From contig JAAEMR010000078.1 in NCBI GenBank assembly GCA_024225395.1, forward strand, positions 1 to 64,000: a DNA stretch of 64,000 bases, given 5' to 3'. This DNA is from Gammaproteobacteria bacterium (GTDB lineage: Bacteria; Pseudomonadota; Gammaproteobacteria; GCA-001735895). The position numbers and the translations under genes are program-made. The notes beneath the pieces were generated by a model, which saw nothing but the letters and a program-made list of their open reading frames with translations, made no database searches and was not told where the DNA came from. Within the stretch, counting starts at the first letter, position 1. Every line of letters starts with the position of its first letter. Positions 1 through 64,000 of the stretch are shown piece by piece.

Positions 1-267
1 CCAGTCGGGCGGGTTAGCTGGATCAACAGCTTTAATAACTTCAATCATCCTCATTCGGACAAAAATACGCTGATGTTTTGCCATGGCAGGGTGCTTGAAA
101 TCTTTAGTAGCCAGAAAATAATCCACTAGCTTCTTTAAATCGACTGTCCTGGCAAGCTCCTTTTGAAATAATTTATCGTGCTTTTGAAACTCATCATCGG
201 TCATACCGATGGTGTTTGTATCAAGAAAACTGTTGATGTGTTTTATATTCTTTTTTGCTTTTGTCAC
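1..267 (-). CDS. hypothetical protein, 3' part cut by the window edge
   Basis: Open minus-strand frame from a GTG at 267 running off the left edge (VTKAKKNIKHINSFLDTNTIGMTDDEFQKHDKLFQKEL...PANPPDW); no family recognised. Confidence 0.45.
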   Translation of the reverse strand, partial: MTKAKKNIKHINSFLDTNTIGMTDDEFQKHDKLFQKELARTVDLKKLVDYFLATKDFKHPAMAKHQRIFVRMRMIEVIKAVDPANPPDW

Positions 268-541
268 TATATGATTCCCTGAAAATATTGGGTTATTGTT
301 TAAAAGGATGACTCATCTGGTGATTTATACAGCCAGCACAAGTATTGTGATATAACACAATATATTACCATTATTATTAACTACCCTGAACTGAATGTCT
401 TGGTACTAAGCACGTATTTACTGCAATCATAGTATCGACCGGTATCACACCATAGCAGTGATGTTTGTTGGGTTAAGTCCAGATGCTAACACAATTATCT
501 ACATCTAAGCCAAAGCGTTTAGTTTTTGTAGGAGAGCTTAA

Positions 542-3500
542 TTAGTGGCTATAATTTTTTTCAACTTTCAACTTCACCAAATGACTATTAGACATAAATA
601 ACCGGTACAGAATAGGAATAATAAAAAGAGTCAGGGTCGCAGAAAAACCGAGACCCCAGACAATCGCATTTGCCACTGGTCCCCAAATTAAAGATTCTCC
701 ACCAAGCCCTGTTGCCAGGGATAATAATCCACCAATAGTTGTCAGGGTTGTAATAACGATTGGAATAACGCGTCTTCTGGCGGCGTAAACGGTGGAGTGT
801 AATAACGACATGCCACTGGCAAGTTTTGTATTGGCCGTTGATATCAGTACGATGGCTGAGTTAACAGCGATACCTGCAAGAGCCACGATGCCGTAGAGTG
901 CAAATAAACTTAACGGGTGCTGTGTAATTAATATTCCAATCACTACACCGGTAAATGCCAGAAATACCGTGGACAGAATCATCAGGGGTTGAAAATAACT
1001 CTTAAACTGGGTTCCCAGAATCATGTACATGACTCCGACACCAAAAATAAACAGTACGGCAATCGCATCCAGCGCTTCCTGAATATCATCCAGAATCCCT
1101 GAAAAATCCAGGTTTACATTCGGGTACTTGTGTTTGATTTTTTTCCATTCTTCTTTTATGTAATTGTTCGCTGTGAGTTCATCGATCCGTGTTTTATCAA
1201 TATCGGCTTCAACCGTTATGGTACGTTTAAAATTATAATGGCGAATATTACCCAGGCTGTTACGTGTTTCAGCTGATACCAGCTGGCTAAGTGGAATGGC
1301 ATTACCTGTTGTAGTAAATACAAGCTGCTGTAACAAGTCACTGATCTGTTTTAAATTATCCCGGGCACTTAATATTCTGACGTCTGTTTTTTCACCGTTA
1401 ATCTGTAAATCGGTTAACACTTCACCGTCTACTGAAATGAGTAAGGTTCGAGCTAATAATGCCGGGTTAATGCCAAGTTTCTGGATTTGTTCCAGGCGTA
1501 ACTGATAACTCACCTGGTTAGAGCCACGCGCAGCATCATCGGTGATATCTGAAACCATCTCGTGTTTCTCCAATAAGTCTTTTAACTCTGCACTTGCTGT
1601 TGCTATTGCGTCGTAGTCATCTCCTCTAACCTTAACGCTGATTGATTTTGTGGTTGGAGGGCCGCCACTGAGTTTAAGAAAAGATATATTGACTGCATCG
1701 GGCACGGATGTGATTTGTTTTCGAATATCCTCCATTATTTGTTCGACACTGCGCATGCCCGGCAGGCGAGGATTGAGTCCGATTAAAACCTGTCCATATT
1801 GATTACCAAAGCGGGGTTCGGTTTCAGTGAATAGTAAACCTGAGTAACTGACCATTTCACGGTATTCATTATTCTTTAATAGTTTGCGAGCTAACTGCTC
1901 GATGTCTTCGACTTTTTTATGGGTATTTTGTAGAACCGATGTTGGTGCCATTTCAACATTGATATAAAACAGGCGTAAAGTGTCACTGGCGAAAAAATCT
2001 TTTTTGATCAATGGGCTTGCCATAATGCCTACGGCTGACATGAACAGTAAAACACTGATGAAAATAGCTAACTTTGGAAAGCGCAAAACTTTAATCAACA
2101 ACCTTGTATAGAAAATACGAATAGCTCTTGTCATACGGATTCGCCATCTTTGTGTCGTAGATGGCTGGTGATGATGTTTATCAAAATTCATCACCAGCAC
2201 ATGAGAGGGTAACATCCAGTAGGCTTCTACCAGGCTGATGGACAATGCGATCGTGACCACCAGGGGAATAACCCGCATGAACTCTCCAAGAATGCCCGGT
2301 AGTAGTACGAGTGGAAGAAAAGCAGCCATGGTCGTTAACACCGCGGTAGTGACCGGAGCAAAAACTTCTTTCAATGCATTGATAACGGCCAGATCTCGTT
2401 GTTCACCCAGTGCTATACGATGATAAATAGCTTCGGCAACCACGACTGCATCATCGACCAGCATGCCTAAAGCGATAACCACGGCAAGCAGAACTGACAC
2501 ATTTAAGGTTTGCCCCAGTCCACTTAAAATCCAGAATGATCCAGCCAGGATAAATGGAATGCCAACGGTGGTAATAACCGCAATACGAAAGCCTAAAAAG
2601 ACAAAAGTGATCAATAATACAAATGATAATCCGTAAATGGCATTGGTTTGCATAATGTTAAGGGCATTACGGGTGATTTCAGATTGATCATCAACCAGTA
2701 CCAGCTCTACCCCGGTGGAGTTAGAGAGTTTGTTGCGCTGCTGAATGTAACTCTGGACTCGTTCAATAAGATCTAAAGTGTTAGAACCAGACTGTTTTAA
2801 AACAGCGGCGAGAATAGTGGGCGTGCCATTGCTACTGACCATGCGACTGGCTTCCTGCTGACTGTGTTCAATGCGTGCAAGGTTTTCCAGCGGTACATAC
2901 CCTGACCCGGTTAAAACAGGTAAAGAAGAAAGATAGGCCGGGTCTTCATTTTTCCCGTTTAACCTGACCAGCCACTGTTGACCTCCAGCGGTCAGGCTAC
3001 CAGCAGATAAATCATTAAATAACAGCTTAATTGAATCGGCGAGCTCGGTGGGATTTAAGCCATAACTAATGAGTTTTTCGGGCTGGTAATAAATCTGTAG
3101 CTCAGGATCATTTAAACCATAATTATCGACACGATCTACACCCTTCATGCGTTTTAATTCATCGATAACGTGTTTAGCCTGCAACCTGAGATTTTCATCA
3201 TAAGCGACACCTTTTATTAATACGGTGGCCGCAGGGAAGGCATTGGCTGAAACTATTTCAAGTACCCTGGGTGTCGAGGTTGCTTCAGGAAAATCGTTTT
3301 CTACATTCTGAATTTCACGCCGTAAATCTGACAGGTGTTTGTCATAAGTGCGTTCATCAATTTGATTGAAACGAATTAACAGGCTGCTGACGGATTCCCT
3401 GCTATTACTCGATATGAATTTAATGTCTGGTAATGATTTGAGGGCATCCTCCAGTGGATCAGTAATTTGCTTTTCTATATCCCGGGCCGATGCTCCGGGT

Positions 3501-3646
3501 AACAACGTCGTTACAACAATCCAGTTAAAGTTGATATCAGGATCTTGCTGGCGAGGTAAAGATAGGTAAGAAATTGAGCCAATGACCAGAATTAATGCGA
3601 AGGTCAAATTCGCAAGTACGTCATTTTTTAAAAATCTTAACAACAT
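542..3646 (-). CDS. RND-family efflux transporter permease (AcrB/AcrF-like)
   Basis: 1034 aa; N-terminal TM then SLPRQQDPDINFNWIVVTTLLPGASARDIEKQITDPLE; multi-TM blocks with GMLVDDAVVVAEAI typical of RND pumps. Confidence 0.93.
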   Translation of the reverse strand: MLLRFLKNDVLANLTFALILVIGSISYLSLPRQQDPDINFNWIVVTTLLPGASARDIEKQITDPLEDALKSLPDIKFISSNSRESVSSLLIRFNQIDERTYDKHLSDLRREIQNVENDFPEATSTPRVLEIVSANAFPAATVLIKGVAYDENLRLQAKHVIDELKRMKGVDRVDNYGLNDPELQIYYQPEKLISYGLNPTELADSIKLLFNDLSAGSLTAGGQQWLVRLNGKNEDPAYLSSLPVLTGSGYVPLENLARIEHSQQEASRMVSSNGTPTILAAVLKQSGSNTLDLIERVQSYIQQRNKLSNSTGVELVLVDDQSEITRNALNIMQTNAIYGLSFVLLITFVFLGFRIAVITTVGIPFILAGSFWILSGLGQTLNVSVLLAVVIALGMLVDDAVVVAEAIYHRIALGEQRDLAVINALKEVFAPVTTAVLTTMAAFLPLVLLPGILGEFMRVIPLVVTIALSISLVEAYWMLPSHVLVMNFDKHHHQPSTTQRWRIRMTRAIRIFYTRLLIKVLRFPKLAIFISVLLFMSAVGIMASPLIKKDFFASDTLRLFYINVEMAPTSVLQNTHKKVEDIEQLARKLLKNNEYREMVSYSGLLFTETEPRFGNQYGQVLIGLNPRLPGMRSVEQIMEDIRKQITSVPDAVNISFLKLSGGPPTTKSISVKVRGDDYDAIATASAELKDLLEKHEMVSDITDDAARGSNQVSYQLRLEQIQKLGINPALLARTLLISVDGEVLTDLQINGEKTDVRILSARDNLKQISDLLQQLVFTTTGNAIPLSQLVSAETRNSLGNIRHYNFKRTITVEADIDKTRIDELTANNYIKEEWKKIKHKYPNVNLDFSGILDDIQEALDAIAVLFIFGVGVMYMILGTQFKSYFQPLMILSTVFLAFTGVVIGILITQHPLSLFALYGIVALAGIAVNSAIVLISTANTKLASGMSLLHSTVYAARRRVIPIVITTLTTIGGLLSLATGLGGESLIWGPVANAIVWGLGFSATLTLFIIPILYRLFMSNSHLVKLKVEKNYSH

Positions 3647-3656
3647 GATGTTTTAT

Positions 3657-4670
3657 TCAGGGTTTAATTATTATTTTTTCGTTGTCTTTTATCAGTTGTA
3701 GCTGATCATTGATAATTAAGGTGTCGGCAGGCAAATCACTTTCTACTGCTTGTCCTTCCTGTGCATCAGGTAAAACATTAAAGGCTGCCTTACCGTTGCG
3801 GGAAGTAAAGACGCCAAATGAATTTTTCCTTTTTTGAATATAATGTGCAGGAATAAAGTGCTTTAGCGTATCAAATTTTACCAGTCCATAACTCCCGCCC
3901 GGAGGTAGGTCTGCAGAGGTGATTGTTAAATGGACTATTTGTTGCTTACTGTTGCCATCGACGATCGGTAATATCTTGCGGATTTTCAGTTCATATAATG
4001 ATCCGGAAGTTTCAAACGAAAGTGATTTAGCCTGTGTTAAAAGCTGGATGTTATAGACAGGTATTTCAAGCCGAATTTCTACAGCATCCGCTTTGAGTAA
4101 CGTAAACTGTGCTGACCCTGGCGTTGAATAAGATCCGAGACTGGTGAATTTTTCTAAAATTAGTCCCGTAAAAGGGGCTTTTATCTGGCAGTGATTTACA
4201 CTTTGCCTGGCTGCTGAAAGCAAAGCCTGTTGTTCCTCAATGCCAGCATTGTCGGCGACTAGCTGGGTTTCACGCAAATCAAGTTCTTCTCGGGAAATAC
4301 TGCTACTACGACTTAATCTGTTGGCGCGATCCAGTTGTTGTTTTGTTGATTTTCGTTTAGCCATCAATTGTTTGATAACGGCTTCAATTCGAGTCTTATT
4401 TAGTTCTGCGGTCGTACAATCCAGTTTAATAATGACCTGGTCTTGTTTTACTTCGTCGCCTACCAGGGCGGGGAAGTAAATGATTCGGCCACTGGCTTCA
4501 GCAGCAATTTTAGCCAGTTGCAGGTTGATGACCGAAGCAGGGTATTGCAAGGTTTTTGAAAATGCGATGTCAGCAAAGCGTTCAACACTGACTTCACGTT
4601 CAGCATGAGCGGATGGCAGGTAACCAAGTCCGATTAAGGTGATTAACGTCCATCTGTATATTATTTTCAT
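3657..4670 (-). CDS. RND efflux periplasmic adaptor (HlyD/MFP family)
   Basis: Signal peptide, coiled-coil and lipoyl-like halves (SGRIIYFPALVGDEVKQDQVIIKLD; KAPFTGLILEKFTSLGSYSTPG); 10 bp upstream of the RND gene. ORF track starts at a TTG at 4715; the ATG at 4670 gives a better signal peptide. Confidence 0.88.
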   Translation of the reverse strand: MKIIYRWTLITLIGLGYLPSAHAEREVSVERFADIAFSKTLQYPASVINLQLAKIAAEASGRIIYFPALVGDEVKQDQVIIKLDCTTAELNKTRIEAVIKQLMAKRKSTKQQLDRANRLSRSSSISREELDLRETQLVADNAGIEEQQALLSAARQSVNHCQIKAPFTGLILEKFTSLGSYSTPGSAQFTLLKADAVEIRLEIPVYNIQLLTQAKSLSFETSGSLYELKIRKILPIVDGNSKQQIVHLTITSADLPPGGSYGLVKFDTLKHFIPAHYIQKRKNSFGVFTSRNGKAAFNVLPDAQEGQAVESDLPADTLIINDQLQLIKDNEKIIIKP

Positions 4671-4714
4671 GAAGATTATAATGTGTTTCAAATAGTGAGG
4701 TTCTAAAATAAACA

Positions 4715-5170
4715 ATGATCAGTTTAGCAAAATTTAGTTTGATATTACTATTTATTATCATACCTGTTGCTGGTTTTGCTACTCAGCACATGCCTTCTGA
4801 AGTTTTTCCTGTTCAGAGCATGGAACTGATGGATAAAATGTATCAGCTTGAAATAGCGGACTCCGTGAAACGAAAAAAACAGGGTTTAATGTTTAGAAAG
4901 AACTTGAGCCAAAATGCGGGTATGTTATTTATTTACTCCGGGCCCGGAAATTATCGAATCTGGATGAAAAATACCTTAATACCTTTGACAGTGATCTGGC
5001 TGGATGAACAGGCAACAATTATTGATAAGAAAATCTTGCAACCCTGTCGATCAGTAAACTGTCCTGATTACGGTGTTTCCACACCCTCCATGTTTATCCT
5101 CGAGCTTCACCCTTCAGAATATTCCCGTTTCAATATTGGTGACTCTTTAGCGGTAATTCTTTTCAGGTAA
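4715..5170 (+). CDS. DUF192 family secreted protein
   Basis: Signal peptide plus KKQGLMFRKNLSQNAGMLFIYSGPGNYRIWMKNTLIPLTVIWLD, the DUF192 signature. Confidence 0.88.
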   Translation: MISLAKFSLILLFIIIPVAGFATQHMPSEVFPVQSMELMDKMYQLEIADSVKRKKQGLMFRKNLSQNAGMLFIYSGPGNYRIWMKNTLIPLTVIWLDEQATIIDKKILQPCRSVNCPDYGVSTPSMFILELHPSEYSRFNIGDSLAVILFR

Positions 5171-5217
5171 TTAGACTATTCAACTTAGCAGGTATTTCGC
5201 TCGCAGCATTTATTGAA

Positions 5218-6168
5218 CTACTTTTTAAGATAGCCGATTACTTTACTGATTACTTCGTGATCTTTTAATAATTTCAGGTGACCTAACCCTTGAGTTTTTA
5301 ATAATTTAGCGCTACTCCAGTGATTTTGAATTTCGTTGAAGTGTTTCTGAGAAACTTCTTCATCGTCTGTATCAAATATTAATAAGCCACTTTGATCTTT
5401 GTCCTCAAGCAGATTTTCAGTGCTTAATAATTCCCATGAATTTTCTATAGGTAAAATTTTCTGGATCTCCCTGTTAATTAACGCTTTAAACTGTTGTTTT
5501 AGAGCGGGTCTAAGTTTTAATAATTGAGTATAAGAATCGAATATTTCCTGCACATCAAGGTTCGGGGCTATCAAAACCATTCTGTTGAGCATTAAACCTC
5601 TGCGGGTGGCCAGCGTGACAGCCATGGCACCAAATGAATGTGCAATGACGCTGTCTATGGGGCCTATCTGTTGCTGAATAGCCACCAGTGAATCTGAAAA
5701 ATCCAGTAGATGAGCGCGTTTTCCGGGATTTGATCCGTGAGCTGGTGCATCAAAAACGGCCACTCGATAGCCCGCTTGCGTCAGATCAGGAATGAAATTT
5801 CTGAACTGTGTTCCCGAGCCGTTCCATCCATGCATCAACACGATCAGGGGACCTTTGCCCCATAAATAGACAGGTATGCTTTGATTGCTGAGGTTAATTT
5901 CTATTCGATGATCAGCCTGATTCCAGAATTTGTGTACCCAGGGTTTTGGTCGACGTTTATAAATGCTAAACCAGATTTTGTTAAGTTGTTGTGCCGCCCA
6001 GTTGATATTCAGCAGGGAAATTACATTGAGTGCATAACCCAATACAATGAACTTCCAGGGCACTACACGTTTTGTGCGACTGCTTTTTGCTGAGTCAGTC
6101 ATCAGAGAAATGTTTGCTGGAAATTCAACAAAAGCAGATTTTACAAACGTCAAAGTAGGGTAGTTCAT
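5218..6168 (-). CDS. alpha/beta hydrolase
   Basis: LIVLMHGWNGSGTQFRNFIPDL oxyanion motif, AHSFGAMAV nucleophile elbow, terminal GHLKLL. Confidence 0.85.
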   Translation of the reverse strand: MNYPTLTFVKSAFVEFPANISLMTDSAKSSRTKRVVPWKFIVLGYALNVISLLNINWAAQQLNKIWFSIYKRRPKPWVHKFWNQADHRIEINLSNQSIPVYLWGKGPLIVLMHGWNGSGTQFRNFIPDLTQAGYRVAVFDAPAHGSNPGKRAHLLDFSDSLVAIQQQIGPIDSVIAHSFGAMAVTLATRRGLMLNRMVLIAPNLDVQEIFDSYTQLLKLRPALKQQFKALINREIQKILPIENSWELLSTENLLEDKDQSGLLIFDTDDEEVSQKHFNEIQNHWSSAKLLKTQGLGHLKLLKDHEVISKVIGYLKK

Positions 6169-6265
6169 GGTGGGACTCTGTTAAATAATAGATTCAGTAT
6201 GAGGTTTGCAGTGGCTATCAAAAAGTGTCATATTTGACATAATACTGGTGAGTTAGGACGTTTTC

Positions 6266-7264
6266 ATGAAGGCAGCATTATTTTTAATGGACAGGTGTAT
6301 AGGTTCATCAATTCATGGAATCCTGGATGCCCTGATAGCATCCAACTACACACTGATAAAGTCGGGACTGGATCCCATGTTTGAATGGCATACCATTTCT
6401 ATGGATGGTTTTGCCGTTACACCCATTAACGGTTTAAAGATTCAACCTGATTATAGTTTGCAGCAATATCAGCAACTGGAGAGTGAGCCGGATATGTGGA
6501 TATTACCTCCTGTGTTTCATGCTTCATCAAATTACAGCAGGGTTGAACAAACATTAATTCATTCGGAAAAATTTTTACCCGTAATTCATCAGCACTATGA
6601 TCGAGGCGGCATGTTTTTGAGCATTTGCAGTGGTTCTTTTCTATTGGCAAAAGCCGGTCTGATGCAAAATCGACCTGCTTTAATGCACTGGAATAATGAG
6701 CAACATTTTCACAAAATGTTCCCGCAACTAAAAATTGATACACAAAAAAATATTGCCGATTATGGAAATATTATCTGTGCAAATGGTGGTGTTCTGTCTT
6801 ATGAACATCTGATTATGTACCTGGTAGAGGGGTTTGCCGGGCATCGCATTGCGGTCGATACTGCAAAGCTACTGATGATGAACCTCAATGCATCATCGCC
6901 ATTAGCTTACCGAAGCAATATTGGAACGCATAATCACTCTGATGACCTTGTTTTGCAGGCGCAGCGATATATTGAGCGTCATTACACAACAGCTATAAAC
7001 TTAAACACCCTGTCTGAAAAGTTCAATATCAGTGACAGGCAGCTTAAGCGACGCTTTTCCAAAGCAATTCAATGCTCCCCATTACAGTATGTACAGAAAA
7101 TTAGAATTGACAGAGCCTGCAACCTGCTAGAAATTACCCGGTTATCCTCTAATAAAATTGTCTATGAAGTAGGCTACCAGGATGAAAGCAGTTTTCGACG
7201 TTTATTTAAAAAGCACATGGGCATGACGATGGAAAATTATCGACAGCAATTTGGCAGACAGTAA
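6266..7264 (+). CDS. GlxA-family transcriptional regulator (DJ-1/PfpI domain + AraC HTH)
   Basis: N-terminal amidase-like domain with LSICSGSFLLAKAGLMQNRPALMHW; C-terminal AraC HTH (FNISDRQLKRRFSKA...VGYQDESSFRRLFKKHMGMT). Confidence 0.92.
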   Translation: MKAALFLMDRCIGSSIHGILDALIASNYTLIKSGLDPMFEWHTISMDGFAVTPINGLKIQPDYSLQQYQQLESEPDMWILPPVFHASSNYSRVEQTLIHSEKFLPVIHQHYDRGGMFLSICSGSFLLAKAGLMQNRPALMHWNNEQHFHKMFPQLKIDTQKNIADYGNIICANGGVLSYEHLIMYLVEGFAGHRIAVDTAKLLMMNLNASSPLAYRSNIGTHNHSDDLVLQAQRYIERHYTTAINLNTLSEKFNISDRQLKRRFSKAIQCSPLQYVQKIRIDRACNLLEITRLSSNKIVYEVGYQDESSFRRLFKKHMGMTMENYRQQFGRQ

Positions 7265-7350
7265 CGCTTTCTTTTGCATGACCTGTGTTAGTTCATAGTT
7301 AGCTGAAGCATGTTAATCTATCGCCTTTTTCACACGGTCTTAATACTGAA

Positions 7351-7713
7351 ATGAAGCCCATTTACCCCCTGTTTCTATTTATCATTGTTGCATTACTTTC
7401 CGCCTGTTCTCCACACTCGGCTTCCGGAGTCTGGAAAGCGACTCAGGGTAATGAATATGGCATTTCGAAACTGGTGGTAGCATTTGATGGAAGGGCTGAA
7501 TTTGTTACTCCAAAATTAGACAATGCAAACTGGCATTGTTTCTGGTCAGCGGTGGCTGAAAAAACTGCTGAGCTTAAGTGTACTCCGTCAACTGATACGG
7601 ATACGGAAGAAACTTTTAAAATATCAATTAATGCAGATGGTCTTGCTGAGTTGAGCCACAAATCGAAGCTGATAGCTGTTTTAATGAGAGTTGATGAAAA
7701 TCCGGTTCTTTAA
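7351..7713 (+). CDS. small lipoprotein
   Basis: 120 aa, lipobox LLSACS after an N-terminal hydrophobic stretch. Confidence 0.75.
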   Translation: MKPIYPLFLFIIVALLSACSPHSASGVWKATQGNEYGISKLVVAFDGRAEFVTPKLDNANWHCFWSAVAEKTAELKCTPSTDTDTEETFKISINADGLAELSHKSKLIAVLMRVDENPVL

Positions 7714-7735
7714 TTTTTTGACTTTAAAGAACCGG
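7702..7735. terminator. strong hairpin between convergent genes (possible bidirectional terminator)
   Basis: CCGGTTCTTTAA (7702-7713) and TTAAAGAACCGG (7724-7735) form a perfect 12-bp stem; the upstream gene's stop codon lies in the left arm. The T-run is in the loop, not after the stem. Confidence 0.5.
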
Positions 7736-7742
7736 GTTGAAA

Positions 7743-8228
7743 TTAGCGCCAGGTAGGTTTCATGTACATACCAGGAGTCGCTTCTTCAGCCATTATCTTT
7801 CCTGGTTGCATCATCGAACGAATGCCCTGATCCATGCCCGGCATCATGTATGGTTGAGATTGTGGGCGAGGCTGAGGTTGTGCCATACTATTCCACGGCA
7901 TCATGCCTCCACCGAATGGCTGCGCTGGTGGCGGCTGGCTGTACCTGGGAGCAGAATTTCCACCCCACGGCATCATGCCACCAAAAGGTTGAGGTTGTGG
8001 CGGTGGTGCCTGATAAACAGGTGCTCGATTGCCGCCCCAGGGCATGAAGTTTGATCCATAGGGCTGCGGGTTAGATGGTGGTCTGGCATAACCCTGACCA
8101 CTCCACGGCATCCTGTTAGGTGCTGCAGTTGAATATCCACCGGGCATACCCCAGTTTTCCCACTGAGCATGGACATTGCCTGTGAGTAAAGTCAGGCCTG
8201 TACAAAAAATTAATAGACTCTTGTTCAT
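7743..8228 (-). CDS. secreted Pro/Gly/Met/Trp-rich repeat protein
   Basis: 161 aa with signal peptide (MNKSLLIFCTGLTLLTGNVHAQ) and repeated MPW(G/S)G units. Confidence 0.75.
   Translation of the reverse strand: MNKSLLIFCTGLTLLTGNVHAQWENWGMPGGYSTAAPNRMPWSGQGYARPPSNPQPYGSNFMPWGGNRAPVYQAPPPQPQPFGGMMPWGGNSAPRYSQPPPAQPFGGGMMPWNSMAQPQPRPQSQPYMMPGMDQGIRSMMQPGKIMAEEATPGMYMKPTWR
7893..8110 (-). repeat. imperfect 72-nt coding tandem repeat
   Basis: Minus-strand tgcc(g/c)tgg motif encoding MPW recurs with anchors at 7893, 7965, 8037 and 8103 (spacing 72, 72, 66 nt). Confidence 0.75.
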
Positions 8229-8404
8229 TTGCTTTCCTCTTAAGTGATTTATTTATAATTTTTATTGTTTCAAGTTTAACCATTTTTAATGGTTGATTGA
8301 GTTTAGCTTTATTTGTTGGAAATGTAGACAGAAATTTTGTTGTGGTTCTGTAGCAGGTTTATAACGGGTGGAATATTCACCGCTAAGGTTAAAAAAATCT
8401 CAAG

Positions 8405-9583
8405 CTAAAGCGGTTGTTTCGGTAAGTTTTTTAACCACAATATTGAAATTAGACAAATCAAAATAAATGGTATTACGCTGATATTAACCATGAACCAGCC
8501 GAGTTGATGTTGTAAAACACCGGCACCGAGTGAAGCAAAGGTGACGGTAGTAAAGACGCTAAAATCATTGAGTGCCTGAGTTTTTGCTTTTTCAGCCTCA
8601 TTATAAGTTTTGGTCAGCATGGTTGTGCCGCCGATAAACATAAAGTTCCAGCCCAGCCCTAATAAAAATAGTGCCAGCCAGAAATGCCATAGCGTGGTAC
8701 CGATTAAATTGGTACCGATACAGCCCAGCATCAATAGTCCACCGATAAATATGATTCGTTCTACACCAAATCTGTTAATCAGGTGTCCGGTAAAAAAAGA
8801 AGGTGCAAACATGCCCAGAACATGCCATTGAATGACAAAGGCGACATCACTAAAAGGAAGGTTCTCGTGTTTCATGGAAAGAGGGGTCGCAGTCATCAAC
8901 AGGGACATCATGCTAAACCCGATGGCAGCTGATAACAGTGCTACTATGAAATGAGGCTGCCGGGCAATTTCACCTAAGCTGCGGGCATAGTCATTTAACA
9001 CTTTATTAACCGGTTTCGGTAAATCCATCCATAAAATATTAACCAGGTTGAGGCTATACAGAATAAACACGGCGATAAAACTACCAAGGTAAGCAATATC
9101 AAATGCGTCTTTACTGTAATTCGCCAGATTAGGACCAATGAATGCCGCTAAAACACCACCGGCTAAAACATAGGAAATAGCCGTATTGCTATGTCCGGGT
9201 GGCGCTACTTCGGTGGCCACGAAGCGAAAATAATTTCCAAAACCGGTATAGATACCAAACATCAGCGCGGCCAGACAAAACACAACAAATGAACCTTGAG
9301 TTATTGCGTACAAAGCAGTGAAGCTACCGATAAATCCGATAATTGAGCTAAAAATGAAACCCTTACGCCGACCTATACGATTCATCATTAAAGATGCCGG
9401 AATGGTGGTTAACATGGTTGCAAAAAACTGGATCGCCAGCGGTAGTGTGGCGAGAGTTTTATCATCTGCCAGATTATAACCGATAATAGATGAAGCGGTA
9501 AGCAACAAGGTATTAACAGACATCATCAATGCCTGTGCAAACGCCAACTGAATGACATTTTTATTGATGGCCGTGATTTTCAT
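8405..9583 (-). CDS. MFS transporter
   Basis: 392 aa, about 12 hydrophobic segments; TTIPASLMMNRIGRRKGFIF loop 2-3 MFS motif. Confidence 0.88.
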   Translation of the reverse strand: MKITAINKNVIQLAFAQALMMSVNTLLLTASSIIGYNLADDKTLATLPLAIQFFATMLTTIPASLMMNRIGRRKGFIFSSIIGFIGSFTALYAITQGSFVVFCLAALMFGIYTGFGNYFRFVATEVAPPGHSNTAISYVLAGGVLAAFIGPNLANYSKDAFDIAYLGSFIAVFILYSLNLVNILWMDLPKPVNKVLNDYARSLGEIARQPHFIVALLSAAIGFSMMSLLMTATPLSMKHENLPFSDVAFVIQWHVLGMFAPSFFTGHLINRFGVERIIFIGGLLMLGCIGTNLIGTTLWHFWLALFLLGLGWNFMFIGGTTMLTKTYNEAEKAKTQALNDFSVFTTVTFASLGAGVLQHQLGWFMVNISVIPFILICLISILWLKNLPKQPL

Positions 9584-9584
9584 T

Positions 9585-10163
9585 CTATGCCTGGCAGGCT
9601 TGCATTTTTTTCCATGCGGACATTACTTTAGTCTCTACCTGATGCCGGTTATTAAGTTGTAACTCCAGGGGAATTAATCGAGGGTGCATGACCTGTTCCG
9701 GGTGACCCTTTGGAAAAGCAGCCGTATGATCAAAAAATAAAAAGCCGTCTATGTGGATATCTGGCAGGAAAGCGGATATAGCTTTAACCTGGTAATCCAG
9801 TTCGAATAACGGGTTTTTAAAGGTATAACTTTTTTGCCCCAGCATTTGCGTCCATTCATCTATATTACTAGCACAAAAAATTCTCCCCTGGTATTTTTTA
9901 TACACTAATAATGTAATGCCGTTATGACGTAATAATATTCGATCAATGGTGAAATGATGTCCCAGACCGTCAGGGAATTGAATGTTGGAAATTTGTTCCA
10001 GTCCGAGGTTATTGAGGCAATATTCCGTTCTAAATAATAACCATGACTGTTTGATTCTAATTCGATTTAGGTAGATGATAAAAAATATGGCTATAAAGGT
10101 GACTGCTGATATTAATCCTACCCCGGAAAATAATTGAGCACTTACATGAAGAAAGTTGTCCAT
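9585..10163 (-). CDS. membrane-anchored NERD (nuclease-related) domain protein
   Basis: N-terminal TM then ...YCLNNLGLEQISNIQFPDGLGHHFTIDRILLRHNGITLLVYKKYQGRIF, resembling the NERD fold. Confidence 0.6.
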   Translation of the reverse strand: MDNFLHVSAQLFSGVGLISAVTFIAIFFIIYLNRIRIKQSWLLFRTEYCLNNLGLEQISNIQFPDGLGHHFTIDRILLRHNGITLLVYKKYQGRIFCASNIDEWTQMLGQKSYTFKNPLFELDYQVKAISAFLPDIHIDGFLFFDHTAAFPKGHPEQVMHPRLIPLELQLNNRHQVETKVMSAWKKMQACQA

Positions 10164-10263
10164 CGTGTTGAAAAATAATGAAAAAATATTTAAATTAACT
10201 TAGGGTTAAAAGAATAAGCACTGCATTTTACATCAAACTGTTCAAACTTCGTAAGGAATTGAC

Positions 10264-12462
10264 ATGTCTTTGAAACAATTAAATCCGCAAGCGGTAAATC
10301 AGGACTCAGCCGCAGAATTCGAATCTGTTGAAGAAGTAACAATAGATATTGAAGATTCGCAGTATTACTTAAACAGGGAGTTTTCCTGGTTAGAGTTTAA
10401 TCGACGTGTTCTATCGGAAGCGGAAAATGAAGCCAGTCCATTACTGGAAAGAGTGAAGTTTCTGGCGATTGTCAGCACTAATCTGGATGAGTTTTTCATG
10501 AAACGTATCGGAGGCTTGAAACAGCAACTGGGTTCGCAGGTTCCTGTATTGTCAATTGATGGTCGTACGCCCGAACAACAAATAACTGAATCCTATAAAA
10601 TTGTTACTGAGCTGGAAGAAAAAGTTTATAGCCTGTACCAACAATTGCTTAAACTGCTATCCGAACATGATATCAATATCAGTAGTTATGTTGATTTAAG
10701 CGTGGAGGAACAGGCAACATTACGTGAATATTATTTGAACAATATCTTTCCATTGGTCACTCCTCAATCGGTAGATCCGGCACACCCGTTTCCTTTTATC
10801 TCTAATTTCTCCCTTAACCTTCTGGTTACTTTACGCTACCGGGATGATGAAGAAAATTTACTGGCCCGGGTAAAAGTGCCCAGTGGAGGTTCTGGAATTC
10901 GACGTTTTATAAAACTGGGTGACACTCATAAATATGTTCTGCTGGAAGATATTATGTCCAATAACCTGGACCTGCTATTTCCTAAAATGAAAATTATAGC
11001 CTGTGAAAATTTTCGAGTAATTCGCAATATCAATGTTGGAGCTTCAAGAGAAAAAGCAGATGACCTGCTGGCCAGTATTGAATCAGAAATGCTTAACCGT
11101 AAATTTGCCACGGTGGTCAGGTTAACGGTCAATGATTCGATGGATCCGGTAAGGCGCGGCATGCTGGCCGCTGAAATCGGGCTGGTAGATGATAACGATA
11201 CTTTCACCGGTAGCGGTATGTTATCGATGCGTGATTTATGGGAAATTGTTGGAATAAACAATCCTGAGTTACAACATCAGCCCCATCGCCCGATAGATCA
11301 TGTCAAATTACGTGCAGCACCCAACGTGTTTTATGCGATTCGAGATGCGGGTTCACTGTTTTTGCATCATCCTTATGAATCGTTTGCCAGTAGTGCCATT
11401 CGTTTTCTAAAGGAAGCCAGTATGGATCCCAAAGTTCATGCCATAAAAATGACTTTGTATAGAACTTCACAGGACAGCAAAATTATCGATTACCTGGTGT
11501 CTGCTGCTCAAAATGGTAAACAGGTTGCGGTGGTTGTTGAATTGCAGGCACGTTTTGACGAAGTGGCCAATATGCGCTGGGCCAACCGGCTTGAGGAAGC
11601 AGGCATTCATGTGACTTATGGTGTGGTGGGTTTGAAGACTCACTGTAAAGTTATTCTGGTAGTACGCAAGGATTATGCCGGGCTGAGGCGTTATGCCCAC
11701 CTGGGAACAGGTAATTATCATGCTGGTACAGCCCGTTTATACAGTGATGTTGGAATATTGACCTGTAATGAAGAAATTGGACGTGATCTTACCGAATTAT
11801 TTAATTTTCTGACCACCGGTTTTACGCCAAAACGTAACTATTTTAAAATTCTGCCGGCCCCTAAAGTTTTAAAAATGGCATTAATTGGTAAAATTCAGCG
11901 GGAAATCAAACATCAGAAAAACAAGTCTCAGGGGTTGATTCGTTTTAAGTGTAATGCGCTGGAAGATAAGGAAATATGTCAGGAGCTTTATCTGGCATCT
12001 CAGGCAGGTGTGAAAATCGAATTGATTATTCGTGATACCTGCCGGATCAGGCCGGGTATCCCCGGTTTGTCAGAAAATATATCAGTCATCAGCATTGTCG
12101 GTCGATTTTTAGAGCATAGCCGGATATTTTATTTCAGGAATGATGGTGACGAAGAATTTTACATTGGCTCTGCAGATTTGATGACCAGAAACCTGGAGTA
12201 TCGTGTAGAAGTGCTTACTCCGATAGATGTTGATATTCATCGAGAAGAATGTCGTACAATTTTAAACACCTGCTTAAACGATAATTGTTCGGCCTGGGAA
12301 TTACAGCAGGACGGAAGTTATATCCAACGCCAATCAGATGATGAAGACCGTATCTGTGCCCAGATGAAAATGGTTGAACTGGCAAACGAGCGTAGTAAAT
12401 ATGCCCGGGCTCATAAAAAAATTAACTATAGAACCAGCAATCGCAAAAAACGAAACCGTTAA
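10264..12462 (+). CDS. ppk1: polyphosphate kinase 1
   Basis: YYLNREFSWLEFNRRVLSEA, TNLDEFFMKRIGGLKQQ, LKTHCKVILVVRKD, HLGTGNYHAGTARLYSDVG. Confidence 0.97.
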   Translation: MSLKQLNPQAVNQDSAAEFESVEEVTIDIEDSQYYLNREFSWLEFNRRVLSEAENEASPLLERVKFLAIVSTNLDEFFMKRIGGLKQQLGSQVPVLSIDGRTPEQQITESYKIVTELEEKVYSLYQQLLKLLSEHDINISSYVDLSVEEQATLREYYLNNIFPLVTPQSVDPAHPFPFISNFSLNLLVTLRYRDDEENLLARVKVPSGGSGIRRFIKLGDTHKYVLLEDIMSNNLDLLFPKMKIIACENFRVIRNINVGASREKADDLLASIESEMLNRKFATVVRLTVNDSMDPVRRGMLAAEIGLVDDNDTFTGSGMLSMRDLWEIVGINNPELQHQPHRPIDHVKLRAAPNVFYAIRDAGSLFLHHPYESFASSAIRFLKEASMDPKVHAIKMTLYRTSQDSKIIDYLVSAAQNGKQVAVVVELQARFDEVANMRWANRLEEAGIHVTYGVVGLKTHCKVILVVRKDYAGLRRYAHLGTGNYHAGTARLYSDVGILTCNEEIGRDLTELFNFLTTGFTPKRNYFKILPAPKVLKMALIGKIQREIKHQKNKSQGLIRFKCNALEDKEICQELYLASQAGVKIELIIRDTCRIRPGIPGLSENISVISIVGRFLEHSRIFYFRNDGDEEFYIGSADLMTRNLEYRVEVLTPIDVDIHREECRTILNTCLNDNCSAWELQQDGSYIQRQSDDEDRICAQMKMVELANERSKYARAHKKINYRTSNRKKRNR

Positions 12463-12467
12463 ACATT

Positions 12468-13949
12468 ATGATAAATACTAAACGCCAGTTGGCAGCTATC
12501 GATCTGGGGTCTAACAGCTTCCATATGGTCGTAGCACGACTGGAGAATAATCAGCCTCTGACCATCGATGCGATCAAGGAAATGGTGCGGCTGGCAGCAG
12601 GCCTGGATGAAAGAAACTTTATATCAGAACAGAAAATGGAAGAAGCGCTGGCCTGTTTGAGCCGGTTTGGACAGCGCATCAAAGATTTACCGGCTGAAAA
12701 TGTTTCAGCCGTGGGAACCATGACTTTACGTAAAGCACGTAATTCCTGTTCTTTCCTGGCTCGAGCCGAAAAGGCATTGGGCTTTCCGATAAATATCGTT
12801 GCCGGTCAGGAAGAGGCGCGTCTGGTTTATCAGGGGGTCGCGCACAGTATGGTGCAGACTGAAACGAACAGACTGGTCATCGATATCGGTGGTGGCAGCA
12901 CAGAGTTCATCATTGGTAAGGCATATAACCCCATCATGATGGAAAGCCTGAATATGGGCTGTGTCAATTTCACCAATCAATGGTTTGAAACCGGTGAGAT
13001 CACTAAAAAAAGAGTTAAAAACGCAATTTTGTCTGCAAGAAGAAAGCTGGAGTGGATCAGTGGTGAATACCTTAATGAAGGCTGGCAGGAATGTATTGGA
13101 TCATCAGGAACGATAAAAAATCTTTCTAAAATTTTGTCAGAGAATTACCAGGCTAATGGCATAATTGACTATCAAAATTTACACAAACTGAGTGAGTTTT
13201 TTATCTCTGCCGGGCATATTAATGATATTGCTTTACCTGGCTTATCTGAAAAACGTGCTCCGGTTATTATTGGCGGACTTTGTGTATTGATGGGAGCCTT
13301 CGAAGAACTGCAAATTGAAAGTATGCAGGCCTCAGAAGGCGCGCTGAGAGAAGGGTTGTTGAATGACATGATCGAAACGGCCCAGGGTCATGATATTCGA
13401 CTTGATACAATTACAAATCTTGAACTTCGTTACCGCCTTGATATCGCTCAGTCAGGGCGAATTAGTCATACGGCGTTACAAATGTACGACCAGCTGGGAC
13501 TTGATGAAACCAGTAACCTTCGTTTACTTTTAATCTGGGCGAGTAAATTACACGAAATAGGCTTATCTATCTCACATAATAATTACCCGCGGCATGGTGG
13601 TTATATTATTGAACAATCTGATCTACCCGGGTTTTCCCGGGAAATGCAAAACACATTAGGTTTGATGGTGAGATTGCAGCGGGGCAAATTACACATGAAG
13701 CTGATAGAAGAATCCCCCAGGTGCGACACAGATATTGTAGTGATAATTATCCTGTTGAGGCTGGCTATTAATTTAGAGCGTAGTCGTGACTGGGATACTT
13801 CTCGCCATGTAAAAATCAAACTCAAGGAAAAAACCTTTAAGGTTGTATTCCCCAGCGGTTATCTCGATAGTCATCCATTAACCAAAGCCGATCTGACTCA
13901 GGAAAAGCAGGAAATAGCGCGTGCAGGATATAAGTTGAAGTTTAATTAA
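12468..13949 (+). CDS. ppx: exopolyphosphatase / Ppx-GppA phosphatase
   Basis: AAIDLGSNSFHMVVARLE, VIDIGGGSTEFIIG; directly after ppk. Confidence 0.95.
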   Translation: MINTKRQLAAIDLGSNSFHMVVARLENNQPLTIDAIKEMVRLAAGLDERNFISEQKMEEALACLSRFGQRIKDLPAENVSAVGTMTLRKARNSCSFLARAEKALGFPINIVAGQEEARLVYQGVAHSMVQTETNRLVIDIGGGSTEFIIGKAYNPIMMESLNMGCVNFTNQWFETGEITKKRVKNAILSARRKLEWISGEYLNEGWQECIGSSGTIKNLSKILSENYQANGIIDYQNLHKLSEFFISAGHINDIALPGLSEKRAPVIIGGLCVLMGAFEELQIESMQASEGALREGLLNDMIETAQGHDIRLDTITNLELRYRLDIAQSGRISHTALQMYDQLGLDETSNLRLLLIWASKLHEIGLSISHNNYPRHGGYIIEQSDLPGFSREMQNTLGLMVRLQRGKLHMKLIEESPRCDTDIVVIIILLRLAINLERSRDWDTSRHVKIKLKEKTFKVVFPSGYLDSHPLTKADLTQEKQEIARAGYKLKFN

Positions 13950-14120
13950 AAGCGTGCTGTTGACCAAAAAATTATCATAATGATATAAATGTAAGAAAAT
14001 TTTTATTTCTTAGGCTATAAATTTCAGATAACAATAAAAAAATAATAGCTCTACTCTTGTTCTACAGGTAGTGTTTTAAAACTTTTTTAATATTAATCAG
14101 ATCATAAATAGGTAAATTAA

Positions 14121-16667
14121 ATGGATAAATACAAACTTCAAAAAACATTATTGGCTCTCAGTATTACAGCTATTTTATCAGCCTGTGGAAGCAGTAGTAG
14201 TTCTGACGATCCTGTTACACCACCGGTTACTACAATTGATGCTAGCTTGTCAGGAACAGCAGCAAAAGGAATAATCATAAACGGTGTTGTTACCGCTTCA
14301 GAACTGGATAGTTCTGGAAATGTGTTAAGAGTGGTTGGTACTGCTACAACAGATGCGAATGGTCGTTACTCAATGGATTTGAACGACAGCTATGAAGGTG
14401 GACCTATTGTAATTGAAGTTACAAATGATGCATCAACCTCCATGGTTTGTGATGTTGTCGCTGGTTGTGGAACCCGCGATGATGATATTACTGATAACGA
14501 TACGGTTATTGATTTTGGTGAGCAATACAAGCCATCCAGTCTTTCAATGACAGCTCTTTTACCCGATGCTGAAGATGGTGAAAGTATAGAAGTACAAGTT
14601 ACTCCTTTTACCCACATGGCGGCAGAGAATGCTTTAGCTAATGCCACTCTGGATACAACCATTATCGAAACGGCAAATGCGCTGGTTTCGAACTTACTGG
14701 GTGGAATAGATATTTTAAGAACCGAACCGGTGGATATCACTGACGCTGCCAGTGTGGCTGCAGCGGATGCGAGTGCCGTAGTTTATGCCGCTCTTGGAGC
14801 TTCGATTGCCGAGTTAGCTCCTGATGATGCAAATGGACAACCTGATCTTGACGAGGCTTTGGCCACACTTGTTACAGAGTTTGCTAATGGCACTATGTCT
14901 GCTGTTGATGATAGTGTTGACGGGTCTGCTGCTGATGATGCAAATATTTCTTTACAGGAAATTATTCAGCAAGCTGGAGCTGTTCTTAGCGAAATAGGCT
15001 CTACCGATATTTCCGGTGTACTTGCCGATCTTGAAGATGATGTAGATGATGCTATTGCTGGAACGGGTGAAGTAATACCTGATACCCCAGTCAATGTCGG
15101 TGACACTGATGTTGCTAAAGCCAAGGATTTCATGGAAGATTTAGTAACCTGGGGAGTCACCATTGGTAGTGAGATTGATTCACCCAGTATGGCATTTGAT
15201 AAGCAGATTGATATGGCTATGATGGCCGAAGATCTGATCCAGAATGATGGCACCGGAGATGCAGTCGGGTATGGAGTTATGGCCATTATGGAAAATCTGG
15301 CAGGTAATATTCAGAATGCAGCAGAATTTGAAGATGATGATGGATCGTTTCCATTTTCAGCAGGTACATTCTCTATGATCTCCACGGCTGATGGCCTTGA
15401 ATACAGCATCACGGATGGTGAATTAACCATTGAAGGAGAGGATATTGCTCTGGATATGACTGTACTTGTCCCAGCTGATGGTGCAACTGGAACGGTTATT
15501 ACCTTTGACGTTAAGAATATTGAAGCCGAGGGAAATACGTCAATATTGACCGCCGGTAATGGTACGATTGATGTGACGTTGTCGGAGTCTTACACGATTG
15601 ATTTTGATGCAATGATTGACGGCACTGCAGTTGAGCCTTCTACCCCGGTTGAAATGGGCTTTAACTTCGATTTCTCTGCTACTCAAAAGAAAACAACCAA
15701 TGATGCGGGCGCGTTAATTGATGCGACTGACCCGATTACTTTTTCGGGTGACCTGGAAGCGACTGTTTATCCTTATATTGATACCAATGGTGAAATTCTG
15801 GATGCTGTGCCAGGTTCATTTAGCGTGACTGCAATGATTAGTAATGGCAACAGTGATAGTTATGAAATAACGGTTTCCGCATCAATTACTGATGCTGATT
15901 CACTTGAGCCTGTCAATGCGGTGTTAGCGCTTGATTCAACTTATGATGAAAATAATAACCCACTAGCTACCGGTGATCACTTAATCAGCTGGACTGTTGG
16001 AGAGGATACTTTCACTTATAATCATCCCTGGAGCAGTTTTAGTGCAACATTTAATATGGATGGATCTGTGACACTCACACAGGGCTCAGCTGCTCCTTAT
16101 AATGCGGGTAACTATGATTCTCCAGATGCATTTTTTGCTGATAACTTGTGGTTGTTTGACAGCTACTCATGGGAGTTCTGGATTGATGGCCAGGGTGAAT
16201 ACATCAGGAATGACTGGAGTGACCCCGACTATTCAATGGATGGTTTTATTGAGTTTACTCTGGACGAAGTTGATCTTGAGTTTTTTGATGCGGAACATCC
16301 CATGTTAGGAACTATGGGCGTTCAGTTTACGGCTCAATTTGCTAATTTACCGGCTGCAGCAATCAGCCTGACGGGTAATACAACAGCGTTTGAACAGGGG
16401 AATGCGACAGCAACTATTTCCTACGACAACAGACAGCTTGTATTTAGTGCTTCAAATGATTCACCAGTCGATCTTCCACAGGAGCAGGGTAATCTTGTAA
16501 TTACTAATCAGGATGGCGTCTCTGTTACCTTCACTGGACAAAATCTAAACCTGAATAATGAAACGGTTGAAATTACTATTAATAGCAAAGCAGTTGCTAC
16601 TGTAGAAGGTCTGGATGATGGTTCTATTAAAGTAACTTATATTGATGGTACTTTTGAGATCTACTAA
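14121..16667 (+). CDS. large acidic lipoprotein of unknown function
   Basis: 848 aa, lipobox ILSACGSSSSSDD, Asp/Ser/Thr-rich mostly beta-predicted sequence. Confidence 0.8.
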   Translation: MDKYKLQKTLLALSITAILSACGSSSSSDDPVTPPVTTIDASLSGTAAKGIIINGVVTASELDSSGNVLRVVGTATTDANGRYSMDLNDSYEGGPIVIEVTNDASTSMVCDVVAGCGTRDDDITDNDTVIDFGEQYKPSSLSMTALLPDAEDGESIEVQVTPFTHMAAENALANATLDTTIIETANALVSNLLGGIDILRTEPVDITDAASVAAADASAVVYAALGASIAELAPDDANGQPDLDEALATLVTEFANGTMSAVDDSVDGSAADDANISLQEIIQQAGAVLSEIGSTDISGVLADLEDDVDDAIAGTGEVIPDTPVNVGDTDVAKAKDFMEDLVTWGVTIGSEIDSPSMAFDKQIDMAMMAEDLIQNDGTGDAVGYGVMAIMENLAGNIQNAAEFEDDDGSFPFSAGTFSMISTADGLEYSITDGELTIEGEDIALDMTVLVPADGATGTVITFDVKNIEAEGNTSILTAGNGTIDVTLSESYTIDFDAMIDGTAVEPSTPVEMGFNFDFSATQKKTTNDAGALIDATDPITFSGDLEATVYPYIDTNGEILDAVPGSFSVTAMISNGNSDSYEITVSASITDADSLEPVNAVLALDSTYDENNNPLATGDHLISWTVGEDTFTYNHPWSSFSATFNMDGSVTLTQGSAAPYNAGNYDSPDAFFADNLWLFDSYSWEFWIDGQGEYIRNDWSDPDYSMDGFIEFTLDEVDLEFFDAEHPMLGTMGVQFTAQFANLPAAAISLTGNTTAFEQGNATATISYDNRQLVFSASNDSPVDLPQEQGNLVITNQDGVSVTFTGQNLNLNNETVEITINSKAVATVEGLDDGSIKVTYIDGTFEIY

Positions 16668-16677
16668 AACGACTATA

Positions 16678-17769
16678 ATGAAGTGTAAAAGAGGGCGGGT
16701 TTTCCGCCCTTTTTTATATGCGGGTTTGTTTATTCTGTCGACATCCAGTTATGCCGTGTCAGATACTAAACTTATCTTTTCTTTTGATAGTTTTAACTAC
16801 AGTGAATCCACCAGCATCCACTCAATATCCGGTAGCTGGGATGATGAAATCAGTGAGGGGGATCAAGCTTTATCGGTTTCTCGGATAACACTGGGCTTTG
16901 AATATAAAAATTACAGTTTCGAATCTATTGTTCGAAATGACTCCTATTACGGGTTTGATAATGAAACGGCTCAATTTATCTATTTGACGGAAAATAAGGC
17001 TCCGCTTGAAAATGGTCGGGATTATGCGCTTAATATAAAACCTGATAAGTCTTCAAGCGCAGGTCTGAGGTTCGGAATAAACCATATGATTAATCCAGGT
17101 TTAAAACTTTCTGGGTTTTTCAGTTTTCTAAAACCAACTGATTTAGTACATGGAGAACTCAATGGCCATGCCATGGCCATAGATTCAAATGATTATGATT
17201 TCAACTTTTCATCTGAATTATATTATGAAGAAGATCCATTGTTTGAACGGGAAACTGACAGTATCGAGGGTTACGGCTATTCAATTGATTTGATAGTTGA
17301 TTATAGAATCAATGATACATGGAGTATTAATCTTGAACTGTTAGATGTCGTCGGTGAATTATTGATTGATCAGGCGGCATATACTGGTGCTGAAGCTACG
17401 TCGAAAATCAAGGTTTTTGATGAGAATGGTTACCTGACCTATGACCCGGTGATATCTGGAATTGAGAGCAATAAGGACTTTGTTTACCAGTTTAATATGC
17501 AAACGCATTTATCAGTGAGTTATCAGCTTTCTGATAAAAACAGCCTGGTAATCGAACATTACAGCCTTGCAGGTTTTGACTATCAAAAACTGTCTCTTTT
17601 GCAAAAGGTAGGGCACAACCGGGTAAGCTGGATTCTAATTCCAGAACTGAGCACGGCAGGAATAAAGTTTGAGCACCCTAATTTTTCTATTGGTCTGGAA
17701 ACGGATAGTCTGGGTTATAAAAAAATGAAATATTTAAGTATTACTTCTCAGTTATCCTGGGCTTTCTAG
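16678..17769 (+). CDS. putative outer-membrane beta-barrel protein
   Basis: Signal peptide MKCKRGRVFRPFLYAGLFILSTSSYA, alternating beta pattern, terminal Phe (SITSQLSWAF). ATG 16678 preferred over the ORF-track start at 16642. Confidence 0.6.
   Translation: MKCKRGRVFRPFLYAGLFILSTSSYAVSDTKLIFSFDSFNYSESTSIHSISGSWDDEISEGDQALSVSRITLGFEYKNYSFESIVRNDSYYGFDNETAQFIYLTENKAPLENGRDYALNIKPDKSSSAGLRFGINHMINPGLKLSGFFSFLKPTDLVHGELNGHAMAIDSNDYDFNFSSELYYEEDPLFERETDSIEGYGYSIDLIVDYRINDTWSINLELLDVVGELLIDQAAYTGAEATSKIKVFDENGYLTYDPVISGIESNKDFVYQFNMQTHLSVSYQLSDKNSLVIEHYSLAGFDYQKLSLLQKVGHNRVSWILIPELSTAGIKFEHPNFSIGLETDSLGYKKMKYLSITSQLSWAF
16687..16715 (+). terminator. intrinsic terminator
   Basis: AGGGCGG(16692-16698)-GTTTT-CCGCCCT(16704-16710) followed by a T-run to 16715 and preceded by AAAA; 10 nt after the ATG at 16678 and 25 nt after the stop of the preceding gene. 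Confidence 0.85.
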
Positions 17770-17820
17770 ATTATTCGTATCTACTCAGTAAGTATAAATA
17801 TTCTGTCACTTTAAAGGTTT

Positions 17821-17943
17821 CTTACCACGAAGCCACGAAGCTCAAGAAGGAAAAAATATATTAACTAAAATCTAATAGTTCAAGCTTTAGTCATGATCTT
17901 GAAAAAGTTTGATGACTACATAATAATTCAGCTTCATGGTGAG
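17821..17943. repeat. decayed MITE-like element, CACGAAG class (copy A)
   Basis: cttaccacgaagccacgaag...at left; gcttcatggtgag (17931-17943) as imperfect inverted partner of cttaccacgaagc. Confidence 0.5.
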
Positions 17944-17978
17944 TATTGTTGACCTTTTATTTTGCTGTATAGTTATGA

Positions 17979-19133
17979 TTATTGTTGCATAAAAGATAAA
18001 ACCAGTTCTGCCATGCGTTTAGAGCCCTCTCCCGGGCCCATATTATTTTTTACCTTTTGTAATCCCTGTAAAACCTGTCGTCTATACTGAGTATCATCGA
18101 TCAGTTTAAACAATTCCTGACTGATTGATTTGGCTGAAGCGTCATCCTGTAATAACTCCACAACAACCTGTTCACGAGCGATAATATTGACCAGACTGAT
18201 CTGATCGATAGTAATAATCCGGCTCAATATTTGATAAGAAAGCCAGGATAACCTGTAGACCACGCACAAGGGCACATCAAGTAAGCCTATTTCGAGAGTC
18301 ACTGTTCCTGAGCAGGATACGATCGCGTCGCAACTGTTAATGACATCGTAAAGATTATCCCGGGTGAAGGTAATGTCGATGTCGACATGTTCACATTGTT
18401 TTTTAATTGCCTGGAGATCAAGGTTAATAGCAATGGGCATAACAAAGCTTAAATTAGAGTCCTGTTTCAGCATAAGCTCTGCAGTTTCAAGCATAACCGG
18501 GAGTAGCCTGCTCAGCTCACTTTTTCGGCTTCCGGGAAACAAACCTATAATGCGCCCATTTTTATAATGCTGTAAATTTTGATGAACAAGTTCAGCTTTC
18601 TCACTAATTTTTACTTTATCCACCAGCGGGTTACCGACAAAGGTCACTGGAATATTTGCCTGATGATAGATATCGGTTTCAAACTTGAAGATAACCGCCA
18701 TGTGATCAATAACCTGACCAATTTTATGGATGCGCTTAGGACGGGAGGCCCACACTTTAGGACTGATATAAAAGAGCACCTTTATGCCTAAAGATTTTGC
18801 GTGTTTTGCTATTTTTAGATTGAACTCAGGGTAATCCACCAGAACGAGTAAATCAGGGTGAGTGGTCTCAAGCTGTAGCTTGATGAGATGCATGGCTTTT
18901 TTAATATCACCCCAGTGTTTCAGGATTTCAAACAGACCCATCACCGCGATACGAGCTGAATCGAAAAATATTTCCACGCCGGCCTTTTGCATTTCATGAC
19001 CACCCATGCCGGTGAAAAGGATATTATCTTGAATTTTTTTAATTTCCGAGACGACAGCTGCTGCATGGGCATCGCCGGAAGTTTCTCCAGCGAGTAGCAT
19101 AATATGGGGTTGAGACTTGAGGGGCATTAACAT
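17979..19133 (-). CDS. lpxB: lipid-A-disaccharide synthase
   Basis: [44 protein letters not shown]. Confidence 0.96.
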
Positions 19134-19248
19134 TCAGTGTGTGAAAATAAATCCTCCGAAGTATAGCTTCACCGGCTATTTTGATCTACTGTTCGTGGTT
19201 TTCGATTGTGGAAATATATTAGCAGTGTCTAAAATTAATTCTTCAGAA

Positions 19249-19809
19249 ATGTTGGTTGCAGGTGTGGATGAAGCAGGGCGAGGACCTCTGGCAGGTTCGG
19301 TAGTGGCTGCAGCAGTGATACTCGATCCTCAGCAACCCATTGCCGGTTTAACTGACTCTAAAAAGCTCAGTGAAAAAAAACGTATACTTCTCGAAGTTGA
19401 GATCAAACAGAAGGCATTGAGCTGGTCTATTGCCGAAGCATCGCAGCAGGAAATAGATGAAATAAATATCCTGCATGCCAGCATGTTGGCCATGCAAAGA
19501 GCGGTTTTGACTCTCAATGTAAAACCTCAACAGGTACTGGTTGATGGAAACCGTGAACCCGATTTAGCTGACTATGATGTGTCTGCAATTGTAAAGGGTG
19601 ACTTAACAGAACCCAGTATTAGTGCTGCATCGATTCTGGCTAAGCAACATCGTGATCGACAAATGCTTGAAATGGATAAAATTTATCCTCAGTATCAATT
19701 TGCCAAACATAAAGGCTACCCCACGAAATTACACAGAGAGTTATTGATAGAACACGGTGCCTCACCCATTCATCGTCGCAGTTTTCGACCTGTGAAAGAT
19801 ATTTTGTAA
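19249..19809 (+). CDS. rnhB: ribonuclease HII
   Basis: [26 protein letters not shown] 19249 preferred over the TTG-initiated extension at 19117 that overlaps the divergent lpxB start. Confidence 0.95.
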
Positions 19810-19816
19810 TAAATTA

Positions 19817-19962
19817 CACCACGAAGCACACCAGGAGCACGAAGATGATTTATAATATTTTTTTTGCAAAACCTGAACTTACACATTTTGAAGTTCTTTT
19901 AATTTCTGAACATCAACAAAACACTTCTTTTACTTCGTGTCCTTCGTGTTCTTCGTGGTGAA
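19817..19962. repeat. MITE-like inverted-repeat element, CACGAAG class (copy B)
   Basis: Left arm caccacgaagcacaccaggagcacgaaga; right arm acttcgtgtccttcgtgttcttcgtggtgaa (9-nt periodicity, inverted). Confidence 0.8.
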
Positions 19963-19985
19963 ACTTTTAATATCAGAAAATAATA

Positions 19986-22900
19986 ATGCCGACACAATTT
20001 GTTCATCTTCACGTTCATTCTGAATTTTCCCTGGTCGATTCAACGATCCGTCTAAAACCGCTCATCGGGCAGGTTGTCGAACGTGGTATGGGGGCTATCG
20101 CATTAACCGATATGTCTAACCTGTTCGCGCTGGTTAAAATGTTCAAAATTGCGACGGCGGCAGGTGTTAAACCTATTTTTGGAGCGGATGTGTGGATTCG
20201 TTTTGAAGACAGGCCACAGAACTTGAGCAAGCTGGTTTTACTGTGTCAGAACGATGTGGGTTACCTGAACCTGAAGCGCCTGATTTCAAGGTCTTTTCAG
20301 GAAGGACAAACTGCTGATAAACCCACCATTTTTGTCGACTGGCTGGAAGGCTGTACCGAAGGTCTTCTGGCGCTTTCTGCCGGTCTTGAAGGGGATGTGG
20401 GTCAGGCTATTCAGGCGCAAAATATTCCATTCGCTGAACAATACCTGGATAGCTGGCAGTTACTATTTCCGAATCGTTTTTTTATTGAATTACAGCGCAC
20501 TGGTCGTCCCTTCGAAGAAATTTATATCGGGCATGCCGTCAAGTTATCAGCTGAGAAAGGCATACCATTAGTAGCGACAAATGATGTTCGTTTTATCGAT
20601 GCCAGTGATTTTGATTCTCATGAAATCAGGGTCTGTGTTTGTAGCGGCTTTACTCTGGACGATAATCGGCGACCCAAAACTTACTCTGAGCAACAGTATC
20701 TTCGCTCCAGCGAAGAGATGATAAATCTATTTAAAGATATTCCACAAGCCATAGATAATACAGTCAATATAGCTATGGCCTGTAATGTTACTTTAAAGCT
20801 GGGTAAAAATTATCTACCCGAATTTCCAATTCCACAAGGTTTTACGACGGATAGCTATTTTCGCTCAGTTTCAGAGCAGGGTCTGGAAGCTCGTCTGCAA
20901 TTTTTACAGGAGCAATTACCAGAAGGAGAGGTGCTGGAGCGCCAGCTTTATATAGACCGTTTGAATATTGAGCTGGATGTTATTATCCAGATGGGTTTCC
21001 CGGGTTATTTTTTAATTGTTGCTGATTTCATTGAATGGTCGAAAGATAATGATATTCCAGTAGGACCGGGTCGTGGTTCAGGTGCGGGTTCGGTTGTTGC
21101 TTATGCGCTGAAAATTACCGACCTGGACCCGCTTGAATACGAGTTACTGTTTGAGCGATTTCTCAACCCTGAACGTGTATCCATGCCCGATTTCGATATC
21201 GACTTTTGTATGGAAAAACGTGATCGTGTTATCGAATACGTGGCTAAAACCTACGGCCGAAATCAGGTTTCACAAATTATTACCTACGGCACCATGGCGG
21301 CAAAAGCGGTCATTAGAGATGTAGGACGAGTGCTGGGTCATCCCTATGGTTTTGTTGATCGAATAGCCAAGCTGATTCCATTTGAAATCGGTATGACGCT
21401 GGATAAAGCGCTGGAACAGGAGGCTGATTTACAAACTCTTTATCAGGAAGATGAGGAGGTGACTGCGATGATGGATATAGCTCGCTCACTGGAAGGTTTG
21501 ACGCGAAATGTCGGGAAACACGCGGGTGGAGTGGTTATCTCTCCCGGTGACCTGAATGATTTCACCCCGATTTATTGTGAACAGGGTGGTGCCGGTCTGG
21601 TGTCACAGTACGATAAAGGTGATGTGGAAGATGTCGGTCTGGTCAAGTTCGATTTTCTTGGGCTTCGTACATTGACCATTATTGACTGGGCGTTAAAAGC
21701 CATCAATAAGAAGAAAGATACTCCGCTAGAAATTGAAAGAATCGCGTTGGACGATAAGGCCAGTTTTGACCTGTTACAGGCTTACCAGACAACCGCTGTT
21801 TTTCAACTTGAATCGGCGGGTATGAAAGACCTTATACGTCGCCTGCAACCTGATAGTTTTGAAGATATTATCGCACTGGTAGCGCTATTTAGACCCGGTC
21901 CACTGCAATCGGGCATGGTTGATGACTTTATCAATCGAAAACATGGCCGGTCAAAAGTGGAATATCCGCATCCTTCTCTGGAACCCATTCTGCAACCGAC
22001 TTACGGGGTCATTCTGTACCAGGAACAGGTTATGCAAATAGCCCAGGTACTGGCTAAATATACTCTCGGTGGTGCGGACATGCTGCGCCGTGCAATGGGT
22101 AAGAAAAAGCCGGAGGAGATGGCGAAACAACGTGTGATCTTTACTGAAGGAGCATTGAATAATGATGTAGATGAAGAAACAGCAACAGGTATCTTCGACC
22201 TGATGGAAAAATTTGCAGGCTACGGGTTTAATAAATCGCACTCGGCAGCCTATGCGCTGGTGTCGTATCAAACGGCCTGGTTAAAAGCACATTATCCAGC
22301 GGAATTTATGGCTGCGGTTTTATCAGCTGATATGGATAACACTGACAAGGTCGTTATTTTAATTGAAGAATGTCGCAGCATGAAACTTAAAGTTTTGCCA
22401 CCGGATGTGAATAGTTCTGACTATCATTTTCGAGCCAATGATCAGGGTGAAATTATTTATGGATTAGGCGCAATTAAAGGTGTTGGTGAAGCGGCCATTG
22501 ACAGCATTATCAATGAGAGAATTCATGGTGAGTACCGTTCTCTGGATAACTTCTGCGGGCGTGTCGATATGTCCAAAGCTAATAAAAAGGTCATGAATGC
22601 TCTGGTTACCTGCGGAGCGATGGATTGCTTTTCCAATAATCGTGCCGCGTTACAATCTTATATGCCATATGCTTTACAGGCGGCCGATCAGGCGCAACGT
22701 AACCAGGATGCAGGTATGATTGATCTATTTGCAATGGATGAGCCGGAAAACGAAATAAAACCCATACCCGATGTCCCTGCCTGGGATGAAAAAACCCGCT
22801 TGATGAATGAAAAGGAAAGTCTGGGATTATTCCTCACCGGTCACCCTGTTGACATTTATAAAAAGGAATTAAATCAAATTGTGTCCGTCAATCTGGGGCA

Positions 22901-23459
22901 GTGGCTGCAAAAACTGGATAATAAGGACTCACCGACCAGTGGGTTTCGTAGAAAAGATGAAAATGCCATCGTCATTGGACTGGTCATCGGTATTCGAACT
23001 CGAAATGCACATAATGGCCGAGAAGTATTCGTGACCCTGGATGACCGGACTGGTCGAATCGATGTTCGGGTATTTCCTGAAATGTTTCAGGAGATTGAAT
23101 CTATCGTGCAAAAAGATGTGATGTGGGTGGTGGAAGGTGGAATCTCTTACGACGACTTTAATAATGGCATTCGTATCCGTGCGAAAAAGGTTGAACTGCT
23201 GGAAACCTTTCGTTTGCATCATGCGAAGTCAGTAAAGATAGATTTGTTAAAGGCTAATTTGAAGTCGGTTGAAAGGTTAGGAAGTGAATTACAGTCTCAT
23301 CGTCTGAATGATTGTTTGCCACTGGTCTTTCATAATGAAAAAGAAGGATTCGAATACCTTTTGCAAACACAGGGCTGGAGACTTTCCCCCAGTGATGCGT
23401 CATTACTGATTTTAGAAAAACACCTGGGTAAAAATGCTTTTCATATTGATTATTCCTGA
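19986..23459 (+). CDS. dnaE: DNA polymerase III subunit alpha
   Basis: 1157 aa; PHP start FVHLHVHSEFSLVDSTIRL, GPGRGSGAGSVVAYAL, MPDFDIDFC, YGFNKSHSAAYALVSYQTAWLKAHYPAEF. Confidence 0.98.
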   Translation: MPTQFVHLHVHSEFSLVDSTIRLKPLIGQVVERGMGAIALTDMSNLFALVKMFKIATAAGVKPIFGADVWIRFEDRPQNLSKLVLLCQNDVGYLNLKRLISRSFQEGQTADKPTIFVDWLEGCTEGLLALSAGLEGDVGQAIQAQNIPFAEQYLDSWQLLFPNRFFIELQRTGRPFEEIYIGHAVKLSAEKGIPLVATNDVRFIDASDFDSHEIRVCVCSGFTLDDNRRPKTYSEQQYLRSSEEMINLFKDIPQAIDNTVNIAMACNVTLKLGKNYLPEFPIPQGFTTDSYFRSVSEQGLEARLQFLQEQLPEGEVLERQLYIDRLNIELDVIIQMGFPGYFLIVADFIEWSKDNDIPVGPGRGSGAGSVVAYALKITDLDPLEYELLFERFLNPERVSMPDFDIDFCMEKRDRVIEYVAKTYGRNQVSQIITYGTMAAKAVIRDVGRVLGHPYGFVDRIAKLIPFEIGMTLDKALEQEADLQTLYQEDEEVTAMMDIARSLEGLTRNVGKHAGGVVISPGDLNDFTPIYCEQGGAGLVSQYDKGDVEDVGLVKFDFLGLRTLTIIDWALKAINKKKDTPLEIERIALDDKASFDLLQAYQTTAVFQLESAGMKDLIRRLQPDSFEDIIALVALFRPGPLQSGMVDDFINRKHGRSKVEYPHPSLEPILQPTYGVILYQEQVMQIAQVLAKYTLGGADMLRRAMGKKKPEEMAKQRVIFTEGALNNDVDEETATGIFDLMEKFAGYGFNKSHSAAYALVSYQTAWLKAHYPAEFMAAVLSADMDNTDKVVILIEECRSMKLKVLPPDVNSSDYHFRANDQGEIIYGLGAIKGVGEAAIDSIINERIHGEYRSLDNFCGRVDMSKANKKVMNALVTCGAMDCFSNNRAALQSYMPYALQAADQAQRNQDAGMIDLFAMDEPENEIKPIPDVPAWDEKTRLMNEKESLGLFLTGHPVDIYKKELNQIVSVNLGQWLQKLDNKDSPTSGFRRKDENAIVIGLVIGIRTRNAHNGREVFVTLDDRTGRIDVRVFPEMFQEIESIVQKDVMWVVEGGISYDDFNNGIRIRAKKVELLETFRLHHAKSVKIDLLKANLKSVERLGSELQSHRLNDCLPLVFHNEKEGFEYLLQTQGWRLSPSDASLLILEKHLGKNAFHIDYS

Positions 23460-23588
23460 CTATTCAGCTAATCCCTGAAATCCATCATTTCAGTGTTAAA
23501 GATGAATATTTATTAAACTCTCGGCAATGGCTCCTGACAGGTTGCAGGCATTGACAGGTTTATGGTGTGAGTTCGGAAAAACGGGTGT

Positions 23589-24158
23589 TTATTTCTTCGG
23601 TGTGTATTTGTATTGCTGGCCACCGATAGAAGCTTCATACATCAGACCACCTTTGGCAACGGTAAATACTGCCATCCCCTTGTAGTATTTGCCCACAGTT
23701 TTGGAGTCATTCTTGCCGCCACTGGCGCCTGCAGAACTGCCTGCTGTCGAAGCAGTGGCTGAAGCTCCAGCCGTTATAGCAACCGCTGTGGCCTGGGCTC
23801 CGAACTCAAAACTTCCGCTAGTGAATTCACCGAAAGAGCGCTTGTCTTCAAAAAAAATGACCTGGCTAAAGGCCTGGCCGCCAAACTGGAAGCCTACTGT
23901 TACCTGGGTCATCGTAGTGTCGCCGACATATTTTCCTCCCTCAAAGACTCTACCAGAACCATGAGCACCACCGATTCCAAAACCGCCTTTACCAACTGTT
24001 GGAAAGATGGCATATCCATAGCAATTTCCAAAGAAGTTGCCGCTTTCCCCTGCATTGGAGAAGACCTTGACAGTATCTTCATATTTATCTGCCCAACTAC
24101 TGGAGAAAGGCAATGTGAACAGTAAAAAAACGAGGTAGCCTCTAATCATAACACTCAT
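23589..24158 (-). CDS. SYLF/YSC84-domain secreted protein
   Basis: Signal peptide; GYAIFPTVGKGGFGIGGAHGSGRVFEGGKYVG, VGFQFGGQAFSQVIFFED. Confidence 0.82.
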   Translation of the reverse strand: MSVMIRGYLVFLLFTLPFSSSWADKYEDTVKVFSNAGESGNFFGNCYGYAIFPTVGKGGFGIGGAHGSGRVFEGGKYVGDTTMTQVTVGFQFGGQAFSQVIFFEDKRSFGEFTSGSFEFGAQATAVAITAGASATASTAGSSAGASGGKNDSKTVGKYYKGMAVFTVAKGGLMYEASIGGQQYKYTPKK

Positions 24159-24348
24159 GTTTATCTCTTCCTGGTAGGATTAAATATTAATGTTTATAAA
24201 CAACTTGCCTGTATGCTCGATGGTATAAAATACCCGGTTGTTGGGTTAATGCGAGTACAGCAATAACAAATACACTTTTAGCATACGTACATCTTACCCT
24301 AAAGGGGCATGCACTAACTGATACACAGAAACTGGATATTGTGCTGTT

Positions 24349-25119
24349 CTAAGGAGTAAAACACAATCCCGTTTGCTCTAATTCATCGCTCATCAAGTAT
24401 ACAAATAAATCCTGCTGCTGCTCAGGTCTTGGCAGGCTGTCATTTTTATTGGAACCTGGAAATGCTCTGATCTGCAAAGCGGTACGACTTTTACCCGGGT
24501 TAATGGCGTTTACAAATAACTGGCTACCCTCGTATTCTGCCGATAAGGTTTGCGTCATGCTGTTAACACCACCTTTACTGATTGCATAAGCATCCCAGTA
24601 AGCGCCGAATTTATCATCTGTCATAAACAGTATTGATGCATGATCTGATTTTTTTAACAGTGGAATGCAGTGGCGGGTTAATAAATAGGGACCGTTTAAA
24701 TTAACCTGCATGACCTGGTACCAGGTTTCACTATCACTATGTTCGAATGGAGTGGGGGATCCGAGTAGAGCGGCCGTATGCAATAAACCGTCGAGTCTGC
24801 CAAATTCATTACCGATATTTTCTGCTAGTTCGTAGTAATCTTTTTCGGTAGCACCTTCCAGGTTGAGTGGGTAAATAGCGGGTTTTGGATAGCCGGCCTG
24901 CTCAATTTCATCATAAACATTTTCCAGTAATCGAACATTTTTACCCAGCAGAATAACGGTGGCACCGGCAGCGGCATACGCCAGTGACATGACTTTTCCG
25001 TAACCACCTGTAGCGCCGGTAATGAGTATGACTTTATCTTTCAAGCAGCCTGAAGCCGGCTGATAATTTTCTGGTTTTGTAGCATTTTTCATGGGTAAAA
25101 TATTATGTGTAGTCATCAT
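24349..25119 (-). CDS. short-chain dehydrogenase (YciK-like)
   Basis: VILITGATGGYGKVMSLAYA, YAISKGGVNSMTQTL; adjacent to gph and ubiG as in many gammaproteobacteria. Confidence 0.88.
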   Translation of the reverse strand: MMTTHNILPMKNATKPENYQPASGCLKDKVILITGATGGYGKVMSLAYAAAGATVILLGKNVRLLENVYDEIEQAGYPKPAIYPLNLEGATEKDYYELAENIGNEFGRLDGLLHTAALLGSPTPFEHSDSETWYQVMQVNLNGPYLLTRHCIPLLKKSDHASILFMTDDKFGAYWDAYAISKGGVNSMTQTLSAEYEGSQLFVNAINPGKSRTALQIRAFPGSNKNDSLPRPEQQQDLFVYLMSDELEQTGLCFTP

Positions 25120-25140
25120 GGGTGCAGGACTTGCTTCCGC

Positions 25141-25800
25141 TCATAGTAAATCAATAATCTGTTCAGGGTGGTCAATCATAAAATCAGCCTTCCAGCTTTT
25201 AAAGTCAGAATTGTCAGTGATATAGCCATATTTAGCGATGACCGTAGTCATGTTGGCGGCATTTCCGGCTTCGATATCTCTCGGGTCATCTCCCACATAA
25301 AGACATTGTTCGCAATTTATATTGATTGCTTTTGCTGCGGTAATTAACGGAAGTGGGTGAGGTTTTTTTTCAGCTGTTGTATCGCCTGAAATGGTTACTG
25401 CAGATCGTTTATCCAGCTTTAATGCAGACATTAATGGATCGGTTAGCCAGCCGGGTTTATTTGTCATCACTCCCCAGGTAATGGATTGTTTTTCAAAAAA
25501 TGCTAATAAGGTTTCAAAACCATCAAATAGTTTTGTGTGGTCTGCAATATTGTGTAAATAGTAATCGAGGAATCTCAACCGTAATGGCTCGATATCTTCT
25601 TCTTTACGGTATTTATCAAAAGCGAGTCTGGTCATTGCCAGTCCACCTTTTGAAACGTGAGGGCGTAAAGTGTCGAGTGTTACTGGTGCCAGTCCTTCTT
25701 CCTTTAAGATATGATTCAGTGAAACCAGCATATCCGGTGCGGTATCCAGTAAAGTGCCATCCAGGTCGAAAAGTACGGCCTTAATCTCTGTTGAACTCAT
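25141..25800 (-). CDS. gph: phosphoglycolate phosphatase / HAD hydrolase
   Basis: VLFDLDGTLLDTAPDM, VGDDPRDIEAGNAANM. Confidence 0.88.
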   Translation of the reverse strand: MSSTEIKAVLFDLDGTLLDTAPDMLVSLNHILKEEGLAPVTLDTLRPHVSKGGLAMTRLAFDKYRKEEDIEPLRLRFLDYYLHNIADHTKLFDGFETLLAFFEKQSITWGVMTNKPGWLTDPLMSALKLDKRSAVTISGDTTAEKKPHPLPLITAAKAININCEQCLYVGDDPRDIEAGNAANMTTVIAKYGYITDNSDFKSWKADFMIDHPEQIIDLL

Positions 25801-26501
25801 AGATTGTGGCAGGTCATCAGGTAATTGACATCAACATCCTGTCCCAGGCTGTAATTTTTAGACAGCGGGTTATAACTTAAACCAGTGATATCGGTGACCT
25901 CCAGAGAAGCTGATCGTGCTGCCTGAGCCAGTTCTGATGGTTTCAGAAATTTTGAATAATCATGTGTGCCTTTAGGCAACATTTTCATGACATATTCGGC
26001 GCCTACAATGGCAAGCATGTAAGATTTGGAATTGCGGTTGAGAGTCGATAAAACAAGCGTGCCATCAGGTTTCAATGCTTTAGCAGCAGCATTGATGATA
26101 CTGACGGGATCGGGTACATGTTCCAGCATTTCCAGACAACAGACGACATCAAATTGATTTTCATTTTGATCAGCAAACTGCTCGGCAGTGATCATTTGAT
26201 AATCGACTTTTAATCCTGATTCATGTAAATGCATTTTAGCGACATCAAGAGATTGTTCGGCCATATCAATACCCGTGACATCGCCCCCCCTGGCTGCCAT
26301 GGCTTCAGACAGAATGCCCCCGCCACAACCAATATCGAGAACTTTTTTACCCGCCAGTCCAGCGCTTTGTTTTTCAATATAGTCAACTCTGATGGGGTTG
26401 ATATCATGCAGGGTTTTGAATTCACTCTGAGTATCCCACCAGCGACTGGCAAGTGCTGAAAATTTTTCAATTTCAGCAGCGTCTACGTTTTCTGTGTTCA
26501 T
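25797..26501 (-). CDS. ubiG: ubiquinone biosynthesis O-methyltransferase
   Basis: FSALASRWWDTQSEFKTLHDINPIRVDYI, VLDIGCGGGILSEAMA, FLKPSELA. Confidence 0.96.
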   Translation of the reverse strand: MNTENVDAAEIEKFSALASRWWDTQSEFKTLHDINPIRVDYIEKQSAGLAGKKVLDIGCGGGILSEAMAARGGDVTGIDMAEQSLDVAKMHLHESGLKVDYQMITAEQFADQNENQFDVVCCLEMLEHVPDPVSIINAAAKALKPDGTLVLSTLNRNSKSYMLAIVGAEYVMKMLPKGTHDYSKFLKPSELAQAARSASLEVTDITGLSYNPLSKNYSLGQDVDVNYLMTCHNL

Positions 26502-26559
26502 TGATTATCTATCAAATTAAAATTTAGTTTGGGGATTATACTTTAAAAAAACAAAAGAA

Positions 26560-26703
26560 TTCACCACAGAGGGCACAGAGGACACGGAGAAGCAATTAGT
26601 TATTTATAAATCATCCACCAGTGTTCTAATGTAAAGGTAATCAAAGTTGATTAACGAGTATAAAAATTATTTTACCTCTGTGTCCTCTGTGTCCTCTGTG
26701 ATG
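26560..26703. repeat. MITE-like inverted-repeat element, CACAGAG class (copy C)
   Basis: Left arm ttcaccacagagggcacagaggacacggaga; right arm cctctgtgtcctctgtgtcctctgtgatg, inverted, period 9. Confidence 0.82.
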
Positions 26704-26712
26704 CAATAGGTT

Positions 26713-28041
26713 TTATTCACTAATCCAGGTTTGCCACTGCTGGGCAATTTTTATTATTTCAACGGCATCGATATCGGTTAACTGGTAGTCACTTACCTTT
26801 TTCTCGCCATTGATCCAGACATGGGATACCTGCATGCTGTTGGTGGCATAAACCAGTTGTGCTACCGGGTCATACACCGGTTGTGTATTCAACTGGGAGA
26901 AATCTACAGCAATTACATCAGCTTTTTTCCCGGGTTCCAGTGATCCAATTTGATCAGATAACCCCAGCGATTTTGCTCCATTGATGGTTGCCATGCGTAA
27001 ACTCTGCTGAGCATTGCAACTACTGGCATCTCCGCTGACACCTTTACTCAGTAATGCTGCTGTCCGCATTTCACCAAACATGTCGAGATCATTATTGCTG
27101 GCAGCTCCATCCGTTCCCAGGCTTACATTTATATTGAGTTTTTGAAGAGCATCTACAGGGCAGAAACCACTGGCCAGTTTCAGGTTTGATTCAGGGCAGT
27201 GAACAATATTGACACCGGTTTCTGCAACTCTTTCCATTTCCATTTCGTTTAACGATGTCATATGCACAGCCATCAGGTTTGGGTTCAATAAATTGAGTTG
27301 GTCCAGTCTTTCCAGGGGGCGTTGACCGGTATTTTTTACCGCTTCATCAATTTCAAATTCTGTTTCATGTATGTGCATGTGAACCTGGATGTCCAGCTCG
27401 CTGCTATACATGGCTATTTTTTCCAGTGGTTTGTTGGAAACGGTGTAGGGTGCATGAGGTGCTAAAGCGGTGGAAATTAACGGGTATTCTTTTACCTCAT
27501 CGATAACGGCCATGGCTTTATGCAGGTATTCATCAGCCGACTGTGCCCAGATGGTCGGAAAATCCAGCACAATCAGGCCCGTCGTAGCTCGCATACCCAT
27601 CTGTTGACAGGTTTTGGCCATGATATCGGGAAAAAAGTACATATCATTTAAGCAGGTTGTGCCGCCACGAATCATTTCAGCAACGGTGAGCTGGACACCA
27701 TCCTGAATAAACTGCCTGTCGACCCACTTGGTTTCAGCTGGCCAGATATGATTGTTTAACCATTCCATTAAGGGCAAATCATCGGCTATTCCACGTAACA
27801 GGCTCATTGCGGCATGGGTATGCGTATTAATAAGACCCGGCATTAATATGTGGTTTTCCAGGGTCACTGTTTCAGCATCATCCAGACCTTCTACCGTATC
27901 AAGTTTTGCTACTGGCAGAATAGACTTAATGATGTCATTTTCTATGATCAGAGCGGATTCAGTTAACAGGTCAAACTGTTCATTAACCGTTAAAATCCAC
28001 TTAGGTTTGATTATGGTTATTTTTTTCATGTGACGAACCAT
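26713..28041 (-). CDS. mtaD: 5-methylthioadenosine/S-adenosylhomocysteine deaminase family (TRZ/ATZ hydrolase)
   Basis: LMPGLINTHTHAAMSLLRGIADDLPLMEWL, VHMHIHETEFE, LGTDGAASNNDLDMFGEMR; next to mtnA. Confidence 0.92.
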   Translation of the reverse strand: MVRHMKKITIIKPKWILTVNEQFDLLTESALIIENDIIKSILPVAKLDTVEGLDDAETVTLENHILMPGLINTHTHAAMSLLRGIADDLPLMEWLNNHIWPAETKWVDRQFIQDGVQLTVAEMIRGGTTCLNDMYFFPDIMAKTCQQMGMRATTGLIVLDFPTIWAQSADEYLHKAMAVIDEVKEYPLISTALAPHAPYTVSNKPLEKIAMYSSELDIQVHMHIHETEFEIDEAVKNTGQRPLERLDQLNLLNPNLMAVHMTSLNEMEMERVAETGVNIVHCPESNLKLASGFCPVDALQKLNINVSLGTDGAASNNDLDMFGEMRTAALLSKGVSGDASSCNAQQSLRMATINGAKSLGLSDQIGSLEPGKKADVIAVDFSQLNTQPVYDPVAQLVYATNSMQVSHVWINGEKKVSDYQLTDIDAVEIIKIAQQWQTWISE

Positions 28042-28139
28042 ACAACAAAGTTAATATTAAGTAATGACCTGATCTGAATTAATTTCATTCTTTAAGCCAT
28101 TCACTACAATGCTCCTTTTTTAAATTATAAGTAATCAAC

Positions 28140-29165
28140 GTGAGTTATCCTTCTTCAATATCGCCCATTCGCTGGGAAAACAACAGGTTAATACTTCTCG
28201 ATCAGCGCTATTTACCGTTAAAACATGATGATTATGTTTGCGCTACTTTAGAACAGGCTGCACAGGGTATTGCGGATCTGGTGGTGAGAGGCGCTCCAGC
28301 CATTGGCATCACGGCTGCCTATGCAGTTTATCTGGGGTATCAACAGCATAAACAAAATGTGAATTATGATTTTACTGCAGCTCTTGAAGGGTTGATTAAT
28401 GCTCGTCCAACAGCAGTCAACCTGGCCTGGGCTGTTGAGCAGCAAAAGGCACTTTTAAATACTGATCAGGCTGACCTGTCTCAGCAATTACTGGACAATG
28501 CTAAACGTATTCATCAGCAGGACCTTGATGACAATATCAAGATGGGTGACTTTGGTGCGAATTTGATTGACTCTGGTTCTCGAGTGGTTACGCACTGTAA
28601 TGCCGGAGCATTGGCCACTGCCGGTTATGGAACTGCCCTTGGGGTCATTCGTAGTGCCTGGTCGGAAGAAAAGCTGGATCAGATTTTTGCATCCGAAACA
28701 CGCCCGTGGCTACAGGGACTCAGGCTAACTGCCTGGGAACTGGCTGAAGATAAAATACCGGTTACTGTCATAGTGGAAGGTGCTGTCTCTTCTTTATTTA
28801 ATAGAAAAAAAATAGACTGGGTGATAGTCGGTTCCGATAGAATTTGTGCAAATGGAGACGTTATCAATAAAGTCGGTACCTGTAATCAGGCGATAATGGC
28901 CAGGCACTACGGGGTAAAGGTCATGGTTGCTGCTCCCACTTCAACTATAGATATGAATACGCAATCCGGTGACCTTGTCGATATTGAAAATCGTTCTGAC
29001 AGTGAAATCCTTGCGCAAAATTATCCTGATAACGAGTTAGTGTCCGCCTGGAATCCCGTGTTTGATGTGACGCCGGCAGCACTTGTTTCAGCCATAGTGA
29101 CGGAAAAGGGCGTTGTTTTGCAGCCTGACAAAGACAAAATGCTGGCTTTGATGAGTTCAAAATAA
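28140..29165 (+). CDS. mtnA: S-methyl-5-thioribose-1-phosphate isomerase
   Basis: GTG start; ADLVVRGAPAIGITAAYAV, THCNAGALATAGYGTALGVIR, VGSDRICANGDVINKVGT. Confidence 0.96.
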   Translation: MSYPSSISPIRWENNRLILLDQRYLPLKHDDYVCATLEQAAQGIADLVVRGAPAIGITAAYAVYLGYQQHKQNVNYDFTAALEGLINARPTAVNLAWAVEQQKALLNTDQADLSQQLLDNAKRIHQQDLDDNIKMGDFGANLIDSGSRVVTHCNAGALATAGYGTALGVIRSAWSEEKLDQIFASETRPWLQGLRLTAWELAEDKIPVTVIVEGAVSSLFNRKKIDWVIVGSDRICANGDVINKVGTCNQAIMARHYGVKVMVAAPTSTIDMNTQSGDLVDIENRSDSEILAQNYPDNELVSAWNPVFDVTPAALVSAIVTEKGVVLQPDKDKMLALMSSK

Positions 29166-29447
29166 GCCAGAGCTGGCTAAAATTCATTTCTGGGCGTGGT
29201 TATTAATAAGTGGAGGTCAGTGGGGGGTCTGTGCTAAAATTGCTTATATCGAATTACAAGGGTTTTTGGTCATTTTTTTGATCAGGAAAGAAATACTATT
29301 ATTAAATATAAATTTGAGTCTACTTATTTATCAAACCGTTCTGGATTGATACTGCTAACGACCCCGTTATTTATGACTAAAGTTTAATCCAGCCCTTTGT
29401 CTACCCCCAATAAAAACATATTGAATTAACCTAGAGACTCATAATTC

Positions 29448-32021
29448 ATGGCCGATATTGCTAAGGAAATTTTTCCTGTAAACCTCGAAGATGAGATGCG
29501 TCAGTCTTATCTTGAATACGCCATGAGCGTAATAGTCGGGCGTGCATTACCTGATGTTCGAGATGGTTTAAAGCCGGTACACCGTCGTGTTTTGTACGCG
29601 ATGAATGTGCTGGGTAATGATTTCAATAAACCCTATAAAAAGTCAGCTCGTGTTGTTGGTGATGTTATTGGTAAATATCACCCGCATGGAGATACCGCTG
29701 TTTACGACACTATCGTTCGAATGGCTCAACCTTTTTCCATGCGTCATATGCTGGTTGATGGTCAGGGTAACTTTGGTTCTGTAGATGGAGACTCTGCTGC
29801 TGCCATGCGTTATACCGAAGTCCGTATGGCCAAAATTTCTCATGAATTACTGGCAGACCTGGATAAAGAAACGGTCAATTTTACGTCTAACTACGATGAG
29901 TCAGAATATGAGCCCTCTGTTTTACCAACTAAAGTTCCTAACCTGTTAGTCAATGGGTCTTCAGGTATTGCTGTCGGTATGGCGACCAATATTCCTCCTC
30001 ATAATTTATCTGAAGTTATCGATGCCTGTGTGTTTATGGTTGATCAACCTGAAGCGACTGTTGAAGATTTGATGACCTGCATTCCCGGTCCTGACTTTCC
30101 AACGGCTGCTTTTATCAATGGGGCAAGAGGAATTCGTGAAGCCTATCGTACGGGTCGTGGCAAAATTTACATGCGGGCCCGTTATGACATAGAAGAGGAG
30201 TCCAATGGCAAACAGAGAATCGTAGTCACTGAATTACCTTATCAGGTGAATAAGGCGCGATTGCTGGAAAAAATTGCAGAGCTAGTCAAACTCAAGAAAA
30301 TCGAAGGCATTACCGGCTTGCGTGATGAGTCAGATAAAGACGGTATGCGCATGGTGATTGAATTGCGTCGCGGTGAAATAGCTGATGTCATCATTAATAA
30401 TTTGTACAAACAGACTCAGATGGAAAATGTGTTTGGTATTAATATGGTGGCTCTGGTTGAAGGGCAGCCTCGCTTGCTCAATCTGCAACAGGTCATTCAG
30501 GCTTTTATTCGTCATCGTCGAGAGGTAGTGACGCGCAGAACTATATTTGATTTACGTAAAGCACGTGACAGGGCGCATGTTCTGGAAGGTCTGGCTATTG
30601 CACTGTCCAATATCGATGAAATTATTGAACTGATCAAAAAATCACCAAGCCCTGCTATCGCCAAAGCTGCTTTACTGGAGCGTAACTGGTCTCTCGGTAT
30701 TGTTAGGGATATGTTGCAACGAGCTGGCTCTGATTCCTCTCGCCCGGATGGTTTATCGATGGAGTTTGGATTGCTTGATGATAGCTATCGCCTGACAGAA
30801 AAGCAGGCGCAATCCATTCTTGATCTTCGCCTGCAAAAACTGACGGGGCTGGAGCAGGAAAAAATCATCAATGAATATAAGGAAATCCTGGAAAAGATAG
30901 AAGACCTGCTGGATATCCTGATGCGTGAAGAGCGCCTGATGTCGGAAATTCGTCGCGAGTTACTGGAAGTTAAAGAACAGTTTTCTGATGATCGCAGGAC
31001 TGAAATTCTGGTGAATCAACTGGATATGACGGTAGAAGATTTAATCAATGAGGAAGACGTGGTCGTGACACTAAGTCACCTGGGATATGCCAAGGCACAA
31101 CCACTGGAAAGCTATAGTGCACAAAAACGGGGTGGCCGGGGTAAGGCTGCTACCAAGGTAAAAGATGAAGATTTTGTAGAAAAAATGTTCATTGCTTCGA
31201 CACATGATACCCTGCTGTGTTTTTCGACTCGTGGAAAAGTGTACTGGCAAAAAGTTTACCAGTTACCCATAGGCTCGCGTACTGCTCGCGGCAGGCCCAT
31301 GGTAAACCTGCTTCCACTGGAAGAAAATGAACGTATAACGGCGATATTACCTGTCAGAGAATATCCTGAAGATGAGTTTATCTTTTTTGCCACGGCAAAT
31401 GGCACGGTTAAACGTACTCCTCTTTCCAGTTTCTCTCGCCCACGTGCCAACGGCATTATCGCGATTGATTTACGAGAGGATGACAGCCTGATTGGTGTGC
31501 AGTTAACGCAGGGCAACAATGACCTGATGATGTTTTCCGCATCTGGTAAAGGTATCCGCTTTGGCGAAGAAAATGTTCGTGCCATGGGCCGTACTGCTGC
31601 AGGTGTTCGTGGTATTCGAATCAAACCTGAAGACAGTGTCATTACGCTATTAGCGCTCGATTCAGACGAAGATATTATCTTGTTTGCGACTGAAAATGGT
31701 TATGGCAAACGTACTAAAGTCTCTGATTTCTCTCGTCAGGGAAGAGGGGGTCAGGGTGTAATCTCTATTCAAACCTCAGAGCGTAACGGTCAGGTTATTG
31801 GTGCAATAAAAGCCAGTGGTGATGACGTTATGTTAATTACTAATGCCGGCACACTGGTTAGAACACCGGTAGAAGATATATCTCTGGTATCTCGTAATAC
31901 CCAGGGTGTTACGCTGATTCGTCTCGGACAAGACGAAAAACTGGTTCAAATCGAAACTGTTGCTACTGAAGACAGCGATGATGAGATCAGTGACGAACCT
32001 GAAGAAGGTTCTGACGACTAA
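29448..32021 (+). CDS. gyrA: DNA gyrase subunit A
   Basis: [52 protein letters not shown]. Confidence 0.98.
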
Positions 32022-32026
32022 TTTTT

Positions 32027-32166
32027 TTCACCACAGAGAACACAGAGGCACAGAGAAAGATAATTTTCCTGGTTTAAATTTACCTGTCTTACATTTTTGA
32101 CAGATACTTATTTTAAATCAAAAAACTTATTTCATTTCTCTGTGTCCCTAGTGTCCTCTGTGGTAA
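32027..32166. repeat. MITE-like inverted-repeat element, CACAGAG class (copy D)
   Basis: Left arm ttcaccacagagaacacagaggcacagaga; right arm tctctgtgtccctagtgtcctctgtggtaa. Confidence 0.82.
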
Positions 32167-32198
32167 GTCTTTTTTAATATTTATATGTAAGGTGAACT

Positions 32199-33281
32199 AT
32201 GTCACGCGTTTTTAATTTTAGTGCGGGTCCGGCCATGCTGCCGACCGAAGTTATACAACAAGCTCAGCAGGAAATTCTGGACTGGAACGGCAGTGGAATG
32301 TCGGTCATGGAAATGAGTCATCGCGGTAAAGAGTTTATCGAAATAGCCTCGACTGCAGAAGCAGATTTACGTGAGTTACTGGCTATTCCTGATAATTACA
32401 AAGTGTTATTTTTACAGGGCGGGGCCAGCACACAATTTGCCATGGTGCCGTTAAATTTAATGGATCGAACCGGTAAAGCTGATTATGCCAACACGGGTGC
32501 CTGGTCGAAGAAAGCTATTTCAGAAGGTAAGCGTTTTGGTGAAGTAAATATCTGTGCCAGTTCAGAAGAAGATGGTTTTAACTCTGTACCCGCTTTTGAT
32601 TCATGGAACCTGTCATCAGATGCTTCTTATGTGCATATCACGCCAAATGAAACGATTGGAGGTGTAGTTTACCAGGGGCTTCCTGATACAGGTGATGTCC
32701 CGATCGTAGCAGACATGTCTTCAACCATCCTGTCTCGTCCAACTAATGTTTCTGATTATGGAATTATTTATACCGGCGCGCAGAAAAATATTGGCCCTGC
32801 TGGATTAACGATTGTTATAGTACGCGAAGATTTAATCGGCCAGGCAGGCGATAGTTGTCCCACCATGTTGAACTATGCTACGCATGATAAAGCAGATTCA
32901 ATGGCTAATACTCCGCCGACATATAGCTGGTATCTGGCAGGACTTGTGTTCAAGTGGCTGAAAGATAAAGGTGGCCTGAGTGCAATGGCTGAAATTAACG
33001 AACGCAAGGCTTCCAAACTTTATGCTGCGATTGATGGCAATGACTTTTACTCCAATCCTGTTGCGATTCAGAATCGTTCATGGATGAATGTCCCCTTTAT
33101 TTTAAAAGATGCGGATCTTGATGCCAGTTTCCTCGAAGGTGCAAAAGAGCTGGGTCTAATGACTTTAAAAGGGCACCGCTCAGTGGGTGGTATGCGCGCG
33201 AGTATCTACAACGCGATGCCGGAAGAGGGTGTTGATACGTTGATTCAATACATGAATGATTTTGCAGCGAAAAACGGATAA
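32199..33281 (+). CDS. serC: phosphoserine aminotransferase
   Basis: VFNFSAGPAMLPTEVIQQAQQE, YTGAQKNIGPAGLTIVIVRE, LKGHRSVGGMRASIYNAMP. Confidence 0.97.
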   Translation: MSRVFNFSAGPAMLPTEVIQQAQQEILDWNGSGMSVMEMSHRGKEFIEIASTAEADLRELLAIPDNYKVLFLQGGASTQFAMVPLNLMDRTGKADYANTGAWSKKAISEGKRFGEVNICASSEEDGFNSVPAFDSWNLSSDASYVHITPNETIGGVVYQGLPDTGDVPIVADMSSTILSRPTNVSDYGIIYTGAQKNIGPAGLTIVIVREDLIGQAGDSCPTMLNYATHDKADSMANTPPTYSWYLAGLVFKWLKDKGGLSAMAEINERKASKLYAAIDGNDFYSNPVAIQNRSWMNVPFILKDADLDASFLEGAKELGLMTLKGHRSVGGMRASIYNAMPEEGVDTLIQYMNDFAAKNG

Positions 33282-33293
33282 GGGCGAGATAAG

Positions 33294-34457
33294 ATGAAAA
33301 AAATACTGACTCTTAACAATATATCTACTCAGGGCTTAGAGCGTTTACCTCGTGAAAATTATGAAGTCTCATCCGAATGTTCCATTCCAGATGGCATCTT
33401 ATTACGTTCTTTTAAAATGCATGATATGGAAATACCCGAGTCTTTACTTGCAGTAGGTAGAGCGGGTGCAGGTGTTAATAATATTCCTCTGGATAAAATG
33501 AGTGACCGTGGTATTGCTGTTTTTAATGCACCGGGTGCTAATTCCAATGCAGTTAAAGAACTGGTGGTTGCCGGTATGTTACTGGCTTGCCGTAACCTAT
33601 GTGATGCATGGGATTACACAAATAAGCTTGAAGGTACGGATGCGGAAATTTCCAAAGCAGTAGAAGAAGGTAAAAAGAAGTATGTTGGTTATGAACTGCC
33701 GGGGCGTACTCTTGGTGTTATCGGCCTGGGAGCGATTGGTGTCAGGGTTGCTAATGCGGCTATTTCGTTGGGTATGAATGTTATTGGTTATGATCCGGGC
33801 ATTAGCGTTCAGTCAGCCTGGAATTTATCAGCAGATGTACAGGCAACCAGCAGTGTTGATGATATGATGTCGAAGGTGGATTTTATTTCTTTGCATGTAC
33901 CATTAATACCGGCCACGAAAAATATCATTAATGCTGATCGTCTGGCTAAAGTGAAAGCTGATGGTGTCATCATGAACTTCGCGCGCGACGGTATTGTAGA
34001 TGATGAAGCGGTTCTGGCTGCGCTTGAAGCCGACAGGTTACATGCTTATGTGACTGATTTTCCTTCTAACTTATTGAAGGGTAAAAAAGGCGTCATCAAT
34101 TTACCTCATCTGGGGGCATCTACAGGCGAAGCTGAAGAAAATTGTGCAGTGATGGTTGCTGATCAGATTAAAGATTATCTGGAAAATGGTAATGTGACTA
34201 ATTCTGTGAATTTTCCGGAAATTAAACTGTCACGTGCCACTGAAAATCGCCTGTCAGTAGTAAATGCCAATATGCCGGATATGGTTGGACAGATTTCACA
34301 TATTCTGGGTGAAAATGATCTGAATATTCATCACATGGTGAATGAATCACGTAATGATATTGCCTGCACTTTAATGGATTTAGATAAGAGCATTCCAGCT
34401 GAAGTCATAGACAGTATAAAATTGATCGATGGTGTTCTTGCAGCAAGATCTCTTTAA
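33294..34457 (+). CDS. serA: D-3-phosphoglycerate dehydrogenase (ACT domain)
   Basis: GRAGAGVNNIPLDKM, LGVIGLGAIGVRVANAA, INLPHLGASTGEAEENCA; C-terminal ACT-like stretch. Confidence 0.92.
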   Translation: MKKILTLNNISTQGLERLPRENYEVSSECSIPDGILLRSFKMHDMEIPESLLAVGRAGAGVNNIPLDKMSDRGIAVFNAPGANSNAVKELVVAGMLLACRNLCDAWDYTNKLEGTDAEISKAVEEGKKKYVGYELPGRTLGVIGLGAIGVRVANAAISLGMNVIGYDPGISVQSAWNLSADVQATSSVDDMMSKVDFISLHVPLIPATKNIINADRLAKVKADGVIMNFARDGIVDDEAVLAALEADRLHAYVTDFPSNLLKGKKGVINLPHLGASTGEAEENCAVMVADQIKDYLENGNVTNSVNFPEIKLSRATENRLSVVNANMPDMVGQISHILGENDLNIHHMVNESRNDIACTLMDLDKSIPAEVIDSIKLIDGVLAARSL

Positions 34458-35563
34458 TGACCGATGTAGAGGTTTCCGGTTTGGATTTACAAACTATTCG
34501 ACAACAAATTGATGACATTGATGAGCAGCTTCTGAAGCTGTTCAATCAACGGGCAGATTGTGCTATTCAGGTAGCTGAAACGAAAAAGCAGGCATTAAAA
34601 GAAGGAGAGCCTCTGGAGTTTTTTCGTCCGGACCGTGAAGCCCAGGTCATTCAACGTATTAAGGAATTGAATCAGGGTCCTCTTAGCGATAAAGAAGCAG
34701 GGCGTTTAATCCGTGAAGTTATGTCTGCCTGTCTGGCGCTCGAGCAACCATTGAAAATTGCCTACCTGGGTCCAGAAGGTACATTTACTCAGGCGGCAGC
34801 ACTAAAACATTTTGGTAACTCTGTCGATACGGTTGCGTTAAGTTGCATTCCCGATGTTTTTTCATCGGTACAGGCTGGGCATGCTGATTTTGGGCTGGTG
34901 CCGGTAGAAAACTCTACCGAAGGTGTGATCACTCATACGCTGGATATGTTTATTCAAAGTGACCTGAAGGTTTGTGGCGAAGTAGAAGTTCGAATTCATC
35001 ATCAACTGGCTAATCTGTCGCAAAACCCTGATGACATTCAACAAATATTCTCTCATCAGCAATCGTTTGCTCAATGTCGTAATTGGCTGGATCAAAATTA
35101 CCCGTCTGTTGAGAGAATTCCTGTCAATAGCAATGCTGAAGCAGCCCGTTTAGCGGCAGAGGATAGTCGTTCAGCCGCAATATGTGGTGTGCAGGCTGTA
35201 GAAATTTTCGGTTTGAAAACCTGTCATAAAAATATTGAAGATTTAGCCAACAATACCACCCGATTTATGGTGATTGGTGACATGCAGGTAGAACCCAGTG
35301 GTATGGATAAAACCACTATTTTAATGTCTGCTCATAATCAACCTGGATCTTTATTATCTTTACTTAAACCTTTGGCTGATAATGCGATCAGTATGAATAA
35401 AATTGAATCTCGGCCTTCTCCAGACCGATTATGGGAGTATGTATTTTTTGTTGATATTGATGGCCATCAAAAAAATGAAAATGTTGCCAGGGCATTGGTG
35501 GAATTACAAAAGAAGGCTGCTCTATTCAAAATTTTGGGCTCTTATCCCAAGGTTGAGCTGTAA
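34457..35563 (+). CDS. pheA: bifunctional chorismate mutase / prephenate dehydratase
   Basis: RQQIDDIDEQLLKLFNQRADCAIQVAETK; IAYLGPEGTFTQAAALKHFG; NNTTRFMVIG; ESRPSPDRLWEYVFFVDIDGH. Confidence 0.97.
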   Translation: MTDVEVSGLDLQTIRQQIDDIDEQLLKLFNQRADCAIQVAETKKQALKEGEPLEFFRPDREAQVIQRIKELNQGPLSDKEAGRLIREVMSACLALEQPLKIAYLGPEGTFTQAAALKHFGNSVDTVALSCIPDVFSSVQAGHADFGLVPVENSTEGVITHTLDMFIQSDLKVCGEVEVRIHHQLANLSQNPDDIQQIFSHQQSFAQCRNWLDQNYPSVERIPVNSNAEAARLAAEDSRSAAICGVQAVEIFGLKTCHKNIEDLANNTTRFMVIGDMQVEPSGMDKTTILMSAHNQPGSLLSLLKPLADNAISMNKIESRPSPDRLWEYVFFVDIDGHQKNENVARALVELQKKAALFKILGSYPKVEL

Positions 35564-35599
35564 TAATAAAATGAAACTATTCCAGCCCGGCATAATACT

Positions 35600-36460
35600 G
35601 TGATAAATCATCTGGCAATTATAGGTGTAGGGCTAATTGGTAGCTCCCTGTCCTTATCGCTTAAACAGAGTGGTTATGTAAAAAGAGTGACGGGCTGTGG
35701 ACGTTCAGAAGATAACCTGAAAAAAGGTGTTGAACTCGGAGTTCTGGATGATTATCAGCTAAACATTTCCGAGGCAATAAAAGGCACTGATGTTGTCGTG
35801 GTGGCAGTTCCACTGGGGGCAATGAGTTCTGTGTTTCAACAAATGCAGTCTTCGCTTGATGAATCCACAGTAGTGACAGATGTGGGCAGTGCTAAAGCAA
35901 CTGTGTTACGTGATGCCCATCGTTCTCTTGGTGAATTTTTTCCACAATTTGTACCCGGTCACCCTATAGCCGGGTCAGAAAATAGCGGTGTAGAAGCCGG
36001 TGTAGCCAGCTTATATCAAAATCGTAAAATCATTTTGACTCCTGAACAGGACACAAGTCAGAGCGCCGTCGCCATTATCGATAAAATGTGGCGGCAAACC
36101 GGTGCTGAAGTTGAAATGATGAGCGTTGAGCATCATGACCGTGTACTTGCTGCCACTTCACACTTACCGCATATGCTGGCTTTTTCGCTGGTTTCCCATT
36201 TATCGAAAATGAGTGATCAGGACGAAATATTTAATTATGCTGCTGGTGGGTTTAGAGATTTTACCCGTATTGCATCCAGTGACCCTGTCATGTGGAGAGA
36301 TATCTGTATGGCTAATGGAGATGCGCTTTTAGAGCTCATTGAAGGGTTTAAAAATGAACTCAGTGAAATAGCAAAAGCGATTGAACACAAGGATTCAGAA
36401 GCTCTTTTTGAATTGTTTCGTGACTCAAAGCACACCAGGGACCAGTTAAGAGACCTGTAG
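35600..36460 (+). CDS. tyrA: prephenate dehydrogenase
   Basis: LAIIGVGLIGSSLSLSLKQSG, VPGHPIAGSENSGVEAG, AATSHLPHMLAFSLV, GGFRDFTRIASSDPVMWRDI. Confidence 0.94.
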   Translation: MINHLAIIGVGLIGSSLSLSLKQSGYVKRVTGCGRSEDNLKKGVELGVLDDYQLNISEAIKGTDVVVVAVPLGAMSSVFQQMQSSLDESTVVTDVGSAKATVLRDAHRSLGEFFPQFVPGHPIAGSENSGVEAGVASLYQNRKIILTPEQDTSQSAVAIIDKMWRQTGAEVEMMSVEHHDRVLAATSHLPHMLAFSLVSHLSKMSDQDEIFNYAAGGFRDFTRIASSDPVMWRDICMANGDALLELIEGFKNELSEIAKAIEHKDSEALFELFRDSKHTRDQLRDL

Positions 36461-36562
36461 GTTCTATTTCCAGACTTCTTTTTGAGTTAAAATGTTATAA
36501 AATTTTGAGTTTGTTTGAACGCTCTATCACATAAATAAATATTGTTAACACGTAACGACATT

Positions 36563-37243
36563 ATGGAACCTTATATAATTGCAATTGATGGACCTAGCGG
36601 TTCTGGAAAAGGTAGTCTGGCGGTTAAAGTTGCCACGCAACTGGGATTTCATATTCTGGATAGCGGGGCTATTTACCGCCTTGCTGCCCTGAAGGCACTC
36701 AACGAAAAAGTAGATATTCAAAGTGAACAGGATGTACTTGCTGCGATTGAACAGATGAAAATCCATTTTGAAACTGGAGATGAATTGACGACTCCATTTC
36801 TTGATGGAGTCGATGTGTCCCTGCAAATAAGGGATGAAGAAACGGCTTCTGCAGCATCCGTTGTTGCCGCATATCCTTCCATTCGACAGCAGTTACTCAA
36901 TATTCAGCAGAACTTTTTTCAGCCACCTGGCCTGGTTGCAGATGGTCGAGATATGGGGACTACTGTTTTTCCAGATGCCAAAATAAAGATATTTTTAAAC
37001 GCTTCGTCCGAAATAAGGGCTAAAAGACGCCATAAGCAGTTGATTGGTATGGGATTATCAGCTAGTATTGCCGACCTGCAAAATGACATTGAAATCAGAG
37101 ATGAAAGAGATCGAACTCGATCAGTATCTCCTCTGGTTCCAGCGTCTGATGCAATCGTTGTTGATTGCAGTATGATGGAACTTAATCAAGTGTTTGAACT
37201 GGTTATGAGTCATATTGTTGACGTTAACAATAACCAGGTTTGA
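36563..37243 (+). CDS. cmk: cytidylate kinase
   Basis: IIAIDGPSGSGKGSLAVKVA, LDSGAIYRLAAL, DGRDMGTTVFPDA; ATG 36563 preferred to TTG 36542. Confidence 0.95.
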   Translation: MEPYIIAIDGPSGSGKGSLAVKVATQLGFHILDSGAIYRLAALKALNEKVDIQSEQDVLAAIEQMKIHFETGDELTTPFLDGVDVSLQIRDEETASAASVVAAYPSIRQQLLNIQQNFFQPPGLVADGRDMGTTVFPDAKIKIFLNASSEIRAKRRHKQLIGMGLSASIADLQNDIEIRDERDRTRSVSPLVPASDAIVVDCSMMELNQVFELVMSHIVDVNNNQV

Positions 37244-37265
37244 AAGCAGCACTGCTTTCAATTTT
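37240..37265 (+). terminator. intrinsic terminator-like hairpin after cmk
   Basis: TTGAAAGCA-GCAC-TGCTTTCAA followed by TTTT; cmk stop codon lies in the stem. Confidence 0.65.
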
Positions 37266-37277
37266 ATTAACTAGACT

Positions 37278-37310
37278 GTAATAAAAGAGGTTTCTTTCTC
37301 TTGTTATTAC
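37278..37310 (+). promoter_or_regulatory. 5'-leader hairpin upstream of rpsA
   Basis: GTAATAAAAGAG (37278-37289) pairs with CTCTTgTTATTAC (37298-37310), one bulged G, 8-nt loop; 28 nt before the rpsA ATG. Confidence 0.45.
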
Positions 37311-37338
37311 AAAATATCTTCTTTTAGGAAAAATCTCC

Positions 37339-39018
37339 ATGTCAGAATCTTTTGCAGAAATGTTTGAGGCCAGTGTTGCTCAAATTAATATGCGTATTGG
37401 TGAAATAATCACAGGTGAAGTCGTCGATATCAATCGCGATGTAGTAGTAGTGAACGCTGGTTTAAAATCAGAAGGCGTTATCCCTGTAGAACAATTTTTA
37501 AATGAATCCGGTGAACTTGATGTCGAAATTGGCGATAAAGTTGAAGTCGCCCTGGATTCATTCGAAGACGGTTATGGTGAATCCAGACTGTCTCGTGAAA
37601 AAGCAAAACGTGCTCGTGCCTGGACACGTCTTGAGGAAGCTCTTGAAGCCGATGAAATCGTTACAGGCCGCTTTACCGGTAAGGTTAAAGGTGGTTTTAC
37701 TGTCGATATCGGTGAAATCCGTGCATTCCTTCCTGGTTCTCTTGTCGATGTACGTCCAGTACGTGACACTGCATACCTTGAAGAGAAAGATCTTGAATTC
37801 AAAATAATCAAGTTAGACCAGAAACGCAATAATGTTGTTGTTTCACGTCGTGCTGTTGTTGAGCAGGAATTCAGTGAAGAGCGTGAGAAGCTACTGGAAT
37901 CACTGAAAGAAGGTGAGAAGGTACGTGCTATCGTTAAGAACCTGACTGATTACGGTGCATTCCTTGATCTGGGTGGTATCGATGGTCTGTTGCACATCAC
38001 TGATATGGCATGGAAACGTGTTAAACATCCTTCTGAAGTTGTTGAAATCGGACAGGAAATTGATGTTGTTGTATTGAAATTCGACCGTGAAAAGGTGCGT
38101 GTTTCTCTGGGTCTTAAGCAAATGGGTGATGATCCATGGTCTAACCTGATGCGTCGTTATCCTGAAGGTTCTCGTCTGTTCGGTTCAGTCAGTAATATTA
38201 CCGATTACGGTTGTTTCGTTGAAATCGAAGATGGTGTTGAAGGACTGGTTCACGTTTCAGAAATGGACTGGACTAATAAAAATGTTAATCCTAATAAGAC
38301 CGTTACCCTGGGTGATGAAGTTGAAGTCATGATCCTTGAAATTGATGAAGAACGTCGTCGTATTTCACTGGGAATGAAGCAGTGTATGCCTAATCCATGG
38401 GATGAGTTCTCCGCAACTCATAACAAAGGTGACCTTATCAACGGTAAGATCAAGTCAATTACTGACTTCGGTATTTTCATCGGACTGGATGGGAATATTG
38501 ATGGTTTGATTCATCTGACAGATTTATCATGGAATAAGACCGGTGATGAAGCCGTTCGTGATTTCCAGAAAGGTCAGGAAGTTGAAGCAATGGTTCTGGC
38601 TATTGATCCTGAGCGTGAGCGTATTTCACTGGGTATCAAGCAGCTTGATAAAGACCCGTTTGCTAACTTTATCGCACAATTTCCAAAAGGAAGTATTGTG
38701 AAAGGCAATGTGACTTCTGTTGATGCCAAGGCCGCTATTGTTGACCTCGGTGAAGGGCTTGAAGGCATTCTTCGTGCTTCTGAAATGGCGAAAGATCGTG
38801 TTGAAGATGCAAGAACTTTCCTTAGTGAGGGTGATGAAGTAGATGCTAAGATAACCGGTATGGATAGAAAAAATCGTAGTGTCTTTTTATCTATCAAAGC
38901 GAAGGATCAGGATGAAGAAACAGAAGCACTGCGTGATTACGCTGCTAGCAGTGAAGCTGGTTCAGGAACAACAAGCTTTGGTGATCTGCTAAAAGAACAA
39001 ATGGATTCAGACGACTAA
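37339..39018 (+). CDS. rpsA: 30S ribosomal protein S1
   Basis: 559 aa, repeated S1 domains ([36 protein letters not shown] etc.). Confidence 0.98.
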
Positions 39019-39034
39019 AGTAACACCATAAGAT

Positions 39035-39069
39035 GGGACGGGTCCGGGAAAACCGGATCTGTTCCTTTT
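39035..39069 (+). terminator. intrinsic terminator after rpsA
   Basis: GGGACGGGTCCGG-GAAAA-CCGGATCTGTTCC: 13 consecutive pairs (3 G-U) then TTTT. Confidence 0.75.
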
Positions 39070-39094
39070 ATAATAATAAAGGGGGGTTGTTGTT

Positions 39095-39403
39095 GTGAAA
39101 GAAGAATATGTACCATCATTAACAAAATCTGATTTAATTGAGAATCTGACCAGGAGTCAGGGGCACCTGGCCTACAAAGATGTCGAACTTGCCGTAAAAA
39201 GTCTTATTGAAATGATGAGCGGTGCTTTATCAATGGGTGAAAGAATTGAGATCAGAGGTTTTGGCAGTTTCAGTCTTCACTATCGTCCACCTCGCATAGG
39301 ACGTAACCCAAAATCAGGTGAAAAAGTTGAATTACCCGGTAAATTTGTTCCTCATTTTAAACCCGGAAAAGAACTGCGAGATAGAGCTAATAACTTTAAG
39401 TAG
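39095..39403 (+). CDS. ihfB: integration host factor subunit beta
   Basis: [69 protein letters not shown] start. Confidence 0.95.
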
Positions 39404-39453
39404 CCATATATTTCAAACATGAATTGATGTTTTAGGTAAACTACAGTTCTGTT

Positions 39454-40614
39454 ATGGATATTGAACTTCTACTACTCATCATATCTGCTTTATTAGTCGG
39501 TTTTATTATTGGCCGATTTTCCTATTCTAACCGTCATTCAAAATCTCAAAAACTCTCAAATATAAACAGTTGTTCTGATTCTTATATTCAGGGACTTAAC
39601 TACCTGTTAGCTAACAAATCAGATAAGGCTATCCAGCTATTCGTTGATTTAATAAAAATTGACAGCGACACGATAGAAACACATCTGGCCCTGGGTAATT
39701 TATTTCGCACTAAAGGTGAAGTTGATCGAGCGATTAAAATCCATCAAAACCTGATAGCCAAACCTAATCTCGATAAAAATCAACGGGTTATGACTTTAAC
39801 AGAGCTGGCCGAAGATTATCTTAAAGCCGGTTTACTTGATCGGGCTGAAAACCTGTTCAAGGAATTGGTGCAAATAAATCCTCGTGATGTATCGGCCCAG
39901 AGAAAATTACTGGAATTATTCAGTATCGAAAAATCATGGAAAGAAGCATTGGTTGTTGCACAGATTTTACATAAACAGGGTGAGCCGGATTGTCTGTTAA
40001 TTGTAACCCATTGTTACTGTGAAATTGCAGAACAGTATCTGGCACAGGGAAACCTGAGAGAAGCCCGTGAGTCACTGAAAAAAGCGATTAAAATTGATGT
40101 TAATTGTATTCGAGCTACACTGTTGTTAATTGATGTACAGCTTAAAAATAATGAATTATCTGTTGCGACCAGGTTGTTAAAACAACTGCTTAAATCGACA
40201 CCTCAAATGGTAGGGCTTTTTTTAAAACCTGCTCGTGAAATATACTTAAAATCTGGATCTGTCGATCAATATCAAAGATTTTTAATATCTCAATATGAAA
40301 AAACACCCGTTACCCGGGTTGCTCTTGAGCTATTAGAAAGCTATCAATCATCTGATAATCATGAACTGCTGGTGTCTTTTTTGCATCAGGCGATGGAAAA
40401 ATCTTCCTCGTTGGAATTGTATGACTTTGCTTTTAAATATTTCAAAACAAGGCCTCAGAAAATCAATGAAGTCTGGACAGAGTTAGCTTCTCATTTTAAT
40501 GAAATTAATTTTAAAAGAGTGGCTTATATATGTAATGTCTGTGGCTACGAAAGTCAGGCCATGCACTGGAATTGTCCTAGTTGTAAAACATGGTCCAGTT
40601 TTAAACCGTTATAA
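39454..40614 (+). CDS. lapB: LPS assembly protein B (YciM; TPR + rubredoxin-like zinc domain)
   Basis: N-terminal TM, TPR repeats, C-terminal CNVCGYESQAMHWNCPSCKTWSSF. Confidence 0.93.
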   Translation: MDIELLLLIISALLVGFIIGRFSYSNRHSKSQKLSNINSCSDSYIQGLNYLLANKSDKAIQLFVDLIKIDSDTIETHLALGNLFRTKGEVDRAIKIHQNLIAKPNLDKNQRVMTLTELAEDYLKAGLLDRAENLFKELVQINPRDVSAQRKLLELFSIEKSWKEALVVAQILHKQGEPDCLLIVTHCYCEIAEQYLAQGNLREARESLKKAIKIDVNCIRATLLLIDVQLKNNELSVATRLLKQLLKSTPQMVGLFLKPAREIYLKSGSVDQYQRFLISQYEKTPVTRVALELLESYQSSDNHELLVSFLHQAMEKSSSLELYDFAFKYFKTRPQKINEVWTELASHFNEINFKRVAYICNVCGYESQAMHWNCPSCKTWSSFKPL

Positions 40615-40639
40615 AATTTGAGAAATTCACTTAAAAGAT

Positions 40640-41356
40640 ATGCCCAATACAGACCCGAAAGTTATTGTTGCCCTCGATTTTTCTACATCTGAACAAACAT
40701 TAAAGTTTATAGAATCAGTTACACCCGAGATCTGTCGCCTTAAAATAGGCAAGGAGTTATTTACTTCATCAGGCCCTGACCTGGTTAAACAACTGGTAGA
40801 CATGGGGTTTGATATTTTTCTGGATTTGAAATTTCATGACATACCCAATACAGTAAACAAGGCTGTTGCTGCAGCTTGTCAGTTAGGCGTCTGGATGTTA
40901 AATGTACATGCGCTCGGAGGAAGAGCCATGATGCAGGCAGCCAAAGAAGCAGTTGATTCGAGTAATGTAGTTAAGCCCCCCAAATTAATTGCTGTTTCAG
41001 TGTTAACCAGTACTAACCAGGCCGGGTTGCACGAACTTGGTATCGATAAAACAGTTCAGCAGACAGTAATAGATTTGACGAAAATGTCACTGGAATGCGG
41101 GCTGGATGGTATGGTTTGTTCGGCTAATGAAGCTGAAATGATGCGCAAGCAATTCGGGGCATCCCCCATTTTAGTCACTCCGGGTATTCGACCTGCAGGC
41201 TCAGCCTCGAATGATCAGCAACGGATAATGACACCAGAAATGGCTATGAAATCGGGTTCCAGTTACCTGGTTATTGGTCGTCCGATTACTCAACATGCGC
41301 ACCCACTGGATGAATTAAACAGAATTAATGCTTCACTGGAAGTCTATCGGAGTTAG
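40640..41356 (+). CDS. pyrF: orotidine 5'-phosphate decarboxylase
   Basis: VIVALDFSTSEQTLKFIE, DIFLDLKFHDIPNTV, VTPGIRPAGSASNDQQRIMTP. Confidence 0.97.
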   Translation: MPNTDPKVIVALDFSTSEQTLKFIESVTPEICRLKIGKELFTSSGPDLVKQLVDMGFDIFLDLKFHDIPNTVNKAVAAACQLGVWMLNVHALGGRAMMQAAKEAVDSSNVVKPPKLIAVSVLTSTNQAGLHELGIDKTVQQTVIDLTKMSLECGLDGMVCSANEAEMMRKQFGASPILVTPGIRPAGSASNDQQRIMTPEMAMKSGSSYLVIGRPITQHAHPLDELNRINASLEVYRS

Positions 41357-41433
41357 GATAAATCTACTGACAGTTTAACTCGAAGCGGCTACAATTCATT
41401 TAATAATCCTTTAGCTTTAAGTGTTACAAAATT

Positions 41434-42393
41434 ATGGATCCTAACTTTCTAGAATTTGAACAACCCATTGCAGAATTGCAGGCCAAGATTGAAGAATTAA
41501 GGTATGTAACTGATGACTCTGACATAAATATTACTGAAGAAATTTCCACGCTGGAAAAAAAGGCCGAAAGCTTAACAAAGTCTATTTTCTCCAAATTAAA
41601 ACCGTGGCAGATTTCACAGATAGCCAGACATCCTAATCGGCCATATACCTTTGATTATGTTGACCGGTTATTTGAAGATTTTGAATACATTCATGGTGAT
41701 CGATACTATGCTGATGACAATCCCATGATTGGTGGTATTGGACGTCTTAATGGTAAAGCAGTGATGGTAATAGGTCAGCAAAAAGGCCGCTCAACCAATG
41801 AGAAAATTAAACGAAATTTTGGAATGCCGAGACCCGAAGGGTACAGAAAAGCTTTACGGCTAATGAAGATGGCTGAAAAATTTAAATTGCCATTGATCAC
41901 TCTAGTTGATACACCGGGTGCTTATCCGGGTATTGGTGCAGAAGAACGAGGTCAGAGTGAAGCCATTGCGCGTAATTTATATGCTTTGGCAGAGCTTAAA
42001 ACCCCCATTATTTCCACCATTATTGGAGAAGGTGGTTCTGGTGGAGCTCTGGCTATCGCTGTTGGTGATAGAGTTAATATGCTGCAATACTCGACTTATT
42101 CGGTAATTTCTCCTGAAGGTTGTGCCTCTATTTTATGGAAAAGTGCCGATAAAGCTCCTCAGGCTGCTGAGGCGCTGGGCATTACTGCAGATCGTCTTCA
42201 TGATTTAGGGCTTATCGATCAGATTATTGAAGAACCATTAGGCGGAGCCCATCGAAACTTTGATAAAATAGCACTCAGCTTAAAAGATAATCTGGCTAAA
42301 AATATCGAAACATTAGAATCTGTCAGTATTGACAAATTACTCGATCAACGTTACCAGCGTTTGATGGGTTATGGCGCTTTTATTGAATCCTGA
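41434..42393 (+). CDS. accA: acetyl-CoA carboxylase carboxyltransferase subunit alpha
   Basis: [64 protein letters not shown]. Confidence 0.98.
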
Positions 42394-42401
42394 ATTTTTC
42401 C

Positions 42402-43643
42402 ATGTCATTTCTTCAGTTGCCTTTTGACAGGCTGCCTGAAAATACAAAAAAACTCTACCTGGCTTTCAGTGGTGGTTTAGATTCGTCAGTATTGTTGCAT
42501 GCCCTGATTAACTATCGGCAACAGTATCAAATTATTGTCTGGCACATTAATCATGGCTTACTGAACAATGCTAAATCAATGCAGGATTTTGCCAGCAAAC
42601 AGGCTGAAAAATATGGTTTAGAGTTTCGTTTAGATAATCTGAATATGGATTCATCAAAAGGTAATCTGGAAGCAAAAGCTCGAGATCATCGATACCGCTT
42701 ATTTGAAAATGCATTGTCTGAGAATGATGCGCTACTTACAGCCCACCATAAAAATGATCAGGCTGAAACTCTATTGCTTAATATGATGCGGGGTTCAGGG
42801 GCCAGCGGATTAAGAGCCATAGCCAGTCAGAAACCTCTGGGCAAGGGAATATTGCTCAGGCCCTTATTGGATCATACCCGTGATGATATTAAGGCTTATG
42901 CACAAACCCACCAGCTGGAATGGGTAGAAGACCCCAGTAATCAAAATACCCGGTTTGATCGTAATTTCCTTCGCCATGAAGTGCTACCTGTTTTAATCAA
43001 GCGCTGGCCTGCTGCTATTTCTCAAATGCAACGTGTCAGTGAGTTGCAAAATGAAAGTGAACAATTACAAACTGAGCTGGCCCGAATCGATTATGCTCAG
43101 GCTGAAATCAGTAAATTTTATTCTACGACCAGCTGTATTTGTGTAGAAACTTTGAATTTATTATCTCTTGCCCGTAAGAAAAATATGATTCGATACTGGA
43201 TAAAAATTAATAAATTTCCTGTTATCGGGTTTCATAAAATTGAAGAGTTACTCAAGCAATTGAATAGTAAAGCAGGAGCCATGCCTGTTATTGAAGGTCA
43301 TGGTTTTGAAATCAGGTTGTTTAAAAATCGACTTTACCTGGTTGAAGATTCTAATGATTTAAATTTAGCCGCAAGTTATCAATTTCCAGACTCCGCAGAT
43401 CTCAATATTCCGGTTTTAAATTTCAGTCACTGCAGAGCCGATGTATTTGACTATTTAAAGAAGCAGGATAAAGGGGAAAGAGTCGAACTGAAATTTCGAC
43501 AACTATCTAAACCTGGTACTGTTACTCCACATTCTCACAGTTTGAAAAGACTTTTTCAAAAAAACCAGATCCCTCCGTGGAAAAGGTCGTCTATACCGCA
43601 GATATTTTTAAATGATGAGCTAGCGGGAATATGGTTACTCTGA
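42402..43643 (+). CDS. tilS: tRNA(Ile)-lysidine synthetase
   Basis: LYLAFSGGLDSSVLLHAL PP-loop, HINHGLLNNA, LLTAHHKNDQAETLLLNMMRGSG. Confidence 0.96.
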   Translation: MSFLQLPFDRLPENTKKLYLAFSGGLDSSVLLHALINYRQQYQIIVWHINHGLLNNAKSMQDFASKQAEKYGLEFRLDNLNMDSSKGNLEAKARDHRYRLFENALSENDALLTAHHKNDQAETLLLNMMRGSGASGLRAIASQKPLGKGILLRPLLDHTRDDIKAYAQTHQLEWVEDPSNQNTRFDRNFLRHEVLPVLIKRWPAAISQMQRVSELQNESEQLQTELARIDYAQAEISKFYSTTSCICVETLNLLSLARKKNMIRYWIKINKFPVIGFHKIEELLKQLNSKAGAMPVIEGHGFEIRLFKNRLYLVEDSNDLNLAASYQFPDSADLNIPVLNFSHCRADVFDYLKKQDKGERVELKFRQLSKPGTVTPHSHSLKRLFQKNQIPPWKRSSIPQIFLNDELAGIWLL

Positions 43644-44465
43644 TGGATCGTGAAACTTGTTGTAGCAGTAATTAGTTGCTTCGACATAACCATGTAAGCT
43701 TCCGCAGTCAAAGCGTTTTCCTTTGAATTTATAGGCCATGACGCAACCATTTTTAGCCTGGGCCAGTAATGCATCGGTAATTTGAACTTCACCTCCAGCC
43801 CCTGGTTTTGTTTCACGAATATAATCAAAGATATCAGGAGTCAAGATGTAACGTCCTATAATGGCCATGTTACTTGGGGCATCTTCCGGAGCAGGTTTTT
43901 CAACCATGTCTTTGACTTTAAAGAGATTATCCTGAAACTGTTCGCCGGCTATGACACCATACTTATATGTTTCTTCTTTAGGAACTTCTTCGATCGCAAT
44001 AATGCTGCAACGAAACTGTTTGTATAAACCCACCATTTGTTTCATGACCGAATCACCTTCAGTAATACAAAGGTCATCTGCCAGAATGACTCCAAATGGT
44101 TCGTCACCGATCATCGGTTCACTAGTTAGAATGGCGTGACCTAGACCTTTCATTTCGCGTTGACGAGTGTAAGTAAATACACAGTTTTCACGTATTTCAC
44201 GAATTTCGGATAATTGATCTTCTTTGGATGAGCCTTTAATTTCATTTTCAACTTCGTAACTGATGTCAAAATGATCTTCTATAGAACGTTTGGTTCGACC
44301 GGTAACAAAAGACTGCTGCACGAGACCTGCATCCATTGCTTCACTCACTGCGTATTGAATGAGGGGTTTATCAACAACCGGCAACATTTCTTTAGCCATT
44401 GACTTGGTGGCTGGTAAAAAGCGTGTACCATATCCCGCAACCGGGTAAAGACATTTCTTTAACAT
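43635..44465 (-). CDS. galU: UTP-glucose-1-phosphate uridylyltransferase
   Basis: CLYPVAGYGTRFLPATKSMAKEMLPVVDKPLIQYAV; overlaps the tilS 3' end by 9 bp. Confidence 0.97.
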   Translation of the reverse strand: MLKKCLYPVAGYGTRFLPATKSMAKEMLPVVDKPLIQYAVSEAMDAGLVQQSFVTGRTKRSIEDHFDISYEVENEIKGSSKEDQLSEIREIRENCVFTYTRQREMKGLGHAILTSEPMIGDEPFGVILADDLCITEGDSVMKQMVGLYKQFRCSIIAIEEVPKEETYKYGVIAGEQFQDNLFKVKDMVEKPAPEDAPSNMAIIGRYILTPDIFDYIRETKPGAGGEVQITDALLAQAKNGCVMAYKFKGKRFDCGSLHGYVEATNYCYNKFHDPSE

Positions 44466-44520
44466 GATGATATGCGATAATCCTAGAATTTTATTATAGC
44501 TTTAGATAGACAAACATATC

Positions 44521-45249
44521 ATGATCGAGATTACAAATAAAGACAGTGTTTTTGCTAAACCCCTGACCACTGTAAAGGCTTTTGAGTTTGATGAAGAAGT
44601 AACGCGGGCTTTTGATGACATGATCAGCCGCTCTGTTCCCGGTTATGACTTGCTGGTAAAAATGATGGCTTTATATGCCGACATATTTATCGCTGATAAT
44701 ACCTCCGTGTATGACCTCGGTTGCTCAACCGGTGTTATGTCCAGAGTTATTGCGCAACAGTTAAAAGCGGAAAATATTTCAATTTATTCGATTGATAATT
44801 CTCAATCCATGATAAAGAAATGTAAGGAAAGGCACGCAGAATATGATATCCAGTGGCAATGTGCGGATATTGAAACAGTGGATATAAAAAATGCGTCTAT
44901 GGTGGTGTTAAATCTAACCTTACAATTTATCAAACAGGAACAACGGGATGCACTGCTACAGAAAATTTTTAACGGGCTTAATAAGGGTGGGATATTGGTA
45001 CTTTCTGAAAAGGTGAATTATGATGATTCTAAGCAGCAGAAAATCATGACAGAGCTGTATCAGGGATTTAAAAAAGTGCAGGGATACAGCGATCTGGAAA
45101 TTAGCCAGAAACGCGCTGCACTGGAAAATGTATTAATACCCAATACACCGGCTGAGCATATGCATCGATTACGCAAAAGCGGGTTTGACCAGGTTTTCGA
45201 TTGTTTTCATTGCTTCAACTTTGTCTCATACCTCGCAATTAAGTTATAA
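44521..45249 (+). CDS. cmoA: carboxy-S-adenosyl-L-methionine synthase
   Basis: FEFDEEVTRAFDDMISRSVPGYDLLVKMMALYA, VYDLGCSTGV; followed by cmoB. Confidence 0.95.
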   Translation: MIEITNKDSVFAKPLTTVKAFEFDEEVTRAFDDMISRSVPGYDLLVKMMALYADIFIADNTSVYDLGCSTGVMSRVIAQQLKAENISIYSIDNSQSMIKKCKERHAEYDIQWQCADIETVDIKNASMVVLNLTLQFIKQEQRDALLQKIFNGLNKGGILVLSEKVNYDDSKQQKIMTELYQGFKKVQGYSDLEISQKRAALENVLIPNTPAEHMHRLRKSGFDQVFDCFHCFNFVSYLAIKL

Positions 45250-45259
45250 GTTTTCCACC

Positions 45260-46222
45260 ATGAATTATAAATCGTTATTTAGCCTTCTTGAACAAGCCGG
45301 TTTTGAAGACTGGGTCGCTGAATTAGAAAAAGCCAATGAACACTGGTTTAGTGAAGCTCATCATGGCGATTTCAAACGTTGGAATGAGGCATTGAAAAGC
45401 TTACCCGAAATATCTATTTCTGGAATTGATTTTTCGTCCCCGGCGGTTACTGTAAAGGGCACTTGTGATTCTGATTCTAGCAAGTTGTTGCGCGAAGCTC
45501 TGTTTCAACTTAAACCCTGGCGTAAGGGGCCGTTTAAAATCATAGATGAATATATTGATACTGAGTGGCGCTCTGATTTTAAATGGGACCGGGTATTGCC
45601 TCATTTATCGTCGTTAAAGCATCGAAAAATTCTTGATGTCGGCTGTGGCAATGGTTATCACTGCTGGCGTATGTTAAATGAACAACCTGAACTGGTATTG
45701 GGTATTGATCCATCCATTTTATTTAATATGCAGTTTCAGGCGCTAAACCACTTCATCCATGATGATCGAATTAATCTGCTACCCTTAACTATTCAGCGTA
45801 TGCCGCAAAATATGCAGTGGTTTGATACGGTTTTTTCGATGGGTATTTTATATCACCGTCGTTCACCATTTGATCATTTGTTGCAACTAAAAAGTTTGTT
45901 AAAGCAGGGCGGGGAGCTGTGTCTGGAAACCTTAATTATTGAAGGAGGTGAAGGGCAGGTGCTGGTTCCGGAGTCACGTTATGCGCGTATGAATAATGTC
46001 TGGTTCCTGCCTTCAGCAGATGAACTTGTTCACTGGTTAAAGCGCTGCGGATACAAAGATATTCGAGTCGTGGATATCAATCAAACCTCAATACAGGAAC
46101 AGCGTTCGACTGACTGGATGCCTTTTGAATCTCTGCCGGAGTGTCTGGATAAACAGGATGTTAATATGACAGTGGAAGGTTATCCAGCGCCTTTAAGAGT
46201 GGTTGTGCTGGCTACTAAATAA
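45260..46222 (+). CDS. cmoB: tRNA U34 carboxymethyltransferase
   Basis: RKGPFKIIDEYIDTEWRSDFKWDRVLPHL, ILDVGCGNGYHCWRML, FDTVFSMGILYHRRSPFDHL; ATG 45260 preferred. Confidence 0.95.
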   Translation: MNYKSLFSLLEQAGFEDWVAELEKANEHWFSEAHHGDFKRWNEALKSLPEISISGIDFSSPAVTVKGTCDSDSSKLLREALFQLKPWRKGPFKIIDEYIDTEWRSDFKWDRVLPHLSSLKHRKILDVGCGNGYHCWRMLNEQPELVLGIDPSILFNMQFQALNHFIHDDRINLLPLTIQRMPQNMQWFDTVFSMGILYHRRSPFDHLLQLKSLLKQGGELCLETLIIEGGEGQVLVPESRYARMNNVWFLPSADELVHWLKRCGYKDIRVVDINQTSIQEQRSTDWMPFESLPECLDKQDVNMTVEGYPAPLRVVVLATK

Positions 46223-46338
46223 TTTTAGTTGCCCCGTAATTTTATGCCAGAGGCCTGTTTTTAAAAGCGCATTCTCGTTGAGTTAAATGCTCTTATCTGT
46301 TAATCTACTGCACCTTCCAGAACTCTCACATTTATTAA

Positions 46339-47984
<1,646 letters not shown>

Positions 47985-47985
<1 letters not shown>

Positions 47986-48821
47986 TGAGGCTGTGTACTT
48001 TTGAAGTCGGTCTTGATAAACCGTTTTTTTTAATTGCGGGCCCCTGTGTCATCGAAAGCGAGCAGCTTGCAATTGATACGGCAGGTGCTTTAAAAGAAAT
48101 CTGTGAGAAACTGGAGATACCTTTCATCTACAAGTCCTCATTTGATAAGGCAAATCGTTCCAGCAGTCAGAGTTTTCGTGGTCCCGGAATAGAGCAGGGA
48201 CTTAATATTTTACAAAAAGTCAAAGATCAGATTGATGTGCCCGTGTTGACTGATGTGCATGAAGATACCCCGTTATCAGAAGTTGCCAGTATTATTGATG
48301 TACTGCAGACGCCGGCATTTTTATGTCGTCAGACTAATTTTATTCAAAATGTCGCTAAACAGGGGGTGCCGGTCAATATCAAAAAAGGCCAGTTTTTATC
48401 TCCCTGGGATATGAAAAATGTTGTGGATAAAGCAACTGAAACGGGTAATCAACAAATTATGGTTTGCGAACGTGGTGCCAGCTTTGGCTACAACAACCTG
48501 GTGTCTGATATGAGATCACTCGCAGTGATGCGAGAATCAAACGTACCCGTGGTATTTGATGCAACTCATTCAGTTCAGTTGCCGGGTGGCCAGGGAGCTA
48601 CATCTGGTGGACAAAGAGAATTTGTACCTGTGCTGGCACGAGCGGCTATAGCAGCTGGCGTATCAGGTGTATTTATGGAGACCCACCCAAATCCCGAACA
48701 GGCATTAAGTGATGGTCCTAATGCATGGCCCCTGGGGCAACTGGAATCTTTACTAAAAGTAATGAAATCCATCGATCAAACTGTTAAATCACAAGCTTTG
48801 CATGAGCTAAGCCTTATGTAA
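47985..48821 (+). CDS. kdsA: 3-deoxy-8-phosphooctulonate synthase
   Basis: [40 protein letters not shown]. Confidence 0.97.
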
Positions 48822-48879
48822 CAAGTGTTACCTTGAATATCTGATTAATACCTGAAGTATTTTTCAGGATTAAGACTGA

Positions 48880-50181
<1,302 letters not shown>

Positions 50182-50201
50182 TGTAAACAACAGATAAACG
50201 G

Positions 50202-50492
50202 ATGCGCCTGCTGATTATGGCATTAATCATCGCTTTTATCGGGCTGCAATATCGCCTGTGGTTTGGCGATGGAAGTTTATCTGAGGTAGTCCAGTTATCG
50301 GCTGAACTCGAGCTGCAGAAACAAAAATTACGTGAACTTGAAGAAAGAAACCGTAAGCTTGAGGCCCAGGTGCTGGATTTACAAAGTGGCCTCGATGCCT
50401 ATGAGGAAAAAGCACGTAACGATCTTGGCATGATAAAGAAAGGAGAAACTTTTTTTCAGATAGTTTCCCCTGCTGCCTCTGCTGGCAATTGA
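50202..50492 (+). CDS. ftsB: cell division protein FtsB
   Basis: TM + coiled coil (YRLWFGDGSLSEVVQLSAELELQKQKLRELEERNRKLEAQVLDL), terminal ARNDLGMIKKGETFFQ; between eno and ispD. Confidence 0.93.
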   Translation: MRLLIMALIIAFIGLQYRLWFGDGSLSEVVQLSAELELQKQKLRELEERNRKLEAQVLDLQSGLDAYEEKARNDLGMIKKGETFFQIVSPAASAGN

Positions 50493-50515
50493 TTTTACTG
50501 CTTACCGGTTCTTAA

Positions 50516-51220
50516 ATGATGGATAAATCATCACAGTATTGGGTTGTTTTACCTGCAACAGGTACCGGGCAGAGAATGAATGCATCATGCCCGAAACAAT
50601 ATTTAAAGCTTAAAAATAAAACTATCCTTGAGCATACACTTGATAATTTATTGTCTTACCCTTTAATTACGGGGGCTGTAGTAATTCTTAATGACAGTGA
50701 TCATTATTGGGAAAAACTGAACTATAAACATGAAAAACCAGTTCTACTTTGCAGCGGCGGAGAGCAACGCCATCACTCTGTTTTTAACGGGCTGATAAAA
50801 TTAAAACAATATACGGAGACTAACCCGTTTGTGTTAATTCATGATGCTGTCAGACCGTTTGTGTCTCACGCTGATCTTGATCAATTGCTGGTTGCCTTAG
50901 AAGAAAGCGATGATGGGGCGTTATTAGCCGTACCCGTCGCGGATACACTAAAATTTTCAACAGAAAATCAGCTGGTAGCAACAACTCATCCGCGGGAAGG
51001 ATTGTGGCGTGCTTTTACTCCCCAGGCATTCAGGCTGGAGAAAATATATTCTGCCTTAAAAAATGTAATTAATTACAATCTTGAAATTACGGACGATGCA
51101 TCGGCGATAGAGTTAGCTGGATTTCACCCCAAACTCGTTCATGGAAGTGAGCTAAATATCAAAATAACGACTCCTCAAGATTTATTTCTGGCTGAAGAAC
51201 TTATCAAGGTTAATCAATAA
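50516..51220 (+). CDS. ispD: 2-C-methyl-D-erythritol 4-phosphate cytidylyltransferase
   Basis: VLPATGTGQRMNASCPKQYLKLKNKTILEHTL, VLIHDAVRPFVS, ITDDASAIELAG. Confidence 0.96.
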   Translation: MMDKSSQYWVVLPATGTGQRMNASCPKQYLKLKNKTILEHTLDNLLSYPLITGAVVILNDSDHYWEKLNYKHEKPVLLCSGGEQRHHSVFNGLIKLKQYTETNPFVLIHDAVRPFVSHADLDQLLVALEESDDGALLAVPVADTLKFSTENQLVATTHPREGLWRAFTPQAFRLEKIYSALKNVINYNLEITDDASAIELAGFHPKLVHGSELNIKITTPQDLFLAEELIKVNQ

Positions 51221-51409
51221 ATACTTACTATGGTCTATTGAATGGAATATTAAAAATTGCTAATATTCTACACATTTTCTGCAGCTAATTGCGTAGATAG
51301 TATTTAGCGTAGAAGTCATTTAATCGATCATGATTACGTGTTTTTGCGCAGTTTCAAATTTATGCATCGGGTTGAGATGACCTGTTATTCGATATTGGTA
51401 AAATATATA

Positions 51410-52579
51410 ATGAGATTAAAGTTTCCAACAGCTCCAACTGTCTTTATCAATTCAGTCATGTTGCTGCTATCTATGCAGGCACAGGCCTGGCAGGTCATGA
51501 CAGTTGAAGCTGCAGCGTTTGGTAGTAAAATTAAAATAGGTGGAACCGTTATCCCCTATAAGGAAGTTACTTTGTCTGCCCAGGTACCCGGGCGGATTCA
51601 GTATATAGCCGGTTCAGAAGGTGATTATTTTCAAAAAAATAATCTGCTGTTATCTATTGATGATGATGACCTGGTGGCGAAACGTCGTGCTGCACTTGCT
51701 CAGTTAGCGAATGCTGAATCAAGTTTGCGTAATGCTCGCGTTCAATACAACAGAGAGTTGATTTCACCTCGTACAGAAAGTACCGGCTCTATGCCTGGTA
51801 TGGGTATGCCTTCTTTATTCGATAACCTGTTTACCCGTAATGTTGGTAATGCGATGGGTTATGGTAATCCAGATGTCGAGAGACATGCTGATTTGTACTC
51901 TTCGGGTTCTCACGTTAAGAATGCTGAATCTGCCGTATTAAAATCACGCTCTGCACTGGAAGAACTTGACGCTAAATTACGTGATGCCAGAGCAATAGCT
52001 CCATTTGACGGTAAGCTGGTACGTAAAATGGTTGAAGAAGGGGATACCGTTCAACCGGGTACTCCTTTATTAAAATTTGCACATACCCAGTATCTTCGTA
52101 TTCGAGCAGAGATTCCTGCCAGGTTGATTTTTGGCCTTAGCAAGGGGAGCCTGGTTGATGTGAAACTGGATATTAATAATACCTACACCAAAGCCAAGGT
52201 AGCACAGATTTATCCTGTCGCTGATCAACAAAAGCATACTGTTACAGTGAAATTTGATTTACCGGAAGGAACACCCGGTGGTCCGGGACTGTATGCTGAA
52301 GTCACAATTAACGATACCACTGCTTCTCAGAAGCCTGTACCGGTTATTCCAAAAGATGCTGTTCTCTACCGGGGTAGTTTACCCAGTGTTTATATCCTGG
52401 ATAAAGAGAATAAGGCGAAAATGAAGTTGGTAAGACTGGGCGCGGATTACGATGAACTAAGAGTCACTGTTTTATCTGGAATTTCAGAAGGAGACCGCAT
52501 TATCAGTGCGCCGCCTAAAACGATTAGATCAGGCTGGACCCCGGAGATTCAGAATTTAACTTCGGGTGGCGATAGTTAG
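51410..52579 (+). CDS. RND efflux periplasmic adaptor (HlyD/MFP family)
   Basis: Signal peptide, VTLSAQVPGRIQYIAGSEGDYFQKNNLLLSID, IAPFDGKLVRKMVEEGDTVQPGTPLLKF; precedes the RND gene. Confidence 0.88.
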   Translation: MRLKFPTAPTVFINSVMLLLSMQAQAWQVMTVEAAAFGSKIKIGGTVIPYKEVTLSAQVPGRIQYIAGSEGDYFQKNNLLLSIDDDDLVAKRRAALAQLANAESSLRNARVQYNRELISPRTESTGSMPGMGMPSLFDNLFTRNVGNAMGYGNPDVERHADLYSSGSHVKNAESAVLKSRSALEELDAKLRDARAIAPFDGKLVRKMVEEGDTVQPGTPLLKFAHTQYLRIRAEIPARLIFGLSKGSLVDVKLDINNTYTKAKVAQIYPVADQQKHTVTVKFDLPEGTPGGPGLYAEVTINDTTASQKPVPVIPKDAVLYRGSLPSVYILDKENKAKMKLVRLGADYDELRVTVLSGISEGDRIISAPPKTIRSGWTPEIQNLTSGGDS

Positions 52580-52656
52580 AATTTAAATTCTGACTTTTCT
52601 GTTCACTCCGGTTCATCGGGGTACTTCATGAACGAAATAATATTTGTATAGTTACA

Positions 52657-55600
52657 ATGACAGAACAAACTAACTCCAAAAAACAGCAGGAAAAATCGTT
52701 AGGTTTAGCGGGTGGATTGGCCAAGGCCTTTATTCATTCTCCTTTGACACCTATGCTGCTCATAGCCTGTTTCCTGTTAGGTATTATGGGTGTGGCCATG
52801 ACACCGCGTCAGGAAGACCCTCAAATTTCAGTGCCTATGGTCGATGTTTTCGTTCGTTATAACGGTGCTTCTGCACAACAGGTTTCCAGGCTGGCGACAG
52901 AGCCGCTGGAACGTATGCTGAATGAAATGAGCGGAGTGGATCATGTCTATTCAGCTGCGATGCGTGGTCAAGGCATGGTAACCGTACAGTTTGAAGTGGG
53001 TGAAGAGCTGGAATCTTCACTGGTAAAACTGTACGACAAAATCAGCTCCAATATGGATAAAATTCCGCCGGGTGTTGATCAACCGCTGGTTAAACCTAAA
53101 GGGGTTGATGATGTGCCAGTGGTTACTCTGACCCTATGGTCTAACACGCTGGATGATTCAATAATTCGTCTGACTGCTCTGGATGTGTTGCAGTCGATCA
53201 GTATGGTAGGAAATACGAGTCAGGGTTTTGTGGTTGGTGGCCGTTCAGACCAGTTAAAAATTGAAGTACTGCCTGAAAGATTGTCAGGCTATGAAATCAG
53301 TCTGGATCAAATTGCCAATACGATCCGAACTGCTAACAGTGAACTGGGATTAGGCAATATAGAGTCTGATAATTTAAGTTCAACCGTTTATGCTGGTGCA
53401 TTCCTGGAAACGGTCAGTGATATTGAAAGCCTGGTCGTTACCATTAAAGATGGCTCGCCTGTTTATATCAGGGATGTAGCCCAGGTAACTGCGTCACCAT
53501 CTGATACTTCCAATCTGGTGAGTTATTATACCGGGCCGAATAATCTTGCTGAGGGTGAAGAGGAAGCCTTCGCTGCTTCAGCGGTCACTATCGCAATAGC
53601 CAAAAAGAAAGGTTCTAACGGGGTTGAAGTTGCTGAAGATATTATTGCAATGGTTGACACGCTTCGAGGTACGGTCATTCCTGATGATATCCATGTTTCG
53701 GTAACACGGGATTATGGTGAATCTGCGAAAAATAAGGTGAATGGACTGATCTTAAAATTATTTATTGCAACGGCGATTGTTGTTGTATTGATCTGGGCTG
53801 CGTTGAATTTCCGCTGGGAACCTGCTCTGGTTGTTATGATCGTTATTCCTGTGGTTATTCTGGCTACCATTTTTTATGCCTTATTAACCGGTTATACCAT
53901 TGACCGAGTCAGCCTTTTCGCGCTGATATTCTCGATAGGTATATTAGTTGATGATGCTATCGTGGTAGTGGAAAATATTTATCGACGCTGGTTGATCGAT
54001 GAAAGTACTGATACATCAATTGCTATTGATGCGGTTCGTGAAGTCGGTAATCCGACCATTCTGGCAACTTTTACCGTTATCGCCGCATTATTACCGATGG
54101 GTTTTGTGAGAGGCATGATGGGACCTTATATGGAACCAATTCCAGCTCTCGGTTCTTTTGCGATGTTGTTCTCGGTATTTGCTGCTTTCATGTTTACACC
54201 GTGGCTGGCGATGAGAATAAAACCTTCAATGAGTAAATTGAAGGAAATGGAAGAGTCAGAACACAAACAAAATGAATGGCTTGGTAATCTTTTCAAAAAA
54301 ATTCTTATCCCTCTCATTACCAGTAAAACAAAAGGGCGATTATTTCTTATAAGCCTTTTCGTTATCTTCTTTTTATCAATCATCATGTTTTACACCAAGA
54401 GTGTTCCGGTAAAAATGTTACCGTTGGATAATAAATCTGAATTTAACGTTGTAGTTAATATGGCCGAAGGAACCGCTTTACCGGTCACTGCTAATATTGT
54501 GAATGAACTGGCAGAAGTTATTCTTCAGGTTGATGAGGTGACGGCAATACAGACCTATGCCGGAACAGCATCACCTTTCAACTTTAATGGTCTGGTCAGG
54601 CATTATTATCTTCGCACAGAGCCCTGGCAGGCAGATTTACAGGTACAGTTATTAAGCAAGAAAGAACGTACTCGTAGCAGCCATGAAATCGCAGAAGATG
54701 TTCGTGAGCGTTTGCAGGAAATTATTAAGGGTAATGACGCGGTTCGAATTCAAGTCGTTGAAATGCCTCCCGGGCCTCCAGTATTACAATCGGTAGTGGC
54801 CGAAGTGTACGGCCCTGATGAAAAAATCAGGCGTCAGGTTGCAAGGGATCTCGAGCAGAAATTTATTGAATCTCCCAATATTACCGATGTCGATACACTG
54901 ATAGCGGATGATTATAAGGTTTGGCGATTTGAAGTAGACACGGAAAAAGCGCTTAGGCGGGGTATTTCTGTTGATACCATAAACAGAACACTGCAAATGT
55001 CGCTCGGTGAATTTATTCTGGGTGATGTTAAGAGTGGTCTTAAATTAGAACCTACCTATATCATTATCCAGGTTCCTATTGAGGTTCGTGCCGATTTAGC
55101 GCGACTTAAAGAAATGCCCGTACCGAGTCAGTTAGGAAGTAGTGTGCCGTTAGGAGAGCTGGGAGATTTCTACCAGATCGAGCAGGAAAGCATAATTTAT
55201 CATAAAGATTTGAGGCCGGTCGAGTACGTGACGGGTGAAACTATTGGACGCCTCGGTGCACCCATTTATGGAATGTTTGATGTTATTGATTCACTGGAAA
55301 ATTATACGGCTCCAGATGGTATTTCTTTAAAAGGAACCTGGACGGCACCACCGGATTCTGATGCTCAATCTGGATTTGAGTGGTCTGGTGAATGGACAGT
55401 AACCTATGAAACTTTCCGTGATATGGGTATGGCATTTGGCGTGGCAATTGTGCTTATCTACATGTTAGTCGTGCTGGAGTTTGGTAATTTCAGTTTACCG
55501 GCTGTCATCATGGCTCCTATTCCTCTTACGCTTGTTGGAATTATTCCTGGTCACTGGTTGTTTGGTGCTGAGTTTACTGCTACCTCAATGATTGGTTTTA

Positions 55601-56523
55601 TTGCACTGGCCGGTATTATCGTGCGTAACTCTATTCTGCTGGTGGATTTTACCAAGCATGAAGTTGAGGATGGCAGACCGGTAACCGATTCTGTTTTGCT
55701 GGCCTGTAAGGCGAGAACACGTCCGATAGTGGTCACAGCCCTGGCTCTGGTTGGAGGCTCTGCCGTAATAATCTTTGATCCCATCTTTAAAGGCATGGCT
55801 ATATCACTGGCTTTTGGCGTTCTGGTATCAACAATTCTTACGCTGGTCATCATTCCATTAGGGGCAATTACTGTACGTAAATCTTTTGCTGAGAAATCAC
55901 TGGATGCCAGTGGAGCAACCGTATTTGCAGAGCTCCCTTATGACCCGATTCTGGAGGGAGATTACACGGATAATGGAAATGAAGATGATGACTCTGAAAG
56001 AGGGGTTCTTGACTACATATCAGTAGTATTATCTTTTATCTGGATATTTGTTATCTCCATGGTGGTTGCTTTCCGTGATTTTTCAGTCGATCTTGCAACA
56101 GCATTAATTCGTCTGCTGACTAGAAAAAGCAATGAAACTGATACATCAGTTATAACAAAGAATTCAGCTAATGAAAGCTCTGAAAATAAACCACAACCCG
56201 TCATCACGCCCGTGCCGTCCGAAGAAAAAGTTATTCAAACTTCGGCAACGGAAAAAGAGATAGAGAAGCAGCAAGTTGAACTTGAAGATACTCGAGTGGA
56301 TGAGCAACCGGTTAAAAAGAAAGCATCCATTAAAAAGGTTTCAGCTAAAAAATCTGCTGTTAAAAAAGGTTCTACAAAGAAAACGGTTGCTAGCAAACCG
56401 GTGGCAGCAAAAACCACTGAAAAACGCTCAAACGTTAAAAAAGCAGCGGTTAAGAAGGCAACTCCGATCAATAAGAGTAGTCGAAGAGGTATAAGGTTGA
56501 AATCTGATATTGATGATGAATAA
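52657..56523 (+). CDS. RND efflux transporter permease with basic Lys/Ala-rich C-terminal tail
   Basis: MTPRQEDPQISVPMVDVFVRYNGASAQQVSRLATEPLE, SIGILVDDAIVVVENIY; tail PVKKKASIKKVSAKKSAVKKGSTKKTVASKPVAAKTTEKRSNVKKAAVKKATPINKSSRRG. Confidence 0.93.
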   Translation: MTEQTNSKKQQEKSLGLAGGLAKAFIHSPLTPMLLIACFLLGIMGVAMTPRQEDPQISVPMVDVFVRYNGASAQQVSRLATEPLERMLNEMSGVDHVYSAAMRGQGMVTVQFEVGEELESSLVKLYDKISSNMDKIPPGVDQPLVKPKGVDDVPVVTLTLWSNTLDDSIIRLTALDVLQSISMVGNTSQGFVVGGRSDQLKIEVLPERLSGYEISLDQIANTIRTANSELGLGNIESDNLSSTVYAGAFLETVSDIESLVVTIKDGSPVYIRDVAQVTASPSDTSNLVSYYTGPNNLAEGEEEAFAASAVTIAIAKKKGSNGVEVAEDIIAMVDTLRGTVIPDDIHVSVTRDYGESAKNKVNGLILKLFIATAIVVVLIWAALNFRWEPALVVMIVIPVVILATIFYALLTGYTIDRVSLFALIFSIGILVDDAIVVVENIYRRWLIDESTDTSIAIDAVREVGNPTILATFTVIAALLPMGFVRGMMGPYMEPIPALGSFAMLFSVFAAFMFTPWLAMRIKPSMSKLKEMEESEHKQNEWLGNLFKKILIPLITSKTKGRLFLISLFVIFFLSIIMFYTKSVPVKMLPLDNKSEFNVVVNMAEGTALPVTANIVNELAEVILQVDEVTAIQTYAGTASPFNFNGLVRHYYLRTEPWQADLQVQLLSKKERTRSSHEIAEDVRERLQEIIKGNDAVRIQVVEMPPGPPVLQSVVAEVYGPDEKIRRQVARDLEQKFIESPNITDVDTLIADDYKVWRFEVDTEKALRRGISVDTINRTLQMSLGEFILGDVKSGLKLEPTYIIIQVPIEVRADLARLKEMPVPSQLGSSVPLGELGDFYQIEQESIIYHKDLRPVEYVTGETIGRLGAPIYGMFDVIDSLENYTAPDGISLKGTWTAPPDSDAQSGFEWSGEWTVTYETFRDMGMAFGVAIVLIYMLVVLEFGNFSLPAVIMAPIPLTLVGIIPGHWLFGAEFTATSMIGFIALAGIIVRNSILLVDFTKHEVEDGRPVTDSVLLACKARTRPIVVTALALVGGSAVIIFDPIFKGMAISLAFGVLVSTILTLVIIPLGAITVRKSFAEKSLDASGATVFAELPYDPILEGDYTDNGNEDDDSERGVLDYISVVLSFIWIFVISMVVAFRDFSVDLATALIRLLTRKSNETDTSVITKNSANESSENKPQPVITPVPSEEKVIQTSATEKEIEKQQVELEDTRVDEQPVKKKASIKKVSAKKSAVKKGSTKKTVASKPVAAKTTEKRSNVKKAAVKKATPINKSSRRGIRLKSDIDDE

Positions 56524-56540
56524 TCTTTGAGTAAGAGCTA

Positions 56541-57113
56541 ATGATATTTTTAAAAATTAATTATCTGACAGGATCTTTATTCCTTTTTTCTCAAATAGTT
56601 CTTGCAGCGGAGTATGTACCTCCGCCGTCAGGGCCTTATAAATCTTCAGGTATTGTGAATACAAACCTGCAGCATTCCAGTAGTTCTGCAAAAATTTACA
56701 GGTTTCCTTCTGATGGATTAATTCAGTCGGAACCTCGAGTAAAATCTAAACCTGCATATTTTTATAGAAATCAAAGAGATATCAAAACACAGGATATGGT
56801 AACAAAACCGGTCATAGAAGCTGCGCCTGTAGCTCCGGTAATAACTAAACCCGTTGAACCTGATCAGGCTATTGTAGTGAAACCAGTGTCTCCTCCCATG
56901 ACTGGTCACTTCACGGGAAATCCCTGGGCTCCAGATTCTATGCCTCAATCGACTGATCATTATCCCGGGTACTGGAATAATCAACAATATTCATACCCTC
57001 AGCAAAATCCTTATGGGTACGGTAATCAAAATAACTTTATGAATAATGCTATGAATGGCATGCCTTCTCCGTGGTCGGCAATGCCGATGCAACCTTTTTT
57101 TTCAGGCAACTAA
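56541..57113 (+). CDS. secreted Pro/Asn/Tyr/Trp-rich protein
   Basis: Signal peptide, GNPWAPDSMPQSTDHYPGYWNNQQYSYPQQNPYGYGNQNNFMNNAMNGMPSPWSAMP; 17 bp after the RND stop. Confidence 0.7.
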   Translation: MIFLKINYLTGSLFLFSQIVLAAEYVPPPSGPYKSSGIVNTNLQHSSSSAKIYRFPSDGLIQSEPRVKSKPAYFYRNQRDIKTQDMVTKPVIEAAPVAPVITKPVEPDQAIVVKPVSPPMTGHFTGNPWAPDSMPQSTDHYPGYWNNQQYSYPQQNPYGYGNQNNFMNNAMNGMPSPWSAMPMQPFFSGN

Positions 57114-57116
57114 GTA

Positions 57117-57734
57117 ATGAATAAAATTTTAATAACTAGTGTAATGCTACTGATATCTTCTGCCACATTTTCAGAAGCCAGTATCGATATGCATGACCAA
57201 CAAAAAACATTCTTGTTGACCGCACCAGGTACTGTAACCGGAACCAACCAATTACCCTCAGGACAGACTGATTCAAATCGTGCTGTAACCACATTACCGC
57301 AGAATAACCCGGTAAATCGTCAACGTCCTATGCGCTATAAATATGTTGGAGAAAGTACGAAATTCCGTCAGTTTGGTCAGGAACCGGGGCAAAATAATCC
57401 GTGGTTTCAAAACTTTAACTCTCAGTATCCCGGTCGCTCTGCAGATATGAGACAGGCACCATTAACGAACCCCTGGCAATTAGGCGGTATGCCGTCAATG
57501 CGGGGCATGATGAATAATAGTTCGGCACCTCCATATTCAGCAGATTCCTATTCTCCTTATCAACCTGGAAACAATTCGAGTAATGACCGGTTATATCCGG
57601 ATTTTCCGGTTGGTATATATCGAGATACTAATCCTGCAGCTTTTTCAATGCCGTCTCATAATAAAAATTATATGCCGGGATTTAGCGGTGATAATTTTGG
57701 ATTTCCTTTTTCTCCCTTTGGGATGTTTAAATGA
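57117..57734 (+). CDS. secreted Pro/Asn/Met/Trp-rich protein
   Basis: Signal-like N-terminus; NNPWFQNFNSQYPG, TNPWQLGGMPSMRGMM, terminal GFPFSPFGMFK. Confidence 0.7.
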   Translation: MNKILITSVMLLISSATFSEASIDMHDQQKTFLLTAPGTVTGTNQLPSGQTDSNRAVTTLPQNNPVNRQRPMRYKYVGESTKFRQFGQEPGQNNPWFQNFNSQYPGRSADMRQAPLTNPWQLGGMPSMRGMMNNSSAPPYSADSYSPYQPGNNSSNDRLYPDFPVGIYRDTNPAAFSMPSHNKNYMPGFSGDNFGFPFSPFGMFK

Positions 57735-58495
57735 AACTTTCTCAACTCATTGTTTTATTTCAGCTAGGTATTCTGTCAACCTGTGCGGATGCTTTGCAGT
57801 TTACGGCTAATGCGGTTATGTCAACACCGGGCAGGGCGGATGTTTCAACGTATTTGTATTATTCGACTGGACGTATTCGCAAAGAGTTTTTTTATTATGG
57901 TGAACCGGTTATCCAGATATTAGATGCTAATAAACATATTAGCCTGATGTGTTTTACCGACCAGACATTGTGCTATGAAAACAAAACTCTTGAAGAAATA
58001 AATATCGGCATTGAGAAAGCGATTACAACACCCTGTGAAAATAATTCTGCTTTGAGCTGTGAAAATCTGGGGTTGGTGGAGATAAATCAACGCCACGCAG
58101 TTAAATGGAAAATTACAGCTAAAGAAGGTGAGTCTGAAAAAGTTTCAAATTTATGGCTTGATAAAGAGCTCAATATTCCTGTGAAGCATACTTTATTTAA
58201 TGGCACTATTATCGAACTAAAGTGGCTTGGAGATGAAAAGTTAAATAATCGAGAAACGGATAAATGGGCTCAAACTATTAAATTAGCAAATGGGGAAACT
58301 CTGGAAAGTTTTCAATGGTTTGATAAAGAGTTAAAAATTAGTATTCGTGAAACATTTCCTAATGGTAACTCTCAGGAATTACAGCATATCGTGGTTAAGG
58401 AAATAGATAATAAATTATTTTCTATGCCGGTCGGTTATGAAAAAAAAAGTATGAACAATCCTTTAGGGCAGACCGGGAGCTCAGTTAAAAAATAA
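57731..58495 (+). CDS. putative periplasmic protein, possible LolA-like / DUF4412-like fold
   Basis: Signal peptide; TANAVMSTPGRADVSTYLYYSTGRIRKEFFYYGEPVIQILDANKHISLMC; overlaps the preceding ORF by 4 bp. Confidence 0.6.
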   Translation: MKLSQLIVLFQLGILSTCADALQFTANAVMSTPGRADVSTYLYYSTGRIRKEFFYYGEPVIQILDANKHISLMCFTDQTLCYENKTLEEINIGIEKAITTPCENNSALSCENLGLVEINQRHAVKWKITAKEGESEKVSNLWLDKELNIPVKHTLFNGTIIELKWLGDEKLNNRETDKWAQTIKLANGETLESFQWFDKELKISIRETFPNGNSQELQHIVVKEIDNKLFSMPVGYEKKSMNNPLGQTGSSVKK

Positions 58496-58606
58496 CAGAT
58501 TTATCTATATTTCTGGGTAAAACAGGACTTAAAGTGACTGGTTAGGGCTATAATAAAATGGCATGATGCAATTAGCCGATAAAAATAAAAGTAGATATTA
58601 AAAAGT

Positions 58607-59245
58607 ATGATTACAGTCATTGGAAATTTGAAAGGGGGCACAGGTAAAAGTACAGTTGCCTTCAATCTGGCTATCTGGTTGAAAATCCAACGAGGTTCCG
58701 TCGCTTTATTCGACCTTGATCCACAAAAAACTCTAACTGATGTTGTAGATATTCGTGAAGAAGAAGGTTACGAACCCGAATTAGAAGTACTTGACGATGT
58801 TTCGGCCTTGAAGTCATGGAAAAAGAAAAGAAGTGAAGTCATTGTTGATGTCGGAACGGCCGATTTCGAATCCATGAAAATGGCTTTGAAACTGGCTGAC
58901 AGAATTGTAGTTCCCGTTCCTCCCAGTCAGGCCGATATCTGGTCTACTCAACGTTTCATAAAAATCATTCGCGAACAGTGTGGCGGTAACAATAAAATGC
59001 CTAAACTGCTTGGCTTTATTAATCGTGCCGATACTCATCGAGGCGTTAGAGAAACTGATGAAGCTGAAGAAGCATTAGGATATTTAAAAAGTATCCAGCA
59101 TATTAATTTACGCTTATACCAGAGAACAGCATATAGACGCTCATTTAGCGAAGGTTTAGCCGTATTTGAAATGCAACCGACCAGTAAGGCTTCTAAAGAA
59201 ATATTAGATCTGGCGAAACACCTTTACCCCGTAAAAACCAGATAA
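58607..59245 (+). CDS. orphan ParA/MinD-family ATPase
   Basis: Deviant Walker A NLKGGTGKSTVAFNLA; FDLDPQKTLTD; VIVDVGTAD; VVPVPPSQADIWSTQRFIKII; no adjacent parB-like gene. Confidence 0.88.
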   Translation: MITVIGNLKGGTGKSTVAFNLAIWLKIQRGSVALFDLDPQKTLTDVVDIREEEGYEPELEVLDDVSALKSWKKKRSEVIVDVGTADFESMKMALKLADRIVVPVPPSQADIWSTQRFIKIIREQCGGNNKMPKLLGFINRADTHRGVRETDEAEEALGYLKSIQHINLRLYQRTAYRRSFSEGLAVFEMQPTSKASKEILDLAKHLYPVKTR

Positions 59246-59268
59246 ACCCAATGATGGAGAGCTGAGTT

Positions 59269-59910
59269 ATGAGTTTTGGTCGCTGGCTGCTGGTAAATAG
59301 CTTTACTATTATTCTACTTACCCTGTTTTTATTTGGGTATGTTTTTCGAAGCGAACTTCAGTTAGAGAATGCTTTTAATCAACTTTTAAATATTGAACCT
59401 GTACCGGCTTTATCTTTACCTGACTCTTCTAAGTCAATGCCTACAGAAAAAAATCAGGATGCAATTCAACAAAAAGACACTGATATCAAAACAATTTCCA
59501 GCCCCGTCATTGTTGAAAAGAAAGAAACTGATAAAGAAGCTCCTTCAAATTTATCAGCAGTGCCGACGGTATCAACTGTACCCCCGCCAAAGATCGAATC
59601 TGTTGAAATTCAGGGAGAGATAAATCAGCTGTATTTAGCCCGGCAGGCTTACTGGGATAAAAATTATGCGGATGCAATTTATTTTTATCGCCAGCTAATT
59701 CAGCAAAATAGAAATAACCCCGATTATCTGGGAGAACTGGGCAATATTTATTATTCACTGAATGATAACCAGAATGCTTCCAAATTATACTATCAGGCTG
59801 CTATGTTATTTGTGAATCAAAACCAGTCTGACAGGGCACATTTACTGGTTGCTCCTATAGTTGCGATGAATCGAGAGTTAGGGGAAAAACTTAAATTACA
59901 ACTTCAATAG
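59269..59910 (+). CDS. membrane-anchored TPR-like protein
   Basis: N-terminal TM, Pro/Ser/Lys linker, then QGEINQLYLARQAYWDKNYADAIYFYRQLIQQNRNNPDYLGELGNIYYSLNDNQNASKLYYQAAMLF. Confidence 0.72.
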   Translation: MSFGRWLLVNSFTIILLTLFLFGYVFRSELQLENAFNQLLNIEPVPALSLPDSSKSMPTEKNQDAIQQKDTDIKTISSPVIVEKKETDKEAPSNLSAVPTVSTVPPPKIESVEIQGEINQLYLARQAYWDKNYADAIYFYRQLIQQNRNNPDYLGELGNIYYSLNDNQNASKLYYQAAMLFVNQNQSDRAHLLVAPIVAMNRELGEKLKLQLQ

Positions 59911-60158
59911 CTGGTTGTTTCTGGGAAGCTTCTGTTTAAAGCTAAGAGTTAACTGTATACCCCCAAAAGCCCTAAATGCTCCAGGGTTTTTCTCCAGTTG
60001 AATTGGGTTGTAATTTCAATAAAAAGCATTGAAATTAATACAGATTTATATTTTCCGAGTATAAGTAAATCGCTATTTATAACATTTATGTCTATAATAT
60101 CCCTGTTTAGCTGTGTTCCTTAAAGCTAAACTTTAAGTTTATTAATTAGGGTCAATAT

Positions 60159-60614
60159 ATGAGTAATTCAGAAGTGCAAAATAACTCTCAAATCAATCTT
60201 GATACAGGATGCATGGAGCGCCTTGCCGATACATTTGAAAGTAGTGCCAAACGCTGGGAATTAGTTGTATATCCTTCCATGGTTGCATTTGTAGTTCTGG
60301 CTGTTTACGGCTTTTATCTGATCTACACATTGTCACGAGACGTGCATAACATGACCCTGACTTTAACCACCCTGACTATTTCTGTTGATAGAAACATGAA
60401 TGACATGACCAACTCTATTCGCACAATGGACCATACGATGGTCAAGCTGGGGAACAATATTGGTAATATGGATGGGAATATTCAATCCATGACGCAAAAT
60501 ATTGCATCCATGACTCAGAATACAAATGCAATGGCGACCTCAACTTATTATATGCAGCGTAATATTCGTGATGTAGCAAGGCCTATGAATATTATGAGTC
60601 GATTTATGCCATAA
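60159..60614 (+). CDS. single-TM protein with Met-rich heptad-repeat tail
   Basis: TM (VVYPSMVAFVVLAVYGFYLIYTL) followed by NMNDMTNSIRTMDHTMVKLGNNIGNMDGNIQSMTQNIASMTQNTNAM. Confidence 0.7.
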   Translation: MSNSEVQNNSQINLDTGCMERLADTFESSAKRWELVVYPSMVAFVVLAVYGFYLIYTLSRDVHNMTLTLTTLTISVDRNMNDMTNSIRTMDHTMVKLGNNIGNMDGNIQSMTQNIASMTQNTNAMATSTYYMQRNIRDVARPMNIMSRFMP

Positions 60615-60672
60615 CTGAGATTCTTGCCATAAATACAATTTCTTTCCACTGTTTGATGTATAAATACAGGCT

Positions 60673-62175
60673 ATGTTCTACCCTAGAAAAGCAATAGAGA
60701 CCCGTCTAAAGAATCTCGAAAAACATCTGGAACAGGAAAACCCCATTCTAATAGAGGCGGTACAGAGTTTTAAAGAACTGGATAGTATTGCTTATCGCAT
60801 GGGTCTGATTTCCCGTGAAGAATCTTATGCAACACAAATACCCTGGTGGCCTTTAATATCCATTCTAGGTACTTTTTCAGCGGGTAAATCTACCTTTATC
60901 AACTCGTTCCTGGGTACTAAATTACAAACATCGGGTAACCAGGCTGTAGATGATAAATTTACTGTCATTTGTTATACCAATGACGATAAAAGCCGAGTTT
61001 TACCCGGACTGGCGCTTGATGCTGATCCACGATTTCCATTTTTTAATATCAGCGATGATATTGATAAAGTAGCCCCTGGAGAAGGTGAGCGAGTTAATGC
61101 ATATTTACAGCTAAAAACGTCTCCTACCTTACCCATAAAAGGTAAGATACTGATCGATTCACCGGGCTTTGATGCAGATGCGCAAAGAAACTCTACCCTG
61201 AGAATTACCGATCATATTATCGATCTCTCTGATCTTGTGCTGGTATTTTTTGATGCACGTCATCCTGAACCCGGTGCTATGAAAGATACCCTGGAACACC
61301 TGGTTTCTAAATCAATCCAGCGAACCGATTCTACAAAATTTCTGTATATCCTTAATCAAATTGATACAGCAGCTAAAGAAGATAATCCGGAAGAAGTTGT
61401 CGGTGCCTGGCAACGTGCTTTATCTCAGAGTGGTTTAACGGCAGGCAAGTTCTACATGATTTATGATGAATCTTCATCTGACAGTATCCACGATGAAGAA
61501 TTACAGCAACGTTTCAAAATAAAGAAAGATTCTGATTTACAGGCTATCTATGATCGTATGCATCAGGTCGAAACAGAAAGGGCTTACCGGATTGTAGGTG
61601 CAATGGATAAAACGGCAAGTGGTATAGAGAATAAGGCAATACCTGCACTCAAAGCCGCTATCAGAAAGTGGACAAAACGCGTGCTGATAACAGATGCAGC
61701 TCTTTATGGAATCATTATTGGCCTGGGTAGTTATCTGGTTACTTCTCAGAATGCCTGGAATAATCTTTCGCCTTCGACCTTGATCGATGCTTATAATAAC
61801 AATCCACTTATGGGCTTAGGTTACTTTTTACTGACTTTTATAGTAATTTTTGGGATACATGTATTCAGTAGAAAATTATGGGCCACACGCATTTCCAGGC
61901 AACTACCAAGATCTGATATGCCTGGAAACCTGGTCACTGCATTTGAAAAAAATACACAAATATGGAGAAGTGTTTTTAATACATCTCCTCATGGATGGAA
62001 CCGAAGAGTTGCTCGCAAGTTACGCCGGGTGACTGAAAATTCCGGCTTATTTGTACAAAAACTTAATGATAGTTTTGCTAATCCTTCTGGTAGAGAATCT
62101 ACATTAAAGACTCAGGCAACGACTGATATCTCTTCTTTTGATGTTTCGCCACCTGAAACAAAGGTTGATATTTAG
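60673..62175 (+). CDS. dynamin-like GTPase with C-terminal TM segments
   Basis: G1 LGTFSAGKSTFINSFLG, G3 IDSPGFDAD, G4 LNQID; two hydrophobic segments ALYGIIIGLGSYLV and GLGYFLLTFIVIFGIHVF. Confidence 0.82.
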   Translation: MFYPRKAIETRLKNLEKHLEQENPILIEAVQSFKELDSIAYRMGLISREESYATQIPWWPLISILGTFSAGKSTFINSFLGTKLQTSGNQAVDDKFTVICYTNDDKSRVLPGLALDADPRFPFFNISDDIDKVAPGEGERVNAYLQLKTSPTLPIKGKILIDSPGFDADAQRNSTLRITDHIIDLSDLVLVFFDARHPEPGAMKDTLEHLVSKSIQRTDSTKFLYILNQIDTAAKEDNPEEVVGAWQRALSQSGLTAGKFYMIYDESSSDSIHDEELQQRFKIKKDSDLQAIYDRMHQVETERAYRIVGAMDKTASGIENKAIPALKAAIRKWTKRVLITDAALYGIIIGLGSYLVTSQNAWNNLSPSTLIDAYNNNPLMGLGYFLLTFIVIFGIHVFSRKLWATRISRQLPRSDMPGNLVTAFEKNTQIWRSVFNTSPHGWNRRVARKLRRVTENSGLFVQKLNDSFANPSGRESTLKTQATTDISSFDVSPPETKVDI

Positions 62176-62220
62176 CTCCTAAATCCCGATCTGTCCGGTT
62201 CAGAAATCAGGTTTATATGA

Positions 62221-62412
62221 TTATTGAACAAGTAATATCAGTGCAATAACAAACGCAACTACCATAAGCAATGGTTTAATAGCCGACATCCAGTCGTCTT
62301 TTGTCGCTTTAGGAGAGTTCGCTGAGGCATGCTTCAGGCTGGGGTAAATCATGAACATCATGCCTACAATAAATATAGCTGAAATAATTTTTAACCAATC
62401 CACGTTTGTCAC
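62221..62412 (-). CDS. small two-TM membrane protein
   Basis: 63 aa, two hydrophobic segments (IISAIFIVGMMFMIYP; PLLMVVAFVIALILLVQ). Confidence 0.55.
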   Translation of the reverse strand: MTNVDWLKIISAIFIVGMMFMIYPSLKHASANSPKATKDDWMSAIKPLLMVVAFVIALILLVQ

Positions 62413-62500
62413 CTTTATAAATAAGCCATCTCATGAATACTTGAGTTGTGCTTAAAATTTAACCTGAAATACTTTCCAGAATTAAAGCTATTTTGCCCAA

Positions 62501-62532
62501 TAAAAAAGCCGCTTTTAGTATAAAAGCGGCTT
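62501..62532 (-). terminator. intrinsic terminator downstream of the Bax inhibitor-1 family gene
   Basis: AAGCCGCTTTTA-GTA-TAAAAGCGGCTT with A-run on the + strand 5' side (T-run on the minus transcript). Confidence 0.75.
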
Positions 62533-62565
62533 AATGAATACTAACTGAAAATATTATCTACAAGT

Positions 62566-63225
62566 TTAGTCGTCTGAAAATACGCCTAAAATGTGTAAAA
62601 GAGCAGTGAAAATATTCAGAATCGATAAGAACAGGCTGGCAGTAGCCATAATGTAATTTCTTTCACCACCATTAATGATAGATGAAGTTTCAAAAAGAAT
62701 AAAACCACTCATCACTAGAATCACACCAGAACTAACGGCAAGAGCTAAAGCGGGTATGGCCAGAAAGATGTTTAGTAAGCTTGCACCTAACACAACGAAT
62801 ATGCCTACCATCAGGAACCCACCCATGAAGCTGAAGTCCTTACGTGTAGTTAATGCATAACCTGATAAAGCCAGGAAAATAGCTCCTGTTCCGCCCATTG
62901 CTGTCATGACAATAGAAGGGTTAACAGCCAGGTAGTGAGCTAGCAATGGTCCAAGACCAAATCCTAGTAGGCCGGTAAAGGCGAATATTACAGGGATACC
63001 TGAAGCTGTATTAGCCGCTTTTGGTAGTACAAACCAGAGTAGAACTATAGCTGCAATGTTAGCGCCGAGAGCCATACCAAACGAAGCACCTGTCACTACA
63101 CCGATAAATGCCATTATGGCGCTGAAGACTAAAGTCATAGATAACAGGATGTAAGTGTTTCTAATAACTTTGTTAGTTTGTAGAATCGACGCTTCAGAAC
63201 GTTCGATTGTAGAATTTAATTGCAT
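62566..63225 (-). CDS. Bax inhibitor-1 / YccA family membrane protein
   Basis: 219 aa, 7 TM; NKVIRNTYILLSMTLVFSAIMAFIGV, SIINGGERNYIMATASLFLSILNIFTALLHILG. Confidence 0.93.
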   Translation of the reverse strand: MQLNSTIERSEASILQTNKVIRNTYILLSMTLVFSAIMAFIGVVTGASFGMALGANIAAIVLLWFVLPKAANTASGIPVIFAFTGLLGFGLGPLLAHYLAVNPSIVMTAMGGTGAIFLALSGYALTTRKDFSFMGGFLMVGIFVVLGASLLNIFLAIPALALAVSSGVILVMSGFILFETSSIINGGERNYIMATASLFLSILNIFTALLHILGVFSDD

Positions 63226-63426
63226 ATATCTCTCCGATTTAATTGATAATCATTTGACTCAATAATGCTATTTTAGGTTCCATTAAATTTCATATCAAGC
63301 ATTAATATGTTTAAAAAAATATGATTTTAGAACAGTTATATTTACATTGACTCAGCTAATCTGATTTACAAAGGTTAAATAGTGACGATTATTTTTTAAT
63401 CAATGATAAAAAATGTAAAAAAGCCT

Positions 63427-63454
63427 GTGACACGGCTGTTGAAATGATTATAAT
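63427..63454 (+). promoter_or_regulatory. sigma70-type promoter for tRNA-Ser
   Basis: GTGACA (63427-63432), 16 bp, TATAAT (63449-63454), then GC-rich discriminator; about 100 bp upstream of the tRNA. Confidence 0.45.
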
Positions 63455-63552
63455 ACCGCGCTTTCGGGATAACCGAATAAAACGGCGGTTAACCGACGTA
63501 TGAGTTGCACCTCATGTTAACAAGTGTTTTCTCAAAATTTACAATTTATACA

Positions 63553-63640
63553 GGAGAGCTGGCAGAGTGGTCGAATGCGGCGGTCTTGAAAACCGTTGAC
63601 CGGAAACGGTCCATAGGTTCGAATCCTATGCTCTCCGCCA
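63553..63640 (+). tRNA. tRNA-Ser (anticodon UGA)
   Basis: GGAGAGC...GCTCTCC acceptor arm, anticodon loop CTTGAAA, long variable arm, T-loop GTTCGAATC, encoded CCA. Confidence 0.95.
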
Positions 63641-63645
63641 TATAT

Positions 63646-63678
63646 AAGCCCTAAGTAGTTGATACTTGGGGCTTTTTT
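63646..63678 (+). terminator. intrinsic terminator after tRNA-Ser
   Basis: AAGCCCTAAG-TAGTTGATA-CTTGGGGCTT (10-bp stem, one G-U) followed by TTTT. Confidence 0.8.
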
Positions 63679-64000
63679 ATGCCTGGTTGAAAATGTATCC
63701 CCCAATCTATCCCCCAGAGTTATTTTTAATTACCCTGTTTTCATATATTAGAGTTCTGACTGTATAGGGTGATAAATAGATATTGTGTGAGTGCTATATC
63801 TATGATACCAGCCATCAGCAAAGTGCCAAAAGCGGAAGTTGAACTGTCAGGATTTTTTACAAAACAGCGATTTAAGTGTAAAAATTTTTGACACCCTGAT
63901 ATTTCGCAGTTTCAAGGCTTATTTCTGTGTCAATAAGCAAAGAATGTACTTGGAAGGTAAGTCTCAAGAAAACTCTGAAGAAGCCATTTGACGCCATTTC

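Follow-up and report, generated by a model that had tools for sequence, protein, structure and literature searches.

A conserved RND-ParA-dynamin gene module of sulfur-oxidising Proteobacteria, probably linked to periplasmic sulfur globules

Four consecutive genes of a gammaproteobacterial contig raise the question of what a ParA-type ATPase, two membrane proteins and a dynamin-like GTPase might do together. An earlier note on the window (the whole stretch of 64,000 nucleotides analysed here) had read them as a group that could position or remodel a membrane compartment or an envelope machine. The four open reading frames are indeed co-directional, all on the plus strand at the positions listed in Table 1. 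The boundary drawn around them was too narrow, since the conserved module starts at an RND adaptor gene at position 51338, and they form the 3' part of a co-directional cluster of about ten genes. Upstream of the module lie ordinary genes for IspD, enolase, DAHP synthase and CTP synthase, and downstream of the dynamin gene, on the opposite strand, a gene for a Bax1-I/YccA-like protein. Between these two last genes, a 63-aa open reading frame with two hydrophobic stretches (62221-62412, minus strand) is possibly an unannotated small membrane protein.

Table 1. Genes and motif of the module in the window.
Feature	Position	Strand	Basis or remark
RND periplasmic adaptor (membrane-fusion protein, MFP)	51338..52579	+	First gene of conserved module; HlyD_D23/HlyD_3 above cut-off, TIGR01730 171 bits
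RND (HAE-type) permease with long C-terminal extension	52657..56523	+	ACR_tran 470 bits; 1288 aa
RRGIRLK motif near C-terminus of the Lys/Ala-rich RND tail	56482..56502	+	Pattern match
u190, exported Pro/Ser/Asn/Tyr-rich protein	56541..57113	+	N-terminal hydrophobic segment read as signal peptide; composition
u205, exported Pro/Ser/Asn/Gly-rich protein	57117..57734	+	N-terminal hydrophobic segment read as signal peptide; composition
u254, periplasmic LolA/RseB-superfamily-like protein	57731..58495	+	DUF4412/MucB_RseB in relatives; Foldseek
Small ParA/MinD-family ATPase without adjacent ParB	58607..59245	+	CbiA, AAA_31; Walker residues
TM-anchored TPR protein	59269..59910	+	TPR_19 at cut-off; N-terminal TM
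Single-TM protein with SARRWELIVYP juxtamembrane motif and Met-rich heptad tail	60159..60614	+	Family alignment
Dynamin-superfamily GTPase with two C-terminal hydrophobic helices	60673..62175	+	Dynamin_N

The four proteins largely answered to their first description. The ParA protein matched the Pfam families CbiA (50 bits) and AAA_31 (above cut-off) and has the KGGxGKS/T Walker A motif and Walker A'/B aspartates of the ParA/MinD family. Its deviant Walker A reads KGGTGKST across 66 relatives; K9, G10, G11, G13, K14, S15, T16, D36, D38 and D81 were kept in at least 95% of these homologues, in which the C-terminal arginines R173, R177 and R178 are also conserved. The neighbours matched no ParB family, in agreement with the earlier claim of an orphan ParA. 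DNA partition of the ParABS type was rejected on the same ground, ParA being flanked by LolA/RseB-like and TPR proteins with no ParB, and so was a plasmid origin: among 72,556 plasmids the dynamin was unmatched and ParA matches reached at most 36% identity. The ParA gene was present as a single copy per genome in 65 of 369 genomes of the class (E<=1e-35). The TPR protein scored exactly at the TPR_19 cut-off (25.0/25) and has one N-terminal TM (about residues 7-25), and the heptad protein has one TM (about residues 41-59), a Met content of 11% and Pfam matches that were all sub-threshold (DUF948 best), so that both also correspond to what had been proposed. From the charge around the single TMs, the predicted location of the TPR domain and of the Met-rich heptad tail is the periplasm, and the SARRWELIVYP segment, conserved in the family alignment of the heptad protein, would face the cytoplasm as a candidate contact for ParA.

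The fourth protein was confirmed as a dynamin-type GTPase with C-terminal TM segments, scoring 52.4 bits against a Dynamin_N cut-off of 27 and carrying hydrophobic helices near residues 338 and 379. The P-loop (G1) residues S69, G71, K72 and S73 were invariant in 55 dynamin sequences, as expected for the superfamily, and the best PDB fold matches were EHD4 and bacterial dynamins. It has this GTPase fold in common with the C. jejuni DLP pair, IniA, BDLP, SynDLP and the EHD ATPases, whereas it is shorter (500 aa), shares about 15% identity with them and is partnered by an RND/ParA module. We read it as a TM-anchored GTPase on the cytoplasmic face, most like EHD and bacterial dynamins.

Conservation of the module was analysed in loci chosen by ParA alone. 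Of the 65 genomes found in the class-wide search, 40 loci were taken, of which two weak ones (about 40% identity) were set aside. In an HMM scan of the remaining 38, the RND permease and the adaptor were each found in 29, the heptad protein in 24, the dynamin and the TPR protein in 20 each, a protein of the sulfur-globule-protein (SGP) type in 19, LolA-like and DUF302 proteins in 14 each, and in 9 a conserved protein of about 130 aa that no Pfam family matched. These counts are lower bounds because some loci are cut by contig ends. The module spans Gammaproteobacteria and Alphaproteobacteria, and SGP genes lie inside it in either class; its carriers include Rhodobacteraceae, Sulfurivirga, Sedimenticola and Allochromatium vinosum. 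Thus, the four genes first noticed are kept together across many families and two classes, and the earlier proposal passed the synteny check that could have refuted it. The 248-bp gap after the TPR gene, from which two transcription units had been suggested, is real; it is weak evidence for two units, because no terminator-like site was found in it and because the DUF302 gene ('c15') of the 14 related loci is drawn between the TPR and heptad genes. No trace of a DUF302 remnant was found in the gap of the window.

The dynamin is the member least tied to the module: it is missing in about half of the loci and is not exclusive to them. A scan of named genome contigs gave 54 dynamin loci. The gene was module-embedded in several uncultured Gammaproteobacteria, Sedimenticola, Sulfurivirga, a Piscirickettsiaceae MAG and Rhodobacteraceae MAGs, and stood without the module in Nitrosomonas, Thiomargarita and Aestuariicella loci. 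Lone dynamins of the Nitrosomonas/Thiomargarita type formed one group in the tree (98/96), separate from the dynamins that are linked to the module. In Sedimenticola and several Chromatiaceae the gene is divergently transcribed; in G568, from the same genus as A. vinosum, it lies upstream of the module in this orientation. Within the window's own family, dynamin and SGP genes did not coincide perfectly, one genome (G032) having the dynamin without SGP and two (G035 and G036) the reverse. Some minor observations concern the gene's surroundings. Close relatives without the module (L024-L060) occur in Nitrosomonas and Thiomargarita, that of Nitrosomonas following an argH-like and a kinase-like gene. 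In five Rhodobacteraceae loci (L022, L026, L029, L040 and L058) a conserved protein of about 190 aa comes after the dynamin; it weakly resembles peptidase M41 (17 bits, below cut-off).

The RND pair consists of an ACR_tran permease (470 bits) and an RND_mfp adaptor (171 bits), as in AcrB-type HAE efflux pumps. Unlike these, the module permease has a long tail ending in RRGIRLK, an extra hydrophobic helix and ParA, dynamin and SGP neighbours; the window RND did not reach the NCBIfam multidrug cut-off (438 vs 1250), and no outer-membrane channel was seen among the clustered genes. The tail extends about 130-360 residues past the last canonical TM and is usually Lys/Ala-rich, the window protein having 1288 aa compared with about 1080 aa in tail-less paralogues. 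Under a strict pattern, RRGIRLK was present in 40 of 42 full-length cluster RNDs (of the two others, one has WRGIRLN instead and L114 carries the motif in a neighbouring ORF). It was found in none of the 17 nearest tail-less RND homologues and was absent from the tail-less paralogues of Chromatiales. Chromatiales-type genomes (loci L167, L171, L172, L174, L183 and others) often have a second or third tail-less RND of about 1080 aa, with 57-63% identity to the query, about the same as the module RNDs. It should be noted that the RND match in 188 of 210 genomes of the order of A. vinosum (E<=1e-290) includes such tail-less paralogues.

A Lys/Ala-rich tail could also bind DNA like histone H1 and tether the complex to the nucleoid, leaving ParA to act on the dynamin or the heptad protein. 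The tail gave 25.6 bits, below cut-off, with the histone H1-like HC2 model. However, K+R in the last 120 residues varied from 2% to 37%, while invariance is confined to the short end with RRGIRLK, which makes a DNA-binding tail improbable. The idea that the tail is plainly cytoplasmic was itself weakened by the extra hydrophobic helix, which lies ahead of RRGIRLK in 52 of 64 tails and is absent in some members: if this helix is transmembrane, RRGIRLK would face the periplasm and contact with ParA would be impossible. The members without it, together with the positive charge, favour the cytoplasmic side.

In many loci, the stretch between the RND and ParA genes codes for exported proteins with the pattern WWGPFNNNGWGNNGW...GRGNGYG...APYGYGAPYG. 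A profile built from ten such proteins gave 28 matches, the training sequences among them, in 26 of 104 loci (1.55 Mb). All 28 share the strand of ParA and precede it by 24-2686 bp, and none was found elsewhere in the 104 loci. In two loci (L105 and L113), SGP and ParA were the only recognised module genes in about 20 kb. In the window, u190 and u205 had no family match in Pfam and NCBIfam profile searches and resemble SGP-type proteins in composition only; there is no recognisable SGP in the cluster, and two SGP genes lie elsewhere in the genome. The relatives of u254 carry DUF4412 (17 of 33 family members) or MucB_RseB (4 of 33). Its AF2 model (pLDDT 87) matched RseB/LolA by Foldseek at an E-value of about 1e-6, with low TM-scores, mostly 0.2-0.5. 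The proposal of a positioned or remodelled envelope machine was right in direction and lacked the cargo: the RND pair and the SGP-type exported proteins are part of the module, which tracks sulfur oxidation.

NCBIfam models for naming SGP-like proteins gave no match, and SgpA and SgpB of A. vinosum were therefore taken as reference. An alignment-based profile of eight SGP-type proteins matched exactly two A. vinosum genes, with products of 12.6 and 13.0 kDa, which are the masses published for SgpB and SgpA, respectively (PMC10386293). This agreement relates the SGP-type proteins of the module to genuine globule coat proteins. A. vinosum DSM 180 (G569) carries the order MFP-RND (with RRGIRLK)-exported protein-LolA-like-ParA-heptad, the DNA upstream being masked; its module parA lies at C1:2014334-2014951 on the minus strand. 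Among its SgpA/B/C/D proteins, coat proteins of the SgpA/B type are encoded inside the module in many genomes, whereas in A. vinosum itself sgpA and sgpB lie elsewhere. Its sgpD has been reported beside an HAE exporter (PMC10386293). Identity of the module with this locus was rejected, as the published sgpD terminator is missing from the 20-kb module region; the exporter beside sgpD is thus probably another gene.

To examine the relationship with sulfur oxidation, 40 ParA-bearing genomes, mostly from different families, were compared with 39 genomes without ParA. SoxB was over cut-off in 38 of 40 and 11 of 39 genomes (Fisher p=2.6e-10) and DsrA in 33 of 40 and 10 of 39 (p=3.9e-7), respectively, both tests being not fully corrected for phylogeny, so that the enrichment could come partly from shared ancestry. 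The RND pair, exported proteins, LolA/RseB-like protein, ParA, TPR, heptad and dynamin proteins are shown, at the level of gene content and order, to belong to a single conserved cluster, for which sox/dsr genomes are enriched. The genome of the window has dsrA and no soxB match. Incomplete correction for ancestry, like the lone dynamin of ammonia oxidisers, would suit a module that organises membranes in general, is frequent in sulfur-oxidiser lineages through descent and has no sulfur role. That the module reaches across many families and into the Alphaproteobacteria, and contains SGP genes in either class, speaks against this reading, which we regard as very improbable. A link with phototrophy was rejected, as no reaction centre was found in 58 ParA-positive genomes; A. 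vinosum nevertheless has the module.

An efflux pump for hydrophobic sulfur compounds that are toxic or in excess (polysulfanes, or extracellularly deposited sulfur), with ParA, the heptad protein and the dynamin clustering or turning over the pump and placing no globule, would fit the fact that RND and MFP are the most conserved partners of ParA (29 of 38 loci), as well as the module in four genomes with sox and no dsrA call over cut-off (G174, G191, G262 and G335). It would leave unexplained the coat-protein genes directly upstream of ParA, present even where the RND is gone (L105 and L113), and we consider it unlikely. Our preferred reading, to which we assign a probability of about 0.6 from the sequence comparisons, is that sulfur-oxidising Proteobacteria have in this module an envelope system dedicated to their periplasmic sulfur globules; that it is linked to sulfur globules in one way or another appears highly probable.

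How a globule-dedicated system would work can be outlined in parts. There seems to be an even chance that the RND complex and its periplasmic helpers carry hydrophobic material, be it coat protein, lipid or sulfane, to the globule or away from it. We give similar weight to the suggestion that a nucleoid ParA would position or partition the inner-membrane complex together with the globule, by analogy with McdA and carboxysomes. More tentatively, ParA might contact this complex either at the RND tail with its conserved RRGIRLK or at the juxtamembrane segment that is conserved on the cytoplasmic side of the heptad protein. A little short of even odds, the dynamin-like GTPase, anchored on the cytoplasmic side, might bend or tether the inner membrane around a bulging globule. 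As sulfur globules in the periplasm protrude into the cell body, a positioned membrane machine with a membrane-shaping GTPase would give a coherent picture. On the other hand, globules have been described as randomly placed in many species (PMC10386293), which does not favour active positioning. The most complete version, an organelle-type system in which a nucleoid ParA places and partitions an RND-based globule-building machine, the dynamin remodels the inner membrane and RRGIRLK is a new ParA-binding tag, is thus offered as a possible but doubtful extension.

As in McdAB, the module has a dedicated ParA/MinD ATPase inside the gene cluster of a large cargo, with no adjacent ParB. It differs from McdAB in that the cargo would be a membrane complex and a periplasmic inclusion, no McdB was seen, and the neighbours of ParA are RND, SGP, TPR, heptad and dynamin genes rather than carboxysome genes. 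The seven ParA/MinD systems of H. neapolitanus were linked to the chromosome, divisome, carboxysome, flagella, chemotaxis, conjugation and nitrogen metabolism, and none to sulfur globules (PMC10241942). In the literature searched, we found no relevant paper linking sulfur globules with ParA or dynamin (the only paper that mentions these topics together states that dynamin is missing from SUP05 bacteria) and no earlier description of the module. Little is known about how sulfur globules are assembled, enclosed, positioned and passed on at division, and the known globule proteins are structural coat proteins. The module provides named candidate genes for globule transport, positioning and membrane shaping, and A. 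vinosum is a genetically tractable model that carries it. If the proposal is true, the ParA/MinD family would gain a further kind of cargo, and a bacterial dynamin would be placed in a cellular context.

Finally, four loci (L098, L118, L126 and L131) have a divergent PAS-sigma54 activator gene upstream of the MFP gene (Sigma54_activat, with HTH_8 in L118). Their sigma-54 (-24/-12) matches near the adaptor start rank among the best observed (9-10 of 10), which suggests sigma-54 control of the module in this subset.
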